Origin: Brumimicrobium oceani
Lineage (GTDB): Bacteria; Bacteroidota; Bacteroidia; Flavobacteriales_D; Crocinitomicaceae
Length of the DNA stretch: 64,000 bases
Direction: 5' to 3'
Assembly: GCF_003143775.1 (NCBI RefSeq)
Contig: NZ_QFRJ01000007.1
Span: 62,001 to 126,000 of the forward strand
The notes under the pieces were generated by a model. That model did no database searches. It was not told the DNA's origin and saw only the letters and a program-made list of their open reading frames with translations. The position numbers and the translations under genes are program-made. Positions 1 through 64,000 of the stretch are shown here, piece after piece; position 1 is the stretch's first letter, and each line of letters begins with the position of its first letter.

Positions 1-524
1 TGGATAGGGATTTAATGGTTCAAGTAAAACAAACAGCCGTTGGTCAATACCCGCATACAATTGTTTTAGGATGTATAGATTCAAGAACAACGACTGAACA
101 GATCTTTGATCAAGGAATTGGAGATGTTTTTAACGCACGTGTTGCAGGTAATATTGTGAATGATGATGTGCTAGGTTCTATGGAATATGCATGTAAGGTT
201 TCCGGTTCTAAGTTGGTCATGGTAATGGGACATACCAAGTGTGGCGCGGTAACTTCTGCTTGTCATGGTGTTAAGCTTGGGAATATTACAAATATGCTGG
301 CGAAAATTAATCCAGCGATAGAAAAAGCAAAAGAAAAATTTGATGACATTACAACCAAAGAGGCGATGAATCTTGTGGGTAAAGAAAACGTACTTAATTC
401 AATGAAAGAAATACGTGAAAAAAGCCCGATTCTGCGTGAGTTGGAGCAATCTGGTCGCATCAAGGTAATTGGAGGAATGTACGATATAGAAACTGGAAAA
501 GTAGAGTTTTATATAGGAGCATAA
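1..524 (+). CDS. beta-carbonic anhydrase, 5'-truncated by the window edge
   Basis: Carbonic anhydrases of the beta class interconvert CO2 and bicarbonate with a zinc ion, normally in the cytoplasm. The frame is open from base 3 and reads DRDLMVQVKQTAVGQYP before the Met at base 15, which matches the family, so that Met is internal and the true start lies left of the window. The zinc and catalytic residues are visible as CIDSR (Cys plus the Asp-Arg dyad) and GHTKCGA (His and Cys). The C-terminal GGMYDIETGKVEFY is also typical. Roughly 30 to 40 N-terminal residues are probably missing compared with the usual length of about 210. The gene converges on mfd, with a shared hairpin between them. Confidence 0.93.
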   Translation, partial: DRDLMVQVKQTAVGQYPHTIVLGCIDSRTTTEQIFDQGIGDVFNARVAGNIVNDDVLGSMEYACKVSGSKLVMVMGHTKCGAVTSACHGVKLGNITNMLAKINPAIEKAKEKFDDITTKEAMNLVGKENVLNSMKEIREKSPILRELEQSGRIKVIGGMYDIETGKVEFYIGA

Positions 525-594
525 GACATCCAATGGAGTAACATTTTTTTTAAAGTATAAAAGTTTAATTAAGGAATAAACTTGGGGTTCTTCA

Positions 595-634
595 GAACAA
601 AAAAAGAAGCGTAAATTCAATTCTTTTTTTGTTC
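595..634. terminator. bidirectional hairpin terminator
   Basis: A perfect 14-bp inverted repeat (595-608 with 621-634) surrounds a 12-base loop. Each arm carries a run of seven A or seven T, so it can act as an intrinsic terminator in both directions. It lies between the convergent carbonic anhydrase and mfd genes, where a shared terminator is expected. Confidence 0.75.
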
Positions 635-660
635 CGAAAAACCTAATTCATTCAAAGGGT

Positions 661-3600
661 TTATTGTTGCTTTTCAGCCCTCATCATTATCTTACTCACT
701 TTTTCCAATGCTTCATCAATATTTCCAACATTACTAAATACCAATCTTAATTTATCATTTTTCTGATTCATTTTTACGCCTTTCGGGTTGCTTTGTATAT
801 AATTTAATACCTGCGTAAATATTGGACTTTGATAATAAATGTGTGCCGGATTCTCAGTAAAATATCCAATCATTTTTTCAGATTTGATAATTAAACGTGT
901 AAATCCAACTTCTTGTGCTTTTCTTCGTAATCTTATTGATTGCAGCAAATCTTCAACCACAGCTGGAATTGGACCAAAACGATCAGCCAACTGTGTTTCA
1001 AATAGTTTTAATTCTTCTTCTGTTGCTAAACTATCTAGCTCTTGATACAAGGAAAGACGTTCGGAAACATTGTTTACATAATCATCAGGAATCCTGATTT
1101 CCATGTCGGTTTCTAAAACACATTCTTGAACAAATGATTGATAGCTGTCGCTGTTCCTATTCTCAAATAAATCTTTAAATTCAGATTGACGCAATTCATC
1201 TATGGCTTCATTCAATATTTTCTGATACATGTCGAATCCAATATCAGCAATAAATCCAGACTGTTCTCCTCCTAATAGGTTTCCAGCTCCTCGAATATCT
1301 AAATCCTTCATGGCAATACTAAACCCTGATCCTAAATCTGAAAATTGTACCAAGGCATTCAATCGTTTTTGTGCCTCTGAGGTGAGCATGTTGTAGCGTG
1401 GCGCAATCAAATAGCAGAATCCTTTTTTTGTAGATCTCCCTACACGTCCACGTAATTGGTGTAAATCACTTAAGCCAAAGTTGTTGGCTTTGTTGATGAT
1501 CATTGTATTCGCATTGGAAATATCAATCCCTGATTCAATGATTGTTGTAGCCAATAAAACATCGTATTCATGTTCTATGAAATCCATCATTACTTTTTCG
1601 AGCTTTTTCCCATCCATTTGTCCATGACCAATTCCCACACGAACACCTGGACATAAACGCTGAATCATTCCAGAAATTTCTTGAATATTTTCAAGTCTAT
1701 TGTGTACAAAATAAACCTGTCCACCTCGACTAACTTCATAAGAAATGGCATCTCGAATTGTTTCTTCGTCAAATTCTATAATTTCAGTTAATACAGGCTG
1801 ACGATTGGGTGGAGGAGTGCTAATTATACTCAAATCTCGTGCCCCCATCAATGAAAATTGTAGGGTTCTTGGAATTGGAGTAGCGGTTAACGTTAAAGTA
1901 TCGACTGTGGCTTTTAGTGTTTTTAGTTTGTCTTTTACAGAAACACCAAACTTTTGCTCTTCGTCAATAATAATTAATCCAAGATCTTTAAATTTCACAT
2001 TCTTACTCACAATTTTATGCGTTCCAATAAGAATATCGATTTTTCCATCGCTTAAATCCTTCAAAGTTTCATTGCTTTGCTTTGTCGATTTAAATCGATT
2101 CACGTAATCCACACGAACAGGAAAGTCTTTCAACCTTTCTTTAAAACTTCTATAATGTTGAAGCGAAAGAATGGTTGTAGGAACTAAAATAGCTACCTGT
2201 TTTCCGTCTGTTGCCGCTTTAAAGGCTGCACGAACTGCAATTTCTGTTTTCCCAAAACCTACATCGCCACAAATTAAGCGGTCCATGGGAGTGTCTTTTT
2301 CCATGTCCTCTTTCACAGCCTCGGTTGCTTTTAACTGGTCTGGAGTGTCTTCATATATAAAAGAAGCTTCGAGTTCATTCTGCAAATAAGTATCGGGGGT
2401 ATACGCATATCCCGGCTGACTCTTTCTTTTGGCGTACAATTGAATTAAATCGAAAGCAATTTCTTTGATTTTCTTCTTGGTTTTGTTCTTGAGTTTTGCC
2501 CAAGTTTGCGTGCCTAATTTGTTCATTGAAGGTGCCGTTCCATCTTTCCCAGTGAACTTAGAAATACGGTGCAAAGAGTGAATGGAAACATATAAAACAT
2601 CGTTGTCCTTATATACAAGTCGAATGGTTTCTTGTGGTTTTCCGTTAACGTCAATCGTTTCTAAACCGCTAAATCGTCCGACTCCATGGTCAATATGTGT
2701 TACATAATCTCCTTTTTGTAAATTATGCAATTCTTTTAACGTTAAGGCTTGTTTTGCTTGGCGAAATCCTTCTTTTAGTCTAAATCTGTTGTACCGTTCA
2801 AATATTTGATGGTCGGTATAGCAGACCAACTTCAATTCTTCATTAATAAATCCTTCATGGATTCCAGTGTTAATTGGCGTAAACTCGACTTCAGCTTGAA
2901 TGTCTCTAAAGATGTCCAACAATCTTTCAATTTGTTTTGGCTGATTGGAAAAGATGAGGTTTTTGAATCCTAATTTCTTGCGTTGTTTTAGGTCTTCTGT
3001 TAGTAAATCAAAATTCTTGTTGAAAGCAGGTTGTGCTTTGTCTGTAAACTGAATTACTGCAGCATCTTTATTGGTGTAGTCTGGTCCCCATTCAATTTGG
3101 GTAAACAGTTGAAGTTCTTTTTCTAAATCCGTTGGGTGAAAATACAGCTCAGAAGGTGGTGTGTGTTTGGCTCCTGTTTCTGGCAACTCATTAAAAATTG
3201 ATGCAGCCTTTTTATATTCTGTTTCTAGCTGACCCTTAATTTCTTTGTAGGAGCTGATCCAAAGTGTGGTGTCTTTTCCTACAAAAGAGAGGAAACTTCC
3301 GTTCTCAGTTTGGTCAAGCGACAGTTGAATATTTGGAACGATATGAAAGAAAGCATGTTCTTTAATGGAAAGTTGGGTAACTGGGTCAAATGTTCTAATG
3401 GTCTCCAATTCATCACCAAAAAACTCTAACCTAAAAGGTTGGTCATTCGAATAAGAGAAAATATCTACAATTCCTCCGCGAATAGAAAATTGACCAGGTT
3501 CATATACAAAGTCTACAATATGAAATTCATGCTCTAAAAGAAAGTCAGTCAAAAATTCGATATCATATTCCTCTCCTTTTTCAATTTTAAAAGTGTTGGT

Positions 3601-4017
3601 AGAGAGCTTTTGTTTGGTTGGAACGCGTTCAAAAAGAGCTTTTGGGTAAGTAACGATCCAGGAATTTGGAGACTTTGTTACTTTGTCTAGAGCCTCCGCT
3701 CTTCCCACAACGTTTGCATTATCGGTTTCTTCTAATTTGTAGGGAACCTTGTAGGAAGCAGGATAAAACACCACGCGGTCATCGTCTAGGTAAAGTCCCT
3801 GCAAATCGTTCAAGAAATAAGCAGCTTCTTCTTTATCTTGTAAAATAAATAAATGGTGACCGGGAACCTGTTCTGCAACTGTGCTAGCGTTGAATGCTTT
3901 ACTTGCTCCTACAACACCTTTCCATTGAATTTTCGTAGGACGATTTTGTAATTTATCAATTGTAGAGATTACTCCACTCGACTTTTTAAATTCTGCTTTT
4001 ATTTGTTTTATCGTCAT
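661..4017 (-). CDS. mfd: transcription-repair coupling factor Mfd
   Basis: Mfd is an ATP-driven translocase that removes RNA polymerase stalled at DNA damage and recruits UvrA. The 1118-residue product shows the expected order: a UvrB-like N-terminal region, a CarD-like RNA-polymerase-interaction domain (IDHGVGRFSGLETIDVNG), an SF2 motor with Walker A GDVGFGKTEIA and DEEQKFG box, motif VI region QLRGRVGRS, and a C-terminal TRCF domain. The open frame continues 33 codons further upstream, but a -7 promoter box sits inside that extension. The ATG at 4017 (MTIKQIKAEF) is therefore the better start. Length fits the family. It converges on the carbonic anhydrase gene. Confidence 0.96.
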   Translation of the reverse strand: MTIKQIKAEFKKSSGVISTIDKLQNRPTKIQWKGVVGASKAFNASTVAEQVPGHHLFILQDKEEAAYFLNDLQGLYLDDDRVVFYPASYKVPYKLEETDNANVVGRAEALDKVTKSPNSWIVTYPKALFERVPTKQKLSTNTFKIEKGEEYDIEFLTDFLLEHEFHIVDFVYEPGQFSIRGGIVDIFSYSNDQPFRLEFFGDELETIRTFDPVTQLSIKEHAFFHIVPNIQLSLDQTENGSFLSFVGKDTTLWISSYKEIKGQLETEYKKAASIFNELPETGAKHTPPSELYFHPTDLEKELQLFTQIEWGPDYTNKDAAVIQFTDKAQPAFNKNFDLLTEDLKQRKKLGFKNLIFSNQPKQIERLLDIFRDIQAEVEFTPINTGIHEGFINEELKLVCYTDHQIFERYNRFRLKEGFRQAKQALTLKELHNLQKGDYVTHIDHGVGRFSGLETIDVNGKPQETIRLVYKDNDVLYVSIHSLHRISKFTGKDGTAPSMNKLGTQTWAKLKNKTKKKIKEIAFDLIQLYAKRKSQPGYAYTPDTYLQNELEASFIYEDTPDQLKATEAVKEDMEKDTPMDRLICGDVGFGKTEIAVRAAFKAATDGKQVAILVPTTILSLQHYRSFKERLKDFPVRVDYVNRFKSTKQSNETLKDLSDGKIDILIGTHKIVSKNVKFKDLGLIIIDEEQKFGVSVKDKLKTLKATVDTLTLTATPIPRTLQFSLMGARDLSIISTPPPNRQPVLTEIIEFDEETIRDAISYEVSRGGQVYFVHNRLENIQEISGMIQRLCPGVRVGIGHGQMDGKKLEKVMMDFIEHEYDVLLATTIIESGIDISNANTMIINKANNFGLSDLHQLRGRVGRSTKKGFCYLIAPRYNMLTSEAQKRLNALVQFSDLGSGFSIAMKDLDIRGAGNLLGGEQSGFIADIGFDMYQKILNEAIDELRQSEFKDLFENRNSDSYQSFVQECVLETDMEIRIPDDYVNNVSERLSLYQELDSLATEEELKLFETQLADRFGPIPAVVEDLLQSIRLRRKAQEVGFTRLIIKSEKMIGYFTENPAHIYYQSPIFTQVLNYIQSNPKGVKMNQKNDKLRLVFSNVGNIDEALEKVSKIMMRAEKQQ

Positions 4018-4035
4018 ATTCAATTCTTGGAGGTG

Positions 4036-4067
4036 CAAAGATAAGTTATCTATCGCTTTATTCCCAA
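4036..4067 (-). promoter_or_regulatory. Bacteroidota-type promoter of mfd
   Basis: On the minus strand the sequence reads TTG, 21 bases, then TATCTTTG (4036-4043). This matches the Bacteroidota -33 TTG / -7 TAnnTTTG pattern. The start site would fall near 4031, about 14 bases before the chosen ATG. Confidence 0.6.
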
Positions 4068-4887
4068 TCTGCTGTATTTCGCAAAAAAATATCAAATGGG
4101 AATTACAATACTGCAAAAGTGAACAAGAAGTAATGGTTTTGGTTCAGTGAAATTGGAAGGAAAGTAGTTGTTGTTAATTATTGTTAGAAAAATGGAATTG
4201 AAACTTCATAGCAATTTCTATTAAATGAACTGCTGTTGATTAGTTTCATTTTGGAACACAGGCAGAGGTTAATATGTGGTTTTTGTTAATGGTAAGAATT
4301 CTCCCTTTTCTAAAAAGTACTTTGGCAGAATATGGCTATTGTATGGGAAATAAATATTGCTTATTCGACATCTACTTATTTCTAAAATGAAATGAGGGAA
4401 AAGATGCTTTAAACACAATTACCAAAATCACTAAGTCTAAAATTGTTCACGCGCCACCTTTAAAAAACGAAGTGAATTAAGGGAAATAAAGCGTTTTGTC
4501 TTTTTGATTACAGGTCTCATAATATATCAATTTTTACAATGCGCTAGAGAAATATTTTTTTCATTTATTAACAAGGCTTGTTAATATTTAAAAACCACTG
4601 TCTTATTAACAATAAATTCACATCAAAAAAAAGCTGGTTTTATCGCAACTTCCTTTGTGGATGTGACATTACAAAATTGTTGATTTTTTTATCAAATGGA
4701 CTTCTCAAAAAAATGTGCATAACTATAAACGATGAAAAAATTATAGCACCCAAATTTGTCAATTAAAGTTTCTAATTTTATACCCAGATTTGAAATCATA
4801 ACCAGTTTTCTCTTCAGACAAAATCATTTTTAACTGTACCACCTATTTCACAATAAGAAAAAATGATAACTAAAAACAAATAGTGAT
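4068..4887. other. 820-bp intergenic region upstream of nrdJ
   Basis: This AT-rich stretch between the divergent mfd and nrdJ genes holds no convincing gene. The longest frame (4578-4766, 62 codons) has a composition typical of random AT-rich DNA. I looked for a cobalamin riboswitch (B12 box GCCACTG), which would suit a B12-dependent enzyme, and found none. I could not assign a clear promoter for nrdJ. Confidence 0.5.
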
Positions 4888-7452
4888 ATGAGCGAAGGAT
4901 TGGCACTTAAAACTCAGAACAAAAGCGATTTACAGAGCTACTCTCAGGAGGAAGTTTTGAAATCTGCAATTGATTATTTCAAAGGCGACACACTTGCAGG
5001 TGAGGTTTGGATGAAGAAATATGCATTGAAAGATGCAATGGGTAACCTTTATGAAAGAACCCCAGATGAAATGCATAAACGTATCTCAAAGGAGTTCGCC
5101 AGAATTGAAGCGAAATATCCAAATCCAATTAGTGAACAGGAAATTTATGATGTAATTAAGGACTTTAAATACATCATCCCACAGGGAAGTCCAATGGCTG
5201 GAATCGGTAACGATTTTCAGTTCGTTTCTATCTCAAATTGTTTCGTGATTGGAAATGAAAAAGATGAAGATTCTTACGGTGGAATATTGAAATTAGACCA
5301 AGAATTGGTTCAGTTAATGAAAAGAAGAGCAGGAGTAGGTGTTGATTTATCCTTTGTTCGTCCAAGTGGCTCTCCTGTTCAAAACTCAGCATTGACAGCT
5401 ACCGGAGTTGTTCCTTTTATGGAGCGTTTTTCAAACTCAACAAGAGAAGTTGCTCAAGGTGGAAGAAGAGGTGCTTTGATGGAGTCTATAGCAATAGATC
5501 ATCCAGATTCTGAAGCATTCATCGATGCAAAAACTACAGCAGGAAAAGTTACAGGTGCCAACGTTTCTGTTAAAATATCTGACGATTTCATGAAAGCTGC
5601 ATTAACAGGCGGCGATTATACATTAACTTACCCAGTAAAATCTAAAAATCCTTCGTTTACAAAAACTGTTGACGCAAAGAGAATTTGGGATAAAGTTGTA
5701 CATAATGCATGGGCTTCTGCAGAACCAGGTATTTTGTTCTGGGATACTTTGATTAACGAATCAATTCCAGATTGCTACGCAGATTTAGGATTTGAAACAG
5801 TTTCTACAAACCCATGTGGTGAAATTCCATTGTGTCCAAATGATTCTTGTCGTTTGTTGGCCATTAACTTGTATTCTTATGTGAATAACCCATTTACAGA
5901 CGAAGCTTCTTTTGACTACGAATTGTTTGATAAACATGTGGTTATGGCGCAACGTTTAATGGATGATTTAATTGATTTAGAGCTTGAAAAAGTAGATAAA
6001 ATCATCAATAAAATAAAGAATGATCCAGAATCAGAAGATGTAAAAAATACTGAGCTGAGCTTATGGATGCGTATTCGTGAGAAGTGTGAACAAGGTCGTA
6101 GAACAGGATTGGGAATTACTGCCGAAGGAGATATGTTGGCAGCAATGGGAATTTGCTATGGTACAGACGAATCAAACGATTTCTCTGAAAAGTTACACAT
6201 GAGATTGAAGCATGGTGCTTACTTATCTTCTAGCATTATGGCGGAAGAAAGAGGTGCTTTCCCAATTTGGGATGCAAAACGTGAGGAGAATAATCCTTTC
6301 ATGTTGAGAATTAAAGAGGAAAATCCAGCGCTTTACGAACGTTTACAAGAGCACGGGAGAAGAAATATCGCTTTATTGACAATTGCGCCAACAGGTTCGG
6401 TTTCCATATTAACGCAAACAACTTCTGGAATTGAGCCTGCATTTATGGTTTCTTACATGAGAAGAAGAAAAATAAACCCAGATGATAAGGATGCAGTTGT
6501 AGATTTTGTTGATGAAGTTGGAGATTCATGGCAAGAATACCCAGTATTCCACCATAAATTTGAAACTTACTTAATTGCTAAAGGATACGACTTGGAAGAG
6601 GTGCGTAAAATGGACCAAGAACAAATTGCATCAATTATTGCAAAATCACCTTACCACTTAGCTACATCAAATGATGTTAACTGGGTGAAGAAAGTAGAAA
6701 TGCAAGGACGTGTTCAGAAACATATTGACCACTCTATTTCTGTAACTGTGAATCTACCAAACGATGTAACAGAAGAAATGGTAGGGAAAGTTTACCAAAC
6801 TGCTTGGGAGTCTGGATGTAAAGGTGTAACAGTTTACCGTGATGGCTCGAGATCAGGTGTTTTAGTTTCAACTACTGAAAAAGAGGAAGAAAAAAGCGTA
6901 AACTTTGATGATCACCACGCACCAGAACGACCAGAGCGTTTAGAAGCAGAGGTTGTTCGTTTCCAAAATAACTTGGAAGAATGGATCGCTTTTGTTGGAA
7001 TGTTAGATGGACGACCGTACGAGATTTTCACAGGTCGCAGGGATGGATTCAACGGAATTCCTAACGATGTGAAAACAGGATTTATCAAAAAAGTGAAAAG
7101 CGATGATAGCAGTCGTTACGATTTCCAATATGAAGATAGAGGAGGGTATAACGTTACTGTTGAAGGTTTGTCAAGATCTTTTGATAAAGAATACTGGAAC
7201 TACGCAAAAATGATTTCTGGTGTTTTACGTCATGGAATGCCATTGTTGCACGTTGTTGATTTGGTGGGTTCTTTAAACCTAAGCGACGACACTTTGAACA
7301 CTTGGAAAAACGGTGTTTCTAGAGTAGTGAAGAAATTTATTCCTGATGGAACAGAAAGTAAAAACGAATGTCCAGAATGTCACCAAAAAAGTGTACAGTT
7401 TCAGGAAGGATGTTTGACTTGTACTAACTGTGGACACAGTAAGTGTGGCTAA
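4888..7452 (+). CDS. nrdJ: adenosylcobalamin-dependent (class II) ribonucleoside-diphosphate reductase
   Basis: This enzyme makes deoxyribonucleotides using a radical generated from adenosylcobalamin, independent of oxygen. The 854-residue protein has the redox Cys in SISNCFVIGN (C118), the radical site NPCGE (residues 308-312), and the loop APTGSVSILTQTTSGIEPAF. The C-terminus is a zinc-ribbon-like tail (CPECH...CTNCG) ending HSKCG, which supplies the redox-active Cys pair in many NrdJ proteins. There is no ATP-cone. A strong terminator follows at 7558. Together with MetH in this window it implies a cobalamin requirement. Confidence 0.95.
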   Translation: MSEGLALKTQNKSDLQSYSQEEVLKSAIDYFKGDTLAGEVWMKKYALKDAMGNLYERTPDEMHKRISKEFARIEAKYPNPISEQEIYDVIKDFKYIIPQGSPMAGIGNDFQFVSISNCFVIGNEKDEDSYGGILKLDQELVQLMKRRAGVGVDLSFVRPSGSPVQNSALTATGVVPFMERFSNSTREVAQGGRRGALMESIAIDHPDSEAFIDAKTTAGKVTGANVSVKISDDFMKAALTGGDYTLTYPVKSKNPSFTKTVDAKRIWDKVVHNAWASAEPGILFWDTLINESIPDCYADLGFETVSTNPCGEIPLCPNDSCRLLAINLYSYVNNPFTDEASFDYELFDKHVVMAQRLMDDLIDLELEKVDKIINKIKNDPESEDVKNTELSLWMRIREKCEQGRRTGLGITAEGDMLAAMGICYGTDESNDFSEKLHMRLKHGAYLSSSIMAEERGAFPIWDAKREENNPFMLRIKEENPALYERLQEHGRRNIALLTIAPTGSVSILTQTTSGIEPAFMVSYMRRRKINPDDKDAVVDFVDEVGDSWQEYPVFHHKFETYLIAKGYDLEEVRKMDQEQIASIIAKSPYHLATSNDVNWVKKVEMQGRVQKHIDHSISVTVNLPNDVTEEMVGKVYQTAWESGCKGVTVYRDGSRSGVLVSTTEKEEEKSVNFDDHHAPERPERLEAEVVRFQNNLEEWIAFVGMLDGRPYEIFTGRRDGFNGIPNDVKTGFIKKVKSDDSSRYDFQYEDRGGYNVTVEGLSRSFDKEYWNYAKMISGVLRHGMPLLHVVDLVGSLNLSDDTLNTWKNGVSRVVKKFIPDGTESKNECPECHQKSVQFQEGCLTCTNCGHSKCG

Positions 7453-7472
7453 TTTTTAGCTAAGACCACAGC

Positions 7473-7523
7473 TTTTTATAATATGCTGCCGCGAGTTTGC
7501 AAATCGTGGTCATATTATAAAAA
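7473..7523. repeat. hairpin with REP-like apex, copy 1
   Basis: A perfect 13-bp AT-only stem (7473-7485 with 7511-7523) presents an apex reading GCCGCGAGTTTGCAAATCGT. The reverse complement of 7486-7511 matches the apex of the hairpin at 7622-7684 at 23 of 26 positions, although the two stems are unrelated. This is the pattern of a dispersed palindromic repeat rather than a simple terminator. Confidence 0.55.
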
Positions 7524-7557
7524 ACTAGCGATAGGGAAATCTAAATAAGATATATTT

Positions 7558-7597
7558 ATACAAAAAGCGAACTCTGAAAAGAGTTCGCTTTTTGTAT
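7558..7597 (+). terminator. intrinsic terminator of nrdJ
   Basis: A perfect 17-bp stem (7558-7574 with 7581-7597) closes a six-base loop TGAAAA. The GC-rich part AAGCGAACTC is followed on the plus strand by GCTTTTTG. It lies about 105 bases after the nrdJ stop codon. Confidence 0.85.
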
Positions 7598-7621
7598 TCC
7601 TTAGATTTAGTTAAAACCAAA

Positions 7622-7684
7622 CTACTGAAATTAAAACAAGACCACGAGTTGCAAACTCGCGATAGCTTGTTTTAATTTCAGTAG
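7622..7684. repeat. hairpin with REP-like apex, copy 2
   Basis: A perfect 19-bp stem (7622-7640 with 7666-7684) presents the apex ACCACGAGTTGCAAACTCGC. The apex is the inverted near-copy of the one at 7486-7511. It ends 20 bases before the ileS -7 box, so it could also separate nrdJ and ileS transcription. Confidence 0.55.
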
Positions 7685-7703
7685 CGTTTCCGATTAAAAT
7701 GAC

Positions 7704-7711
7704 TAAATTTG
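7704..7711 (+). promoter_or_regulatory. -7 promoter box of ileS
   Basis: TAAATTTG matches the Bacteroidota TAnnTTTG -7 consensus, 24 bases before the ileS ATG. No good -33 TTG is seen at the expected distance. Confidence 0.45.
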
Positions 7712-7735
7712 CAAACTGCAAAATAAAGGCAAATT

Positions 7736-10700
7736 ATGAGCGCAAAATACACAGAATATAAAGGGTTGAACTTACCCGAATCAGCAAAGAAAATTGCTGA
7801 AAAATGGAAACAAGAAAATGTTTTCCAAGAATCTATTGACTCAAAAGACGATGACAAAACATTCGTGTTTTTTGAAGGACCGCCTTCTGCCAATGGATTA
7901 CCTGGAATTCACCACGTGATGGCGCGTTCCATTAAAGATATATTCTGTCGCTATAAAACGCTAAAAGGTTACAAAGTGAACCGTAAAGCAGGTTGGGATA
8001 CACACGGTTTGCCAGTAGAGTTGAGTGTGGAGAAAGAACTCGGAATTACCAAAGAAGATATCGGAGATAAAATTTCTGTTGAAGAATACAACGCAGCATG
8101 TAAGAAAACAGTAATGCGTTATACCGATGTTTGGAATGACCTGACTGAAAAAATGGGATATTGGGTAGACATGGAAAACCCATACATTACTTATGAATCA
8201 AAATACATGGAAAGTGTATGGTGGTTGTTGGGTCAATTGTATGAGAAAAACATGATTTACAAAGGCTATACAATTCAGCCTTATTCTCCAAAAGCGGGAA
8301 CAGGATTGTCTTCTCACGAGATTAATCAACCAGGATGTTACCAAGATGTTAAAGACACTTCTTGTGTGGCTCAATTTAAAGTAATCAAAGATGAGCATTC
8401 TTCACACATCCCCCTTTGGAGGGGGAACGAGGGGGAGGATATTCATTTCCTCGCCTGGACAACAACTCCTTGGACTTTGCCTTCGAACACTGCACTAACA
8501 GTTGGTCCAAAAATAGAATATGTTATCGTAAAATCCTTTAACCAATATACTTTTGAACCAATCAACGTTGTTGTGGCAAAACCTTTATTGAAAAAGCAGT
8601 TCAACAAGAAATTCACGGAAGTTGAAACAGTGGAAGACCTAAAATCATACAAAGAAGGAGATAAAAAGATTCCATTTTTCGTAGGAGAAACTTTCACTGG
8701 AAAGGAATTAGCAGGAATTCGTTATGAGCAGTTATTGCCTTATGCTCAGCCAATGGAGAACCCTGAAAATGCATTCCAAGTAATTTTAGGAGATTTCGTT
8801 ACCACAGAAGACGGTACTGGAATCGTACACACTGCGCCAACTTTTGGTGCTGATGATGCTTTGGTAGCAAAACAAGCAAATGTTCCTGGAATGTTGGTGC
8901 CAGATGCGAATGGAAATCCTGTTCCTTTGGTTGACTTACAAGGTAAATTCCGTCCAGAAATGGGTGAATTTGCTGGAATGTACGTTAAAAATGAATATTA
9001 TGATGAAGGTCAAGCACCAGAAAAATCTGCTGATGTCTTGATTTCTATCAAATTAAAAGAAGAAAATAAAGCGTTTCGTGTTGAGAAATACGAACACAGT
9101 TACCCACACTGTTGGAGAACGGATAAACCAATTTTGTATTATCCATTAGATTCTTGGTTCGTTAAAGTAACGGACAAAAAGGACAGGATGATTGAATTGA
9201 ACAAGACCATCAATTGGCAACCAGAATCTACGGGAACTGGACGTTTTGGAAAATGGTTAGAAAACTTAAACGACTGGAACCTTTCTCGTTCACGTTATTG
9301 GGGAATTCCAATTCCAATTTGGAGAACAGAGGAAGGAGAAGAATCTATTTGTATTTCTTCAATCAAACAACTGAAAGAAGAATGTCAAAAAGCCGTTGAA
9401 GCAGGTGTAATGGATACAAATCCTTTGGCTGATTTTGATGTGAATGACATGTCGAAAGAAAACTACGAAAAGGTAGATTTACATAAAAATTACGTTGATG
9501 AAATTACATTGGTTTCTGCATCAGGAAAACCAATGAAAAGAGAAGCAGACTTAATTGATGTTTGGTTCGATTCTGGTTCTATGCCTTATGCGCAATGGCA
9601 TTACCCTTTCGAAAACAAAGAATTAATCGACGGTGGAAAAGCATTCCCTGGAGACTTTATTGCAGAAGGAGTAGACCAAACAAGAGGTTGGTTCTATACA
9701 CTTCACGCAATTGCAACAAGTGTTTTTGATTCTGTAGCCTACAAAAATGTGATTTCAAACGGTCTTGTTTTGGATAAGAACGGACAAAAAATGTCAAAAC
9801 GTTTAGGAAATGCTGTTGATCCTTTCATCACTTTAGAAGAATTTGGTCCAGATGCCACACGTTGGTATATGGTAACGAATGCTTCACCTTGGGACAATCT
9901 GAAATTTGACGAAGCTGGAATTAAAGAAACACAACGTAAATTCTTTGGAACACTTTATAACACCTATTCCTTCTTTGCTTTGTATGCCAACATTGATGGA
10001 TTTGCATATAACGAAGAAAGAATTGCAACAAGTGAAAGACCAGAGATTGACCGTTGGATTATTTCAAAACTGAACTCATTAATCGAGGAGGTGGATACAG
10101 CTTTCGAAAGTTATGAGCCAACAAAAGCGGGTCGTGCTATTCAGAACTTTGTAAACGATCAATTGTCTAACTGGTACGTTCGTTTATGCAGAAGACGTTT
10201 CTGGAAAGGTGATTACTCGACAGATAAAATTTCGGCATACCAAACTTTGTATGAATGTTTGGAGGCTGTAGCAATAATGAGTGCGCCAATTGCACCATTC
10301 TATACGGACGAATTATTCTCTGATTTAAATAAAATTTCAGGAAGACACGCAGCCACTTCTGTTCATTTGGCTGATTTCCCAACAGTAAATACTGAGGATG
10401 TAGACAAAGAATTGGAAGCACAAATGGCAATTGCTCAGCAGGTTTCCTCAATGGCATTGAGCCTACGTAAAAAGGAGAAAATTCGAGTACGCCAGCCATT
10501 GCAAAAGATTATGGTTCCTATTTTAGACCCAAGTTTTAAATCTAGAATAGAGCATGTTCAAGATTTAATTCTTTCTGAAATTAACGTGAAAGAATTGGTG
10601 TTGTTGGAAGATACAACAGGCGTTTTAACAAAGAAAATTAAGCCGAATTTCAAAACCATTGGTCCTAAGTATGGAAAACAAATGAAGGCAATTGCTGGAA

Positions 10701-11155
10701 TGGTGAAAGACTGGGGAGCGGATGAAATAGCTTCTGTGGAGTCGAATAATGGTTGGAGTGGTGAGTTAAATGGCGAAAATATTGAACTTGAAATAAGTGA
10801 TTTTGAAATCGTAACAGATGATATTCCAGGTTGGTTAGTTACTTCAGAAGGAGGAATTACTGTAGCAATGGACATTACAATTAGTCCTGAGTTGAAACAA
10901 GAAGGAATTGCTAGAGAATTGGTCAACCGTATTCAGAATTTCAGAAAAGAAGCTGGATTTGAAGTGACAGATAAGATTCTTGTTACTGTGGAAACAACAG
11001 AAGAAATTAAAGCAGCAGTTGAAGCCAATAAGGCTTATATTTCAGCAGAAGTTTTGGCCCAAGATATTGTTCTTGGAAAAGCTGAAGGGAATGTTTATGA
11101 TGCCGATATTGAAGTGGAAGGCGATTCTACGATTGGTTTAGAAAAGATAGGATAA
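7736..11155 (+). CDS. ileS: isoleucine--tRNA ligase, GXHH-signature (type 2-like)
   Basis: IleRS charges tRNA-Ile and edits misactivated valine. The 1139-residue protein contains the CP1 editing motifs LAWTTTPWTLPSNTA and GTGIVHTAPTFG and the KMSKR loop (residues 685-689). The class I HIGH signature is altered: residues 57-60 read GIHH, with the first and third positions exchanged relative to HIGH. That arrangement is known from some IleRS2 enzymes. Residues 221-237 (HSSHIPLWRGNEGEDIH) are encoded by an in-frame palindromic repeat just before the editing motif. A terminator follows at 11164. The assignment as IleRS is firm; the type 2 assignment is inference from motifs. Confidence 0.95.
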   Translation: MSAKYTEYKGLNLPESAKKIAEKWKQENVFQESIDSKDDDKTFVFFEGPPSANGLPGIHHVMARSIKDIFCRYKTLKGYKVNRKAGWDTHGLPVELSVEKELGITKEDIGDKISVEEYNAACKKTVMRYTDVWNDLTEKMGYWVDMENPYITYESKYMESVWWLLGQLYEKNMIYKGYTIQPYSPKAGTGLSSHEINQPGCYQDVKDTSCVAQFKVIKDEHSSHIPLWRGNEGEDIHFLAWTTTPWTLPSNTALTVGPKIEYVIVKSFNQYTFEPINVVVAKPLLKKQFNKKFTEVETVEDLKSYKEGDKKIPFFVGETFTGKELAGIRYEQLLPYAQPMENPENAFQVILGDFVTTEDGTGIVHTAPTFGADDALVAKQANVPGMLVPDANGNPVPLVDLQGKFRPEMGEFAGMYVKNEYYDEGQAPEKSADVLISIKLKEENKAFRVEKYEHSYPHCWRTDKPILYYPLDSWFVKVTDKKDRMIELNKTINWQPESTGTGRFGKWLENLNDWNLSRSRYWGIPIPIWRTEEGEESICISSIKQLKEECQKAVEAGVMDTNPLADFDVNDMSKENYEKVDLHKNYVDEITLVSASGKPMKREADLIDVWFDSGSMPYAQWHYPFENKELIDGGKAFPGDFIAEGVDQTRGWFYTLHAIATSVFDSVAYKNVISNGLVLDKNGQKMSKRLGNAVDPFITLEEFGPDATRWYMVTNASPWDNLKFDEAGIKETQRKFFGTLYNTYSFFALYANIDGFAYNEERIATSERPEIDRWIISKLNSLIEEVDTAFESYEPTKAGRAIQNFVNDQLSNWYVRLCRRRFWKGDYSTDKISAYQTLYECLEAVAIMSAPIAPFYTDELFSDLNKISGRHAATSVHLADFPTVNTEDVDKELEAQMAIAQQVSSMALSLRKKEKIRVRQPLQKIMVPILDPSFKSRIEHVQDLILSEINVKELVLLEDTTGVLTKKIKPNFKTIGPKYGKQMKAIAGMVKDWGADEIASVESNNGWSGELNGENIELEISDFEIVTDDIPGWLVTSEGGITVAMDITISPELKQEGIARELVNRIQNFRKEAGFEVTDKILVTVETTEEIKAAVEANKAYISAEVLAQDIVLGKAEGNVYDADIEVEGDSTIGLEKIG
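8408..8439. repeat. palindromic intergenic-type repeat inside ileS
   Basis: The sequence contains CCCCCTTTGGAGGGGG followed by AACGAGGGGGAGG. This C-run/G-run palindrome resembles repeats usually found between genes in Bacteroidota. Here it lies in frame in the ileS coding sequence and encodes IPLWRGNEGED just upstream of LAWTTTPWT. Confidence 0.7.
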
Positions 11156-11163
11156 TTTAATAG

Positions 11164-11200
11164 ACTCTCGGAGAGGTATTCGGCCTCACCGAGAGTTTTT
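11164..11200 (+). terminator. intrinsic terminator of ileS
   Basis: ACTCTCGG (11164-11171) pairs with CCGAGAGT (11189-11196). An inner GAGG/CCTC helix continues the stem after one A-A mismatch, and five T follow. It lies 8 bases after the ileS stop codon. Confidence 0.8.
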
Positions 11201-11210
11201 CAATTGCTTT

Positions 11211-11606
11211 ATGACTGGAATTTCTTTTGCTTTCGTTTTTCTTATTTGCTGGGTTATCGGAATGGTAACTATGCTGAGAATAGCAGTTGTTAAGAAGAAA
11301 ATAAATTCCGAATTAGCTTCAATTCCTACTCAATATACACATACTGCAAGCACGAACCCTTTGGCTCAGTCTACCGATAAAATTGGCAGTAGTTCTACTC
11401 ATTTCTTAAGGATGATTATTAACTTCGGATCAATTAAATTTACTCGTAAATATGTCAATAGCTTAATAAATCTTTCAGCAATTGAGCGCTTAAATCATCA
11501 AGCTATCTCAATAAAAACAGAAAAGCTTATAAAATTATTTTCACTTTTTTCAAGGGTTTGGATTATTGGAATAGCAGCTGTTTTTCTTGCATTTATTTTG
11601 TCGTAA
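11211..11606 (+). CDS. hypothetical membrane protein with terminal helices
   Basis: The 131-residue product is not a family I recognise. It has one strongly hydrophobic segment at each end (about residues 4-26 and 110-130) and a polar middle rich in Ser, Thr and Asn. This suggests two membrane helices with a soluble loop of about 80 residues. It starts 10 bases after the ileS terminator with ATG, and no -7 box was found. The composition is consistent with coding DNA, but no motif gives a function. Confidence 0.6.
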   Translation: MTGISFAFVFLICWVIGMVTMLRIAVVKKKINSELASIPTQYTHTASTNPLAQSTDKIGSSSTHFLRMIINFGSIKFTRKYVNSLINLSAIERLNHQAISIKTEKLIKLFSLFSRVWIIGIAAVFLAFILS

Positions 11607-11778
11607 TACGATTTTTTAAGTTTCGACTAAACATTTTTATAAGTTGAGCAAGTGCAATACGATGTTCATCTATCACTATTGAATTAAGCTTTAGTCTCTT
11701 ATCAACAGCACTAATCATTGAGAAGTTACCAATCAATCATCAGTAAGCTGCAAATGCAGTTTTTTCGTATGTAATGTT

Positions 11779-11786
11779 TACTTTTG
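11779..11786 (+). promoter_or_regulatory. -7 box placing transcription start at the ATG
   Basis: TACTTTTG matches TAnnTTTG exactly and ends five bases before the ATG at 11792. The predicted first transcribed base is at or next to that ATG, so the message would be leaderless or nearly so. Confidence 0.45.
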
Positions 11787-11791
11787 CTATA

Positions 11792-12331
11792 ATGAAAAAC
11801 CGAATTCCAATATTATTTATTCTGGCACTTATACTGCCATTTATTGGAATTTATGGATGGTTGAAGTTTGAAAAAAGAGCGATTCAAAAGACGGTAAAGC
11901 GCCAATTGATGGAAGGAATTCCAAAAGATGAACTGATTCAATTTACTTTTGCCAAAAATGATACAGCAACTTTGTTGAATTGGATTCATGGAAAAGAATT
12001 TGAATTTCAAGGTGAAATGTATGATATTGTCACCCGTTATTACTCTGAAGACTCTGTGAAATATGATTTATGGTGGGATCATGAAGAAACCGAGTTGAAC
12101 AGGAAACTCGCTTCATTAACCAATGCTTTAATCAATCAAAATCCTGAGGAACGTTCTAAATCGAATTATTTGAATTTTGTGATTCGAAATGTTTATTGTG
12201 ATGACCTTAAAATCGATTTAGAACCTCCCTTTCAACAAGACCAGTATTCTCCACCTTTTGTTAAAGATAAATCCAATTTACTCCAAAGAGAAACTAAACC
12301 TTTGTCACCACCACCGCAGTTTTTAGTTTAA
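11792..12331 (+). CDS. hypothetical membrane-anchored protein upstream of the TonB receptor
   Basis: The protein of 179 residues begins MKNRIPILFILALILPFIG, one N-terminal membrane helix. A soluble domain with acidic and aromatic character (GKEFEFQGEMYDIVTRYYSE) and a proline-rich tail (LSPPPQFLV) follow. An earlier in-frame ATG at 11774 is disfavoured because the promoter box TACTTTTG overlaps it. It precedes the TonB-dependent receptor by about 210 bases on the same strand. Such small anchored proteins commonly sit beside TonB receptors in this phylum, so a role in the same uptake process is a guess. No catalytic motif is visible. Confidence 0.6.
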   Translation: MKNRIPILFILALILPFIGIYGWLKFEKRAIQKTVKRQLMEGIPKDELIQFTFAKNDTATLLNWIHGKEFEFQGEMYDIVTRYYSEDSVKYDLWWDHEETELNRKLASLTNALINQNPEERSKSNYLNFVIRNVYCDDLKIDLEPPFQQDQYSPPFVKDKSNLLQRETKPLSPPPQFLV

Positions 12332-12412
12332 AATAATTCAAATTTTAGTCGTTTTTGCAAGAGATTACAGGACTCTGTGATAGGAATATCTCGGGAAGTT
12401 TTGCAGTAGGTG

Positions 12413-12420
12413 TATCTTTG
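12413..12420 (+). promoter_or_regulatory. -7 box upstream of the TonB-dependent receptor gene
   Basis: TATCTTTG matches the -7 consensus about 125 bases before the receptor ATG. It would give a leader of about 120 bases. No riboswitch fold or B12 box was recognised in that leader. Confidence 0.4.
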
Positions 12421-12544
12421 AAATGAATCAAAGCCTTTAATATATCCGGTTTTCTTGCAGAGACGAAGTACAGAATTTCTTCATTTTATATGGAGGGGAA
12501 TGGCTGTACAATAGAATCATATTTTTTAAACTAAAACAAAATAA

Positions 12545-14947
12545 ATGAGATTTAAAATACTCATGGGAATGCTATTTAGTATTTCCTTATCAATGGCGCA
12601 ACAAATTACTGTCGTTGATAAAACTACAATGGAGCCAATTGAATTTGTTCAAATTGGCAATAAGGGTGCAACAAAAATGGTGCTCACAGATGCCAAAGGA
12701 CAAGCGGATATTGCTGAGTTTGGCGGAATGAGTGATATCATATTTAGATTGTATGGCTATGAGCCTTTGGAGATTGATTTCAAAACTTTGGAAGCGAATA
12801 ACTTTAAAGTAGAAATGGCTTCAAGCGTTTTTATGATTAACGAAGTCGTGATTTCTGCGAACAGATGGAGTCAAATCTCCTCTGATGTTCCACACAAAAT
12901 AAGTCGATTAACGGCAAAGGATATTGCTTTACAAAATCCTCAAACCGCCGCAGATTTATTGAGTGTTTCTGGAGATGTCTTCGTTCAGAAAAGTCAGCAA
13001 GGTGGTGGAAGCCCTATGATTCGTGGTTTTGCGACAAATCGTTTATTGTACACCATCGACGGTGTGCGAATGAACACAGCGATTTTTAGGGGTGGAAATC
13101 TTCAAAACGTAATTTCATTAGATCCTTTAGCTATGGAGAATGCTGAAGTTTTGTTTGGATCGAGTTCTACAATTTACGGGAGTGATGCCATCGGAGGTGT
13201 GATGAGTTTTCAAACGCTTAAACCACAATTTTCGCTTGATGATCAACCTTACGTGAAAGGAAAAGCACTGATGCGTTATTCATCAGCAAACAATGAAAAC
13301 ACAGGCCATTTTGATGTGAATGTGGGTTGGGAAAAATGGGCAATCGTGACCAGTGTTTCTGCTAATAAATTTGATCACTTACGTCAAGGAAGTAAAGGCC
13401 CAGACGATTACCTGAAGCCTTTTCATGTACAAAGAATTGACACTGTAGACGTGGTGATTAATCAAGAAGATGAGTTATTACAGGTGCCAAGTGCATACAG
13501 TCAGATCAATTTAATGCAAAAAGTGCGCTTTGCTCCAAATAAAAATTGGGACATCGAATATGGATTTCATTTTTCAGAAACAAGTTCTTATGGGCGTTAT
13601 GATAGGCATACAGAATTGAAGAATGGCTTGCCGAAATATGCAGAATGGGGATATGGTCCACAAAAATGGATGATGAATCAGTTGTCAATCACAAACTATT
13701 CTTCTAATGCAATTTATGACCAAATGAGTATCAGAATTGCACATCAGAATTTTGTGGAAAGTCGTATTGATAGAAAATTCAACGACAACAGCCGCAGAAC
13801 ACGAGAAGAAAACGTGACTGCTTATTCATTAAATGCGGATTTCACAAAGCGTTTCAGTGCGAAGAACAACTTGTTTTATGGTGTTGAATATGTGATGAAT
13901 GATGTAACATCAACGGGGATTAGAGAAGACATCAATACAGAGATTTCTGCACCAACTTCTTCTCGTTATCCGCAGTCAGAATGGCAATCAATGGGCGTGT
14001 ATTTGAACGATGAACACAAAATCACGGAAAAATTAACGCTTCAAGGGGGTGTGCGTTATACACATTATCTGTTGGATGCGGAATTTGATAATACTTTTTT
14101 CGATTTCCCATTTCAAGAAGCAAACTTAAATAACGGAGCCTTAACTGGAGGAATTGGAGCGGTGTATAGCATCAATTCAAAAACTGTTCTTCGTTTCAAT
14201 GCTTCAACGGCTTTTCGATCTCCAAATGTGGATGATATTGGAAAAGTTTTTGATTCTGAACCAGGCGCAGTGGTTATTCCAAATCCTGACTTGAAAGCAG
14301 AGTATGCGTATAATGCAGATTTAGGATTAACGAGAGTGTTTGGAAATGTGTTGAAGATAGATTTAACAGCTTACTACACAATTCTTGAAAATGCATTGGT
14401 TCGCCGAGATTTTCAGTTGAACGGAATGGATAGTATCATTTTTGATGGTTCAATGAGCCAAGTTCAAGCACTTCAAAATGCAGCTAATGCGAATGTTTAC
14501 GGAATCCAAGCGGGAATTGATATTAACTTGACCAAAGGATTTATTCTGAGTTCAAAATTCAACTACCAAATGGGTGAAGAGGAAATGGACGATGGCTCGT
14601 TGAGTCCTTCACGTCATGCAGCGCCTTGGTTTGGTGTAACACGTTGCAGCTATACTTATCGTAAGTTGAAATTAGAAGTGAATGCACAATATCAGGGAGA
14701 AAGATTGCATGCTGATTTATCCGTAAGTGAGCAAGGTAAAACTGATATTTACGCATTGGATGAAAATGGAAATACCTACTCACCAAGTTGGTACACGCTT
14801 AATCTAAAAGCAATGTACCAATTCCATGATAATTTCACAGTGAGTGGAGGATTAGAAAACATCACAGACCAAAGGTATCGTTCTTATAGCTCAGGGCTTT
14901 CCGGAGCAGGAAGAAACTTTGTTTTGTCTTTGATTGCTAATTTTTAA
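12545..14947 (+). CDS. TonB-dependent outer-membrane receptor, haem/haemoprotein receptor type
   Basis: TonB-dependent receptors import scarce ligands across the outer membrane. The 800-residue protein has a signal peptide ending near SMAQQ, a carboxypeptidase-regulatory-like domain (residues about 20-95), a plug (MIRGFATNRLLYTIDGVR), and a beta barrel ending SLIANF with a terminal Phe. The plug and the pair FRSP (in AFRSPNVDD) and NPDL (in IPNPDLKAEYAYN) resemble the FRAP and NPNL motifs of haem receptors. Ligand specificity is inferred only from these, and other iron or metal ligands remain possible. A strong terminator follows. The preceding small membrane protein may be functionally linked. 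Confidence 0.85.
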   Translation: MRFKILMGMLFSISLSMAQQITVVDKTTMEPIEFVQIGNKGATKMVLTDAKGQADIAEFGGMSDIIFRLYGYEPLEIDFKTLEANNFKVEMASSVFMINEVVISANRWSQISSDVPHKISRLTAKDIALQNPQTAADLLSVSGDVFVQKSQQGGGSPMIRGFATNRLLYTIDGVRMNTAIFRGGNLQNVISLDPLAMENAEVLFGSSSTIYGSDAIGGVMSFQTLKPQFSLDDQPYVKGKALMRYSSANNENTGHFDVNVGWEKWAIVTSVSANKFDHLRQGSKGPDDYLKPFHVQRIDTVDVVINQEDELLQVPSAYSQINLMQKVRFAPNKNWDIEYGFHFSETSSYGRYDRHTELKNGLPKYAEWGYGPQKWMMNQLSITNYSSNAIYDQMSIRIAHQNFVESRIDRKFNDNSRRTREENVTAYSLNADFTKRFSAKNNLFYGVEYVMNDVTSTGIREDINTEISAPTSSRYPQSEWQSMGVYLNDEHKITEKLTLQGGVRYTHYLLDAEFDNTFFDFPFQEANLNNGALTGGIGAVYSINSKTVLRFNASTAFRSPNVDDIGKVFDSEPGAVVIPNPDLKAEYAYNADLGLTRVFGNVLKIDLTAYYTILENALVRRDFQLNGMDSIIFDGSMSQVQALQNAANANVYGIQAGIDINLTKGFILSSKFNYQMGEEEMDDGSLSPSRHAAPWFGVTRCSYTYRKLKLEVNAQYQGERLHADLSVSEQGKTDIYALDENGNTYSPSWYTLNLKAMYQFHDNFTVSGGLENITDQRYRSYSSGLSGAGRNFVLSLIANF

Positions 14948-14973
14948 AAAGCAGAAAAGTTGATTTATGGAAG

Positions 14974-15002
14974 AGGACTGTCGATGGGCAGTCCTTTTTT
15001 TT
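14974..15002 (+). terminator. intrinsic terminator of the TonB receptor gene
   Basis: AGGACTGTC (14974-14982) pairs with GGCAGTCCT (14987-14995), with one G-T wobble and a GATG loop. A run of eight T follows at 14995-15002. Confidence 0.88.
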
Positions 15003-15170
15003 AGGTTGAAAACAGAAGGATATTTTGCGCGGTAATGAGTAGGGACGATTTGCAAATGTCCGTACATTCCGCAATAAAATAATTATAAAGAAAATCCGTA
15101 AATCCTCTCGCAAGATCCACAATTCGCAATTCTCCTTTTCGTAATTCGTATTTGTTTCCCAATTGTTTCC

Positions 15171-15178
15171 TATTTTCG
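15171..15178 (+). promoter_or_regulatory. probable -7 box of dxr
   Basis: TATTTTCG differs from TAnnTTTG at one position and lies 18 bases before the GTG start codon of dxr. It is inside the longer open frame that begins with TTG at 15152, which argues against that start. Confidence 0.4.
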
Positions 15179-15196
15179 CAATTAAAATACATCAAC

Positions 15197-16384
15197 GTGA
15201 ATACAGGAGCCCAACAAGAAGAGAAAAAGACAAAAGGAATCGCCATTTTAGGTTGTACTGGTTCTATTGGTACACAGGCTTTGGAAGTAATTGAAGCTTA
15301 TCCAGATTTGTTTGATTTGGAAGTCATCACAGCAAATAACAATGCAGACTTGTTGATTGAACAAGCGATAAAATTCCAACCCAATACGGTTGTGATTGTC
15401 AATAAAGACCACTTGATGAAGGTGAAAGATGCTTTGCAAGAACACGATATTCATGTTTACGGTGGAAAAGAATCTTTATGTCAGGTGGTTGAATTTTCTG
15501 ATGTTGATATTATCTTAACAGCTCTTGTGGGTTATGCCGGATTAAAGCCAACGATGCATGCCATTGAAGCAAAGAAAACAATTGCTTTGGCCAACAAAGA
15601 AACTTTAGTTGTAGCGGGTGAGATGATCACTAAAATGGCCAGAGAAAACGGAGTGAATATTTACCCTGTAGATTCTGAACATTCCGCTATTTTCCAATGT
15701 TTGGTAGGAGAATTCCACAATAAAATTGAGAAAATCTACTTGACAGCTTCTGGAGGACCATTCCGTGGTTGGACAACGGAAGAATTAAAAACGGTAAAAC
15801 CAGAACAAGCTTTAAAGCACCCGAATTGGGAAATGGGAGCGAAAATCACGATTGATTCTGCCACTTTAATGAATAAAGGCTTGGAAGTAATTGAAGCGAA
15901 ATGGCTCTTTGCTTTAAAACCAGATCAAATTGATGTAATCGTTCATCCACAATCGATTGTACATTCGTTGGTGCAGTTTGAAGACGGAAGCATGAAAGCA
16001 CAAATGGGATTACCAGATATGAAATTACCAATTCAATACGCATTGACTTATCCCGAGCGTTTGAAAACTGATTTCCCGAGATTCAATTTTATGGATTACC
16101 CAAACTTAACATTCGAACAACCGAACAGAGAAGTTTTTAGAAACCTAGATTTGGCTTACAAAGCAATGGAAATGGAAGGAACAGCGGCATGCGCATTAAA
16201 CGCGGCAAATGAAATCACTGTTCAGGCATTTTTAGACAAGAAAATAGGCTTTTTGGATATTGCCATCATCAATGAGAAAACAATGATGGGGGTTAACAAT
16301 ATTTTGAAGCCAAAATATGAAGACTATGTTTCTATTGATGCGGCTGCAAGGGAACTTGCAATGGAATTAATTGTTGATAAGTAG
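15197..16384 (+). CDS. dxr: 1-deoxy-D-xylulose 5-phosphate reductoisomerase
   Basis: Dxr performs the first committed step of the MEP isoprenoid pathway, turning DXP into methylerythritol phosphate with NADPH. The sequence shows the nucleotide-binding GCTGSIG, ALANKETLV, metal-binding SEHSAIFQ, ASGGPFRGW, the block HPNWEMGAKITIDSATLMNK, HPQSIVHSLV and NAANEI. No ATG lies upstream of the first conserved motif. The in-frame GTG at 15197 (VNTGAQQEEK) gives 395 residues, the usual length, and follows a probable -7 box. A TTG at 15152 would add 15 residues but precedes that promoter. The gene appears monocistronic. Confidence 0.93.
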   Translation: MNTGAQQEEKKTKGIAILGCTGSIGTQALEVIEAYPDLFDLEVITANNNADLLIEQAIKFQPNTVVIVNKDHLMKVKDALQEHDIHVYGGKESLCQVVEFSDVDIILTALVGYAGLKPTMHAIEAKKTIALANKETLVVAGEMITKMARENGVNIYPVDSEHSAIFQCLVGEFHNKIEKIYLTASGGPFRGWTTEELKTVKPEQALKHPNWEMGAKITIDSATLMNKGLEVIEAKWLFALKPDQIDVIVHPQSIVHSLVQFEDGSMKAQMGLPDMKLPIQYALTYPERLKTDFPRFNFMDYPNLTFEQPNREVFRNLDLAYKAMEMEGTAACALNAANEITVQAFLDKKIGFLDIAIINEKTMMGVNNILKPKYEDYVSIDAAARELAMELIVDK

Positions 16385-16436
16385 TAGTTGGGGTTTCAAG
16401 GCTATGCTTGTGTAAATTAGAACTTAGATTTCCGCT

Positions 16437-16548
16437 AAAAAAAGCGCTGTGCAATTCAACACAGCGCCCTTGAGTAGTAAGTTAAATGGTTTAGGGTGTG
16501 TTGAATATATTTTTTAAAAATACCTACTATCTTCTCTGAGTAAAGTTA
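16437..16548 (-). ncRNA. candidate small RNA with intrinsic terminator (element A)
   Basis: On the minus strand an 8-bp perfect stem GCGCTGTG/CACAGCGC (16444-16451 with 16460-16467) is followed by seven T. No minus-strand protein gene lies upstream within this gap. A near-consensus -7 box TAACTTTA (16541-16548) would start a transcript of about 100 bases that ends at the terminator. The terminator resembles that of element B, 250 bases away. There is no transcription evidence. Confidence 0.35.
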
Positions 16549-16690
16549 ACGGCTTTTATTTAATTATTCACGTTTTTGTCTCTTTTCTTCGATTTTTTAA
16601 AGAAATTTGGCGCTTTTCTAGGTTGATTACGCATTAGACCTGACTTTTTATTTGTCTGTTTTTCTAGTGTTTTTTGGTTACGAGAGACAC

Positions 16691-16782
16691 AAAAAAAGCG
16701 CTATGCAATAAACATAACGCTCGTTTTTCTAACAAGATTGTTAGAAGGGTCCTGGCCGTGCCTAAATTCTAAAGCAAATATA
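16691..16782 (-). ncRNA. candidate small RNA or 3' untranslated region (element B)
   Basis: On the minus strand a perfect -7 box TATATTTG (16775-16782) is followed by a 9-bp hairpin (16727-16735 with 16738-16746). A second hairpin follows (16697-16705 with 16713-16721, one mismatch) with seven T. The transcript would be about 80 bases. Alternatively the hairpins are simply the terminator of the DUF3817 gene, whose stop codon is just upstream at 16799. Confidence 0.35.
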
Positions 16783-16798
16783 GGTGTTTTCAATATGA

Positions 16799-17113
16799 TT
16801 ACCTAGAAATCAATTCCTTCTCTTGCTCTCTCTTAAAGATCTTAGCATCTGCTACGAAAGTTCCAAAAGGAATCAAGGAAGCAAAGTAAGCCCAGAAGTT
16901 GGTCATGAAAGACCATTTTTTATCTTGGTTCACCACGAAAACCATGATGCAATAAGAAATAAACAAAAAGCCATGGGCCATTCCTACAATTTTGTTAGGC
17001 ATTGGCATTTCATACATGTATTTTAAAGGCATCGTTAATCCTAAAGCGAGGTAAGAAATTCCCTCTACCAAAGCCAAAACGCGGAGTATTCCTAAACTAG
17101 TTGAAAAATTCAT
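16799..17113 (-). CDS. DUF3817 family integral membrane protein
   Basis: The 104-residue product has about three hydrophobic segments: MNFSTSLGILRVLALVEG onward, IVGMAHGFLFISYCIMVFVV, and a third with FWAYFASLIPFGTFVADAK. The pattern GISYLALG plus GxxHGxLF and IPFGTF is characteristic of the DUF3817 family of small bacterial membrane proteins, whose function is unknown. A start four codons upstream (17125) overlaps the -7 box TATCTTTG at 17123-17130, so the ATG at 17113 is chosen. The gene diverges from leuS. Confidence 0.8.
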   Translation of the reverse strand: MNFSTSLGILRVLALVEGISYLALGLTMPLKYMYEMPMPNKIVGMAHGFLFISYCIMVFVVNQDKKWSFMTNFWAYFASLIPFGTFVADAKIFKREQEKELISR

Positions 17114-17122
17114 TTTTTTGTG

Positions 17123-17130
17123 CAAAGATA
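17123..17130 (-). promoter_or_regulatory. -7 box of the DUF3817 gene
   Basis: The minus strand reads TATCTTTG, a perfect TAnnTTTG match, nine bases before the chosen ATG. Confidence 0.5.
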
Positions 17131-17230
17131 TGGATTTTAAAGAGTGGTTTGGGTTAGTGATTTGTTAAAAATACGCTGCACCGAGTTTTTATTCTAAACC
17201 CTTACATAACTATATAACCTTAAAAAAAAT

Positions 17231-17238
17231 TATCTTTG
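17231..17238 (+). promoter_or_regulatory. -7 box of leuS
   Basis: TATCTTTG lies 28 bases before the leuS ATG, giving a predicted leader of about 24 bases. Confidence 0.5.
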
Positions 17239-17266
17239 CCCTTTCAAAAACGAAACAGCAAAAGGC

Positions 17267-20077
17267 ATGGAATACAATTTTAACGAGATAGAGAAGAAGT
17301 GGAGAAAATATTGGCAAGAAAACAATACTTATGTGGCCAAAATTGACAGTGAAAAGCCAAAATATTACGGTTTATCCATGTTTCCTTATCCTTCAGGGGC
17401 AGGATTACATGTCGGACACCCACTGGGATACATCGCTTCAGATATTTATGCGCGTTACAAAAGATTGAAAGGTTTCAATGTTTTACATCCAATGGGATAT
17501 GATTCTTTTGGTTTGCCAGCAGAACAATATGCTATTCAAACAGGTCAACATCCTGCGGTTACAACGGAAGAAAACTTGAAACGCTACCGTTCGCAGTTGG
17601 ATAAAATTGGTTTCTCTTTCGATTGGTCTCGTGAAGTAAGAACTTCAGATCCGCAATATTACAAATGGACACAGTGGATTTTTAAACAATTATTTGCTGC
17701 TTATTATTGTAATGACGCCAGTAAGGCAATGCCAATTGAAAACCTAGTTTCTGTTTTTGAAAAAGAAGGAAATACAAGTGTAAATGCTGTTACTGCTTAT
17801 GAAACAGAGTTTTCTGCAGAGGAATGGAATGCTTTTGATGCCAAGCAAAAAGATGCTGTTTTAATGGATTACCGTTTAACGTATTTGGCAGATTCATGGG
17901 TGAATTGGTGTCCAGCTCTGGGAACTGTTTTGGCCAATGATGAAATCGTGAATGGCGTTTCAGAACGTGGTGGACATCCTGTGGAGCAAAAATTAATGCG
18001 TCAATGGTCCATGCGAATTACAGCTTATGCTGAACGTTTATTGAAAGGTTTAGATAAGTTAGATTGGTCGGATGCAGTAAAAGACATTCAACGCAATTGG
18101 ATTGGGAAATCTGTTGGTGCTTCCGTTAATTTTGCTGTTGCAGATCATGATGAGGAAATCCAAGTTTTTACTACTCGTCCTGATACAATTTATGGTGTTT
18201 CATTTATGGTTTTAGCACCAGAACATGAATTGGTAACTCAAATTACAACAGACGAATACAAAGATGAAGTGAATGCTTATCAGCAAAAAGCTGGATTAAA
18301 GTCGGAGCGTGACCGTATGGCGGACACAAAAACGATTTCTGGGCAATTCACAGGAGCTTATGCTGTTCATCCGTTGAGTGGAGAAAAAATTCAAATTTGG
18401 ATTGGAGATTATGTTTTGGCTTCTTACGGAACAGGTGCTGTAATGGCGGTTCCATGTGGAGATCAGCGTGATTATGATTTCGCGAAGCATTTCGAAATTC
18501 CAATTAAAAATATATTTGCTGACGTTTCAATTGAAGAAGAAGCATACACTGAAAAGAAAGGAAAAATCGCTAATTCTGATTTCTTAAACGGATTGGAAGT
18601 TGCTGAAGCGATTCAAAAAGCAATTGAAGTTTTAGAAGACAAAAAAATAGGGAAAGCGAAAACAAATTACCGTTTACGTGATGCTGTTTTCTCTCGTCAA
18701 CGTTATTGGGGAGAACCTTTTCCAGTGTATTACGACAATGGCGTAGCGAAAACTATTGAAGATCAATTTTTGCCAATCGAATTACCAGAAGTAGACAAAT
18801 ATTTACCAACTCCAGATGGAAAACCACCATTAGGAAATGCAGACAACTGGTTTTGGGATACTGAAAAGAACGAATTAGTTGGAAGAGAAAGAGCCGAAGA
18901 AGAGCATGTTCACCCAATGGAATTGAACACAATGCCTGGTTGGGCAGGTAGTTCTTGGTATTTCTTGCGCTACATGGATCCACACAACGAGAAAGCATTT
19001 GTTGCCAAAGAAAAAGTGGATTATTGGAGTAATGTAGATTTATACATCGGTGGTGCAGAGCACGCTACGGGACACTTGTTGTACTCTCGTTTTTGGTCAA
19101 TGTTCTTGAATGACATGGGACATATTCCATTCGAAGAGCCATTTAAAAAGATGATTAACCAAGGAATGATCTTGGGAAGAAGTAGTTTTGTTTACCGTGA
19201 TAAAGCAAGTGGTAAATTCATCAGCTTCGGAAAACGTAAAGAATATAAAGTTGCAAGATTGCACGTCGATATCAACATTGTAGACAACGATAAATTAGAT
19301 ATTGAAGCTTTCAAAGCATCTCGAGAAGAATATGCAAATGCAGAATTTATCTTAGAAGATGATGGAACATACATCTGTGGAAATGAAGTTGAAAAGATGT
19401 CAAAATCTAAATTCAACGTTCAGAATCCAGATGATTTAGTTGAAAAATACGGTGCAGATACTTTAAGAATGTATGAAATGTTCTTGGGGCCAATTGAACA
19501 AGCAAAACCTTGGGACATTAAAGGAATCAATGGAGTAAATAATTTCTTACGTAAATTGTGGAGATTGTTCCATGACCAAGATGGAAATGTGAATCTTTCT
19601 GATGACAAAGCTGATGCAAAAGCATTGAAATCGGTACACAAAACCATCAAAAAAGCGCAGGAAGATATGGACAGATATGTGTTCAACACTTCCGTTTCTG
19701 CGATGATGATTTGTGTGAATGAATTGACAGAGCAAAAGTGCAACAACAAAACAGTTTTACAAGATTTAGTGGTTTTGTTAGCCCCTTACGCGCCACATAT
19801 TGCTGAGGAATTATGGTCTATTCTAGGAAATGAAGGCTCTGTAAATGACGCAACATATCCAGTTTGCAACGAAGATTATTTGGTAGAAGACGCATTTGAA
19901 TATCCAGTAAGTTTCAACGGGAAAATGCGTTTCAAAGTTGAATTGCCAAACAATTTATCGAAAGAAGACATCGAAAAAGAGGTTTTAGCCATGGAAAAAT
20001 CTCAAAAATATTTGGAAGGAAAAGCACCCAAAAAAGTGATTGTTGTTCCAGGTAGAATTGTGAATATTGTGGTTTAG
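17267..20077 (+). CDS. leuS: leucine--tRNA ligase
   Basis: LeuRS charges tRNA-Leu and hydrolyses mischarged products. The 936-residue protein has HVGH (residues 48-51) in YPSGAGLHVGHPLGY, the editing-domain motif TTRPDTIYG, the tryptophan-rich catalytic segment PGWAGSSWYFLRYMDP, and KMSKS at residues 710-714. It ends in an anticodon-binding domain and a short C-terminal domain closing in IVNIVV. It is longer than the E. coli enzyme because of insertions, for example near residues 155-200 and in the region before KMSKS. The promoter box is at 17231 and a hairpin repeat follows 13 bases after the stop codon. Confidence 0.97.
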   Translation: MEYNFNEIEKKWRKYWQENNTYVAKIDSEKPKYYGLSMFPYPSGAGLHVGHPLGYIASDIYARYKRLKGFNVLHPMGYDSFGLPAEQYAIQTGQHPAVTTEENLKRYRSQLDKIGFSFDWSREVRTSDPQYYKWTQWIFKQLFAAYYCNDASKAMPIENLVSVFEKEGNTSVNAVTAYETEFSAEEWNAFDAKQKDAVLMDYRLTYLADSWVNWCPALGTVLANDEIVNGVSERGGHPVEQKLMRQWSMRITAYAERLLKGLDKLDWSDAVKDIQRNWIGKSVGASVNFAVADHDEEIQVFTTRPDTIYGVSFMVLAPEHELVTQITTDEYKDEVNAYQQKAGLKSERDRMADTKTISGQFTGAYAVHPLSGEKIQIWIGDYVLASYGTGAVMAVPCGDQRDYDFAKHFEIPIKNIFADVSIEEEAYTEKKGKIANSDFLNGLEVAEAIQKAIEVLEDKKIGKAKTNYRLRDAVFSRQRYWGEPFPVYYDNGVAKTIEDQFLPIELPEVDKYLPTPDGKPPLGNADNWFWDTEKNELVGRERAEEEHVHPMELNTMPGWAGSSWYFLRYMDPHNEKAFVAKEKVDYWSNVDLYIGGAEHATGHLLYSRFWSMFLNDMGHIPFEEPFKKMINQGMILGRSSFVYRDKASGKFISFGKRKEYKVARLHVDINIVDNDKLDIEAFKASREEYANAEFILEDDGTYICGNEVEKMSKSKFNVQNPDDLVEKYGADTLRMYEMFLGPIEQAKPWDIKGINGVNNFLRKLWRLFHDQDGNVNLSDDKADAKALKSVHKTIKKAQEDMDRYVFNTSVSAMMICVNELTEQKCNNKTVLQDLVVLLAPYAPHIAEELWSILGNEGSVNDATYPVCNEDYLVEDAFEYPVSFNGKMRFKVELPNNLSKEDIEKEVLAMEKSQKYLEGKAPKKVIVVPGRIVNIVV

Positions 20078-20090
20078 GTAATTGAAAATT

Positions 20091-20159
20091 CCCCACCCGT
20101 GGAGGCGCAATGTGACCCCACCCGTGGAGGCGCAATGCATTGCGCCTCTACAGGTGGGG
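20091..20159. repeat. interspersed repeat: two direct copies plus one inverted copy
   Basis: Two identical 22-base units (20091-20112 and 20116-20137) contain CCCACCCGTGGAGGCGCAAT. They are followed directly by an inverted copy (20138-20159) with two changes, so the second and third units fold into a long hairpin. The central GAGGCGCAATGCATTGCGCC palindrome is GC-rich against the AT-rich neighbourhood. It begins 13 bases after leuS and may double as its terminator. Confidence 0.8.
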
Positions 20160-20251
20160 ATGAACCCGCGTCATCCGCGTTCCATTACAGCGCAAATACG
20201 GTTAATTTTCAGTAATTTTACATCTATCATAAAATTGTAACCCCGATCTCT

Positions 20252-22183
20252 ATGAAACAAGGCTCAAATCAATGGATTCTCATCGTCATTTTGGTGATTT
20301 CTGTTGTTTTAAGAATGTTCAATTTCTCGGAAATTCCGTTTACGCACGATGAATTTAGCGCTTTAGATCGCCTCCATTTCGATTCTTTTTCTGCTTTAAT
20401 TAACGAAGGAGTTAAAATTGACGGACACCCAGCAGGAGTGCAAGTTTTTCTATTTTATTGGTCAAAAATATTTGGTCTTTCAGAACAAGCACTCAAGTTT
20501 CCATTCATCGTTTTTGGAGTTTTGGCGGTTTATTTTACTTATCTCATCGGAAAAAAATGGTTTAATGAAACTGTTGGATTGTTAACTGCTGCAACTGTCG
20601 CAACTTTGCAGTATACGGTAATGTTTAGTCAAATTGCGCGACCATATATTAGCGGTTTGTTGTTCTCACTAATGATGGTTTATTACCTCACTAAACTCAT
20701 CCAAAAACCTGAAAAGAACTTCTATTTGAATGGAGTTTTATTTGTTATTTCTGGAGCATTATGTGCCTACAATCATCATTTTAGTCTGCTTTTCGCTGCA
20801 ATTGTTGGAATAAGTGGTGCTTTTTTTATAAAAAGAGAATATTTGCTCAAATATTCATTAATGGGAGTCGCGATTTTTGTTTTGTACGTCCCTCATCTTG
20901 AGATCTTTTTTTATCAATTGAGTTTAGGCGGTATAGACCAGTGGCTCGCCAAACCGAAGCCTGATTTTTTAATTGGTTTTATCAGTTTCATCTTTAATCA
21001 TTCTTGGGTTTTTATGCTCACGATTTTAGGAATCGCTTTGGGATTTGTATTCACAAAAAAGTCGGTAAAAATCAACTGGAAGCACTATCTTTTATTTTTT
21101 ACTTGGTTTTTAATTCCCTTTTTAGTGGGTTATTTTTATTCGGTTTATTTTAGCGCTGTTCTACATTACTCTGTGTTGATTTTTAGCTTCACCTTTATTC
21201 TGTTTTTAATCCTTGGTCACTTGCCAAACTGTAAGCCCAAAACGAATCTTATTTTAGTTTCAATTGTTCTTATTGCTGGATGCTATTCATTGATTTTTGA
21301 AAGACAGCATTACACTTATTTCTATCAGTCTTGTTACGTTAAAGTGCTTGAGGATTATAAGGAAATAAACGAAAAAGAAGAAAGTGTGCTGTCCATTATT
21401 CAATCTGTTGAGCACATCAATGATTACTACACAGAACAATTAGAAATTGATAGAAACTATAAATGGTATGCCGATTTTGAATCGATGAAGGAACTAAAAT
21501 CATTTATCTCTGAGCGTTTTGATCAATACGACAAACTTTATTTAGGAAGTTTACATAATATAGATCCGGTGGCTATTCCAATCATTATGGAGTATTATCC
21601 AAATATGGAAATTGAGAATAATTATTTTGGTGGAGCAACTTATCTTTTCTCGAAGAAAGCTACTCAATCTGGTAATCGCATTTCCACAATTTCTCATTTG
21701 GATTTTGAAAAGGATACTGAATCATTTTGGAGTTATGCTCCTCAAAATCTTACGAGTAGAAGCGCTGTTTCCGGACATAAATCTTACTTGATGGATTCCT
21801 TAAATGAATGGGGACCCAGCTATGATATTGGGCTTAATGAAATCATGAAAGGCAACTCGAATTTCATTGATTTTTCGGTTCAAGCAAAGTCATTGGAAGA
21901 TTTTAATGGTGCATTACTGGTGGTGGCATTAGAGGCTGGAGGAGAGTCAATTTACTGGACGGGAATTCCATTGGATGCTTTAAAAACTTCAGACCGTTCA
22001 AATTCAGATTGGTCGAAAGCATATGTTACGCTTAAGCTGTCGGATATTTATTTGAATTACAGCGATATAAAGCTGAAAGCCGTGGTTTGGAATAAAAATA
22101 AGGGGATGTTTTTACTCGATGATTTTAGTGTGAAGTTGAGAGAGGGAAATGAAGTTGTTTATGGCGTTTTTAATGGCTTTTAG
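20252..22183 (+). CDS. membrane glycosyltransferase, GT39/ArnT-like
   Basis: The 643-residue product has roughly ten hydrophobic helices in its first 345 residues, then a soluble C-terminal domain of about 290 residues. The first periplasmic loop carries THDEFSALDRL, the Asp-Glu signature seen in dolichyl-phosphate-mannose mannosyltransferase and ArnT-type enzymes (GT39/GT83). The GHPAG and ARPYISGLL motifs fit too. Such enzymes transfer sugars from polyprenyl-phosphate donors to proteins or lipids on the outer face of the inner membrane. The substrate is unknown. It is preceded by the repeat at 20091 and stands alone. Confidence 0.75.
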   Translation: MKQGSNQWILIVILVISVVLRMFNFSEIPFTHDEFSALDRLHFDSFSALINEGVKIDGHPAGVQVFLFYWSKIFGLSEQALKFPFIVFGVLAVYFTYLIGKKWFNETVGLLTAATVATLQYTVMFSQIARPYISGLLFSLMMVYYLTKLIQKPEKNFYLNGVLFVISGALCAYNHHFSLLFAAIVGISGAFFIKREYLLKYSLMGVAIFVLYVPHLEIFFYQLSLGGIDQWLAKPKPDFLIGFISFIFNHSWVFMLTILGIALGFVFTKKSVKINWKHYLLFFTWFLIPFLVGYFYSVYFSAVLHYSVLIFSFTFILFLILGHLPNCKPKTNLILVSIVLIAGCYSLIFERQHYTYFYQSCYVKVLEDYKEINEKEESVLSIIQSVEHINDYYTEQLEIDRNYKWYADFESMKELKSFISERFDQYDKLYLGSLHNIDPVAIPIIMEYYPNMEIENNYFGGATYLFSKKATQSGNRISTISHLDFEKDTESFWSYAPQNLTSRSAVSGHKSYLMDSLNEWGPSYDIGLNEIMKGNSNFIDFSVQAKSLEDFNGALLVVALEAGGESIYWTGIPLDALKTSDRSNSDWSKAYVTLKLSDIYLNYSDIKLKAVVWNKNKGMFLLDDFSVKLREGNEVVYGVFNGF

Positions 22184-22192
22184 AAGGGTTAT

Positions 22193-22372
22193 TTACCTAA
22201 AATCTTTAATCGTGTCATCAAAATATTTTTTCATCTTGAAAAGCCCTTTCCAACTTCCGAATTTTGGAATATTCTTTTCTCCACCATCTTTTGATTGCTT
22301 TTTCAGAACCTCTATAAAATCGACTAACTCATCTCCCAAGTAAACTCCCCAATTCCAATCACGCCAGAGCCT
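22193..22372 (-). pseudogene. decayed DUF2281 (VapB-like antitoxin) C-terminal fragment
   Basis: The minus strand is open for 59 codons to a TAA at 22193-22195 with no plausible start, and a TGA lies immediately upstream at 22373-22375. It reads like real protein: DELVDFIEVLKKQSKDGG followed by IPKFGSWKGLFKMKKYFDDT and IKDFR. The pattern of LVDFIE, then PKFGS-KGLFKM and a final DF, is what I recall for DUF2281 antitoxin-like proteins. The N-terminal part is missing and no toxin gene is adjacent. It lies wedged between the convergent glycosyltransferase and FrnE genes. Assignment is tentative. Confidence 0.45.
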
Positions 22373-22384
22373 TCAGTTTAAATT

Positions 22385-23014
22385 CTATTCCATCCCTGCC
22401 TTCTCCAAAAACTCCATAAAAACTTCCACACTCTGAGCACCAGAAATGGCATATTTCCCATCTTTTACGAAGAACGGAACGCCTTGTACTCCAATACTTC
22501 TTGCTTTTTGAATATCAGCTCTTAAATCATCAGAAAATGCATCACTTTGTAGTACGTCCATGCACTTATCTTTAGAGATTCCCACCTTTTCAGCTAATTC
22601 TTGTAACGTTGGCGCATCATCTATGTTTTTTCCTTCCTCAAAGTGCGCTTTGAGTAAAAGCTCCTTAACTTCTGCTTGCTTTCCTTCTTTTTTGGCTAAA
22701 TGTAAAATTCTATGGGCATTAATTGAATTGGCTACAATTGATTTGTCGAAGTCAAAGTTTAATCCTTCGCCTTTTGCCATGGCGGTAACTTGGCCAAACA
22801 TTTGGTTTACCTGCTCCAAAGACATCCCTTTAGAGTCTGCTAAATGCTGTTGAGCATTTAAACTGGGATCCGTTTTTAAATCAGCGTTAAGTAAAAAGCT
22901 TTTGTATTCAATTTCAATATCCTCGAGTTTCAAGGCGGCAATGGCTTTCTCCAATCGGCGTTTTCCAATATAGCAAAAAGGGCACATGACATCACTCCAA
23001 ATTTCTAACTTCAT
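22385..23014 (-). CDS. DsbA-family oxidoreductase, FrnE-like
   Basis: The 209-residue protein starts MKLEIWSDVMCPFCYIGKRR, a thioredoxin-fold strand with a CPFC active site at residues 11-14. A helical insertion follows, then the cis-proline segment GVQGVPFFV. This is the pattern of the FrnE / 2-hydroxychromene-2-carboxylate isomerase-like DsbA subfamily, whose members are thiol-disulfide oxidoreductases. There is no signal peptide, so it should be cytoplasmic. It is a single gene, convergent with the glycosyltransferase. The redox partner is unknown. Confidence 0.88.
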   Translation of the reverse strand: MKLEIWSDVMCPFCYIGKRRLEKAIAALKLEDIEIEYKSFLLNADLKTDPSLNAQQHLADSKGMSLEQVNQMFGQVTAMAKGEGLNFDFDKSIVANSINAHRILHLAKKEGKQAEVKELLLKAHFEEGKNIDDAPTLQELAEKVGISKDKCMDVLQSDAFSDDLRADIQKARSIGVQGVPFFVKDGKYAISGAQSVEVFMEFLEKAGME

Positions 23015-23288
23015 TTTTTTATCTTTTTCTATTTTGCTTGGTCGGAAACAGACGATTTTTACAAATTGTATAGATTTTGAGAATTATTTTATTTTTATTT
23101 CTTTAGGAGATGCCTTAGCATCAGCCGACAAGAAAAAAGATAAGATAAACTCAAGTTGTGTTTCCGCCCAAACACTATTTAATAATTGCGAGTCCCAAAA
23201 CTGTGAATCCTAACAATTGTCAATAGAATTTGTTTTTTAGGAGTACTGAATTTCATTTTTTACAGGCCCGAGCGTTTGATAATGCAGA

Positions 23289-24035
23289 TTACAAAGAGTC
23301 TAGAATTTCCATAAACCTTTCTCTACTTAATCTAGACAATGGGATTTCAGTTCCGTCTTTCATTACAATTGTTCCTCCATCTCCTCTATCGTAACGTTCT
23401 AAATAGTTGATGTTAATGATGTGAGATCGATGACAACGTATAAAATCTGGCAAACACAAAGTATCTTCATAATCTTTTAAAGTGCGAGAAGTAAAGACTT
23501 TTCGACCATCGTTTAAATGAAAATAAGTATAGTTTCTGTCGGATTGACAATGAACAATATCTTTCACGTCAAAAACGTACATGGAGCTTTTGGTGCGAAT
23601 AACGATTCTCTTGTTGTTGTGTTTTAGATTATTGACCAAAGCTTCGTATCTCACTGATAGATCAGACTTTGTTTGTATAGCATCAATTGCATTTTCAAGC
23701 GCACTTTCCAGTTCTTCTATTTCCACAGGTTTTAAGATGTAATCCAATGCTGAGAATTTTATGGCACGAATAGCAAATTCCTGATGAGCGGTCACGAAAA
23801 TAATCTGAAAATCTCTGTTTTTTAGTCTATCCAGCAAATCAAACCCGGAACCGTCTGGCATCTGAATATCAAGTAAAACGATATCTGGTTGATGTTTCTG
23901 AATTGCCAATAAGCCCGCTTCAACACCATCTGCTTCTTCAACCACCTGCAAAGGGAAATTTGTTTGTGAAACCATTTTATTTAACATTGAGCGCGTGCGT
24001 CTTTCATCATCTATAATGATAACCTTGTAGTCCAT
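23289..24035 (-). CDS. LytTR-family response regulator
   Basis: The 248-residue protein has an N-terminal receiver domain with acidic pocket D9, D10 and phospho-acceptor D56 in DIVLLDIQMP. It has a C-terminal LytTR DNA-binding domain from about residue 145 (IVHCQSDRNYTYFHLNDGRK, FIRCHRSHIININYLERY). Such regulators bind promoters as dimers when phosphorylated by LytS/AlgZ-like kinases. The start codon lies 11 bases after the stop of the kinase gene, so the two form an operon and very probably a two-component pair. No target genes can be named. Confidence 0.93.
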   Translation of the reverse strand: MDYKVIIIDDERRTRSMLNKMVSQTNFPLQVVEEADGVEAGLLAIQKHQPDIVLLDIQMPDGSGFDLLDRLKNRDFQIIFVTAHQEFAIRAIKFSALDYILKPVEIEELESALENAIDAIQTKSDLSVRYEALVNNLKHNNKRIVIRTKSSMYVFDVKDIVHCQSDRNYTYFHLNDGRKVFTSRTLKDYEDTLCLPDFIRCHRSHIININYLERYDRGDGGTIVMKDGTEIPLSRLSRERFMEILDSL

Positions 24036-24046
24036 AAGCGAGTATT

Positions 24047-26200
24047 TTAATAATTAATTTTAAAGGGCGTTGTAATGGTGACTAGTGTTCCCGTCTCTTT
24101 TTCTTGGTTTAAATCTTCAATGCGTAAATATCCTTTACTTTTGTGCTTTTCATTGAGTAATGAAATCCTTCCTTTCGTTAAATCAATGGCCATACTGCGA
24201 TGATTTTCTGAGTCAGCAGACTTTTTTTTCTTTGAGGAAGCCTTTCTTCCAACACCGTTATCCTCTATGATAAATTTAAATAAATTTCCAACAATTTCAT
24301 ATTTTATTCGGATTAATCCATTATTAACTTTGTCTAAAGCGCCATGTTCAATTGCATTTTCGATGAAAGGTTGAACCAACATGGGAGGTATAAAAACTCT
24401 TGCTTGGTCTTCTATTGAATCGCTTTCAATGGTGAAATCAAATCTGTCTTCGAAACGCATTTTCTGAATGACTAAATAACGATTAATAATCTCTATTTCT
24501 TTTTCTAAACTAATAAATTCTTTGGCGTTATTTTCTAGCATTAAGCGCATTAGCTTTGAAAAATGCACTAAGAATTTTGAGGAGTTTTTAATGTCTTCAT
24601 CATAAATATAGCTTTGAATCACAGACATTGCATTAAAAATAAAATGCGGATTCATTTGGGAACGGAGGAGGGTTTGTTGTAATTCTATTTCTCTCTGTTT
24701 TTTCTTCAGTTGCTCTTGTTTGTTTTTGTTTTTTATGAGGACAAAAATGGCCACGAAAAGACCAATGGAGACCAAAAGAATAGCTAGAATTAGTTGATTT
24801 AGCTTTTTTGAGTAAGTAAGCTTATTTTGAATTAATAAACGTTCGGAGAGTTCTTCTTCCAACTTTTTCTCTTGCTCAATTATTTTTCGCTCCTTCTGCT
24901 CCGTTTTAAAAAGTTCACTGAGTTCTGCTACTTTACGATCAGTTTCTTGACTATAAATGCTGTCACTCATTTTTATATATTGTCTGTAGTAAAGATTGGC
25001 CTCTTTATGATTTCCTTGTTTATACTTAATTTCGGCATATTTAAAATAGGCTTTATGAAGTGGTAAAACTAGATTTTTATTCTGCCAATAGTTTATCGCT
25101 TTTTTAATATAGACTTCAGATTGTTGTAATTGGTTTTTCGATAAGTGTAGCTGAGATATTAAACAGTAGAGCTCGCCTTTTTCTTCATCTCCTGTGGTGA
25201 TGGCTGAGAATTGCAGACTGAGTTCATAGTTTTTGGCTGCTAAATCAATGTCGCCCTTATCGAAATAAGCTTTTCCAATATTTTTATGGACATTCACCAG
25301 CCCTGTATTATATTGAATGTTATAAAAATTGATTAATGATTTTTGATAGTACTGTATACTTTTGCTTAGCTCCTTTTTGGCGTTGTATAGTTCTCCCAAG
25401 TAATTGTAAAGTTGACCCGAAACATAATCTATGTTTAGACCTTTAAGTAGTTCCTGAGCTTCTAGAAATGCTTCCTCTGCTTTGTCGAACTGACCTAATT
25501 CGAAATGAATGTGTCCTATACTCACCAAATGACTCACAGTATTTGCAGAAAGCTTGTTTTCTTTTGCAAAAGAGATTCCTTTTTGTTGATTTTGAATTGC
25601 TTTTTGAAAATCTTCAATTTCTAAATAAAATAATGAGGCAATATCATGAATGGAAGAGGCTAAAGATTTTACATCACTTTGTTTTGCGTATTTGATAGAT
25701 AAATTAAAGAAGTCTATGATGGATTGCTCATCTATATTCGCCTTACAAGTAGATATGGCATAGAAAACACTTTTTCGTGTCGCATCTTTGTAGTGTTCGA
25801 TGTTGCCTTTAATTTTTGCGTATTCTTCTTCAGAAATAGTTTCCTTTTTTAAGCATTTTATTATTCCCTCAACCAAAAGTAAATCCTCTTTCTGTAATTC
25901 CTGCCCTATGATGTCAAAGGTGTTTTTTGTGCCACCCAATCTGGTATTGTTAAATTGCGTTACAAGCAAGGCAATTTTTCCTTTGTCTGATAATTGTGAA
26001 ATATAATTCGAACGCTGTTTGATCACTGAATCACACGCCAAAGTATTACTTTGACTCAGATAAGAAATCCAGGAGAGGTAGTGTTTTTCTTTTTCTGCAT
26101 TGGTCTGTGCATTTACGATTTTTCGTTCATAGTTTATTTCATTGCCTGCGAAAAGTGCAAATGAGATAATTAGAATAAAAGTCGAAATAATGAATTTCAT
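24047..26200 (-). CDS. TPR sensor histidine kinase, LytS/His_kinase type
   Basis: The 717-residue protein begins with a signal peptide (MKFIISTFILIISFALFAG). A long periplasmic tetratricopeptide-repeat region follows (about residues 150-430, for example GQFDKAEEAFLEAQELL). Then come a coiled coil, one membrane helix (LILAILLVSIGLFVAIFVLI) and a cytoplasmic kinase. The kinase is the His_kinase/LytS type, with the phospho-acceptor His in QMNPHFIFNA (H519) and ATPase motifs PPMLVQPFIENAIEHG and DNGVGRKAS. It is cotranscribed with the LytTR regulator. TPR sensors of this layout are common in Bacteroidota, and the signal sensed is unknown. Confidence 0.92.
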   Translation of the reverse strand: MKFIISTFILIISFALFAGNEINYERKIVNAQTNAEKEKHYLSWISYLSQSNTLACDSVIKQRSNYISQLSDKGKIALLVTQFNNTRLGGTKNTFDIIGQELQKEDLLLVEGIIKCLKKETISEEEYAKIKGNIEHYKDATRKSVFYAISTCKANIDEQSIIDFFNLSIKYAKQSDVKSLASSIHDIASLFYLEIEDFQKAIQNQQKGISFAKENKLSANTVSHLVSIGHIHFELGQFDKAEEAFLEAQELLKGLNIDYVSGQLYNYLGELYNAKKELSKSIQYYQKSLINFYNIQYNTGLVNVHKNIGKAYFDKGDIDLAAKNYELSLQFSAITTGDEEKGELYCLISQLHLSKNQLQQSEVYIKKAINYWQNKNLVLPLHKAYFKYAEIKYKQGNHKEANLYYRQYIKMSDSIYSQETDRKVAELSELFKTEQKERKIIEQEKKLEEELSERLLIQNKLTYSKKLNQLILAILLVSIGLFVAIFVLIKNKNKQEQLKKKQREIELQQTLLRSQMNPHFIFNAMSVIQSYIYDEDIKNSSKFLVHFSKLMRLMLENNAKEFISLEKEIEIINRYLVIQKMRFEDRFDFTIESDSIEDQARVFIPPMLVQPFIENAIEHGALDKVNNGLIRIKYEIVGNLFKFIIEDNGVGRKASSKKKKSADSENHRSMAIDLTKGRISLLNEKHKSKGYLRIEDLNQEKETGTLVTITTPFKINY

Positions 26201-26617
26201 AAATCTAGTGTATAGCTAAAACAGTACTGTCTCCATCGCTTTTATTTCCTTGAGTAAACCGTTTATGGACGGTAACACATTAAGATTAAAACAATTTATA
26301 TTGTAAATTATTTTTGTTTCTCATCAAGCGCTAAAGACAGTTAGAGCAATGAATGTATAAAAATAAAAGCTTATTTAATGAAAATCACAGAATAAATTAA
26401 GCACACTCCATTTTTATCTTCAAAAGGAATAATAATTCACTTGATTTTCGCTTGGGTTAAATGCATGATGCACTGATTATTGTCAGGCCTTCCGAGAGGT
26501 TAAAAACTTTTTTATCCGCAAATGTGAATAATTAAAGAAATAATAGGACAAAAACATATTTTGACATTAACTTAGTGTTTTGAATTGACACGGAATTTTT
26601 TAGTAAAACAAACTACA
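26201..26617. other. 417-bp divergent intergenic region
   Basis: This gap separates the divergent kinase and universal stress protein genes. It holds a TATTTTTG box on the plus strand at 26308-26315, which would leave a leader of about 300 bases before the uspA-like gene. There is also a short palindrome TGCATGATGCA near 26462. No coding frame is convincing. Confidence 0.4.
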
Positions 26618-27457
26618 ATGATTAAAATACTTTTTCCTACAGATTTTTCTGATGCAGCGGAAAACGCCTTCTTTTATGCATTAAATTTAACCCGTAAATT
26701 AAATGCGGAATTAGTTTTAGCCCATGTATACAGTTTGCCCGAATTGGGCAGAGCTTTACATAACACTTCAAAAGAGGTATTTGAAATTATGGAAATGGAA
26801 AGCCTGGAATCTTTTAAGAAATCAGTTGGAAAATTGCGCTCAAAAGCAGAAGAAAAAGGATATGGCGATGTGGACTTTAAACACCTTATGGCAGAAGGTC
26901 AAATTGTTCCTAAAATAATTAATCTGGCTATATTGGAAGAGGCGGATTATATTGTGATGGGAACCACTGGAGCCACAGGATTGAAGGAAGTATTTTTGGG
27001 ATCTGTAGCCTCGGGTGTTATCGATGGTGCACCTTGTAATGTGTTGAGTATTCCAGAAGAAAGTAGCCCTACAAATTCTATCGATAGAATCGCTTATCTT
27101 ACCAATTATAAGGATGAGGAAATAGTTTCTTTTAATGAGGTAAATAAATTTGCATCTCATTTTAATGCGGATGTTTGCAGTATCCATTATGAAAAAGATG
27201 TAGATGATGTGACATCAGAAAATATGGAAAATTGGAAAAAGAAACTTGGAGTTGATTATGAAGCATTAGACTCTTTTGTGGTTTCTGGCAATAACTTTGA
27301 AGAAGCAGTTTGTGAATTATACATCAATCAAAACATCGATATTTTGGCGATTCAACCAAGAAAACGCAACTTTTTCACGCATATATTTAAAAAGAGTATT
27401 TCAAAACAAATCGTTCAACGATTAAGTATTCCGCTGTTTACTTTACCTGCAAAGTAA
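26618..27457 (+). CDS. universal stress protein, two Usp domains
   Basis: The protein of 279 residues carries two tandem Usp folds. The first (about 1-145) begins MIKILFPTDFSDAAENAFFYAL and has the ATP-binding signature MGTTGATGLKEVFLGSVAS. The second (about 150-279) is divergent and lacks a clear ATP motif (DILAIQPRKRNFFTHIFKKS). Tandem UspA-like proteins are cytoplasmic stress-resistance factors whose exact action is mostly unknown. A TTG codon 11 codons upstream is in frame, but the ATG at 26618 begins the conserved strand and is preferred. The fkbM-like gene follows after 50 bases on the same strand. Confidence 0.9.
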   Translation: MIKILFPTDFSDAAENAFFYALNLTRKLNAELVLAHVYSLPELGRALHNTSKEVFEIMEMESLESFKKSVGKLRSKAEEKGYGDVDFKHLMAEGQIVPKIINLAILEEADYIVMGTTGATGLKEVFLGSVASGVIDGAPCNVLSIPEESSPTNSIDRIAYLTNYKDEEIVSFNEVNKFASHFNADVCSIHYEKDVDDVTSENMENWKKKLGVDYEALDSFVVSGNNFEEAVCELYINQNIDILAIQPRKRNFFTHIFKKSISKQIVQRLSIPLFTLPAK

Positions 27458-27507
27458 GAGGCTGAGTACTAAACAATGATAGAAATGAGAATTACTAGAC
27501 GAGTTGA

Positions 27508-28335
27508 ATGAGAATCTTACTGGCTAAAATATTTAAACAAGCTTTTAAATTACAATTCTTTAGAAAAAGATTTTACGGAATTCATCAACGAATTTTTAAA
27601 CCTTATAAGCTGTTTAAAGGGGTGAAATGTTCTATTGATTATAATGGTTTTACGCTAGATTTGAAATTAGATGATTGGATCCAAGAGAATATTTTCTTTC
27701 TTGGAGAATACGAAAAAGCAGAACTTGGTGTATTGGAAAATCACCTAAAACCTGGAGATACTTTTCTTGATTTAGGTGCAAATTTGGGTGTTTTTACCCT
27801 TCATGCCTCCAGAATTGTCGGTATAAATGGAAAAGTTATAAGTTTTGAACCTTTTCTAACCAATTATAAGGCTTTAAAAAAACACGCAGAAGTTAATCAT
27901 TTAACAAATGTAAAAATCGAAAAACTCGCCGTTGGTAGCGAATCAGGTAGAATTACTTTATATCATGACGAAAGCGAAGATAATTTGGGTATGGTGACTG
28001 CTAACTATGTGGAAAACGCAGTAAAAGAAGAAGTTGAAGTCGTTTCAATTGATGACTATTTATTGCGGGCTCCAAGCTTAACGATCAATTTTATTAAAAT
28101 TGACATTGAAGGATTTGAATATTCTACACTTTTGGGCTTGGAGCAAACTTTAAGAAAATTTTATCCAAAAATCCTGATTGAAATTTTAGAAGGAGAGGAT
28201 GATGGTGCGTCCAAAGAAAAAGTAGAAGGTTTTTTAACTGATTTGGGCTACAAAAAGAACTTTATTTCCGACGAAGGGAAGCTTTCAGAAAGCCCAATTT
28301 GCCTAGATCGAAAAAACTATTTGTTTAGCGTTTAA
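27508..28335 (+). CDS. FkbM family methyltransferase
   Basis: The 275-residue protein has the SAM-binding motif GDTFLDLGANLGVFTLHASR (about residues 84-103), an acidic strand end FEPF, and IKIDIEGFEYSTLLGL, all diagnostic of FkbM-type O-methyltransferases. Members methylate hydroxyls of polyketides, sugars or lipids, often in surface polysaccharide clusters. The substrate here is unknown. The gene overlaps the convergent YwbE-like gene by 4 bases at their stop codons. Confidence 0.88.
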   Translation: MRILLAKIFKQAFKLQFFRKRFYGIHQRIFKPYKLFKGVKCSIDYNGFTLDLKLDDWIQENIFFLGEYEKAELGVLENHLKPGDTFLDLGANLGVFTLHASRIVGINGKVISFEPFLTNYKALKKHAEVNHLTNVKIEKLAVGSESGRITLYHDESEDNLGMVTANYVENAVKEEVEVVSIDDYLLRAPSLTINFIKIDIEGFEYSTLLGLEQTLRKFYPKILIEILEGEDDGASKEKVEGFLTDLGYKKNFISDEGKLSESPICLDRKNYLFSV

Positions 28336-28523
28336 AGAATTTCTTTCACCCTTCCAACTTCACCAGATTCCAAACGAACTTTAATTCCATGAGGATGAGT
28401 AGGGGAGCTGGTTAAAAGCTTTTCTACAACTCCTTCAGTTAATTTTCCGCTTCTTTGATCCTTTTTTAGCACTATTTTCACCTCCGCACCAATGTGCACG
28501 TTATTGCGATTATTCCCTGACAT
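28332..28523 (-). CDS. YwbE family small protein (DUF2196)
   Basis: The 63-residue protein starts MSGNNRNNVHIGAEVKIVLK and includes KDQRSGKLTEGVVEKLLTSS and HPHGIKVRLESGEVGRV. This is the compact beta-rich pattern of the YwbE/DUF2196 family, whose function is unknown. The frame is open for 50 more codons upstream, but those read as non-family sequence, so the ATG at 28523 is chosen. Its stop codon overlaps that of the convergent fkbM-like gene within TTTAAA. Confidence 0.85.
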   Translation of the reverse strand: MSGNNRNNVHIGAEVKIVLKKDQRSGKLTEGVVEKLLTSSPTHPHGIKVRLESGEVGRVKEIL

Positions 28524-28728
28524 TTTTATGTGCTTTTGATTCGTATAAAATGATTTACCAATAAAGTAAAGACAGCAATGCATCCCTACAATTCTATACA
28601 ATGATAGCGCTTTGTTAGCAGTTATGCAAGCGTCCCAAAGTTGTATCCGATTTTTTGCAATCTCAAAACGCAAGCGCCAAGACGAATTGTGAACAAAGCT
28701 TATGAAAACAGTTTAGAATAGGGAGGAG

Positions 28729-29724
28729 CTAAACCAAGAGCTCAACACCTTTAAACTTTTCAGCAACTTCATCTAGCGTATCATAAACCTCATTTAAATC
28801 GAATGTGGTGACCAACTTTGTTTTAAAAGCTTTGAAGTGAGGAACGCCTCTAAAATAATTTGAATAATGGCGTTTCATTTCAACAATGGCGAGTTTTTCG
28901 CCTTTCCATTTCACACTCATTTCCAAATGCCTTCTGGCTACGTCTACACGTTGTTCCAAAGTTGGAGCGGGTAAATGTTCCCCCGTATTTCTAAAGTGTT
29001 TTATTTCATTAAAAATCCATGGATAACCAATCGAGGCGCGTCCAATCATAATACCATCAACGCCATATTTTTCTTTATAAAGAACCGCCTTTTCTGGGGT
29101 GTCAATATCGCCATTTCCAAAAACAGGAATATGCATTCTTGGGTTGTTTTTTACATCTGCGATCAAAGACCAATCTGCCTCGCCTTTATACATTTGTTTT
29201 CGGGTGCGACCGTGAATAGAAATCCCCTCAATTCCCACGTCTTGTAAGCGTTCGGCAACTTCAACAATGTATTTGGTGTCATCGTCCCAACCCAAACGCG
29301 TTTTCACTGTAACAGGCAAAGATGTGCTTTTAACAATTTCCGCGGTCATCTTCACCATTTTAGGAATGTCTTGAAGAATTCCAGCGCCAGAACCTTTACA
29401 AGCTACTTTTTTTACCGGACAACCGTAGTTGATATCGATGATATCAGGATTTGTTTTGGCGGTAATTTCTGTGGCTAATTTCATGCTTTCAATATCATTT
29501 CCGAAAATCTGAATTCCCACAGGGCGTTCATATTCGAAAATATCTAGCTTTTCTACACTTTTTACAGCGTCTCTAATTAAGCCCTCCGAAGAAATAAACT
29601 CCGTGTACATCAAGTCTGCACCATTTTCCTTGCATAAAGCACGAAAAGGCGGGTCGCTTACATCTTCCATCGGAGCAAGCAACAAAGGAAAGTCTCCTAA
29701 TTCTATATCACGAATTTTTACCAT
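28729..29724 (-). CDS. dusB: tRNA-dihydrouridine synthase
   Basis: Dus enzymes reduce specific uridines in tRNA to dihydrouridine using FMN and NADPH. The 331-residue TIM-barrel protein shows LLLAPMEDVSDPPFRALCKE, INYGCPVKKVACKGSGAGIL with the catalytic Cys near residue 107, TVKTRLGWD, ISIHGRTRKQMYKGEADW, GNGDIDTPE and GIMIGRASIGYPWIFNEI. This is closest to the DusB/NifR3 subgroup; the exact target position cannot be told from sequence alone. It is a single gene, with a gap of about 200 bases to the YwbE-like gene. Confidence 0.93.
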   Translation of the reverse strand: MVKIRDIELGDFPLLLAPMEDVSDPPFRALCKENGADLMYTEFISSEGLIRDAVKSVEKLDIFEYERPVGIQIFGNDIESMKLATEITAKTNPDIIDINYGCPVKKVACKGSGAGILQDIPKMVKMTAEIVKSTSLPVTVKTRLGWDDDTKYIVEVAERLQDVGIEGISIHGRTRKQMYKGEADWSLIADVKNNPRMHIPVFGNGDIDTPEKAVLYKEKYGVDGIMIGRASIGYPWIFNEIKHFRNTGEHLPAPTLEQRVDVARRHLEMSVKWKGEKLAIVEMKRHYSNYFRGVPHFKAFKTKLVTTFDLNEVYDTLDEVAEKFKGVELLV

Positions 29725-29867
29725 AGCGCTGCAAAATTACGTCTAAGTTTAACAACAGCAAAATACTTTTTGAATTAACAGTTAGAAATGATTAATTTTG
29801 AAGCTAGCTTAAAGCGATAATGCTTGTAAATTAAGAGCTAACGGATTAACCCTTTTAAACTAATTCA

Positions 29868-30497
29868 ATGAAACAATACCTGATTTTTCTTGTGTTAATT
29901 GCATTCATTGTTTCTTCTTGTGACAAAGTGAAGGAGCTTAAAGATGAAATATCTTCTCATAAATACAGTCCGCAATTGGTACTAAAGCCTGTGGATAGCT
30001 TGTCTCGTATTTATTCTCCGCATTGCTCAGAATTAATCCCTTTTCCTCTAGATTCAGCTGAGTCTTTGGAAATAGATGTGGATAATGATGGTTTAAAAGA
30101 TTTCAAATTCACTTACACTACCCATTATGAATTCGTAAGTTCAGTAGATTCCTGCGAGAATCACAATTCAAGTATCCTCATGGAAGCTATTGGTTTGGAA
30201 AATAAAATTATTGTAAAAGAAGAGGCGATGAATCAAGTGAGGGTTTTGGCGCAGGATGACTTGATTAGTAACACAAGCTCCGTTTCCAGTAATGCATTCA
30301 TATTTCTAGAAGATGCAGAAGTAGCGGAAGATGTTGTACTGGAATCGGGTAATAAGTTCATCGGAGTTAGGCTTTCTTCGAATCGAATGGGATGGATTAA
30401 AGTTTATCATGATAGATCGATATTTAAGTTTACGGTGCTTCAAAATGCTTATAATAGTAACTTTCATTTAGACATCAAAGCAGGTCAAACGAAGTAA
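29868..30497 (+). CDS. hypothetical lipoprotein
   Basis: The product of 209 residues starts MKQYLIFLVLIAFIVSSCDK, a type II signal peptide with lipobox VSSC and lipidated Cys at residue 18. The following Asp would favour inner-membrane retention by the E. coli rule, which may not hold here. The mature part contains a short calcium-loop-like run (DVDNDGLKDFKF) and no known catalytic motif. The last segment (GVRLSSNRMGWIKVYHD) resembles the strand-rich ends of many Bacteroidota hypothetical proteins. The asnB gene follows on the same strand after 51 bases. Function is unknown. Confidence 0.75.
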   Translation: MKQYLIFLVLIAFIVSSCDKVKELKDEISSHKYSPQLVLKPVDSLSRIYSPHCSELIPFPLDSAESLEIDVDNDGLKDFKFTYTTHYEFVSSVDSCENHNSSILMEAIGLENKIIVKEEAMNQVRVLAQDDLISNTSSVSSNAFIFLEDAEVAEDVVLESGNKFIGVRLSSNRMGWIKVYHDRSIFKFTVLQNAYNSNFHLDIKAGQTK

Positions 30498-30548
30498 TTA
30501 ATCCTTCATTTATTTCAATGGCTCAAGCTCCTAATCAATAATTATATC

Positions 30549-32387
30549 ATGTGTGGAATAACCGGAATTGTTAACAGAAGAGCAAAGGTAGATAAAGGTC
30601 AGCTCTGTAAAATGACCGATACAATTGCTCACCGTGGACCAAATGCAGATGGTGTATTTGTGAATGATTTCAAAACTTGCGGATTAGGTCACCGAAGATT
30701 AAGTATTCTTGATTTGTCGGATGCAGCAAACCAACCTATGCATTCGAAATGTGGGAAGTATTCGCTCGTTTACAATGGTGAACTCTACAATTTTAAGGAA
30801 ATCAGAGGGATTTTGAAAAACGATGGAGTGGAGTTTTCTACCTCTTCTGATACTGAAGTAATTCTAAATGCTTTTATCGCTTGGGGTCCAGAATGTGTCG
30901 AGAAATTTAATGGAATGTTTGCTTTTGCTATTTGGAATGATGAAAAGGAAGAGCTTTTTATTTTTCGGGATCGATTAGGTATTAAACCGCTCTATTATTC
31001 TTGGGATGAAGAAACGCTCTATTTTTCTTCTGAACTTAAGAGCATTGCGCCATTTGTTAATCAAAAGGAGTGGAACGAAGCAGCTATTCAGCATTATTTT
31101 AGATTAGGTTATATTCCTGCGCCACACACCATTTATAAAGCGGTAAATAAACTAGAAGAAGGCGCATATATTCAATTGAATAAAGCTGATTTTCTGATAA
31201 AAAAGTACTGGAAAATAGAAGATAAAGTGAAAAAGGAGCTTATTTCTGATGAAAAAGCAGCCAAAAGACAATATCATGACTTATTAAAATCTAGTGTAGA
31301 ATACAGACTTCAGTCCGATGTTCCTTTTGGTGTTTTTTTAAGTGGAGGAATAGATTCTTCAACCGTTGCTGCCGTAGCACAGTCAATTTCCGATCAGCAA
31401 ATTTCTACTTTTTCTATCGGATTTGAAGAGGCGTCTTTTAATGAAAGTGAGTATGCCAAAAAAGTAGCAAACCACTTAGGGACAAAGCATCACGAATTTG
31501 TTTTATCGCATAAAGATGTTCAAGATTTAATTCCTAAAATTCCTCTTTGGTATGATGAGCCATTTGCTGATGCCTCTGCTTTTCCCACTTTCTTGGTTTC
31601 TAAAATGGCCAGTGAACAGGTAACTATGGTGCTTACTGGTGATGGAGGAGATGAGCAGTTTATGGGATATGGAATGTACACTTGGGCCGACCGATTAACC
31701 ACTTTGAAAACCATACGCTGGGTGATTAAAACTGGGCTTTCTCTTTCTCCTAAAATAAATAACAATAGAGCAAGTCAGTATTTTGATTTTAAAGAAGACG
31801 AGCACCTTCCTACTCATATTTTCTCTGTAGACCAGGGTTTGTATTCGGCGAGAAGTCTGAAAAATCACTTTTCCTTTTCTAATGATTACGCGCCCTTGTT
31901 GTTGGACAAAACAAATAGAAGGTTATTGGTGAGTGAAAGTCAATCTTTTCACGATTTAAAATATTATTTACCAGGCGATTTGCTCACTAAAGTTGATAGA
32001 GCAACAATGCAAAATAGCCTTGAGGCGAGGGTTCCTCTCTTAGACCATCGCTTGGTAGAATTTTCGTTAAATCTGGATGAGAAACTCAAACGAAAAAACG
32101 GAAGCAGCAAGTATTTATTAAAACAAGTGCTCTGCGAATACGCACCAAAAGAAATTTTTGAACGACCAAAATGGGGCTTCGGTATTCCATTAAATTTATG
32201 GTTGAGTAATGAGTTAAAGCCCCTTCTAGATCAGTATGTGAATAAGGACGTTCTGGAAAAATATGACTTCTATAGAGTTGAAGAAATCTTGAAATTGAAA
32301 AAAGAATATTTAGCGGGCAAAACATATCTCTTCAATCAATTGTGGTTGATTGTTGTTTTTAATATGTGGGCAGAAAGCAGAGTATGA
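30549..32387 (+). CDS. asnB: asparagine synthase (glutamine-hydrolysing)
   Basis: The 612-residue protein begins MCGITGI, placing the class II glutaminase nucleophile Cys at position 2 after Met removal. The glutaminase part includes HRGPNADG, HRRLSILDLSD and YNGELYNF. The synthetase part has the pyrophosphate loop FLSGGIDSSTVAA and GDGGDEQFMGY. The length (above the 550 residues of E. coli AsnB) and domain order match the AsnB-related amidotransferases often found in polysaccharide clusters. It could therefore make asparagine or amidate a sugar or peptide. The nearby fkbM-like gene gives weak support for the second view. Confidence 0.88.
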   Translation: MCGITGIVNRRAKVDKGQLCKMTDTIAHRGPNADGVFVNDFKTCGLGHRRLSILDLSDAANQPMHSKCGKYSLVYNGELYNFKEIRGILKNDGVEFSTSSDTEVILNAFIAWGPECVEKFNGMFAFAIWNDEKEELFIFRDRLGIKPLYYSWDEETLYFSSELKSIAPFVNQKEWNEAAIQHYFRLGYIPAPHTIYKAVNKLEEGAYIQLNKADFLIKKYWKIEDKVKKELISDEKAAKRQYHDLLKSSVEYRLQSDVPFGVFLSGGIDSSTVAAVAQSISDQQISTFSIGFEEASFNESEYAKKVANHLGTKHHEFVLSHKDVQDLIPKIPLWYDEPFADASAFPTFLVSKMASEQVTMVLTGDGGDEQFMGYGMYTWADRLTTLKTIRWVIKTGLSLSPKINNNRASQYFDFKEDEHLPTHIFSVDQGLYSARSLKNHFSFSNDYAPLLLDKTNRRLLVSESQSFHDLKYYLPGDLLTKVDRATMQNSLEARVPLLDHRLVEFSLNLDEKLKRKNGSSKYLLKQVLCEYAPKEIFERPKWGFGIPLNLWLSNELKPLLDQYVNKDVLEKYDFYRVEEILKLKKEYLAGKTYLFNQLWLIVVFNMWAESRV

Positions 32388-32519
32388 TTTCACAGTGCTC
32401 TGCAGTAAGTGTATTGAATAACACTTGCGCATTATTATGCTTAGCCCAGTTTTAAATTTCGTCCGTTTTTTCCCTTTCTTACGCTTCTTAAACTTACTGG
32501 TTAGTTGCTTTATTTATTA

Positions 32520-32876
32520 AATGCTTATCCGATACTTTACTAGTAAATACATCTAATCAATGATGTGATTAAGCGGTGAACCGACAAGATCCTTCGCAAA
32601 TTTCTATTTTCAACAAATTGAAAAAGAAATTTTCTTCAGGATGACATTAGGCTAGGGGCATATTTCAAAGGAGAGGGAAAAAACAAAAGCGCCAGAGCGC
32701 TTTTGTTTTTTCCCTCTCCTTTGCCCCACCAATTTCCACAACTGTCATCCTGATCATTGTTGAAAATTATGATTTTCAACAATGGAAGGATCTTGTCAAA
32801 TTTAAGAGAAAACCGTTTTCTATTGTAATTTATTGAACTGCTGGTAAAGTTCCCGACAAGCATTATTTATTATTTT
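32520..32876. repeat. composite palindromic element of about 350 bp
   Basis: The left arm (32520-32648) and right arm (about 32743-32876) are imperfect inverted copies of one unit. Shared landmarks are AATGCTTATCCGATACTTTAC / GTAAAGTTCCCGACAAGCAT, GACAAGATCCTT / AAGGATCTTGTC and CAGGATGACA / TGTCATCCTG. Between them is a perfect 26-bp hairpin (32667-32722). A third unit lies at 46369-46507. No transposase is present, so the element looks like a non-autonomous MITE- or REPIN-like repeat. Confidence 0.75.
32667..32722. repeat. perfect 26-bp hairpin at the centre of the composite element
   Basis: The arms 32667-32692 and 32697-32722 are perfect complements around the loop CAGA. The stem runs from AAAGGAGAGGG to CAAAAGCGC. 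It could also stop transcription from asnB on one side and from the metH operon on the other, because both arms carry T- or A-rich tracts. Confidence 0.8.
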
Positions 32877-32991
32877 ACGCGTCAAGCAATTGTTTAGAAA
32901 TGGTTTAATCCAGTAAGCTTAGTTCGTTTTTAAGGTGGGCTGCTTCAGCCAATTTGTTCCTTACAGACTTATTCAACAGCATTTACTTGAA

Positions 32992-35676
32992 CTAATAACT
33001 GAGATTAGAGCCCAGCCATTTTTCCATTTCCTCAGTGCTTTTTCCTTTTCGCGCTGCTATGCTTTCTACTTGTTCTTTAGTAATTTTCCCAACCCCAAAG
33101 TACTTGGCTTCTGGATGTCCAAAATACCACCCCGCAACTGCAGCAGTAGGATACATTGCCATGTGTTCGGTTAGTTTCAAACTGGTGTGTTCTGTGGCGT
33201 TTAAAATTCTAAACAAGCCAGGTTTTTCTGTGTGGTCCGGACATGCTGGATAGCCAGGTGCTGGTCGAATACCTTTGTATTTTTCTCGAATTAAGGCCTC
33301 ATTATCCAAGTTTTCCTCTGGTGAATAGCCCCAGAACTCTTTTCTTACTCTGGCATGAAGTAATTCTGCAAAAGATTCCGCTAATCTGTCGGCTAATGCT
33401 TGCAATAGAATGGCGTTATAGTCGTCATGGTCATCTTTAAATCTTTGTACATGCTTTTCTATGCCAATACCAGCAGTTACTGCGAATCCGCCAATGTAAT
33501 CCTTAATTCCTGTGTCTTTTGGTGCAATAAAATCTGCTAAGGCAATATTATGAGCTTTCTTAGATTTTTTCAATTGTGAGCGCAATGAACGTTGGGTGTA
33601 GAGGACTTTTTTTCTACTTTCGTCTGTGTAGATTTCAATATCGTCGTCATTGATTGAGTTTGCAGGAAATAGACCATAAACTCCTTTGGCTTGAAGCCAT
33701 TTTTCATTTACTATCTTCTTTAGCATATTTTTGGCATCAACAAAGAGCTTAGTTGCTGCCTCACCAACAATTTCGTCCTCTAGAATAGCAGGGAATTTAC
33801 CTGCTAGCTCCCACGTCTGGAAAAAAGGTGTCCAATCGGTGTATTCCAATATTTCATTTATGTCGTAGTCTTGAAAGCTATATACACCAAGTTGATTGGG
33901 TACTTTAATATCACTTTGCTTCCATTCTATAGGGAATTTATTTTGACGTGCCTCTTTTAGTGATATGTAAGATTTGCGTGCATTGTTTTTTTCATGATGG
34001 TCACGAAGTTTCTTGTATTCTTCTTTAATGTTGGAGACAAAAATATCACGTTTATTTCCCAATAAGCTTTCAACTGCGGTTACAGAGCGTGAAGCATCTA
34101 AAATATGAACGGTTTGATTTTTAGTATAAAACTGTTCTATTTTTACGGCGGTATGCACCCGAGAGGTTGTAGCACCACCAATGAGCAAAGGAATACTGAT
34201 GTCAGCACGTTCCATTTCTTTGGCAACGGTTACCATTTCATCTAGGGATGGTGTTATTAAACCACTTAGACCAATGGCATCGGCATTTACTTCAATTGCG
34301 GTTTGAATGATTTTCTCTGCAGGAACCATGACGCCTAAATCGATTACTTCATAATTGTTGCAACCCAATACAACGCCAACGATGTTTTTACCAATATCAT
34401 GGACATCTCCTTTGACCGTAGCCATCACGATTTTCCCATTGGGCTTATCATCTTCTTGTTTGTCAGCTTCAATATAAGGCAATAGATAAGCAACAGCCTT
34501 TTTCATTACACGTGCAGATTTAACGACTTGTGGTAAAAACATCTTTCCACTTCCGAATAAATCACCTACTACGTTCATTCCATCCATTAATGGGCCTTCA
34601 ATGACTTCGATTGGACGTTTATACTTTTGGCGACATTCTTCTGTATCTTCCTCTATAAATTCTGTTATTCCTTTTACGAGTGCGTGTGACAATCTCTTTT
34701 GAACAGTTTGTTCTCTCCAGCTTAAATCGACAAGTTTTTCTTTTTTTTTACCTGTGAAATTTTCTGCAAAATCCAACAACCTTTCAGTGGCATCATTTCT
34801 TCTATTCAGTAAAACGTCTTCAACTTTTTCCAGCAGTTCTTTGTCTATGTCATCATATACACCAAGCAAAGCAGGGTTTACAATCCCCATATTCATTCCT
34901 TTCTGAATGGCGTGATATAGAAAAGCAGAGTGCATTGCCTCTCGAACAGCATTATTTCCTCTGAAGGAAAAGGAGACATTAGAAACTCCTCCTGATACAC
35001 TTGCTCCTGGTAGATTTTTTCGAATCCACTCTGTTGCATTGAAAAAATCTAAAGCATTATTCCTATGTTCTTCCATTCCTGTTCCAACAGGAAAAATGTT
35101 TGGATCAAAAATGATGTCTTGCGGTGGGAAATTCGCTTTTTCAACTAAAATATCATAAGAACGTTTGCAAATTTCAATTCTCCTTTCATAATTGTCCGCC
35201 TGACCTACTTCATCAAATGCCATAACAATTACTGCAGCTCCCAAGCGCTTCACAATTTTGGCTCTTTCAATAAACAATTCTTCTCCATCTTTTAGAGAGA
35301 TAGAATTTACAACTCCTTTTCCTTGTATACACTTTAAGCCCGCCTCTATAATTTCCCATTTAGAAGAATCTACCATTATAGGTACTCTAGCAATGTCTGG
35401 CTCCGAGGCAATTAGGTTTAAGAAGCGAATCATAGCTTCCTTTCCGTCTATCATTCCTTCGTCCATGTTTACATCGATAATCTGAGCACCACCTTGAACC
35501 TGGTCTAGAGCAACCTCAAGTGCTTCCTCGTATTTATCTTCTTTGATTAAACGCAAGAATTTCTTAGATCCTGTCATGTTTGTACGTTCACCTATGTTGA
35601 TAAAGTTGGACTCAGGTGTAACAACCAAAGGTTCTAAACCTGAGAGTTTTAATGGAGGAAGTGTTTTGCTGTTCAT
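32992..35676 (-). CDS. metH: methionine synthase, folate/cobalamin/activation modules (split MetH, large part)
   Basis: This 894-residue protein carries all MetH modules except the homocysteine-binding one. It has a pterin-binding barrel ([14 protein letters not shown]), a cobalamin cap and Rossmann domain with the axial ligand in DVHDIG (H426), and a C-terminal SAM-dependent reactivation domain ([15 protein letters not shown]). It moves a methyl group from methyltetrahydrofolate to homocysteine through B12. The start is the ATG at 35676; an in-frame TTG at 35703 is less likely. The homocysteine domain is encoded by the gene 59 bases upstream, and both should be cotranscribed from the riboswitch-controlled promoter at 37003. 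Confidence 0.95.
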
Positions 35677-35735
35677 TTTATAATATTTTTGGACTTTTTT
35701 CAATGGGAAAGTGAATTCTATTCTTTAATAGAGAT

Positions 35736-36737
35736 TTATTCTGCTTTAATTTTTCTCACTTCATATTTCTTTACTAAATCTGCAATAACTTTGATGTGTT
35801 CGGGTGTTGTTCCGCAACATCCACCGATAATATTGACCAATTTTTCTTCTAGAAATGTCTTAATCTGAGCACCCATTATCTCAGGAGTCTCGTCATATTC
35901 CCCAAATTCATTGGGTAGTCCTGCATTGGGATGGGCAGAGACGTAAAATGGGGCTTTTTCATCCATTATTTTTAAATACTGTCTTAGTTCTTTCGCTCCT
36001 AGTGCGCAATTTAGTCCAACACTGAAGACAGGCAGATGCGATATTGAAATTAAAAACGCTTCGGTTGTTTGTCCCGTTAAAGTTCTTCCGGAGGCATCCG
36101 TGATTGTCCCCGAAATCATAATTGGGAGTTCAGTGTTCATTTCTTCTTGAACAAGGTCAATTGCATATAACGCAGCTTTTGCATTAAGTGTATCGAATAT
36201 CGTTTCTACAAGCAGAATGTCCACGCCCCCTTCAATTAATGCTTTTACTTGCAAACTATAAGCTTCAACCAATTCATCAAAGCTTATTGCTCTAAAAGCA
36301 GGATCATTTACATCTGGTGATATGGAGCATGTTCGGTTGGTTGGCCCAATGGCTCCTGCGACATATCGTGGTTTATTTGGATCTTTAGCAGTAAATTCAT
36401 CTGCTACTTCTTTTGCAATTTTTGCAGATTGATAATTTATATCATAAACAGCCTTTTCTAAATCATAATCTGCCTGTGCAACCGTCGTTCCTGAGAAGGT
36501 GTTCGTTTCGCAAATATCTGCTCCTGCCTCAAAATAACTAGCATGAATTTCCTTGATTATTTCTGGTCGTGTTAGGGAAAGCAAATCATTATTACCCTTT
36601 AATAGCTTAACGTGGTCTTCAAACCAGCCCTTTCTAAAATCGGCTTCCTCTAAGTCATATCTTTGAATCATGGTTCCCATGGCTCCATCCAGAATCAATG
36701 TTCTTTCTTTAACTATTTCACGAATGTCTTTTTTCAT
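35736..36737 (-). CDS. metH: methionine synthase, homocysteine-binding module (split MetH, small part)
   Basis: The 333-residue protein is a homocysteine S-methyltransferase barrel. It has [20 protein letters not shown] at the N-terminus and the zinc-binding cysteines in VGLNCALG and [10 protein letters not shown]. It corresponds to the first of the four modules of E. coli MetH, encoded here as a separate gene ahead of the other modules. Split metH genes are common in Flavobacteriia, so this is ancestral organisation rather than a frameshift: the two frames are separated by 59 bases and each has its own ATG. Control is by the S-box riboswitch upstream. Confidence 0.95.
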
Positions 36738-36831
36738 TTCTTATTTGATTGTATTAATAAATACCATAATCTTCACTACCAAGTATTTTTGATTGAAGTA
36801 AAATGTAGATTATTTATAAAGAAGTAAGATG

Positions 36832-36853
36832 GAGAAAAAGCCAATGTTGGCTT
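36832..36853 (-). terminator. riboswitch-associated terminator upstream of metH
   Basis: On the minus strand AAGCCAA pairs with TTGGCTT (36838-36844 with 36847-36853) and is followed by TTTCTCC. It lies eight bases after the SAM aptamer and about 95 bases before the metH ATG, as expected for the expression platform of a transcriptional OFF switch. Confidence 0.7.
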
Positions 36854-36860
36854 GTTTTCT

Positions 36861-36966
36861 ACTTATCTATTTCCATAATATTGGAATAGGAATTGGCACC
36901 GGAATTAATGAATTAAAAGGTTGCCAAGGTTTCGTTGGGCCTGTCCCTCCACCTTTCTTTATAAGT
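36861..36966 (-). promoter_or_regulatory. SAM-I (S-box) riboswitch controlling metH
   Basis: The minus strand carries the S-box core in order: GGTGGAGGGACAGGCCC (36937-36953), GAAACCTTGGCAACC (36919-36933) and GGTGCCAATTCC (36889-36900). The P1 helix closes with ACTTAT (36961-36966) and ATAAGT (36861-36866). S-box RNAs bind S-adenosylmethionine and lower expression of methionine genes when SAM is plentiful. A promoter box lies 36 bases upstream and a terminator directly downstream, ahead of the split metH operon. Confidence 0.93.
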
Positions 36967-37002
36967 ATTATTGTTTCTACTTAGCACCTTGCCGAAAACA
37001 AA

Positions 37003-37010
37003 CAAATTTA
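37003..37010 (-). promoter_or_regulatory. -7 box of the metH riboswitch transcript
   Basis: The minus strand reads TAAATTTG, a perfect match to TAnnTTTG. Transcription would start near 36998, about 30 bases before the first riboswitch helix. Confidence 0.55.
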
Positions 37011-37248
37011 AATTTCATTTTTCCGACGGAGCACTTTTAAAGAACTTTTCAAATGTAATAACAAATAAGTAGACAAGAAAATAGATGAGGTGATTTATTG
37101 GTCATTTTGTAATCTTTCTCATCGAATAAAGAATATCTTGAATTCCTGGTATGCATTGAACCTATTTAGCGATGCGATAGAAAGGTAGAATTTCAAACTT
37201 CGTTCAAACAGTACTTAATTTTTTAAGCGGGTTTTTCAAATAAAATGG

Positions 37249-37256
37249 TACTTTTG
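37249..37256 (+). promoter_or_regulatory. -7 box predicting a leaderless transcript
   Basis: TACTTTTG ends four bases before the ATG at 37261. With the usual Bacteroidota spacing, the first transcribed base is the A of the start codon. Confidence 0.45.
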
Positions 37257-37260
37257 AAGT

Positions 37261-37605
37261 ATGGCAAAATGGGGTACATATTCAATTGTTGTGGCGTTAC
37301 TGGCAATGCTACTGCCTTTTATACTCTCTGCTTTTGAGGCTTCCGATTTAAGCAGTAGCCCTTTGTTTCCATTGTTTTCTCTGATTTTTGGAGGGGCTGG
37401 TGTCATAATTCATCTTTTTTCTTTATTGAAATCAAATAGCTTAAACGGGTCTGCGTTGTTGTTACTTATAAGTATCCTTTCAATCATTTTTGGATTTTCA
37501 TTAAGCGCATTGAAGATTCCAAATGCAGAATATCTTCTTTTGGTGGGTGCATTACTCGTTGCGGTTTGGATTATAGTTCCGAATAGGAGAGAGGAGTCTA
37601 AGTAG
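37261..37605 (+). CDS. hypothetical four-helix membrane protein
   Basis: The product of 114 residues is almost entirely hydrophobic. There are about four helices (residues 5-25, 33-57, 62-83 and 88-106) separated by short Ser/Asn-rich turns, and a basic tail NRREESK. I do not recognise a family. The ATG directly follows a perfect -7 box, TACTTTTG. The gene diverges from the metH riboswitch region and is followed by the long gene-poor stretch. Confidence 0.6.
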   Translation: MAKWGTYSIVVALLAMLLPFILSAFEASDLSSSPLFPLFSLIFGGAGVIIHLFSLLKSNSLNGSALLLLISILSIIFGFSLSALKIPNAEYLLLVGALLVAVWIIVPNRREESK

Positions 37606-37692
37606 ACTCAGTTCGTTATTTTTAGGCATTGATGTTAGTTTATTGCACTACTATCAGATGTGGTGTAGCTGATGCTCTAAGTCGGTGAAATT

Positions 37693-37814
37693 AAAAAGAG
37701 GAAGACGTTAAATCTTCCTCCCTCTAAAACCAACACTACTACTTATGAAACTTAACTACTATGCTTCTATAACTGTTTAAAAACGCTTTTGTTGTACTCA
37801 ATAAGTCAAATATT
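37693..37814 (-). ncRNA. small-RNA-like element, copy 1
   Basis: Read on the minus strand: a -7-like box AATATTTG (37807-37814), then AAGTTTCATAAGTAGTAGTG (core near 37735-37752), then an 8-bp stem GAGGAAGA/TCTTCCTC (37698-37705 with 37713-37720) and TTTTTAATTT. The T tract exists only on this strand, which fixes the likely direction. The transcript would be about 110 bases and no gene is adjacent. Confidence 0.5.
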
Positions 37815-37984
37815 TGTTAATGATTTAAGTTAAGGTAGTCCTTTAATCGGTTCTAAATAAAATACTATAGTTAACCAATTTTAATCCTTTGAAAAATGAA
37901 TTGTTCTACTGCGAATCGAACTCCATCTTATACGAGATGTATTTTAAAGTGTTGATAACGTTTAGCACATTAAGTTTTTGATTG

Positions 37985-38220
37985 CACTCAAAGTTACCAC
38001 TGATTTCAATTTAAAAGCTTTGAGTTTAATATGACTTATTGAAGATTCCCCAATCTATAATATATGACAACTGTAATTTCAAAGGAGTCAAACGACTGAG
38101 GAGTTCGCAGGCTTCCGACTGAAACTCTTTTTGATTATCGTTAAATATAAATTTGGCTTCAAAGAGATGATTTTTTGCTAGTTGTTTTCATCACAAAGAA
38201 CTGGCAAGATAGCGGTAAGC
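37985..38220. repeat. degenerate repeat X, homologous to 46584-46805
   Basis: Blocks shared with the second copy include ATGACTTATTGAAGATT, CCCCAATC and CTTTTTGATTATCGTTAAAT, with indels between them. Neither copy codes for protein. Both lie in gene-poor DNA. The nature of the element is unknown. Confidence 0.6.
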
Positions 38221-38450
38221 ATTTAAGATTTGAAAACTATCCACACAGATTCATATTGTATCCTTTTATTTTTACAAAATTGTCCGATAAAAGTAGCGTA
38301 TTTGCTATGCGTAAACCTAAAAACGGAAATCTTTTCGGAAGTAATGATAAAGCGGCTGTAACTAAAACATAGTAGATCGATAATTTCAATAGGGGAATAA
38401 ATAGTTATTTAATACTGCCTTTAATGTATTTCAACAGGAATGAAGCTGTT

Positions 38451-38568
38451 AAAAACAACAAGAGAGAAAGCGGGCGCCTTCTCTCTTGTTTAACACTACT
38501 ACTTATGAAACCTAACATTCTTATAAACCTCTAATTTTAGTTTTTGTTGCCCTCGTATTCCAAAAATA
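38451..38568 (-). ncRNA. small-RNA-like element, copy 2
   Basis: The minus strand carries a perfect -7 box TATTTTTG (38561-38568). The core TTAGGTTTCATAAGTAGTAG follows, then a 12-bp perfect stem (38457-38468 with 38479-38490) and a T-rich end TTGTTTTTAAC. The loop includes GCGCCCGC. The layout matches copies 1, 3 and 4. Confidence 0.55.
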
Positions 38569-38892
38569 TGTTAATGATTTTTATTTTTCATCTAATGGGA
38601 GCTAGGGCATCTTTATTAATAAAATATTGTTCAGCTGTAACTAACTATTTTATGTGGATTGACATAAGATGTTTAAGGCTTACCTGCTTGGCCGCCATAA
38701 TGATGTTCTAATGGAGAGTTGATCATCCAAACGCTTTTGTGATTCCAAAAATTAGATTTAAGGCACTTCGGGTTGTGCCTTGAATTTTCTGAAAATATAT
38801 TGAATTAGAAGTCGCTAATTTTAATCTTAGCTTTGGTGCCTGTTTTTGGACAAGAATTTTGATTTCAGGTATTGTTAATTACTCTATAAAGC

Positions 38893-39004
38893 AAGAAAAG
38901 AGGAAACGGGCGTTTCCTCTTTTCTTTAACACTACTACTTATGAAACCTAACATTCATTTAAACTGCCATTTTTTTGGTTTATTGCTTTAGTATTCTGAA
39001 AATA
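38893..39004 (-). ncRNA. small-RNA-like element, copy 3
   Basis: The minus strand carries a -7-like box TATTTTCA (38997-39004), the conserved core TGTTAGGTTTCATAAGTAGT, and a perfect 15-bp stem (38893-38907 with 38912-38926) with loop GCCC. The right arm of the stem is itself T-rich. Confidence 0.5.
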
Positions 39005-39297
39005 TGTTAAATCCAAATTTATCCGATTTTACCTGAGAATTATGAAGGTTTAAGTCAGTTTTTATAGCTTGTCCGGTAATAAGTCCCTGAGAATAATCGG
39101 TTATGGAGACACTGGCGTCCGAAATAAATTTCACAGCATCTTTATATCTCTTTATTTGAAGGGATTTTGGTTAGCTGTTTGATTATATCCCTTGATTTTT
39201 CAAATAACTGGTTCTATATGATTTTGTGTGGGTTTGTTTTATATCTATTTGTTTTAAGCCAAGGACTTACGGCCTTGGTTTTTAATATGTCGTCATG

Positions 39298-39475
39298 ATG
39301 GGACTAACTAACTGAAATACGAATGAAAATTTTCTTTTTTGCAACACGAAAGAAAAAATTATTTGATAATTACTATAAAATACAACTCATTAAGATTATG
39401 TTTAAATTCGTATTAGATCTAATAAACTTTCAAAAGAATTAAGGTTGATTATCGACAGTATTGCATATAGAACCA
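39298..39475. repeat. degenerate repeat Z, homologous to 46855-46955
   Basis: Two blocks match the other copy: one around GACTAACTAACTGAAATACG and one around TTGATTATCGACAGTATTGC. In the second cluster the same blocks lie directly after repeat X, whereas here they are about 1.1 kb away, with copies 2 and 3 of the small-RNA-like element between. Confidence 0.5.
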
Positions 39476-40042
39476 AATATCTTAGTTCGGAGCATTTGGG
39501 ATTTCACAGCGAAAATGCGCTGCACTGAGCGCCTGCCGAATGTGAGTTTTCATGCAGAATTGCATTACTTGAAAAGAGCCGTAGCGAAGCTAGCTCATGA
39601 AGACCTTGGAAAGGTTTTAAAAACTGAATAAAAAGGATTGTTGATTTAGAGATTTCCAATCCAAAGTTGTAGAAGTTAATTTTAATTGGACAATCGCGAT
39701 TATGGAGAAAGGCTTTCGCTGTAAAGATTGGGTAATTATCCTTGTTAAAGTGTTGAATAGTCGTTAGCGCTAGCTGTTAGTTTACATTCATCCAAAACGA
39801 GTGAGTATGCTTGATGATAGATTGTGAATGTGAGCATGCCGAAAGTTGAGTTTTCTTAGCGGTAAACTTCAAAGGTGAATTGAGATAAATAGGTGCTACT
39901 TCGGAATAAAATAAATGTGCTTTTAAATTAAGGCAATAAAGAAAGAGCAGTTCGGAAATTGTAAGAGTACTCGATTGAAGCTTTTCTTATTGGTCTAATA
40001 GAAAAGTGAGCTATGTAATAGTGGGGGATTCATTATTGCCCT

Positions 40043-40148
40043 AAACAAAACAAGAGAGAAAACGGGCGTCTCCTCTCTTGTTTAACACTACTACTTATGA
40101 AACCTAACAGCTATATAACGCACCAATTTTATATTTGTTTCAAAGTGA
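40043..40148 (-). ncRNA. small-RNA-like element, copy 4
   Basis: The minus strand carries TCACTTTG (40141-40148, one mismatch to TAnnTTTG). The core TGTTAGGTTTCATAAGTAGT follows, then an 11-bp stem (40048-40058 with 40073-40083) and TTTTGTTT. It lies just downstream of the terminator of the T9SS protein gene, so it is not that gene's 3' end. Confidence 0.5.
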
Positions 40149-40163
40149 TCTCTTAAATAAAGG

Positions 40164-40197
40164 TTAAAAAAAAGAGGAGCCAATTGGCTCCTCTTTT
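40164..40197 (-). terminator. intrinsic terminator of the T9SS protein gene
   Basis: A perfect 28-base palindrome centred between 40183 and 40184 (arms of 14 bases, GAGGAGCCAA/TTGGCTCCTC core) is followed on the minus strand by eight T. It lies about 22 bases beyond the stop codon. Confidence 0.88.
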
Positions 40198-40219
40198 CTA
40201 TATTGTTTTCAAGTGATGA

Positions 40220-42025
40220 TTACTTGTTCACGATCATTTTACGTGTAACAGTAGATTCACCAGCTGTAATGTTTAAGTAATAAACACCGTTAGCGAATGA
40301 AGAACCATCGATAGTGATTGAGTGATCACCAGCCAATGTAGTTCCTTCCGTTACTTCTGTCATAACTTTTCCAGTTAAGTCAACAACTGTGTAAGAAACA
40401 TCAGTTGCTTCTTTCAAGTTAAAGTTAACTGTAGTTGTGTTAGCAAAAGGATTTGGGAAGTTTGAAGAAACATTCAAGTTAGATAACTCATTGTTCTCTA
40501 CGCTCAATGTTGGGTCAAAGTTCATTCTAATCACTGGAGTTCTTGTTGTGTAGTACCAAGTCGCATCATCTAAGTAATAGATAAATGATGTTTGAGCTGG
40601 ACTTTCACCTGCTGTTGCAACAGAGAAGTCGTTTTCGAAACATTTAACAGATACTGCGTAAGTTTCTCCTGCCATTACGTTTAATGGTGTGTCAAAAATT
40701 AAGTTTACTGTTTTACCTGCGTCACCTGCTTGAACAACGTATGGTGCAGTTTCACCTGCTGCAACTGGGTCTAAGTTATTGTCTAATACTTCACCATAAA
40801 CTAAAGCACCTTCAGTAACAACATTTCCAAATTGGAATTGAATACCTGTCAATTGAGCATCAGCAAAGATGTCAAATAAGTTAGCTGGAATCACCTCTGT
40901 TGGTGGAGCATCAGCACTTCCAGTCAACTGACCATAAACTGTGTTTGGAGAAGTTGAAGTATCTCTTGCATAGATGAATTGGTTTACGTTAAATTCATAA
41001 GAATTCAACATGTTGTTTGATGGTACATCATCAACAGCATCGTATGATACAGAGTAATCAATTTTGTACGAACCTTGTCCACTTGGAGTGAATGTGTTTG
41101 TTACAACAACTGAATCTTCTGTTCCTGAAACCAAAGTAATTGGCGCTGAAGAACTAGTGTAAACACCTGCATTTACCTCGTTTGCGTTTAATTTAACGTT
41201 TTGTTCGTCATTTGCACCTTGGTTCATTACAACAACTGATGATTCAATTGGAGCTACCTGGTCAACTGGAATTTGCTTGTAGTAAAGACCAACAGATCCA
41301 AAGTTGTGACTTCTTACAGCGATATCGTGATCAGCCAATGTCAATACATCTACATCATCAACTTGCCATCCGTAACCACCTGTAGTTCCTAAAGACTCCC
41401 AACGGAATCTGAATTTCACATCTGATGAGTTGTTTACATTGAAGTTTCTGAAAACTGTTGTTTCAGTAGTACTTGTGTTTCCAGCAACAGTTGGGTTTAC
41501 ATCAATTGTTTGCTCCCAAGTAGTTCCACCATCTAAACTTACTTCAACATAAGTTTTGTTTGAGCTAAACGCACGGTACTCTTGCTCGAACTTTAAAGTT
41601 ACAATTGATTCTGTTGAACAATCTACACTGTTCGCCATTTGAATCCAAGCAACTTGATCCAAAGTGTTGTCCACAAACTGAATCCCATCAAAGAAAGCAT
41701 AACCATTTCCGGCAGAAGTCATTCCTGGTGAATTCATAAAGTTGTCTAAAGTAACGTTCTGACCTTGGAATACAAAAGGATTATAATCAGCTGTTGTACC
41801 AATTACCCATGAACCTTGAAGTCCACTCCCATCGATTACCCAGTCACCTGCTACACTGAAATCGTTAGCCCATATAGAAACACCTTGTGCCTTGGCTACG
41901 TCATTATTATTAGAAATCGCTTTCTCAGTCTGTAGAGTCTTTTGAGAAGGCGCTTTTTGAACAACTTGATTAAAAGCAAATGAAGATGCTCCTAAAAAAG
42001 CTGCCATTACGTAAATCTTTTTCAT
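40220..42025 (-). CDS. secreted protein with type IX secretion sorting domain
   Basis: The 601-residue protein has a signal peptide (MKKIYVMAAFLGASSFAFNQ). A choice-of-anchor-J/MAM-like beta domain follows at about residues 55-235 (SWVIGTTADYNPFVFQGQ, GYAFFDG, GGYGWQVDDVDVL), then Ig-like and beta-rich segments. It ends in a type A Por secretion tail of about 80 residues (SSNFPNPFANTTTVNF, GVYYLNITAGESTVTRKMIV). The tail is cleaved when the protein crosses the outer membrane by T9SS, so the product is on the surface or secreted. There is no catalytic motif; an adhesive or structural role is a guess. A strong terminator follows. Confidence 0.88.
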   Translation of the reverse strand: MKKIYVMAAFLGASSFAFNQVVQKAPSQKTLQTEKAISNNNDVAKAQGVSIWANDFSVAGDWVIDGSGLQGSWVIGTTADYNPFVFQGQNVTLDNFMNSPGMTSAGNGYAFFDGIQFVDNTLDQVAWIQMANSVDCSTESIVTLKFEQEYRAFSSNKTYVEVSLDGGTTWEQTIDVNPTVAGNTSTTETTVFRNFNVNNSSDVKFRFRWESLGTTGGYGWQVDDVDVLTLADHDIAVRSHNFGSVGLYYKQIPVDQVAPIESSVVVMNQGANDEQNVKLNANEVNAGVYTSSSAPITLVSGTEDSVVVTNTFTPSGQGSYKIDYSVSYDAVDDVPSNNMLNSYEFNVNQFIYARDTSTSPNTVYGQLTGSADAPPTEVIPANLFDIFADAQLTGIQFQFGNVVTEGALVYGEVLDNNLDPVAAGETAPYVVQAGDAGKTVNLIFDTPLNVMAGETYAVSVKCFENDFSVATAGESPAQTSFIYYLDDATWYYTTRTPVIRMNFDPTLSVENNELSNLNVSSNFPNPFANTTTVNFNLKEATDVSYTVVDLTGKVMTEVTEGTTLAGDHSITIDGSSFANGVYYLNITAGESTVTRKMIVNK

Positions 42026-42166
42026 AATATTATCTTTTAATTTTCAACAAATATAGAGAAACAAATGCAATTATAATAATCATGAAGTGCTTTTAATTCG
42101 TTAAAAAATGTATATTTCCACCCAATAATGCTTTTAACTTCTCGTTTTAACAAAAATTTAAATTTC

Positions 42167-44983
42167 ATGAATACTATACGCTTTTCAGTTACTTTGCTTC
42201 TGTGTCTAATAATAAGCTATTCGGTAAATGCACAGAAAAAAATTATAGACCATACAGTATACAATGAGTGGAAGTCTTTAAGAAATCAAAACCTTTCGGC
42301 TAAAGGAAACCTCGTGACTTATGAGATAAATCCTCACCGTGGAGATGGTAAAATCAATATTTATAATGCAAAGAACAATACCAATATTGAAATAGCGAAA
42401 GGTAAAAACGCTGTCATCAGCCATAATGAAAAAGTGATTGCATTTGCTATCCACGCGGGCTACGACACCATCAGATATATGAAACTGAATGATGTTGAAA
42501 AAGATAAGTGGGTGAGAGATACATTAGGTATTTATTTTACGCAGCAAGATAGTTTGGTGAAAATTTCAAAATTGCATGATTATGCAATTGCCGAAGAGGG
42601 AAATGTGTTGGCTTATACCTTAGATGTGGAGAAGAAGGCTCCAAAACCTAGACTGGGTTTATTTTCTACTTTTAAGAGCATAAAAGAAACTACACTCAAT
42701 AAGGAAGGTTATACCTTGTACTTATTAGATACCGAGACTGGCGAAAAAGAGAAATTTGAAAATGTAACAGATTTTGAATTTAATAAGAAAGGCACACATT
42801 TGTATTTTGTTAAAGCAATGAAAAAGTCTGGAGAAATTTTATCGACTGTGCAATTGTATGACCTTGCTAGCAAAGACGGGAAAAAGCTCGTTACAGAATT
42901 TACTGATATAGGTAATTATGGATTTAGCGATAAAGGAAATGAATTGGTCTTTATGGCTTCAACGGATACTTCGAAAACTCTACGCACCTATGATCTTTAT
43001 CATTGGTCAATAGGAAACGATTTGCCGGAAATCCTAATTTCAAAAGACCGTATCGATTTACCAGAAGCTTACACTCCAGCTCCAAAAGGTAGAATGTATT
43101 TTTCTCTGGATGAGTCTAAACTGTTTTTCAGCTTAAGAGGGATGCCAGTAAAAGAGGAAAAAGACACTCTGCTGGATAGTGAAAAAGCAGTGCTTGACAT
43201 ATGGCATTATAAAAACAAGCGACTACAACCTCAGCAATTGAACGAGTTAAAACGTGACCAACAGGAAAGCTTCTTATCTGTAATTCATTTAGGCACCAAT
43301 AAATTAGTACAGCTAGCCAACGATACCTTATCTGTTAGACCGCTAGACCAAGGTAATAGCGATTACGCCATGGGAATGTCAAATGAGCAATATGCTTATG
43401 CCAATAATTGGAGATACCCTTGGCCAGATGATTATTACAGAGTAAATATAATTACGGGTGAAAAAGAATTGATTAAAGCCAATTTAAACTATGGAACAGG
43501 ATTTAATCCAAAGGGGAATCGTTTTACCTATTTTAAAAGCGAGGAGAACAATTACTACTTTATCGACATAGCAACTAAAGTCGAGAAATGCATGACGTGT
43601 TTTGCCAAGGATTCTATTAATTGGCGAAGTGATATCAATGGAATGCCATTTGAAGCAAATCCAGAGAGGTCACCTGGCTACTTAAATAATGATGAAATTC
43701 TCTTATATTCTGAATTTGATATTTGGAAATATAATTTTGTGACCTCAGAATTAATCGCTTTAACAAAACAAGAAGGCAACCCAACAAATATGTTGTATCG
43801 ATTGAGGGACCTGGAATACGACAGTACATTTGTGGATTTAGACCACTCTTTTATTCTCGGGGTAGATCAAGAATCAATGGATGAGTTTGTTTATTCTTAT
43901 GTAGACGACAGATTGAGTCCGCACTTAGTAAAATGGTACGAAACAGATCATAAAATCATATCAATCGAAAAAGCAAAAGAAAGTAATGTCTTGATTTTCC
44001 GTCAAATGTCAACAAAAGAATATCCTGAGCTACATTTCACAGATACAAAATTTGAAGGGGTGAAGAAGATTTCAGAAACGAACCCACAACAATCGGAATA
44101 TAATTGGACAACAGTTGAACAGGTGAAATGGAAATCTTACACTGGAGATACTTTGAAAGGATTGCTATATAAGCCAGAAGATTTTGACACTACAAAGTCC
44201 TACCCTTTAATGGTTTATTTTTATGAAATGTACAGCGATCAAAAAAATGCACATTACATCCCTAAACCCACAGCCTCTATTATTTACGCCACTGAATATG
44301 CATCTGCGGGCTATTTAGTTTTTATACCAGACATTCGTTATGAGACGGGTTATCCGGGGAAAAGTGCATACAACAGTATTATGAGTGGAACTGATAAAGT
44401 GCTGGAGCTGTATCCAAATATTGACAGTACACGTATGGGGCTTCAAGGACAGTCTTGGGGAGGTTACCAAACAGCGCAACTAATAACTATGACCAATAGG
44501 TACGCGGCAGCAATGGCGGGAGCTCCGGTAAGTAATATGTTCTCAGCTTACGGAGGAATTCGTTGGGGTAGTGGTTTTAGTCGTGCCTTCCAATATGAAC
44601 ATACACAAAGTCGAATTGGAAAAACAATTTGGGAAGCACCTGAGTTATACATAGAGAATTCACCTCTGTTTGGCATTCCAAAAATTGAAACTCCCTTATT
44701 GATTATGCATAATGACAATGACGGTGCTGTTCCATGGTATCAGGGAATTGAAATGTTTAACGGCATGAAACGTTTAGACAAGCCTGTATGGATGTTAAAC
44801 TACAATGGTGACGAGCACAACTTGATGAAAAACGCAAACCGCATGGATTTAAGTATTCGAATGCGTCAGTTCTTCGATCATTTCCTACAAGGAAAACCTG
44901 CGCCAGAATGGTTGGAAATTGGAATTCCGGCTTTGGATAAAGGGAAAAACTATGGACTGGAGAATTATGAAATGGACAATTGA
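42167..44983 (+). CDS. S9 family prolyl oligopeptidase-like serine peptidase
   Basis: The 938-residue protein starts with a signal peptide (MNTIRFSVTLLLCLIISYSV, then NAQ), chosen over an ATG 13 codons upstream that would spoil it. Residues about 25-690 form a beta-propeller-like region. The C-terminal alpha/beta-hydrolase domain has the nucleophile in GQSWGGYQ (S763), acid NDNDGAVPW and catalytic His in GDEHNLMK. Such enzymes cleave peptides after proline or similar residues in the periplasm. A -7-like box TATATTTC lies at 42111-42118. It is monocistronic and diverges from the T9SS protein gene. Confidence 0.9.
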   Translation: MNTIRFSVTLLLCLIISYSVNAQKKIIDHTVYNEWKSLRNQNLSAKGNLVTYEINPHRGDGKINIYNAKNNTNIEIAKGKNAVISHNEKVIAFAIHAGYDTIRYMKLNDVEKDKWVRDTLGIYFTQQDSLVKISKLHDYAIAEEGNVLAYTLDVEKKAPKPRLGLFSTFKSIKETTLNKEGYTLYLLDTETGEKEKFENVTDFEFNKKGTHLYFVKAMKKSGEILSTVQLYDLASKDGKKLVTEFTDIGNYGFSDKGNELVFMASTDTSKTLRTYDLYHWSIGNDLPEILISKDRIDLPEAYTPAPKGRMYFSLDESKLFFSLRGMPVKEEKDTLLDSEKAVLDIWHYKNKRLQPQQLNELKRDQQESFLSVIHLGTNKLVQLANDTLSVRPLDQGNSDYAMGMSNEQYAYANNWRYPWPDDYYRVNIITGEKELIKANLNYGTGFNPKGNRFTYFKSEENNYYFIDIATKVEKCMTCFAKDSINWRSDINGMPFEANPERSPGYLNNDEILLYSEFDIWKYNFVTSELIALTKQEGNPTNMLYRLRDLEYDSTFVDLDHSFILGVDQESMDEFVYSYVDDRLSPHLVKWYETDHKIISIEKAKESNVLIFRQMSTKEYPELHFTDTKFEGVKKISETNPQQSEYNWTTVEQVKWKSYTGDTLKGLLYKPEDFDTTKSYPLMVYFYEMYSDQKNAHYIPKPTASIIYATEYASAGYLVFIPDIRYETGYPGKSAYNSIMSGTDKVLELYPNIDSTRMGLQGQSWGGYQTAQLITMTNRYAAAMAGAPVSNMFSAYGGIRWGSGFSRAFQYEHTQSRIGKTIWEAPELYIENSPLFGIPKIETPLLIMHNDNDGAVPWYQGIEMFNGMKRLDKPVWMLNYNGDEHNLMKNANRMDLSIRMRQFFDHFLQGKPAPEWLEIGIPALDKGKNYGLENYEMDN

Positions 44984-45297
44984 TTCGGGAAGCGGGTTTT
45001 TTCTGATGATTAAAATCTTTTGAAATATAACTTGGATGCATAGTCTAAGATAAGCTGGGAATTGTAGACGCTTACTCAAGAAAGTTGGTAAATAGTGGTT
45101 GGTCGGAAACAGACTTTAAAAAGTCCGATCACAATTATGATTTATGTCATTATATTGATTTTAATGCCTCTATTCCATTTTGTGAGATTGTTTATCGTTC
45201 CACAACTTCTTATTTTTGCACAGAAACTGTAGCTCTGAAACACAATGAAATTGAGTTGCCCGCTGCAAAGATTTAGAATTGATCAAAAGAAATAAGA
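44984..45297. other. 314-bp intergenic region
   Basis: It holds an imperfect hairpin near 45100-45131 (TGGTCGGA with TCCGATCA). A 63-codon frame at 45085-45276 does not look like protein and starts with a non-ATG codon. No promoter for the following lipoprotein gene was recognised. Confidence 0.4.
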
Positions 45298-45651
45298 ATG
45301 AAAAATCTATTATTAATAATTTCGCTATCCGTCCTTGTTGTTTTTTCATTTAACAGTTGTTCGAATGAAAACCCTACTAATGAAGACACTCAGGTGCGAA
45401 AAAGCACTGTTATTGATATCTCTTTAAAACGTGAGGTAGAAAAACTGGTTGACCTTCATTGTAAAGCAATTAACATTTTAAGAAAAGTAGACAAAGGAGA
45501 TAGAACCGCTCTGAATAGGAGTAATGCCTTAAGAAAGGAAGCTGACCAAGTTTCGCGCGAATTACGTAATAAATATTCTTCGCCGGATGGACAAGAACAA
45601 TTCTCTAAAGCTTATCAAGCTGCTTTGGTGAACTGTCCTTACCAGCAGTAA
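45298..45651 (+). CDS. small hypothetical lipoprotein
   Basis: The 117-residue product begins MKNLLLIISLSVLVVFSFNS followed by CSNEN, giving a lipoprotein signal peptide with the lipidated Cys at residue 21. The mature part is a charged helical domain (REVEKLVDLHCKAINILRKV, ALRKEADQVSRELRNKY) with two further cysteines. I do not recognise a family. It precedes thymidine kinase by about 140 bases on the same strand, but tdk has its own promoter box. Confidence 0.7.
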   Translation: MKNLLLIISLSVLVVFSFNSCSNENPTNEDTQVRKSTVIDISLKREVEKLVDLHCKAINILRKVDKGDRTALNRSNALRKEADQVSRELRNKYSSPDGQEQFSKAYQAALVNCPYQQ

Positions 45652-45762
45652 TCCTCAATGAGCTCCGATTTCCCAGCGACTTTGTCTAGCCGAGAGAATA
45701 GTTTTAGTGAATAACTTTTTATTTATTCATTGCTAAAAAATAGTAAAGCTTTGCTGACTTTG

Positions 45763-45770
45763 TATTTTTG
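45763..45770 (+). promoter_or_regulatory. -7 box of tdk
   Basis: TATTTTTG lies 19 bases before the ATG at 45790 and inside the longer open frame that begins at 45730. This supports the shorter start. Confidence 0.5.
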
Positions 45771-45789
45771 TAAAAAATCAAAAGTAGCT

Positions 45790-46365
45790 ATGTTTTTAGA
45801 GCAATTCCCAGAAGATGGTAAGTACAGAGGTTGGATCGAAGTGATCTGTGGATCTATGTTTTCCGGTAAAACAGAAGAGTTGATTCGTAGATTGAGACGA
45901 ATTAATTTTGCTGGACAAGACCTCTTATTGTTCAAACCTAGAATTGATAAAAGATACAGCGAAGAATGTGTTGTAAGTCACAATGGTGCTAGTTTTGAAG
46001 CCATTCAAGTGGATTCTTCTAAAGAGATTCTCGAGCTATGGGAAAAAGAGCGCATTGTTGCCATAGATGAAGCACAGTTTTTTGACGAGGGAATAGTTGA
46101 TGTAGTGAATCATTTGGCCTCCAATGGAGTTCGCGTTATTTGTGCCGGCTTGGACATGGATTTCCAAGCAAAACCTTTTGGGCCAATGCCTTTATTAATG
46201 GCTTCTGCGGAGTATGTAACGAAAGTACACGCCATTTGTATGTCTTGCGGAAATTTAGCACAGTTTTCTCATCGTAAAAGCAAAGAGACTGAACAAGTTT
46301 TAGTAGGAGCGGTGCAAGAATATGAGCCTTTATGTAGAGCGTGTTACAATAAAATTAAGCATTAA
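45790..46365 (+). CDS. tdk: thymidine kinase
   Basis: This enzyme salvages thymidine by ATP-dependent phosphorylation. The 191-residue protein shows the Walker A GSMFSGKT (residues 21-28), the DEAQFF box, the lasso-domain zinc cysteines in CMSCG and CRACYN, and the thymidine-binding GLDMDFQAKPFG. The ATG at 45790 is preferred to one 20 codons upstream because of the intervening promoter box. A repeat unit begins three bases after the stop codon. Confidence 0.95.
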   Translation: MFLEQFPEDGKYRGWIEVICGSMFSGKTEELIRRLRRINFAGQDLLLFKPRIDKRYSEECVVSHNGASFEAIQVDSSKEILELWEKERIVAIDEAQFFDEGIVDVVNHLASNGVRVICAGLDMDFQAKPFGPMPLLMASAEYVTKVHAICMSCGNLAQFSHRKSKETEQVLVGAVQEYEPLCRACYNKIKH

Positions 46366-46368
46366 CCC

Positions 46369-46507
46369 TAATGACCTCCTGAAGCGGATTTCTTTTTCCA
46401 ACCAGTTGAAAAAAGAAATTTGCGAAGGATCTTATCAGTTTACCGCTGCATCACATTATTGTTGGGTGAGATGTATTTACTGGTAAAGTATCGGATAAGC
46501 ATTAAAA
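46369..46507 (-). repeat. third copy of the 32520-32876 repeat unit
   Basis: The reverse complement aligns with 32520-32648 at roughly 80% identity over about 135 bases. Long identical blocks include AAATTTGCGAAGGATCTT and AAAGTATCGGATAAGCATT. It begins three bases after the tdk stop codon, so it may serve as its 3' end. Confidence 0.75.
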
Positions 46508-46579
46508 CTTTATTATGTAAAGTTCCAAAGGAAAGGCAAATTAATAAGGATGGACCTAGTCTTTGGTTTTTTTATTTGA

Positions 46580-46955
46580 TTCCACTTAAAGTTTCCACTA
46601 ATTTCAACTTAAAACCTTTGAGATTAGTTGAATATGACTTATTGAAGATTTTCTAATCAACAAAAGAGTTTCCCCAATCAATAATGTATAACACCGTTCA
46701 CTCCGAAGGAGTTAAACGAATGAGGGATCTCTTTTTGATTATCGTTAAATGTTAATTCAGCCTCACAGACATGATTTTCATATAGTTAAACCTATTATAT
46801 ATAACTGATATGGTAGCGGATATGCACATTTTTTTATATTTCGTCCGTCAATTTACGGACGAACTAACAGGAAATACCAATTAAAATTCCCTCTCGTGTA
46901 ACAACGAACAAATTGATTATCCACAGTATTACAAATAGAGCCAGCTTTATTTCCT
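46580..46955. repeat. repeat cluster X plus Z, homologous to 37985-38220 and 39298-39475
   Basis: Repeat X (46584-46805) and Z (46855-46955) lie side by side. They share blocks such as ATGACTTATTGAAGATT, TTTTTGATTATCGTTAAAT and ACAGTATT with the 38-39 kb region. An 8-bp hairpin TCGTCCGT/ACGGACGA (near 46846-46867) lies between them. No protein frame is present. With the unit at 46369 this fills the 655-bp gap between tdk and murF-alr. Confidence 0.6.
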
Positions 46956-47020
46956 TCAATCCACAGATGGACAATTGAAATCTGAATGCTGAGAAAAAGA
47001 ATTATTTATATCTTCGAAGA

Positions 47021-49303
47021 ATGAATTTAAATCTTTCGCACAAAGAGTTGATCACAATTATTTCAGGAGAATCCTCATCTTTTCCCGAGTATCCGATTGA
47101 CATTATTTATTATGACACCCGATTAATCAATACCAGCAGAAATGGTGTTTTCTTTGCTTTAAATGGGCGTAGAAATGGACATGATTTTATAAACAAGGCC
47201 TACGAAAAGGGCATTCGAACTTTTGTGGTTAACAAAACGGTTGATCTACCCGCAGACGCTACAATTATTACTGTTGAAGATCCATTGCGTGCATTGCAAG
47301 CTGTTGCAAAGCACCATAGAAATCAATTTTCTTATCCTGTTTTGGCGATAACAGGAAGTTTGGGAAAAACTACCATTAAAGAATGGCTTTATTTTCTTCT
47401 GTCAGATGAATTCAATATTGTTCGCAGTCCAAAAAGCTTTAATTCTCAAATTGGTGTAGCCATTTCTTTGCTTGAAATGAATGACCAGCACAATTTAGCG
47501 ATTATAGAGGCGGATATTTCTCACCCCAACGAAATGGAGTTCATAGAAGATATGGTTTCGCCGACTCTAGGCATTTATACTGGGGTTGGACATTTTTATG
47601 CTGATAATTTTGAATCTCAAAAAGCTCATGCTGCAGAGCATTTAAAATTGTTTAAGCATGCCAATATTACTTTTGTTTTAAGCGAACACAAAAATGAATT
47701 ACGCAAAAATAAAATCAACTCAGATATTGTAGATTACGATGCTTGGAAAAAATTAGATTTTTCTCAGTTGTCTTACTCCAACAATCGTGTTATCGCGCTT
47801 CATGTAGCTGAATTTTTGGGAGTTGAGAAGTCCATATTGTTTAAAAAAGGGGAACAATTACCAGTGCTCTCTAATAGAATGGAAGTGTTTGAGGGTCAAG
47901 ATGATAATTTGATTATTAATGATTCTTATAATATTGATGTTGATGCACTTGAACAGGCACTTTCCTATCAGTTTTCTTCGGATGAACGCAAAGATAAAAT
48001 TGTAGTACTTGACCTCTCTTATGTTGAGGAGAACAGAAAAAAGGACATTTTAAATGTTGTGAATAGTTACTCGCCTACTCAATTGTTCATTATCGAAAAC
48101 AATGAGGTTCCAGCGGAATTATTGGCAGTAAAAAACTCCAGTATTCTGTTTAAAGGATCTTATCGTTCACGATTGAAAGAAACCGTTCTGATGTTTAAAA
48201 ACCGAAAGCATGAAACTTGGGTAGAATTTGACTTGAAGTCAATACAGCATAATATTTCTGTCTTTCAAAAGAAACTGCCAGAGAAAACGAAACTTCTTGT
48301 TATGGTGAAAGCTTCTTCTTATGGAACCGGCGACATCAATATTCCTCATTTTTTGCAGCAAACAGGGATAGACTATTTGGGTGTGGCATATACAGATGAA
48401 GGAACAACATTGCGCGAAAATGGAATTTCGTTGCCAATTTTAATAATGAACACAGAAATTGATGCTTTTGATGATGTCATCCGATTTCAATTGGAGCCTT
48501 CGATATTTTCTATTGCGCAATTAGAGGCCTTTTGTAATCGATTGAGAGAAGACAATATTAGCGATTTTCCAATTCACATTACTGTAGAGACGGGCATGAA
48601 TCGATTGGGTTTTTACCCCGAAGACATTGCAGAACTAATTGAAAAGCTAAAGTTGCGCCCTGAAGTGAAAGTAAAATCTATTTACTCTCACCTTGCTGAC
48701 GCAGACAATGCGGATCCTGCTTATAGCTTAGAACAGATTGAGAAGTTTAAAGCGATGAAAACTACATTTAAAAATGGATTGCAGGACGATGAAATTCTCT
48801 ATCACATCCTAAACAGTGAAGGAGCAAGTAAATTTGGAAAGTTTGCCAGTTTTGACATGGTGCGCTTAGGAATTGGCGTTTTTGGTTATACTTCGACAGC
48901 TGCAGAGGATGAACTTTTACCTTCAATAAGATGGAAAACAACGATTTCTCAAATCAAAACTATACAAGCAGGAGAAACCGTGGGCTATAGCAGAACTTTC
49001 ACCGCAGAAAAACCCATGGAAATTGCCACCTTACGCATAGGTTATGCCGATGGGTTTAGACGCAGTTTAAGCAATGGAGTGGGGCAAGTTTTTATTAATG
49101 GAATTAGCTGTCCGGTGGTTGGAAATGTATGCATGGACATGACCATGGTAGATGTGAGCAATACGAATTGTCAAGCGGGTGATGAAGTGGAAATAATTGG
49201 AGAAAATATTCCGATTAAAACGTTTTCAAATCGATTAAAAACTATTCCATATGAAGTGATGACTAGTATAAGTAAAAGAGTATCACGTATTTACTTAAGG
49301 TGA
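47021..49303 (+). CDS. bifunctional MurF / alanine racemase
   Basis: The N-terminal half (about 1-395) is UDP-N-acetylmuramoyl-tripeptide:D-Ala-D-Ala ligase, with the ATP loop GSLGKTT (residues 112-118) and NDSYNIDVDALEQAL. The C-terminal half (about 395-760) is a PLP-dependent alanine racemase, with the PLP lysine in MVKASSYGTGD (K430), the catalytic Tyr region VGYSRTF and NVCMDMTMVDVS. One protein thus makes D-Ala and adds D-Ala-D-Ala to the wall precursor. This fusion is typical of Bacteroidota. The PLP motif departs from the usual VKADAYGHG, but the Lys and Tyr are kept. Confidence 0.93.
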   Translation: MNLNLSHKELITIISGESSSFPEYPIDIIYYDTRLINTSRNGVFFALNGRRNGHDFINKAYEKGIRTFVVNKTVDLPADATIITVEDPLRALQAVAKHHRNQFSYPVLAITGSLGKTTIKEWLYFLLSDEFNIVRSPKSFNSQIGVAISLLEMNDQHNLAIIEADISHPNEMEFIEDMVSPTLGIYTGVGHFYADNFESQKAHAAEHLKLFKHANITFVLSEHKNELRKNKINSDIVDYDAWKKLDFSQLSYSNNRVIALHVAEFLGVEKSILFKKGEQLPVLSNRMEVFEGQDDNLIINDSYNIDVDALEQALSYQFSSDERKDKIVVLDLSYVEENRKKDILNVVNSYSPTQLFIIENNEVPAELLAVKNSSILFKGSYRSRLKETVLMFKNRKHETWVEFDLKSIQHNISVFQKKLPEKTKLLVMVKASSYGTGDINIPHFLQQTGIDYLGVAYTDEGTTLRENGISLPILIMNTEIDAFDDVIRFQLEPSIFSIAQLEAFCNRLREDNISDFPIHITVETGMNRLGFYPEDIAELIEKLKLRPEVKVKSIYSHLADADNADPAYSLEQIEKFKAMKTTFKNGLQDDEILYHILNSEGASKFGKFASFDMVRLGIGVFGYTSTAAEDELLPSIRWKTTISQIKTIQAGETVGYSRTFTAEKPMEIATLRIGYADGFRRSLSNGVGQVFINGISCPVVGNVCMDMTMVDVSNTNCQAGDEVEIIGENIPIKTFSNRLKTIPYEVMTSISKRVSRIYLR

Positions 49304-49559
49304 TGGCGATGAGTCTACTTTTGTGCTTGATTTTCTGTTTTTGTGGTCTTCCAAAAGCTTAAAATCATGTTTTATCACTAATCGGGAACTGCTTTTTGCG
49401 TTATATTTAGTTTGTAATCTTAGCTATAAATTGGGGAAATATAAATCGATTTTCTATCCAATTATGTGTTATAAAACTGTATTAAAAAGCTAAAATTGGA
49501 GTAGCTCTTTTTTATTTGGCGTCTGGATTCCTCAAAACTTTATGTAACTTCACACTATC

Positions 49560-49907
49560 ATGTTTTCAGATAAAACCAAAAAATATCATTTAGCAGATTC
49601 CAAGGAGGAGTTTTTACAAAATTTCCCAGAGAACAATGAAGTCACGAAAAACTTTCCCTTCGGTGAAGTACTATTTGTAAGAAAAGAAGATGAAATCTAT
49701 GCCTTTATTAACAACTGTCCGCATCAAGGTCAAAAAATGCAAGGCTGTGCAATTGTAGATGGACGTGTAATTTGTCCAGTTCACAAATATAAATTCGATG
49801 TTAAAACAGGCCGCGGCCATGGATTATATCTTGATTTTTATCCTTTAGAAGAAAATGAAGACGGTTTTTTTCTGCTGCGTACTTATTTTAGTTGGTTTGG
49901 AGAGTGA
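49560..49907 (+). CDS. Rieske-type [2Fe-2S] ferredoxin-like protein
   Basis: The 115-residue protein has the Rieske cluster motif in two halves: CPHQG (C and H ligands) and CPVHKYKFD (C and H ligands), 16 residues apart. There is no signal peptide, so it should be a soluble cytoplasmic electron carrier or a component of an oxygenase or reductase. No oxygenase or reductase gene is adjacent. It converges on radA with 13 bases between the stop codons. Confidence 0.88.
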   Translation: MFSDKTKKYHLADSKEEFLQNFPENNEVTKNFPFGEVLFVRKEDEIYAFINNCPHQGQKMQGCAIVDGRVICPVHKYKFDVKTGRGHGLYLDFYPLEENEDGFFLLRTYFSWFGE

Positions 49908-49920
49908 AACAAATCACTAC

Positions 49921-51285
49921 CTAAGAAAACAATTCCTTTAAAACCTCCTCGATTCTCGTACAGCCAACAATTTCAATTTTAAAATTTTCTTGCTTAATTC
50001 CTTTGTTGTCACTGGAGATAATGATTTTATCAAAGCCTAACTTCTCTGCTTCTGAGATGCGTTGATCCACTCGATTTACAGGACGAATTTCTCCTGATAA
50101 CCCAACTTCAGCCGAAAGACAAATGTTTTTTTCAATGGCTAAATCTGCATTTGATGAAAGAATTGAAGCTACCACTGCCAAATCTATTGCGGGGTCATTT
50201 ACTTTAATTCCGCCAGCGATATTGAGAAAGACATCTTTTGCTCCGAGTTTGAATCCACAGCGTTTTTCCATTACCGCCAAAAGCATGTTCAATCTTCGCA
50301 AGTCAAAACCTGTAGCACTTCTTTGCGGAGTTCCATACGCAGCCGTGCTTACCAAAGCTTGAACTTCGATAAGCATTGGACGTAACCCTTCAAGTGTTGC
50401 AGCAATTGCACTTCCGGAAAGCTTATCTTTGTTGTTAGAAATTAGAATCTCAGAAGGATTTTCGACTTGGCGTAATCCTGTGCCCAACATTTCATAAATT
50501 CCTAATTCGTTGGTAGAACCAAACCTGTTTTTGATGCTTCTCAATAATCTATACACGTGATTTCTGTCTCCTTCAAATTGCAAAACAGTGTCTACCATGT
50601 GCTCCAAAACCTTAGGACCAGCCAATGAACCTTCTTTTGTAATGTGACCAATGAGGAAAACTGGCGTGTCTGTTTGTTTCGCAAAGTGCAACAACTGGGC
50701 GGTACTTTCACGAATTTGAGAAATACTGCCGGGCGAACTTTCAATTACTTCTGTGTGAATAGTTTGTATGGAGTCGATGACCAATAGCGTGGGTTGCAAC
50801 TCTTCAGCGTGCTTAAATACGCTCTCTAGCTGCGTTTCGGTGAGTAAATAACAATTTTCATTTAGCGCTCCAATTCTGCTGGCACGCATTTTAATTTGTT
50901 GTTCGCTTTCTTCACCAGAAACATAGAGGATTTTCTGCTTTGTTTCTTGCATCGCGACTTGCAGCATTAAAGTAGATTTTCCAATTCCCGGTTCTCCACC
51001 AAATAGAATCAAAGAACCAGGAACCAAACCACCACCTAAGACTCGGTTCAATTCTAAATCAACCATTTGTATTCGCTGCTGTGGAATGTCGACGATTTCA
51101 TGAATTGCTTTTGGTGTGGATGTTCTCTTTGTGCTTTTTGAAAAAACAGTCACCTCATTTTTGCCTTTGCTAATTACCTCTTCAACAAAAGTATTCCACT
51201 CACTGCAAGAAGGACAGCGGCCCAACCATTTTGCTGATTCGTGACCACAATTTTGACAGAAATGTGCTGTTTTTACCTTCGCCAT
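49921..51285 (-). CDS. radA: DNA repair protein RadA
   Basis: RadA (Sms) is a RecA-like branch-migration ATPase used in recombinational repair. The 454-residue protein has an N-terminal zinc finger with C10, C13, C24 and C27, Walker A GGEPGIGKST, the RadA-specific KNRFG motif and a C-terminal Lon-like domain (AIDLAVVASILSS, GEIRPV). Length is standard. It appears monocistronic. Confidence 0.96.
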   Translation of the reverse strand: MAKVKTAHFCQNCGHESAKWLGRCPSCSEWNTFVEEVISKGKNEVTVFSKSTKRTSTPKAIHEIVDIPQQRIQMVDLELNRVLGGGLVPGSLILFGGEPGIGKSTLMLQVAMQETKQKILYVSGEESEQQIKMRASRIGALNENCYLLTETQLESVFKHAEELQPTLLVIDSIQTIHTEVIESSPGSISQIRESTAQLLHFAKQTDTPVFLIGHITKEGSLAGPKVLEHMVDTVLQFEGDRNHVYRLLRSIKNRFGSTNELGIYEMLGTGLRQVENPSEILISNNKDKLSGSAIAATLEGLRPMLIEVQALVSTAAYGTPQRSATGFDLRRLNMLLAVMEKRCGFKLGAKDVFLNIAGGIKVNDPAIDLAVVASILSSNADLAIEKNICLSAEVGLSGEIRPVNRVDQRISEAEKLGFDKIIISSDNKGIKQENFKIEIVGCTRIEEVLKELFS

Positions 51286-51563
51286 GTTACAATTCGTTAT
51301 AAGATTAAAGTTTCAACATTACTTTTTCAGTTGAGAAAGCTACAAGAAATAAAAGTAAGGCTTTCTGCCCAAATAGTGAACGTAAATTTCGAAATTCGAA
51401 AGAAATTAATGCTCTAAATTTAGTCATTAGTTGGACTGATCTGATCTTCAAAATGTAATCCATGACATTGGATTTATTAAAATACAAACAAGAAGGTGGT
51501 GCATAAAAATGCAATAGGCTGCTATTCCAATCATTAAACTGTTCTTTAATATGATTTGATTTC

Positions 51564-51595
51564 TTGAGGACAAATCAATAATATTCATATTTTTG
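51564..51595 (+). promoter_or_regulatory. promoter of the TPR kinase/NarL operon
   Basis: TTG (51564-51566), 21 bases, then TATTTTTG (51588-51595) matches the Bacteroidota -33/-7 pattern with the same spacing as the mfd promoter. The start site near 51600 leaves about 20 bases before the GTG start codon. Confidence 0.6.
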
Positions 51596-51620
51596 ATAGT
51601 AATTCATTAAAAAACAAGCC

Positions 51621-53438
51621 GTGATAAAATACGCTACTCTTCTTTTATTTCTTTCGTTGGGTGTGTTTTCAATAGCGCAAACAAGGTTTTTCGAAAATCT
51701 AGATCGGATTTTGCCCAAGCTGTCTAGTAAAGAAAAAATTGATACCATCGTTGCCATTCCATTTGAAATAATGAATAGTGAAGGTCATGAAAGCGTGGCG
51801 CAGTATAAATTGGCATTGACAATAGCCAAAGAGATAAATGATGCTGATCGGGTAGGAAGAGTTTACGAGAAAATGGGCTTGGCCTATTATTATTTGGGTG
51901 AGTACGATACCTCAGTTTTAGCCATGACCAAAGCAATTGAAGCCTATGAGAAAAGTGGGAATCAAGTTCGGATGGGCTCAACTTATGCTTCTATTGGTTA
52001 CCAAATGAAAAGAAGAAATCTTCCCACAGCTTTCGAATATATGCGGGAAGGTATTAAAATATTAAAACCAACCCAAGATGAAACAGCCTTGTCTGCCGCT
52101 TACAACAACATTGGGGTTTTGCATCAATTCAATGATGATTTAGATAGCGCGCTGTACTATTTTTATTTAGGATATGACCTTGTTTTGGCCAATAAAGACA
52201 GTTTGGGAATTCCATATAGTTTAAACAATATAGGACAGGCTTTCTTTGCTAAAGGAGAATTTGATAAGGCTTTAAATTATTATGAAAAGGCATTCAAAAT
52301 TCGTTCAATTAAAAAGGACAGAAACGGAATAGCCGAAAACTATAGATTCTTGGCGGATGTTTACTTCGAGCAGCAAGAATATGACAAAGCCATTGAAAAT
52401 TATTTGGCCTCCATGAAGATTGGAGAGGAAATAAATTACACCTATTTATGTCAAGTAAATAGCGATCAACTGGCGATTAGTTATGAGAAAATTGGAGACT
52501 ACAAACAAGCTTTGCACTACAGAAATTTAAATCAGACTTTAAAAGATAAAATCATTAATGAGCAAAGTAATAAAGCCATTGCTGCTTTAGAAGTTCAATT
52601 TGATACAGAGAGAAAGGAGAAGGAATTGGCCATAAAATCAGCAAGCGTGATTCAAGAAAAGACCAAAGTTCGCAGAAGAACATCGCTCCTTATAGGTGTT
52701 TTGATTACCCTAGCCTTACTTTTATTTATCGCCCTTTTGATTTACAGGCAGCTCAAAGCCAAGCAACTTCATCTTCAAAAGGAAAATCAACTGAAAGACC
52801 TCATTGCGGAAACAGAAACCAAAAACAAGATTTATGAGGAGAGAATGCGTATTTCGAGAGATTTGCATGACAATATTGGTTCTCAGTTAACATTTCTGAT
52901 TTCTTCCATGGACAATATGAAATATATTTCGGACGGGGAAAAACTCAAGTTTAAACTCACTGATCTTTCTTCATTTGCAAGGGTAACCATTTCACAATTG
53001 CGCGATACCATCTGGGCAATGAATAAGGATAAACTTTCCATAGAAGATATGCATATTCGTATTTTGAGTTTTTTGGAAATTGCCAAAGAGAACACGAAAG
53101 ATATACAGTTTAGTTTTGAGAACACGGTTGAAGATAAGGGTTTTGAGTTTTCACCAAGCGAAGGAATCAACCTGTTTAGAATTCTACAGGAATCTGTAAA
53201 TAACGCCATTAAATACGCTTCTCCAGAACAGGTGGAAATAAGCATGAAGGAGGAAAGGGATGCTATTGTTTTTACAGTTGTGGATGATGGTATAGGATTC
53301 GATGAGTTAGCGGTTCGAAAAGGTTTTGGTTTGCGAAATATGCAAGCAAGGGCTAAGGAAATTAATGCCCGCTATGAATTAAGGTCTGAATTGGGGAGTG
53401 GAACCCATGTTATAATTGAGTTCCCAAAAAATACGTAA
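51621..53438 (+). CDS. TPR sensor histidine kinase, NarX/HisKA_3 type
   Basis: The 605-residue protein starts at GTG with a signal peptide (MIKYATLLLFLSLGVFSIAQ). A periplasmic TPR array follows at about residues 50-330 (GEYDTSVLAMTKAIEAYEKS, GEFDKALNYYEKAFKI). One membrane helix (LLIGVLITLALLLFIALLIY) and a coiled coil lead to the kinase. It has a HisKA_3 dimerisation domain with the phospho-acceptor in ISRDLHDNIGSQL (H416), and HATPase motifs DDGIGFDE and GFGLRNMQARA. The GTG is supported by a well-placed promoter. It is followed after 55 bases by its probable NarL-type partner. Confidence 0.92.
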   Translation: MIKYATLLLFLSLGVFSIAQTRFFENLDRILPKLSSKEKIDTIVAIPFEIMNSEGHESVAQYKLALTIAKEINDADRVGRVYEKMGLAYYYLGEYDTSVLAMTKAIEAYEKSGNQVRMGSTYASIGYQMKRRNLPTAFEYMREGIKILKPTQDETALSAAYNNIGVLHQFNDDLDSALYYFYLGYDLVLANKDSLGIPYSLNNIGQAFFAKGEFDKALNYYEKAFKIRSIKKDRNGIAENYRFLADVYFEQQEYDKAIENYLASMKIGEEINYTYLCQVNSDQLAISYEKIGDYKQALHYRNLNQTLKDKIINEQSNKAIAALEVQFDTERKEKELAIKSASVIQEKTKVRRRTSLLIGVLITLALLLFIALLIYRQLKAKQLHLQKENQLKDLIAETETKNKIYEERMRISRDLHDNIGSQLTFLISSMDNMKYISDGEKLKFKLTDLSSFARVTISQLRDTIWAMNKDKLSIEDMHIRILSFLEIAKENTKDIQFSFENTVEDKGFEFSPSEGINLFRILQESVNNAIKYASPEQVEISMKEERDAIVFTVVDDGIGFDELAVRKGFGLRNMQARAKEINARYELRSELGSGTHVIIEFPKNT

Positions 53439-53493
53439 TTTGACTAATTACTGTTGGAGTAAACAATCTTTATCTTTACAAAAAAATAAGCAT

Positions 53494-54144
53494 ATGATTA
53501 GAGTAGCCGTTGCAGAAGACAATATATTTTTGGCTAAAGCCATCACCGAAAAAATTGAGCTTTTTGAAGATTTGAAGTTGAAATATATTGCCGAAAATGG
53601 TGCTGAACTCATAGGGATGTTGGCGGAGGACCTTAATGTAGACATCATTCTAATGGATATTCAGATGCCACAAATGGATGGAATTGAGGCGACACAAATC
53701 ATAAGGGCTAAATATCCACAAATCAAGATTGTGATGCTCACTGTTTTTAATGACGACGAAAATGTCTACAATGCAATTAAGGCAGGAGCCAATGGATATT
53801 TGTTAAAAGACACAGATCCGGAAACTCTTCATAAGGGGTTAGTTGAAGTGTTGAAAGGTGGTGCATCTATGAATCCCTCTATTGCTTTAAAAGCCTTAAA
53901 CTTGCTGAGAAATCCTTTGCAAGCAAACACAAAAGTAGAGGAGGAGGAGATAAAACTTACCAATAGAGAACAAGAAGTTTTGGGACAAATAGCCAAAGGT
54001 TTAAACCATCATCAAATAGCAGAAAACTTAGTAATTAGTTCTTCAACTGTGAGAAAACATATTGAAAATGTCTACAAAAAAATGCAAGTACACAACAAAG
54101 TGGAAGCTATTCAGAAAGGACTAAAGAATAAACTAATTTCTTAG
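53494..54144 (+). CDS. NarL/FixJ-family response regulator
   Basis: The 216-residue protein has a receiver domain (AEDN at 7-10, phospho-acceptor D55 in ILMDIQMP, and conserved Lys in YLLKDTDP). It has a C-terminal LuxR-type helix-turn-helix (LTNREQEVLGQIAKGLNHHQ, STVRKHIENVYKKM). The frame is open 26 codons further back, overlapping the kinase gene. The ATG at 53494, after a TATCTTTA box (53471-53478), begins the conserved strand and is chosen. It is the likely partner of the TPR kinase upstream. Targets are unknown. Confidence 0.93.
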   Translation: MIRVAVAEDNIFLAKAITEKIELFEDLKLKYIAENGAELIGMLAEDLNVDIILMDIQMPQMDGIEATQIIRAKYPQIKIVMLTVFNDDENVYNAIKAGANGYLLKDTDPETLHKGLVEVLKGGASMNPSIALKALNLLRNPLQANTKVEEEEIKLTNREQEVLGQIAKGLNHHQIAENLVISSSTVRKHIENVYKKMQVHNKVEAIQKGLKNKLIS

Positions 54145-54171
54145 TTTTGTTGAATTCGAAAATCCTTATTT

Positions 54172-54220
54172 GCCTAAAGCCTAAAGCCTAAAGCCTAAAG
54201 CCTAAAGCCTACAGCCTACA
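54172..54220. repeat. 7-bp tandem repeat, seven units
   Basis: Five perfect GCCTAAA units are followed by two GCCTACA units (49 bases). A degenerate ACCTAC then overlaps the rdgB stop codon. The array lies between the convergent response regulator and rdgB genes. Copy number could vary between strains. Confidence 0.9.
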
Positions 54221-54222
54221 AC

Positions 54223-54813
54223 CTACTTCTTACTCAAAAACTCCCCCAAAGCAGCAATGGCTCTACTTCGGTGACTGCGCTCATTTTTTTCTTCAAGGCT
54301 CATTTCAGCAAAGGTTTTTCCATAGTTTTCTGGTTCAAAAATAGGGTCATAACCAAAGCCTTTTGCTCCGCTGCGTTGTTTTCTTATTTCACCGATCACT
54401 TTTCCTTCAAAAAGGTATTCTTTTCCATCTAAAATTAGAGCAATAGCTGTTCTAAACTGAGCTTTTCTGTTGGTGTTGTCTGCTAGTTTTTTTAAAACTA
54501 AGTCCATGTTTTTTTCACTGTCCTTTTCTGGTCCTGCATAGCGTGCACTGAAAACACCAGGCTCATTGTCCAAGGCATCGATCTCCAAACCGGTATCATC
54601 TGCAAAACAATTCACATTGAATTTCTCGTAAACATATCTTGCTTTCTGTAATGCGTTTCCCGCTAAATCTGGTTGGTCTTCAGGAATATCATCATCACAG
54701 TTGATGTCTTGTAAAGTTTTTACCACGGTATTTGAGGGTAAGAGCCCTTGAATTTCGAGTGCTTTGTTTTTATTCTGAGTTGCAAAAATGAGTTCAATTT
54801 GTTGTGATGCCAT
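54223..54813 (-). CDS. rdgB: non-canonical purine NTP pyrophosphatase (HAM1/RdgB family)
   Basis: RdgB removes dITP, XTP and similar bases from the nucleotide pool by pyrophosphate release. The 196-residue protein shows LIFATQNKNKALEIQGLL, the catalytic FADDTGLEIDAL, GVFSARYAG, and the C-terminal GAKGFGYDPIFEPE and SHRSRAIAAL. It is the last gene of a minus-strand run with the hydrolase and two GLPGLI-like genes (gaps of 54, 18 and 39 bases). The stop codon touches the tandem repeat. Confidence 0.95.
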   Translation of the reverse strand: MASQQIELIFATQNKNKALEIQGLLPSNTVVKTLQDINCDDDIPEDQPDLAGNALQKARYVYEKFNVNCFADDTGLEIDALDNEPGVFSARYAGPEKDSEKNMDLVLKKLADNTNRKAQFRTAIALILDGKEYLFEGKVIGEIRKQRSGAKGFGYDPIFEPENYGKTFAEMSLEEKNERSHRSRAIAALGEFLSKK

Positions 54814-54867
54814 ACTGTTTTTTATGTTTTAAATAGGAATGTCTGAAAGGATATAAATCCAAAATAA

Positions 54868-55818
54868 TTATTTTTTAATTGCATTGCTTTCCATCTCAAT
54901 TCTTTGAATGAAACTGTTTAGCGCTTCATTAAAAGCTTTGGGTTTTTCTGAGGGCAATCCATGGCCCGCTTTTGGAATCACAATCAGCTCAGCATTCAAC
55001 TGTTTTTGTAATTCTTTGGCGTCTTTCACCAGAAATATTTCATCGTCCTCGCCCCAAAGAATTAAAGTAGGTGTTTTGATGTTTAAATGTTCGAATGCTT
55101 TGCGGTTCTGGGGTAAATTAAGCAATAAACTTCGCTGTTCTTCAGGATTCTGGCTTAAATAAACACCTAACGTTTGCGTTCTAATGAATTTTGGAAGTTT
55201 GGGTGGTTTTCGAAATGCAAAACTGAACATTCTTTCCACTTCTTCACTATTTTTAGGAATAAAGGCATCTGCGATGTGATCTACACCTATTTTGTCTATA
55301 AAAGCTTTTTGTTCTTCATCTGAAAAGTGAACTCCTGGAGAATCTACAATTGTAAGTGACGCAAGTTTTTCGTTCAATTCTTGAGCAAGCCCTAAACTGA
55401 TAAATCCTCCGTAGGAAATTCCTACCAAATGCAATCGTTCTATTTCTAAGGATTTAATTAGCGCAGCCATTGCATTGATTTGCGTTTGTAACTCTGGAGC
55501 GTCTTTACTTTTGCTCCTTCCAAACCATAATATATCTGGAATAATTACACGGTAATCTTTGCTAAAGGTTTTGGCTTGTTCAATCCAAGAAAGTTTTCCA
55601 TCTCCACCAAATCCATGCACAAATAGCACTACAGGAGCGTCTTTTCTTTTGTTGTCATAATAGAAAACTTCGTGATTGCCCAGCGCAATTGATTCGCTAG
55701 AGAAGTCTTTACGTACATAGCTTTTGTGAACAAATGTATCGTATCTCGTTACTATATTTTTACAACTCATTAAACTCAGAAGAATCACTAAAATCGCGGA
55801 AATTTGGATTTTTAGCAT
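54868..55818 (-). CDS. alpha/beta hydrolase, probable lipoprotein
   Basis: The 316-residue protein has a lipoprotein signal peptide (MLKIQISAILVILLSLMSCK, Cys at residue 19). The alpha/beta-hydrolase fold shows the oxyanion motif VHGFGGDG, nucleophile GISYGG, acid LWGEDDEIF and catalytic His in AGHGLPSE. The triad is complete, so it is probably an active esterase or lipase-like enzyme attached to a membrane. The substrate is unknown. The gene starts 18 bases after the upstream GLPGLI-like gene, suggesting cotranscription. Confidence 0.85.
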   Translation of the reverse strand: MLKIQISAILVILLSLMSCKNIVTRYDTFVHKSYVRKDFSSESIALGNHEVFYYDNKRKDAPVVLFVHGFGGDGKLSWIEQAKTFSKDYRVIIPDILWFGRSKSKDAPELQTQINAMAALIKSLEIERLHLVGISYGGFISLGLAQELNEKLASLTIVDSPGVHFSDEEQKAFIDKIGVDHIADAFIPKNSEEVERMFSFAFRKPPKLPKFIRTQTLGVYLSQNPEEQRSLLLNLPQNRKAFEHLNIKTPTLILWGEDDEIFLVKDAKELQKQLNAELIVIPKAGHGLPSEKPKAFNEALNSFIQRIEMESNAIKK

Positions 55819-55836
55819 GGCTTAATTAACAAGGGT

Positions 55837-56502
55837 TTATCGACCGAATTTTCTCATTTCTTCAGACGTTTTTACTGTAAAACCATCTGGCACATTTTTG
55901 TTGAAAATCTCTTCGGTTTTCTTCAATTTTTCTTTGAATTCGTAAGCAACAATTTTCATGTCCATTTTTCCCCATTTAGAATACATTTCCAATGGTGTTC
56001 CAGGAATCTCCTCATATAGATATTGTCCTTCCCTATAACTTGGCATGATTTCGTCTGTGTACCAGATTACAGATTCATTGGCGTCGCCTGCGGTAAGGAT
56101 TGCTTTCTTGCATGTATATCCCATGATTTCTTTTGTTTCATCAATTAGCTCTATTTCTCTGTCTTCATAGGCTAATCTTTGCTCTTCGTCCATGTCGTTT
56201 TCTGTAACTTTCATCGCGATTTTCCCCATCATTCCATCAAGCAAAACCAAGGTAGTGTCTTGGCCTTTGTGGCTTATAGAAGTGGTTGTCATCATTTGAC
56301 CTATAAACATATCGCTGCGTATTTTTCCATCCATGAATGTGAGTTCTAACATGCTTCCTTCCATTTGGTCAGCATAGGCTGCAACAGCTGGGTCGTCGGA
56401 AGATAGGTAGACATCGTAGGAAATTTTCCCTTTATTGACTTGTGAAATTGCAGTCATCGAAAACATGAATACTGCGATACTTAAAATTGCTTTTATTTTC
56501 AT
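55837..56502 (-). CDS. exported GLPGLI/DUF4412-type protein, paralog A
   Basis: The 221-residue protein has a signal peptide (MKIKAILSIAVFMFSMTAIS). Its mature part resembles the DUF4412 and GLPGLI families of Bacteroidota: KGKISYDVYLSSDDP near the start, then ETKEIMGYTCKKA in the middle and VIWYTDEIMPSY after it. It shares this layout, and stretches such as MEG..GK and GQMMTTT / GQLMTTT, with the next gene upstream. The pair therefore arose by duplication. It is probably a periplasmic beta-rich protein; no function is known. Confidence 0.75.
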   Translation of the reverse strand: MKIKAILSIAVFMFSMTAISQVNKGKISYDVYLSSDDPAVAAYADQMEGSMLELTFMDGKIRSDMFIGQMMTTTSISHKGQDTTLVLLDGMMGKIAMKVTENDMDEEQRLAYEDREIELIDETKEIMGYTCKKAILTAGDANESVIWYTDEIMPSYREGQYLYEEIPGTPLEMYSKWGKMDMKIVAYEFKEKLKKTEEIFNKNVPDGFTVKTSEEMRKFGR

Positions 56503-56541
56503 TGTACTATTTGTTTGAGTTATGTGCTCAAAAGTTGATAA

Positions 56542-57204
56542 TTATTGTCCTGACATGTTAATCATTTCCTTAAATGATTTTTCTGTGTAACCCGCTGGAA
56601 TATTTAAATCGAATAGGTTTTTATCCGCTTTAAAATTTGTGTTTAATTCAGTAGCTACAAATTTCATAGAAATGGATTCTTGTTCCACACCATATTCCAA
56701 TGCTACACCTGGAAGTCCATATTTTGAATAATCGCCAACAAATGCATAATTTGCTTTTACATCTTCGGTATACCAAAATACCATTTCACCACCCTCTTCA
56801 TCGATGTAAACAATGGCTTTTTTACACTTATGTCCAAGAATAGTTTTGGTTTCATCTAAGAATTCGATTTCAGCATCATTGTCCTCTCCATGATAAGTAT
56901 CAAAGTCCTCTCCTTCAAAAGTAGCGGCTTGTTTACCCAACATTCCTTCCATCAAAGTCAGACCTTTTTTCTTATTTACATCCAAAATAGTGGTAGTGGT
57001 CATCAATTGTCCCATTTTCATTTCCACACGTGACTGTTCACCTTTTGCAAATACAGTTAAAGTAGATCCTTTCGACATTTGCAATTGGGGTTGCATTGCG
57101 GGATCACTGGACTCCATGATAATATTGTATTTGATTTTTAATTCTTGTGCGAATGAAAAATGGAATACAGATAAGAAGACGATTAAAATAGATGTAATTC
57201 TCAT
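56542..57204 (-). CDS. exported GLPGLI/DUF4412-type protein, paralog B
   Basis: The 220-residue protein has a signal peptide (MRITSILIVFLSVFHFSFAQ) and the same core as the downstream paralog. It has IIMESSDPAMQPQLQM, KMGQLMTTTTI, DETKTILGHKCKKAIV and MVFWYTEDVKANY, and ends in PAGYTEKSFKEMIN like the PDGFTVKTSEEMR of paralog A. It is the first gene of a four-gene operon with paralog A, the hydrolase and rdgB. A -7 box lies at 57225. Confidence 0.75.
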   Translation of the reverse strand: MRITSILIVFLSVFHFSFAQELKIKYNIIMESSDPAMQPQLQMSKGSTLTVFAKGEQSRVEMKMGQLMTTTTILDVNKKKGLTLMEGMLGKQAATFEGEDFDTYHGEDNDAEIEFLDETKTILGHKCKKAIVYIDEEGGEMVFWYTEDVKANYAFVGDYSKYGLPGVALEYGVEQESISMKFVATELNTNFKADKNLFDLNIPAGYTEKSFKEMINMSGQ

Positions 57205-57224
57205 AAAATTTGATTTGTTAGTCT

Positions 57225-57232
57225 CAAATTTA
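57225..57232 (-). promoter_or_regulatory. -7 box of the GLPGLI-hydrolase-rdgB operon
   Basis: The minus strand reads TAAATTTG, a perfect TAnnTTTG match, about 20 bases before the ATG of the first gene. Confidence 0.5.
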
Positions 57233-57437
57233 CGTCTTTAAACTTGTTTTTTAGCCTTAAAAGGCATGTTTTTTTAGTCTTTCAACAGTAATTGACCATT
57301 ATTTCATAGTGCTGAAATAAAATTGCAAATTATTTTCTTGATATAAGAGTATTTTAAAAATTCGGTTGGTTTTAAATAATTAAACTGGCTTCGATTTTAG
57401 TCACACTAAAAACCCATAAAACCATGCGTCTAAAACG

Positions 57438-57481
57438 AAAAAAAGCATGCAAGCACGTCTTCTCAACGTGTCTACATGCTT
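57438..57481 (-). terminator. intrinsic terminator of rseP
   Basis: AAGCATG (57443-57449) pairs with CATGCTT (57475-57481), and an inner CACG/CGTG helix extends the hairpin. Seven T follow on the minus strand. It lies about 35 bases past the rseP stop codon. The rest of the 57233-57515 gap shows nothing else. Confidence 0.75.
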
Positions 57482-57515
57482 CGTGTTTTGTTTGCACATT
57501 CCGTCCAAGCACTAC

Positions 57516-58847
57516 TTACTCAAAGAAAGCGCGGTATACATCATTCCCGTTGGCATACAAGAATAAGGTCATCAGCAATACGAATCCAATCAACTGAGCA
57601 TATTCTAATACTTTTTGTGGTGCTTCTTTTCCTGTAATCATTTCATACAAAAGGAACATAATATGTCCACCATCCAGTGCAGGAATTGGCAGGATATTCA
57701 TAATTGCCAAAACCAAAGAAATGAATGCAGTATTTGCCCAGAAAACTTGCCAATCCCACGTTGGAGGAAAAAGGCTTCCTATCGCACCAAAACCACCAAC
57801 ACTAGACGCTCCTTTTGCAGTGAAAATAAGCGGTAACTGCGCTGCATAATCATGCATTGTCCAACCTGCTTTTTCAAATCCCTTTGAAATGGATTCACCA
57901 AAAGAATAGTCAGTATGCGTTGCTTCTAACCATTCTGGGAATTGTGGCATAAATCCTATTGTTTTGTTTGCATCTGTGAAAACATCTAATTCTTTGTATT
58001 CACCGTTTCTATATAAACCAACAGTAGCCAAGGTTGAATCGCCTTCTTGTTTTGCTAATTGTGCTTGTAATTCATGGAAGAAAGGTGTTTCTACTCCATT
58101 TATACTCACGATACTGTCTCCTTTTGAAAGTCCTTTTGTGAAAGCGTCTCTGTTTGTCATAACCGAATCTACAATAGTTGGCATTCTTGTTCCAAAAGCC
58201 ATTACCGCATCATTGGCCCACATCCAATCATTGATGTCTTTATCTAAAACCACAATTTTCTTTTCTCCATTAGGTTTTTGAACTTCTAATTCTCTGTAGC
58301 CTCGCAAGAAAATCTGAAGATTTACGAGTTGTGCATTTTCAACTTTTTCTCCATCAACGGCAGTAATCAAATCTCCGTCTTCAATGCCTAAATTCAGTGC
58401 GGCAAAGTTTTCATTCACAGAAATTCCATATTTCAATGAATCATTACTCAGAGAATCTGTTCCCCAAGCGGCAACGACCATAATGTAGATAAAGAATCCT
58501 ACCACAATGTTTACCACCACACCGGCTACCATAACAATCAAGCGTTGCCAAGCTGGTTTTGAACGGAATTCATCATCTTTTGGAGGCAGAGCCATTTGGT
58601 CTTTATCCATAGATTCGTCAATCATTCCGGCAATTTTCACATAACCTCCAAGCGGAAGCCATCCAATTCCCCATTCGGTATCCCCAATTTTCTTTTTTAG
58701 CAAGGAAAACCAAGGATCAAAGAAAAGGTAGAATTTTTCTACACGTATTTTAAATGCGCGCGCAGCAAGGTAATGCCCAAATTCATGGACTGTAACTAAA
58801 ATGGCAAGTGAAAGTAGTAGTTGAGCGGCTTTAATCCAAAAATCCAT
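57516..58847 (-). CDS. rseP: RIP metalloprotease RseP (site-2 protease)
   Basis: RseP cuts membrane-anchored anti-sigma factors and signal-peptide remnants within the inner membrane. The 443-residue protein has the zinc motif HEFGH at residues 21-25 in the first membrane helix. It has two PDZ-like segments (about 125-200 and 215-290, for example GIEDGDLITAVDGEKVENAQ). The second metal-binding motif LDGGH is at 391-395, with membrane helices near 100-125 and at the C-terminus. A near-consensus -7 box (CATCTTTG, 58869-58876) precedes it. No sigma or anti-sigma gene is adjacent. Confidence 0.94.
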   Translation of the reverse strand: MDFWIKAAQLLLSLAILVTVHEFGHYLAARAFKIRVEKFYLFFDPWFSLLKKKIGDTEWGIGWLPLGGYVKIAGMIDESMDKDQMALPPKDDEFRSKPAWQRLIVMVAGVVVNIVVGFFIYIMVVAAWGTDSLSNDSLKYGISVNENFAALNLGIEDGDLITAVDGEKVENAQLVNLQIFLRGYRELEVQKPNGEKKIVVLDKDINDWMWANDAVMAFGTRMPTIVDSVMTNRDAFTKGLSKGDSIVSINGVETPFFHELQAQLAKQEGDSTLATVGLYRNGEYKELDVFTDANKTIGFMPQFPEWLEATHTDYSFGESISKGFEKAGWTMHDYAAQLPLIFTAKGASSVGGFGAIGSLFPPTWDWQVFWANTAFISLVLAIMNILPIPALDGGHIMFLLYEMITGKEAPQKVLEYAQLIGFVLLMTLFLYANGNDVYRAFFE

Positions 58848-58949
58848 ATTTCTGTAAAAATTTTAGTGCAAAGATGCGGAATAGTAATTGATAATTCACA
58901 ATTGAAAATGGATATTTACCGTCGTTTAATTCATATTTTGACGCTTTAT

Positions 58950-60776
58950 TTAGCGAATTATCAATTTTAAAGTTTCAACTTGTTCATTCTTCTGGTTTAT
59001 TTTTATGAAATAAACACCAGATTTCAATCCTAAATCAATGTGTTTTGAGTTTAATTCTTCTGGAGAGAAAGTCACGCTGTGTATTAATTCGCCCAAAGAA
59101 CTGTAAACAAAAACTTCAGTATTTTCTTTTGGCTGAACTGGGCTTTTTAATCGAAAAGCTCCATTGCTTGGATTAGGCACTAAAGCAAAAGATTGTTCTT
59201 GTTCTCTATTGACCGAAATTGGAGCATAATCTGTTTTTCTACCGTCAAAATCTACTTGTACAAGCTGATAATAAGAGACTCCGCTGTAAGGTGAATAATC
59301 TGTGAATTTATAATTAGAAACCTTGGACGTATTTCCATTGGCTGCTATTTCTGCCAAATATTCAAATGATTTACCATCCTTACTTCTTAATAAATGATAA
59401 TAATCTGCGTTCAATTCTGAGGCGGTGGTCCACATAACATCTACACTTTCTGTATTTGAATTCAAGTAGAAATCCGTGAGTTCTACTGGAAGTGGAGTTT
59501 GATCGAAATTAATTGAACCCAATGTGAATTTATCGTTATCCTGAAAATTAACGCCTGAAAAAGTGATGCTAGAACCCGAAATTGAGCCTGTGATTGGTAC
59601 AACATCATTGTCTGTAAAACCATTGCCGTTTCTGTCGATCAGCAATCGAACATCGCTAGGTGTTATTGGTGAAAAAACTGAAAGATCAAAAATAACCGTG
59701 ACTGTGCCAACATCGTTGGTTTTATCTAAAGCCCAAACCCTTGACATTCTTGATTCGATAGTTGTTCCGTCCACATCCAATGTATCATAAACATATACTG
59801 ATGATTCATTATGACCCCAGAGCAAGAAGTCACCGTCGCTTAAGTTAGAAGGCGAGTTGATTCTGACAATTGCAGAACCTTGAGCGTCACTGTGTGAATT
59901 TGAAGCGTCATCTTGTCCAATTCCAGCAACTTCTCCCGCATACGTAGCTTCATGGTTGTATAAATCGTTGGCAATTGTAATGTCGTATTTTGCTCCTAAG
60001 TAGTTTTCTACTATTTTTCTTTCGGCGGTGTTTAACGCACGGTTGTAATGAATGACTTCTGCGTAGTCACCTCCAAGACGTGGCTGTCCACCATTACTAT
60101 AATTTCTATTTAAACCTCCTAAAACAAGGGGTTCATTGCTGTTTGGTATTGTTGTTGAACTTTCTGTTGATTCCTTAATAATATTCCCCGCGCTTAATAT
60201 TCTTGACCTAACACTTTGCTGTCTACCTCCGTCAAAATCAAAGCCCAACATGTAATTATTAAGGTTTAAAAAAGTAATAGGGCCAGTATCGAATCTGTTA
60301 TTTTGACGATCTAAGTCAACGTATAATTTATTTGAATTAAAAAAGAAAAATGTATACGCATAGTTTGTGGAAGTACTTTGGTTTGTTCTTTTTCCGAGTA
60401 TTCCTCTTGGTCCAGTATCTAGATTACTTGGCCGAATTACGGTATAAAATGTAATTCCCGAACTTCCATCTAAAATATCATCATCTGCAATAATCATTTG
60501 ATCTAGAACACCATCAAAATACACACTGGGTCTATTATTTATAGCACTTGACGTTCTAAAAACGGGTTGTTCGTTTGTAAGGCTATTTCCTGCGTTATTC
60601 CCATTTCCTGAACGGTCATTCCATGCAGCAACAGGTGCTCCGTTGGATAATGTAAGGTCATCCGCTTTTAGCCATAAACCGTTGTTGGTGGAGTTTCCTA
60701 CACCTCCTGGCCCAAACTGAGCATGTATAATAATAGGGAAAAGTAGCAGTAACAGAAACGACAGTAATTTAATCAT
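58950..60776 (-). CDS. secreted LamG-like protein with type IX secretion sorting domain
   Basis: The protein of 608 residues has a signal peptide (MIKLLSFLLLLLFPIIIHAQ). A LamG/concanavalin-like lectin domain follows at about 20-250 (WNDRSGNGNNAGNSL, SVYFDG). Next is a region of about 250-420 with YLGAKYDI, GIGQDDASN and FLLWGHN that is shared by many Bacteroidota surface proteins. A type A Por secretion tail ends the protein (LVPNPSNGAFRLKSPVQ to VETLKLIIR). The start is moved nine codons inward because the -7 box TAACTTTG (60801-60808) overlaps the first possible start. It is probably a surface adhesin or carbohydrate-binding protein. Confidence 0.87.
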   Translation of the reverse strand: MIKLLSFLLLLLFPIIIHAQFGPGGVGNSTNNGLWLKADDLTLSNGAPVAAWNDRSGNGNNAGNSLTNEQPVFRTSSAINNRPSVYFDGVLDQMIIADDDILDGSSGITFYTVIRPSNLDTGPRGILGKRTNQSTSTNYAYTFFFFNSNKLYVDLDRQNNRFDTGPITFLNLNNYMLGFDFDGGRQQSVRSRILSAGNIIKESTESSTTIPNSNEPLVLGGLNRNYSNGGQPRLGGDYAEVIHYNRALNTAERKIVENYLGAKYDITIANDLYNHEATYAGEVAGIGQDDASNSHSDAQGSAIVRINSPSNLSDGDFLLWGHNESSVYVYDTLDVDGTTIESRMSRVWALDKTNDVGTVTVIFDLSVFSPITPSDVRLLIDRNGNGFTDNDVVPITGSISGSSITFSGVNFQDNDKFTLGSINFDQTPLPVELTDFYLNSNTESVDVMWTTASELNADYYHLLRSKDGKSFEYLAEIAANGNTSKVSNYKFTDYSPYSGVSYYQLVQVDFDGRKTDYAPISVNREQEQSFALVPNPSNGAFRLKSPVQPKENTEVFVYSSLGELIHSVTFSPEELNSKHIDLGLKSGVYFIKINQKNEQVETLKLIIR

Positions 60777-60800
60777 GTAGTATTTTCGTAGATATAATTT

Positions 60801-60808
60801 CAAAGTTA
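60801..60808 (-). promoter_or_regulatory. -7 box of the LamG-like T9SS protein gene
   Basis: The minus strand reads TAACTTTG, matching TAnnTTTG, 24 bases before the chosen ATG at 60776. Confidence 0.5.
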
Positions 60809-60964
60809 ATAATTTCAGAGAAAAAATACTGTATCAAAACTCACACAATCAAGCAGATAGCGTCTGTATGAGTCTATCTACTTAAAAAACAATAGATTAA
60901 AATAAACTAAGGAATTTCACAAAAAAGTATAATGCAGCAGTTGATTATCAATCAAAAGTGATTT

Positions 60965-61645
60965 TTACTCTTCTTCAAAGCCAGAAAAATAAACTTGGGT
61001 GTCATCTACGTTTAAGCGCAAAAGTCGCATGAACTCTTCTTGCTTTTCTTGAGGAATGGTGTTGAGCTGAAAATCCAAAACCAAATCGTTATTATTGTAT
61101 TCGAAAAAAAGCTGGTTTTTCGTGATAGAAATACGTTTTAATCCTTTGAAATAAATGGCCACCACTTCTCGGTCAACGGATACTATCGCTTTGCTTGTCA
61201 TACCCACACGGTATTTTCCTCCAAGCACCCCTCTTAATGTATTGATTAATGCGTCAATAATAAAAATCAGGAAAATTAGCGAGATAAAGATGGCATCTTT
61301 TGAAAAGATGAAAAAGACAGCTCCTATCAGTGCAAATCCTATAATTTCGATGCTATTATTGAGAATGACCCGTTGTTTTCTTTCTTCACTTATCAAACTA
61401 TTGAATTGAAAACGATCTATTTGGTTTACCACTCTTATTCCAGACCATTTTCTAGAAGAACGCGTAGCTCCAAGCAAGAATATTAATCCTGCGGAAATTC
61501 CGAAGACCAGTTCTTTATATTCGAACTGATCTCCGTGAATTTTTAATCCAAAAATACCAAAGACTTCATTCAAGCCCACAGCGAATGCAAATGGCAGTGT
61601 CAGCAGTGAGATGATAAAAATCCAAGTATTGTATATTTTATTCAT
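60965..61645 (-). CDS. hypothetical membrane protein
   Basis: The product of 226 residues has two pairs of hydrophobic helices: about residues 8-29 with 45-60, and 97-113 with 118-135. Between the pairs lies a short cytoplasmic-type stretch, and a strand-rich soluble tail of about 85 residues follows (AIVSVDREVVAIYFKGLKRI, LVLDFQLNTIP). I do not recognise the family. Its start overlaps the end of the DUF349 gene by eight bases, a strong sign of cotranscription and translational coupling. Confidence 0.65.
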   Translation of the reverse strand: MNKIYNTWIFIISLLTLPFAFAVGLNEVFGIFGLKIHGDQFEYKELVFGISAGLIFLLGATRSSRKWSGIRVVNQIDRFQFNSLISEERKQRVILNNSIEIIGFALIGAVFFIFSKDAIFISLIFLIFIIDALINTLRGVLGGKYRVGMTSKAIVSVDREVVAIYFKGLKRISITKNQLFFEYNNNDLVLDFQLNTIPQEKQEEFMRLLRLNVDDTQVYFSGFEEE

Positions 61646-63341
61646 TGGGTATCATTTTAAGCTTAGCCTTAAGTGCTTTTAACTTCTCTTGCTCTGCTTT
61701 AATATTGTTTTCAACCTGACCTTTTAACGCGTTTGCTCCTTTTGAATTAGCAAAGAAGCCAAGATTGTTCTCGAATTGAATAATCTCTTGCTGAATCGCA
61801 TTGATATCATTGCGAATCGCTTGCCTCTCTTTTTCAAATAACTCAGCAGCATTTCCACTTCCTTGTAAAGTTTTTATGCGTGCTTCAAACATTACTTTTT
61901 CTTTCTCTTCGCCTTTCATGTCTAGAGAATCGTAGTGCTTGTCGATAGCTGTTTTATACGCTTTGAACACTTCGTCTTTTTGCTTGCTTGGCACAAATCC
62001 AATCGCGGAGAAACGTTCTGAGAAATCATGAAGCGCTTCAATGGCTTCTTTTTTATCTGAAGGAAGTACAAATGCAGCTATTTCTTCAATTAAAGCTTCT
62101 TTTTCCTTCAGGTTATCTTCAAAAACCTTGTCTTTTTGATCGAAATGAGCTTGTTTGGCATCAAAAAATGAATCACAAGCTGCGCGGAATTCTTTCCACA
62201 AGCTTTGTTCATTTCTTTGACCTGCGCTACCGGCTTTTTTCCATTGTTTTTGAACGTCAATGATGGCTTTTGTCGTTGGACCCCAATCGGTATTGTCTTT
62301 TAAAGCATTGACTTTTTCAATCAATTTCTTTTTTCCTTCAGCGATTTTGTCATATTCTTGCTGAATATCTTTGAAGAACTCACTTTTCAAGGCAAAGAAA
62401 TCATCACACAAACTACGGAACTTTTTCCATACTTCATCGTTTTCTTTCTTTGGTCCAAATCCAATAGTTTTCCATTCCTTTTGTAAACCTAAGATTTCTT
62501 TCGTTTGTGCAGACCAGTCTTTTACAGAGTCTTTAGTTAAACTTAAAACAGCTTCAGTTTTGGCAATCAATTCGTTTTTCTTCACGATATTTTCTTGCAT
62601 CTTCTCGCGTCTTTCATCGTAAAAAGAACGAATTCTGTCGTAAATCTTATTTACAGTAGAGTAGTAGTCGTCTTTAAGCTCTTCCCAATGCTCTTGAGTA
62701 GTAGGACCAACGTCTTCCCATTCATTTTGCAATTGTTTGATGGCTGCTTCAACTTCTTTAATTTTCTCAAGCTTACTTAGCCCTTTAATTTGCGTAAGGA
62801 GTTCTTTCTTTGCTTCATAATTCTTTTTGAAATCATAATCTTTAATTTCTTTGTAGATATTGATGTTGTAAAAGAACTGCTCTAATAAGCGGCTGTATTC
62901 TTGTTGAATATCATTTCTTTTTTCACGTGGAATGTCCCCGATTTTTTTCCACTTGTCATTGATTTCTTTGTGTGCAGAAAAAGCAGCTCCAATGTTTTCT
63001 TCATTGGTAATTACCGTTTGCAATTGCGTAATTAAGGCCCTTTTCTTTTTGAGGTTTTCGTCCTCTTCTAAACGTTTGGCATCAATGATTGCTTTGCGCT
63101 TTTCTTTATATGGAGAAAAGATTTCATAGAATTCTTCTTTTAATGGAATCATCCATTCTTCTTGAGTAAATTCTTCGTTTTTCTCTTTGGCTTCTAATTC
63201 AGCAATTTGATACTGTCGTGTTGCTTCAATTAAATAATCTTCGAATTGCGTACGCAGTTCATTCACTTCTCTTCCGGTACTCAGTACATTTTCTTTTTCC
63301 GTAAGCTCTTTAAGCGCATCAATAAATTCTCTTTTCTCCAT
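61638..63341 (-). CDS. DUF349 domain-containing coiled-coil protein
   Basis: The 567-residue protein is almost wholly helical and charged. It has several repeats of the DUF349 type, each with a Trp-containing turn such as INDKWKKIGDIPREKRNDIQ, LQKEWKTIGFGPKKENDEVW and VQKQWKKAGSAGQRNEQSLW. The C-terminus is a long coiled coil (ALKGQVENNIKAEQEKLKAL). DUF349 proteins are widespread in Bacteroidota, with no settled function. It lies in an operon, 11 bases after the pfkB-type gene and overlapping the membrane protein gene downstream. Confidence 0.88.
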   Translation of the reverse strand: MEKREFIDALKELTEKENVLSTGREVNELRTQFEDYLIEATRQYQIAELEAKEKNEEFTQEEWMIPLKEEFYEIFSPYKEKRKAIIDAKRLEEDENLKKKRALITQLQTVITNEENIGAAFSAHKEINDKWKKIGDIPREKRNDIQQEYSRLLEQFFYNINIYKEIKDYDFKKNYEAKKELLTQIKGLSKLEKIKEVEAAIKQLQNEWEDVGPTTQEHWEELKDDYYSTVNKIYDRIRSFYDERREKMQENIVKKNELIAKTEAVLSLTKDSVKDWSAQTKEILGLQKEWKTIGFGPKKENDEVWKKFRSLCDDFFALKSEFFKDIQQEYDKIAEGKKKLIEKVNALKDNTDWGPTTKAIIDVQKQWKKAGSAGQRNEQSLWKEFRAACDSFFDAKQAHFDQKDKVFEDNLKEKEALIEEIAAFVLPSDKKEAIEALHDFSERFSAIGFVPSKQKDEVFKAYKTAIDKHYDSLDMKGEEKEKVMFEARIKTLQGSGNAAELFEKERQAIRNDINAIQQEIIQFENNLGFFANSKGANALKGQVENNIKAEQEKLKALKAKLKMIPNE

Positions 63342-63352
63342 AATAGTGGGGT

Positions 63353-64000
63353 TTAAATAGATTTAACCATGTCGAAGTTTGTCAATTGAACAAACTCTTG
63401 TATGCGGTCTTCTATTTCAGTTTTCGTTAAGTTTTCTAATTTTTCTGTTCCAAATTTCTCTACACAGAAAGAAGCCATAGCAGAACCTGCAATAATTCCT
63501 CTTTTCATATTTTCGAATGAAATATCATCTGTTGATGCTAAATATCCCATAAATCCACCTGCGAAAGTATCTCCTGCTCCTGTTGGATCAAAAACATCTT
63601 CTAAAGGTAGAGCTGGTGCGAAAAACACATCTGTTCCATGAAACAATAAAGCGCCATGTTCACCTTTTTTAATTACTAAGAATTTTGGTCCCATTTCGCG
63701 AATTTTTTTCGCTGCTTTAACCAAAGAATATTCTCCTGAAAGTTGTCTTGCCTCTTCATCATTGATGATCAACATATCTATTGCAGCGATGGCTTTAACC
63801 AAATCATCCATGGCGATATCCATCCAGAAATTCATAGTGTCCATTGCGACTAACTTAGGACGTTTTTCCATTCTGTTGATTACCTTCAACTGCACATCTG
63901 GACTTAGGTTTCCTAACATTAGGTATTCACACCCTTGGTAAGATGCTGGAATAATTGGGTCGAAATTTTCTAAAACGTTTAGCTCAGTTACTAAAGTGTC
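63353..64000 (-). CDS. PfkB-family carbohydrate kinase, 5' end beyond the window
   Basis: The frame is open to the right edge: DTLVTELNVLENFDPIIPAS and further residues precede the Met at 63919, so that Met is internal. The visible 215 residues include AMDTMNFWMD, a ribokinase-like middle (LIINDEEARQL) and PfkB signature 2, DPTGAGDTFAGGFMGYLA, with the catalytic Asp. The family phosphorylates sugars or nucleosides; the substrate cannot be told. About 90 to 100 N-terminal residues are missing. It is the first visible gene of the operon with DUF349. Confidence 0.9.
   Translation of the reverse strand, partial: DTLVTELNVLENFDPIIPASYQGCEYLMLGNLSPDVQLKVINRMEKRPKLVAMDTMNFWMDIAMDDLVKAIAAIDMLIINDEEARQLSGEYSLVKAAKKIREMGPKFLVIKKGEHGALLFHGTDVFFAPALPLEDVFDPTGAGDTFAGGFMGYLASTDDISFENMKRGIIAGSAMASFCVEKFGTEKLENLTKTEIEDRIQEFVQLTNFDMVKSI

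Follow-up and report, generated by a model that had tools for sequence, protein, structure and literature searches.

The region between positions 37606 and 40219 of the window, by which we mean the whole stretch of 64,000 nucleotides analysed, holds no open reading frame of at least 100 amino acids, in keeping with the gene-free region of the initial annotation. The four minus-strand copies described there were all found and their cores, TTTCATAAGTAGTAGTGTT, located (Table 1). A fifth copy with an exact core lies on contig C2 of the same genome. The invariant unit common to these five copies is GTTAG-N-TTTCATAAGTAGTAGT; after it come a hairpin that varies in sequence yet is strictly paired, and a tail rich in T. 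When the whole genome was searched with the 19-mer core at up to two mismatches, six places were returned (five exact and one with a single mismatch) versus one for the reversed-letter control. The one-mismatch place was left out of the copy counts and is treated below as an anti-seed.

Table 1. Coordinates of the small RNA copies, their surroundings and predicted targets in the window
Feature	Position	Strand	Remarks
Copy 1 (divergent subtype: GTTAAG start, TTAAC hairpin loop)	37686..37756	-	Core 37732-37750; stem-loop ~37691-37727; covariance model 45.7 bits, sequence and hairpin
Copy 2	38449..38516	-	Core 38492-38510; hairpin 38457-38490, then T-rich tail; 89.3 bits
Copy 3	38885..38952	-	Core 38928-38946; hairpin 38893-38926; 85.8 bits
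Copy 4	40041..40108	-	Core 40084-40102; hairpin 40048-40083; 84.1 bits
Putative promoter region, copy 1	37757..37820	-	TTAAC at far end, 64 nt before GTTAAG
Putative promoter region, copy 2	38517..38574	-	TTAAC box; TTTATA ~5 nt before GTTAG
Putative promoter region, copy 3	38953..39010	-	TTAAC box
Putative promoter region, copy 4	40109..40167	-	TTAAC box abuts T9SS-cargo gene terminator; GTTATA near start
Terminator-like hairpin of upstream T9SS-cargo gene 40220-42025(-)	40167..40202		Inverted repeat I5; gene has Por_Secre_tail; outside the small RNA
Predicted target: start region, TPR histidine kinase gene 24047-26200(-)	26176..26240	-	-16.9 kcal/mol with seed; G067 ortholog -16.8
Predicted target: start region, LytTR response regulator gene 23289-24035(-)	24011..24075	-	-14.1 kcal/mol; not exported-type

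A conserved 5′ end and a covarying hairpin

The hairpin changes in sequence while keeping its pairing, and this part of the initial annotation was borne out by covariation. Alignment A2 comprises 31 of 41 copies: five duplicates or near duplicates were left out, as were the five that diverge most (window copy 1, L011_6778, L015, L021_1093 and L023), so that the counts describe the main subtype. Among these 31 distinct relatives, 99.3% of the 434 pair cells are standard, 12 of the 14 stem pairs vary on both sides, and both-side changes occupy 122 cells versus a shuffle mean of 33.7 (none of 500 shuffles as high). G-U pairs are present in the stem, the hairpins are followed by T-rich tails when read on the strand of the RNA, and window copy 1, which stands outside the covariation count, folds into a hairpin too.

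A larger set of 80 copies was assembled from motif matches with at most two changes in 19 letters that are followed by a fold of -9 kcal/mol or lower, with one row per distinct sequence. Over these rows, which were picked by that very motif, the 22 nt at the 5′ end are near-invariant. Taken alone, this seed is mostly unpaired (mean probability 0.80). Core matches in L019 (a Bacteroidales MAG) and L020 (an Oleispira MAG) are not followed by the hairpin of the RNA and were removed before all counts.

The family is centred on the Crocinitomicaceae. The covariance-model search proposed in the initial annotation matched 101 of 150 genomes of this family, in 17 of 24 genera, often in tandem and with copy numbers that differ between genomes; matches are rare elsewhere. 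The own genome yields ten matches, five of them with the exact core; four weak ones are listed, and the one that was read (C12:226067) lacks the core. In the phylum sample, no strong match was obtained outside the own genome. Eight phylum-sample matches outside the Crocinitomicaceae (27-34 bits) have in common with the RNA its terminator and, at the most, pieces of the core, and were set aside; one of them, L089, retains GTAGTAGTGTTAAC and may yet belong to the family. A comparison with Rfam 15, also proposed there, gave no known family for the copies: over the whole window only a SAM riboswitch (36860-36967) passes the gathering score, and a permissive search of 37200-40230 returned 20 matches at about half their thresholds or less, with Flavo-1 absent from them.

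Complementarity between the seed and exported-gene starts

According to the initial annotation, the core could pair with mRNAs for exported proteins at their translation starts. For this comparison, gene starts were taken as first ATGs and the exported class was defined by a simple hydrophobicity rule. As this class was set up on the first own-genome sample, after its top list had been seen, that sample is exploratory. A second own-genome sample and the genomes G067, G010 and G052 were then analysed at the same threshold and with the same window and gene rule. In the pooled counts for two genomes of the genus (own and G067), which include the first sample, 40 of 231 exported-type starts among 884 genes reach -14 kcal/mol, versus 17.4 ± 6.1 for control seeds keeping UUUCAUAA and about 21 for those keeping UUUCAUAAG or UUUCAUAAGUAG (none of 60 as high in each case). 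Other genes give 43 of 653 versus 38-42 in the control and thus no excess. The signal is located in the interval -40..+24 (40 vs 19.1 ± 6.4), and five other intervals stay within about one standard deviation of the control. It is found at exported starts with ATGAAA (25/109 vs 12.2; 1/120) as well as without it (15/122 vs 6.9; 1/120), and non-exported ATGAAA genes display no excess. In the independent second own-genome sample, 13 of 62 starts reach the threshold versus 4.8 expected (0/60). G067 alone is weaker (14/96 vs 8.8; 7/120), and in G004, a relative where the model found no copy, the count is 3 of 115 versus 8.5. One exact 14-letter match to the core complement was noticed in G004.

The predicted pairing has statistical support from the two genomes of the genus, and no or mixed support from two other genera. 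In G010, from another genus, none of three seeds gives an excess. G052, also from another genus, has an excess with the 16-nt core only (14 vs 5.7; 0/40); neither the g1 seed nor a longer seed of its own gives one. Within the two genomes of the genus, a comparison of further seeds at a percentile threshold gave no clear excess for the 16-nt core alone (23 vs 17.3 ± 6.5; 9/40) and 30 versus 14.6 (1/40) for a 28-nt seed. Windows in the middle of genes have a lower mean seed energy (-10.3) than start regions do (-9.7). The genome-wide search for near-exact core complements, as had been suggested, showed no excess: 23 places in the own genome, five of them the copies themselves, versus 37 in the reversed control, and 476 versus 594 over ten genomes. 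Eight orthologous exported pairs could be compared between the own genome and G067, with no significant correlation. Finally, a 14-letter pattern was sought in 150 genomes, and 18 of the 30 loci read turned out to be additional copies of the RNA. Six of the remaining 12 were judged by eye to lie at exported-type gene starts and were excluded from the evidence.

Two further elements may belong to the same circuit. A conserved anti-seed stretch was found in six of ten genomes; its predicted energy of pairing to the seed is -22.9 to -28.2 kcal/mol, and it looks like a sponge RNA. The genome also encodes one RRM_1 protein, at L082 1291-1752. Since a search for Hfq (PF17209) was negative in all seven genomes and positive in 5 of 14 controls, this lone protein with an RRM domain is our candidate for the partner of the RNA.

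These observations bear on two other accounts of the conserved 5′ end. It may be mainly a protein-binding site, through which real RNAs would either titrate a protein such as the RRM protein or deliver it, with mRNA pairing being secondary. Near-invariance over 22 nt indeed exceeds the needs of pairing, the genome has one RRM_1 protein and no Hfq that we could find, and for FopS RNAs an RRM protein is described as binding inside the 5′ part (PMC11697453). However, neither the seed-specific excess at exported-type starts nor the conserved anti-seed stretch is expected from protein binding alone, and we regard this account as unlikely. A somewhat smaller chance is left to a single dominant mRNA target, as yet unseen, the exported-protein signal being a by-product of compositional bias. 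It would fit the near-exact complements, which are not in excess genome-wide, and the 16-nt core, for which the genus shows no clear excess, as well as the two other genera with none or a mixed one. Yet the bias is absent from G004 and from non-exported ATGAAA genes, and shuffles keeping UUUCAUAAGUAG fail to reproduce the signal.

Promoter types and probable extent of the RNA

Among the 80 copies, a sigma54-like element (TGGYRY-N4-6-TTG) occurs in 34 (200 shuffles: mean 0.2, maximum 2), TTAAC in 41 (shuffled mean 7, maximum 15) and TAnnTTTG at most 30 nt away in nine (shuffled mean 1.5, maximum 7); seven of these nine have it exactly 4 nt before GTTAG. The RpoN gene is present in 20 of 20 genomes checked. 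In the window, a TAnnTTTG-like box had been assigned to each copy. The element that the four copies share is instead TTAAC, placed 58-64 nt before GTTAG, and both TAnnTTTG within 30 nt and the sigma54-like element are absent from all of them.

The differing promoter types end at or near one common point, and the stretch that opens with GTTAG and closes with the stem measures 53-66 nt (41 copies). In the best reading, the variable stretch between the TTAAC box and GTTAG, previously counted as part of the element, is promoter and not transcript. The RNA would thus most likely start near GTTAG and measure about 60-75 nt, rather than the ~100 nt first put forward.

These elements also weigh against a repeated DNA element (a mobile or recombination site, or a REP-like palindrome) in place of an RNA gene. 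Tandem arrays with hairpins and a copy number varying between genomes could be understood in that way. But the convergence of different promoter types on about one point, the T-rich tail after the hairpin on the RNA strand and the G-U pairs in the stem speak for RNA, and no transposase or integrase is present among the five neighbouring window genes checked, so that a DNA element appears very improbable. Least credible are plus-strand leader peptides starting with MKPN or MKLN, suggested by the ATGAAA that the copies carry as complement of the core: in 69 of 80 copies the frame meets a stop after 4 to 33 codons (in the other 11 it stays open over all 37 codons examined), it crosses the promoter of the other strand, and the 12 peptides written out agree only in MKPN or MKLN, residues that the seed letters fix. 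Stem covariation, conservation across the family, hairpins that run into T-rich tails and promoter elements lying on the same strand as the RNA strongly support an array of paralogous small RNAs, as first proposed.

A putative FopS-like family of trans-acting sRNAs

Taken together, we consider it probable that the copies belong to a new multicopy family of trans-acting sRNAs with a FopS-like action, combining a start-blocking brake, mixed promoters, a sponge and an RRM partner. Each copy would be a gene for a small RNA of ~60-75 nt. As read from the sequence, transcription would begin near GTTAG, run through the mostly single-stranded seed 5′-GUUAGGUUUCAUAAGUAGUAGUGUU and stop at an intrinsic terminator hairpin. 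The mRNAs of exported proteins, whether lipoproteins or proteins with a signal peptide, are predicted to pair with the seed around their AUG, and this pairing would most likely block ribosome binding, as FopS does on susC mRNAs in Bacteroides. Since the conserved tip matches exported-gene start sites in genomes tested, the RNAs are probably a common brake on those proteins. The near-redundant products would be driven by sigma54-like, TAnnTTTG-type and TTAAC-box promoters (the last with no factor assigned), which suggests that several envelope or stress signals feed one brake while the copies add dose. The separately encoded anti-seed RNA would probably titrate the sRNAs. A broader version is possible but doubtful: a family-wide brake on protein export with one invariant seed antisense to start codons, in which arrays under interchangeable sigma54, housekeeping and third-type promoters integrate several envelope signals, with class-wide translational shutdown of exported mRNAs and a check by the conserved anti-seed sponge.

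The closest parallel is FopS, a family of paralogous sRNAs which is reported from Bacteroidaceae, acts with the RRM protein RbpB in Bacteroides thetaiotaomicron and is transcribed from canonical sigma-ABfr promoters; the same source names LhrC1-7 of Listeria (PMC11697453). As FopS is described there, both families have many paralogs per genome, a length of about 65-70 nt (here predicted), a conserved 5′ seed with a terminator and an RRM_1 protein in the genome. FopS acts at start-codon regions of outer-membrane or exported genes; for the present family such targets are predicted by computation, with the excess in two genomes, none in G010 and a mixed result in G052. Unlike FopS, the present RNA is found almost only in Crocinitomicaceae and displays sigma54-like, TAnnTTTG and TTAAC-box types, even within one array. 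The likeness is one of description, and no sequence relation could be shown.

In the same vein, the Qrr RNAs of Vibrio are several similar sRNAs whose transcription is sigma54-dependent; here a sigma54-like element precedes 34 of the 80 copies and is missing from all four in the window. The Qrr RNAs also require Hfq and LuxO, whereas here no Hfq was found and promoter types are mixed. The five CiaR-dependent csRNAs of streptococci are likewise highly similar small RNAs, and their unpaired region is complementary to a start-codon region. Unlike the present family, they are driven, as described, by one response regulator, and they differ in phylum and sequence. LhrC1-7 resemble the family in being multicopy, partly in tandem, and in acting on envelope proteins, in another phylum and with another pairing motif.

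To our knowledge, detailed insight into trans-acting sRNAs of Bacteroidota comes from few species. The family described here offers a ready test case, with a short RNA, a fixed seed and natural copies under differing promoter types. Its predicted target class, exported proteins, is needed for type IX secretion and surface life, and a sponge candidate is at hand too. If the proposed action is true, it would suggest that Hfq-free paralogous sRNAs blocking start codons are a general form of cell-surface control in Bacteroidota, having arisen in separate families. Within the window itself, two start regions are predicted targets (Table 1), and a G067 gene with an N-terminus near-identical to that of the LytTR regulator reaches -20.8.

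The RNA unit and its distribution

The constant part of the RNA, GTTAGG-TTTCATAAGTAGTAGTGTT, shows few variants among 41 copies compared side by side and is followed by 0 to 8 nt, a stem of 12 to 17 bp and a T-rich tail, with a GCCC loop in 32 of these copies. Positions 1-22 except position 6 are 97-100% identical in a set of 80 copies, whose rows were picked by the conserved motif with at most two changes. Among the main subtype (31 distinct copies), pairing is kept in 99.3% of pair cells, and both-side changes occupy 122 cells versus a shuffle mean of 33.7 and 13-27 for slid partners. Across the sister genera g18, g17, g14, g10 and g9, the unit is GTTAGTTTTCATAAGTAGTAGTAGTTTAGG or near it, plus a terminator. 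In stretch L011, a variant copy keeps the full core but lacks GTTAG; its 5' part is longer and follows a TATCTTTAC-like box. Elsewhere in the genome, a small-RNA-like element on contig C12 (stretch L201) has a similar terminator, but its 5' part is GTTAGGTTAGGTTGATTAG and the TTTCATAAG core is missing; it is possibly a sibling family, and both motifs are present in stretch L130.

The window (G000:C33:62001-126000) belongs to a 3.85 Mb Bacteroidota genome. All four of its copies are on the minus strand, and the ORF scan found no ORF of at least 100 aa between 37606 and 40219. The last copy comes directly after a terminator-like hairpin that follows a T9SS-cargo gene; in L008, L017, L022, L026 and L027, a similar hairpin with a T run is immediately followed by a first copy. 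A SAM riboswitch (RF00162, 86.7 bits) stands upstream of homocysteine S-methyltransferase and MetH-type genes.

The exact 19-mer core occurs in 22 named stretches, 12 from Brumimicrobium (a member of Crocinitomicaceae), four from Lishizhenia, one each from Fluviicola and Crocinitomicaceae, two from Flavobacteriales and two from elsewhere. These last two, a Bacteroidales MAG and an Oleispira MAG, have the exact 19-mer without the RNA's hairpin and were rejected. The covariance model built from the copies matches 101 of 150 family genomes, spread over 17 of 24 genera; genomes of the own genus give 6-10 matches each, counts in which low-scoring matches may be terminators of other genes. At the order level, 66 of 299 genomes match, three of them outside the family: G178, from another family, is matched strongly twice (up to 67.7 bits, E 9.1e-15), and the remaining two weakly. 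Nine of 395 genomes match in the phylum sample, strongly in our own genome only, and no core match was found in the viral collection. An element in L089 (genome G574, outside the family), ATATGTAGTAGTGTTAAC then a terminator, scores 33.3 bits and may be a distant relative or a chance match.

No Rfam family reaches threshold for the RNA, which was not found described in open-access literature on Crocinitomicaceae, Brumimicrobium or Flavobacterium small RNAs, as covered by titles and abstract starts among the matches listed. Judged by its sequence, the RNA is a real multicopy small-RNA family, absent from Rfam and not seen among those open-access titles and abstract starts.

Features discussed in the text, with window positions unless a stretch or contig is named
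Feature	Location	Strand	Remark
RNA copies 1-4	37686-40108	-	
TPR histidine kinase gene, exported type	24047-26200	-	start region vs seed -16.9; G067 ortholog -16.8
LytTR regulator gene	23289-24035	-	start region vs seed -14.1
Window gene	60965-61645		start region -14.8
Window gene	63353-63919		start region -15.2
T9SS-cargo gene	40220-42025		Por_Secre_tail
SAM riboswitch	36860-36967	-	
Homocysteine S-methyltransferase gene	35736-36737		downstream of riboswitch
MetH-type gene	32992-35703		downstream of riboswitch
Variant copy	L011 6778-6839	+	
Small-RNA-like element	G000:C12:226067-226127	+	
Anti-seed stretch	G000:C1:577568-577808	-	L006/L098
Sole RRM_1 gene found	L082 1291-1752	-	G000:C1
Strong model matches	G178:C127:234-512		
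Element outside family	L089 about 1501-1568	+	

Promoter elements and probable transcription start

Comparison across copies does not place the promoter at the box 40-60 nt upstream that the initial annotation chose. One subtype has TATCTTTG-like boxes whose end lies precisely 4 nt upstream of GTTAG (7/80 copies), and TAnnTTTG, the -7 consensus according to PMC7366714, occurs within 30 nt upstream in nine of the 80 (after shuffling, 1.5 on average and 7 at most). A TTAAC box, which also stands in front of TAnnTTTG promoters, is present in 41/80 (shuffled mean 7, maximum 15), and all four window copies have putative promoters of this type. At another locus, in the subtype seen in L001, L012, L013, L016, L018 and L024, the stretch from the TTAAC box to the -7 box contains a palindrome around TACC-AT/TA-GGTA, probably a regulator site.

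A sigma54-like element, TGGYRY-N4-6-TTG, ends 13-26 nt before GTTAG in 34 of the 80 copies, versus a mean of 0.25 and a maximum of 2 in 200 shuffles of the upstream regions. In the arrays of L017, L026 and L028, the first copies are of the TTAAC type and the last carries the sigma54-like element. Its spacing of 13-14 nt in these copies of the own genus fits a start at GTTAG; it lies about 12 nt farther in g18, where the start is thus likely somewhat upstream, in CAACTAAGTAGAA. An RpoN gene is present in 20/20 genomes examined. In Flavobacterium psychrophilum, sigma54 promoters are reported to precede chaperone, gliding and exported-protein genes, and also one putative regulatory RNA (PMC9723704).

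Predicted pairing of the seed with start regions

The RNA family most likely acts in trans to hold back the translation of exported proteins. What is directly supported here is the unit, its covariation, distribution and promoter diversity, the statistical complementarity in one genus and the conserved anti-seed. Folded on its own, the RNA leaves its seed mostly unpaired (mean probability 0.80, 80 copies), and the seed contains UUUCAU, the complement of AUGAAA. For ORFs no shorter than 100 aa, taken from stretches of the own genome and of G067, a second genome of the genus, duplex energies were computed between the seed and the start region (-40 to +25), with a match threshold of -14 kcal/mol or below. 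Shuffled seeds keeping UUUCAU or longer cores served as controls.

In the first, exploratory sample of the own genome, 13 of 73 starts of exported type (assigned by a simple hydrophobicity rule) matched versus 5.0 +- 2.4, with 1/80 controls as high, and 20 of 237 other genes versus 16. At unchanged settings, the second sample gave 13/62 versus 4.8 +- 2.5 (0/60 controls) for exported type and 12 versus 14.7 expected for other genes. The corresponding values in G067 were 14/96 versus 7.6 +- 3.1 (2/60) and 11 versus 12.8, its exported excess alone being weak in a larger control (7/120). Pooled exported starts reached 40/231 versus 17.4 +- 6.1 when shuffles kept UUUCAUAA and versus 21.2 when they kept UUUCAUAAGUAG (0/60 each), and pooled other genes 43/653 versus 38-42. 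At thresholds of -13, -15 and -16, between 0 and 3 controls out of 60 reached the pooled exported count. The class difference, exported minus other, was 0.107 versus 0.024 +- 0.021 (0/120).

This excess falls in the start window (40 vs 19.1 +- 6.4), five other windows lying within about one standard deviation. It is present in exported genes both with and without ATGAAA, and non-exported ATGAAA genes show none (8/106 vs 8.7). The same seed gave no excess in G004, a family member without a model match (3/115 vs 8.5). Other results count against the pairing: near-exact complement counts were not raised, and mid-gene windows have lower mean seed energies than starts do. The 16-nt core alone showed no clear excess in the two genomes of the genus (23 vs 17.3 +- 6.5; 9/40), which slightly lowers our confidence in the main reading. 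Among other genera, none of three seeds gave an excess in G010, and in G052 the 16-nt core gave one (14 vs 5.7; 0/40) but two longer seeds did not.

Predicted targets in the window appear in the table; a G067 regulator with an N-terminus near-identical to that of the LytTR regulator reaches -20.8 with the seed.

An anti-seed stretch and known systems

A one-mismatch core place on contig C1 is the complement of the core. This stretch is closed by a terminator-like hairpin and its T run, is convergent with a putative methyltransferase gene (read by eye), and is found by BLASTN in six of ten genomes of the genus (relatives in L099-L103). ACACTACTACT[A/G]ATGAAA is exact in three of the six, with one, two and three changes in the others; the opposite-strand gene end is identical in 6/6 and the DNA upstream largely diverged. 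Pairing with the seed amounts to -22.9 to -28.2 kcal/mol and beats all 300 shuffled seeds in 5/6, the exception being L101 (-22.9 vs a shuffled minimum of -23.2). Opposite seed A13, A or G is found in 6/6 genomes and the pairing T never. The strand is deduced from the order of anti-seed, hairpin and T run, Ts also flanking the hairpin on the other side in some genomes (by eye). The simplest reading of the stretch would be a sponge RNA; it could also be the end of a target mRNA.

For mode of action, the nearest known system is B. theta FopS, reported as a multicopy RNA of 65-70 nt with a 5' seed against susC mRNA start regions, bound by the RRM protein RbpB (PMC11697453). The promoters here differ from those of FopS and homology would be conjectural, so we do not class the RNA as FopS. 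Hfq was not found in 7/7 genomes searched; a single RRM_1 protein is encoded in the own genome. Its gene lies beside one read by eye as a LytTR-type response regulator and another read likewise as a histidine kinase.
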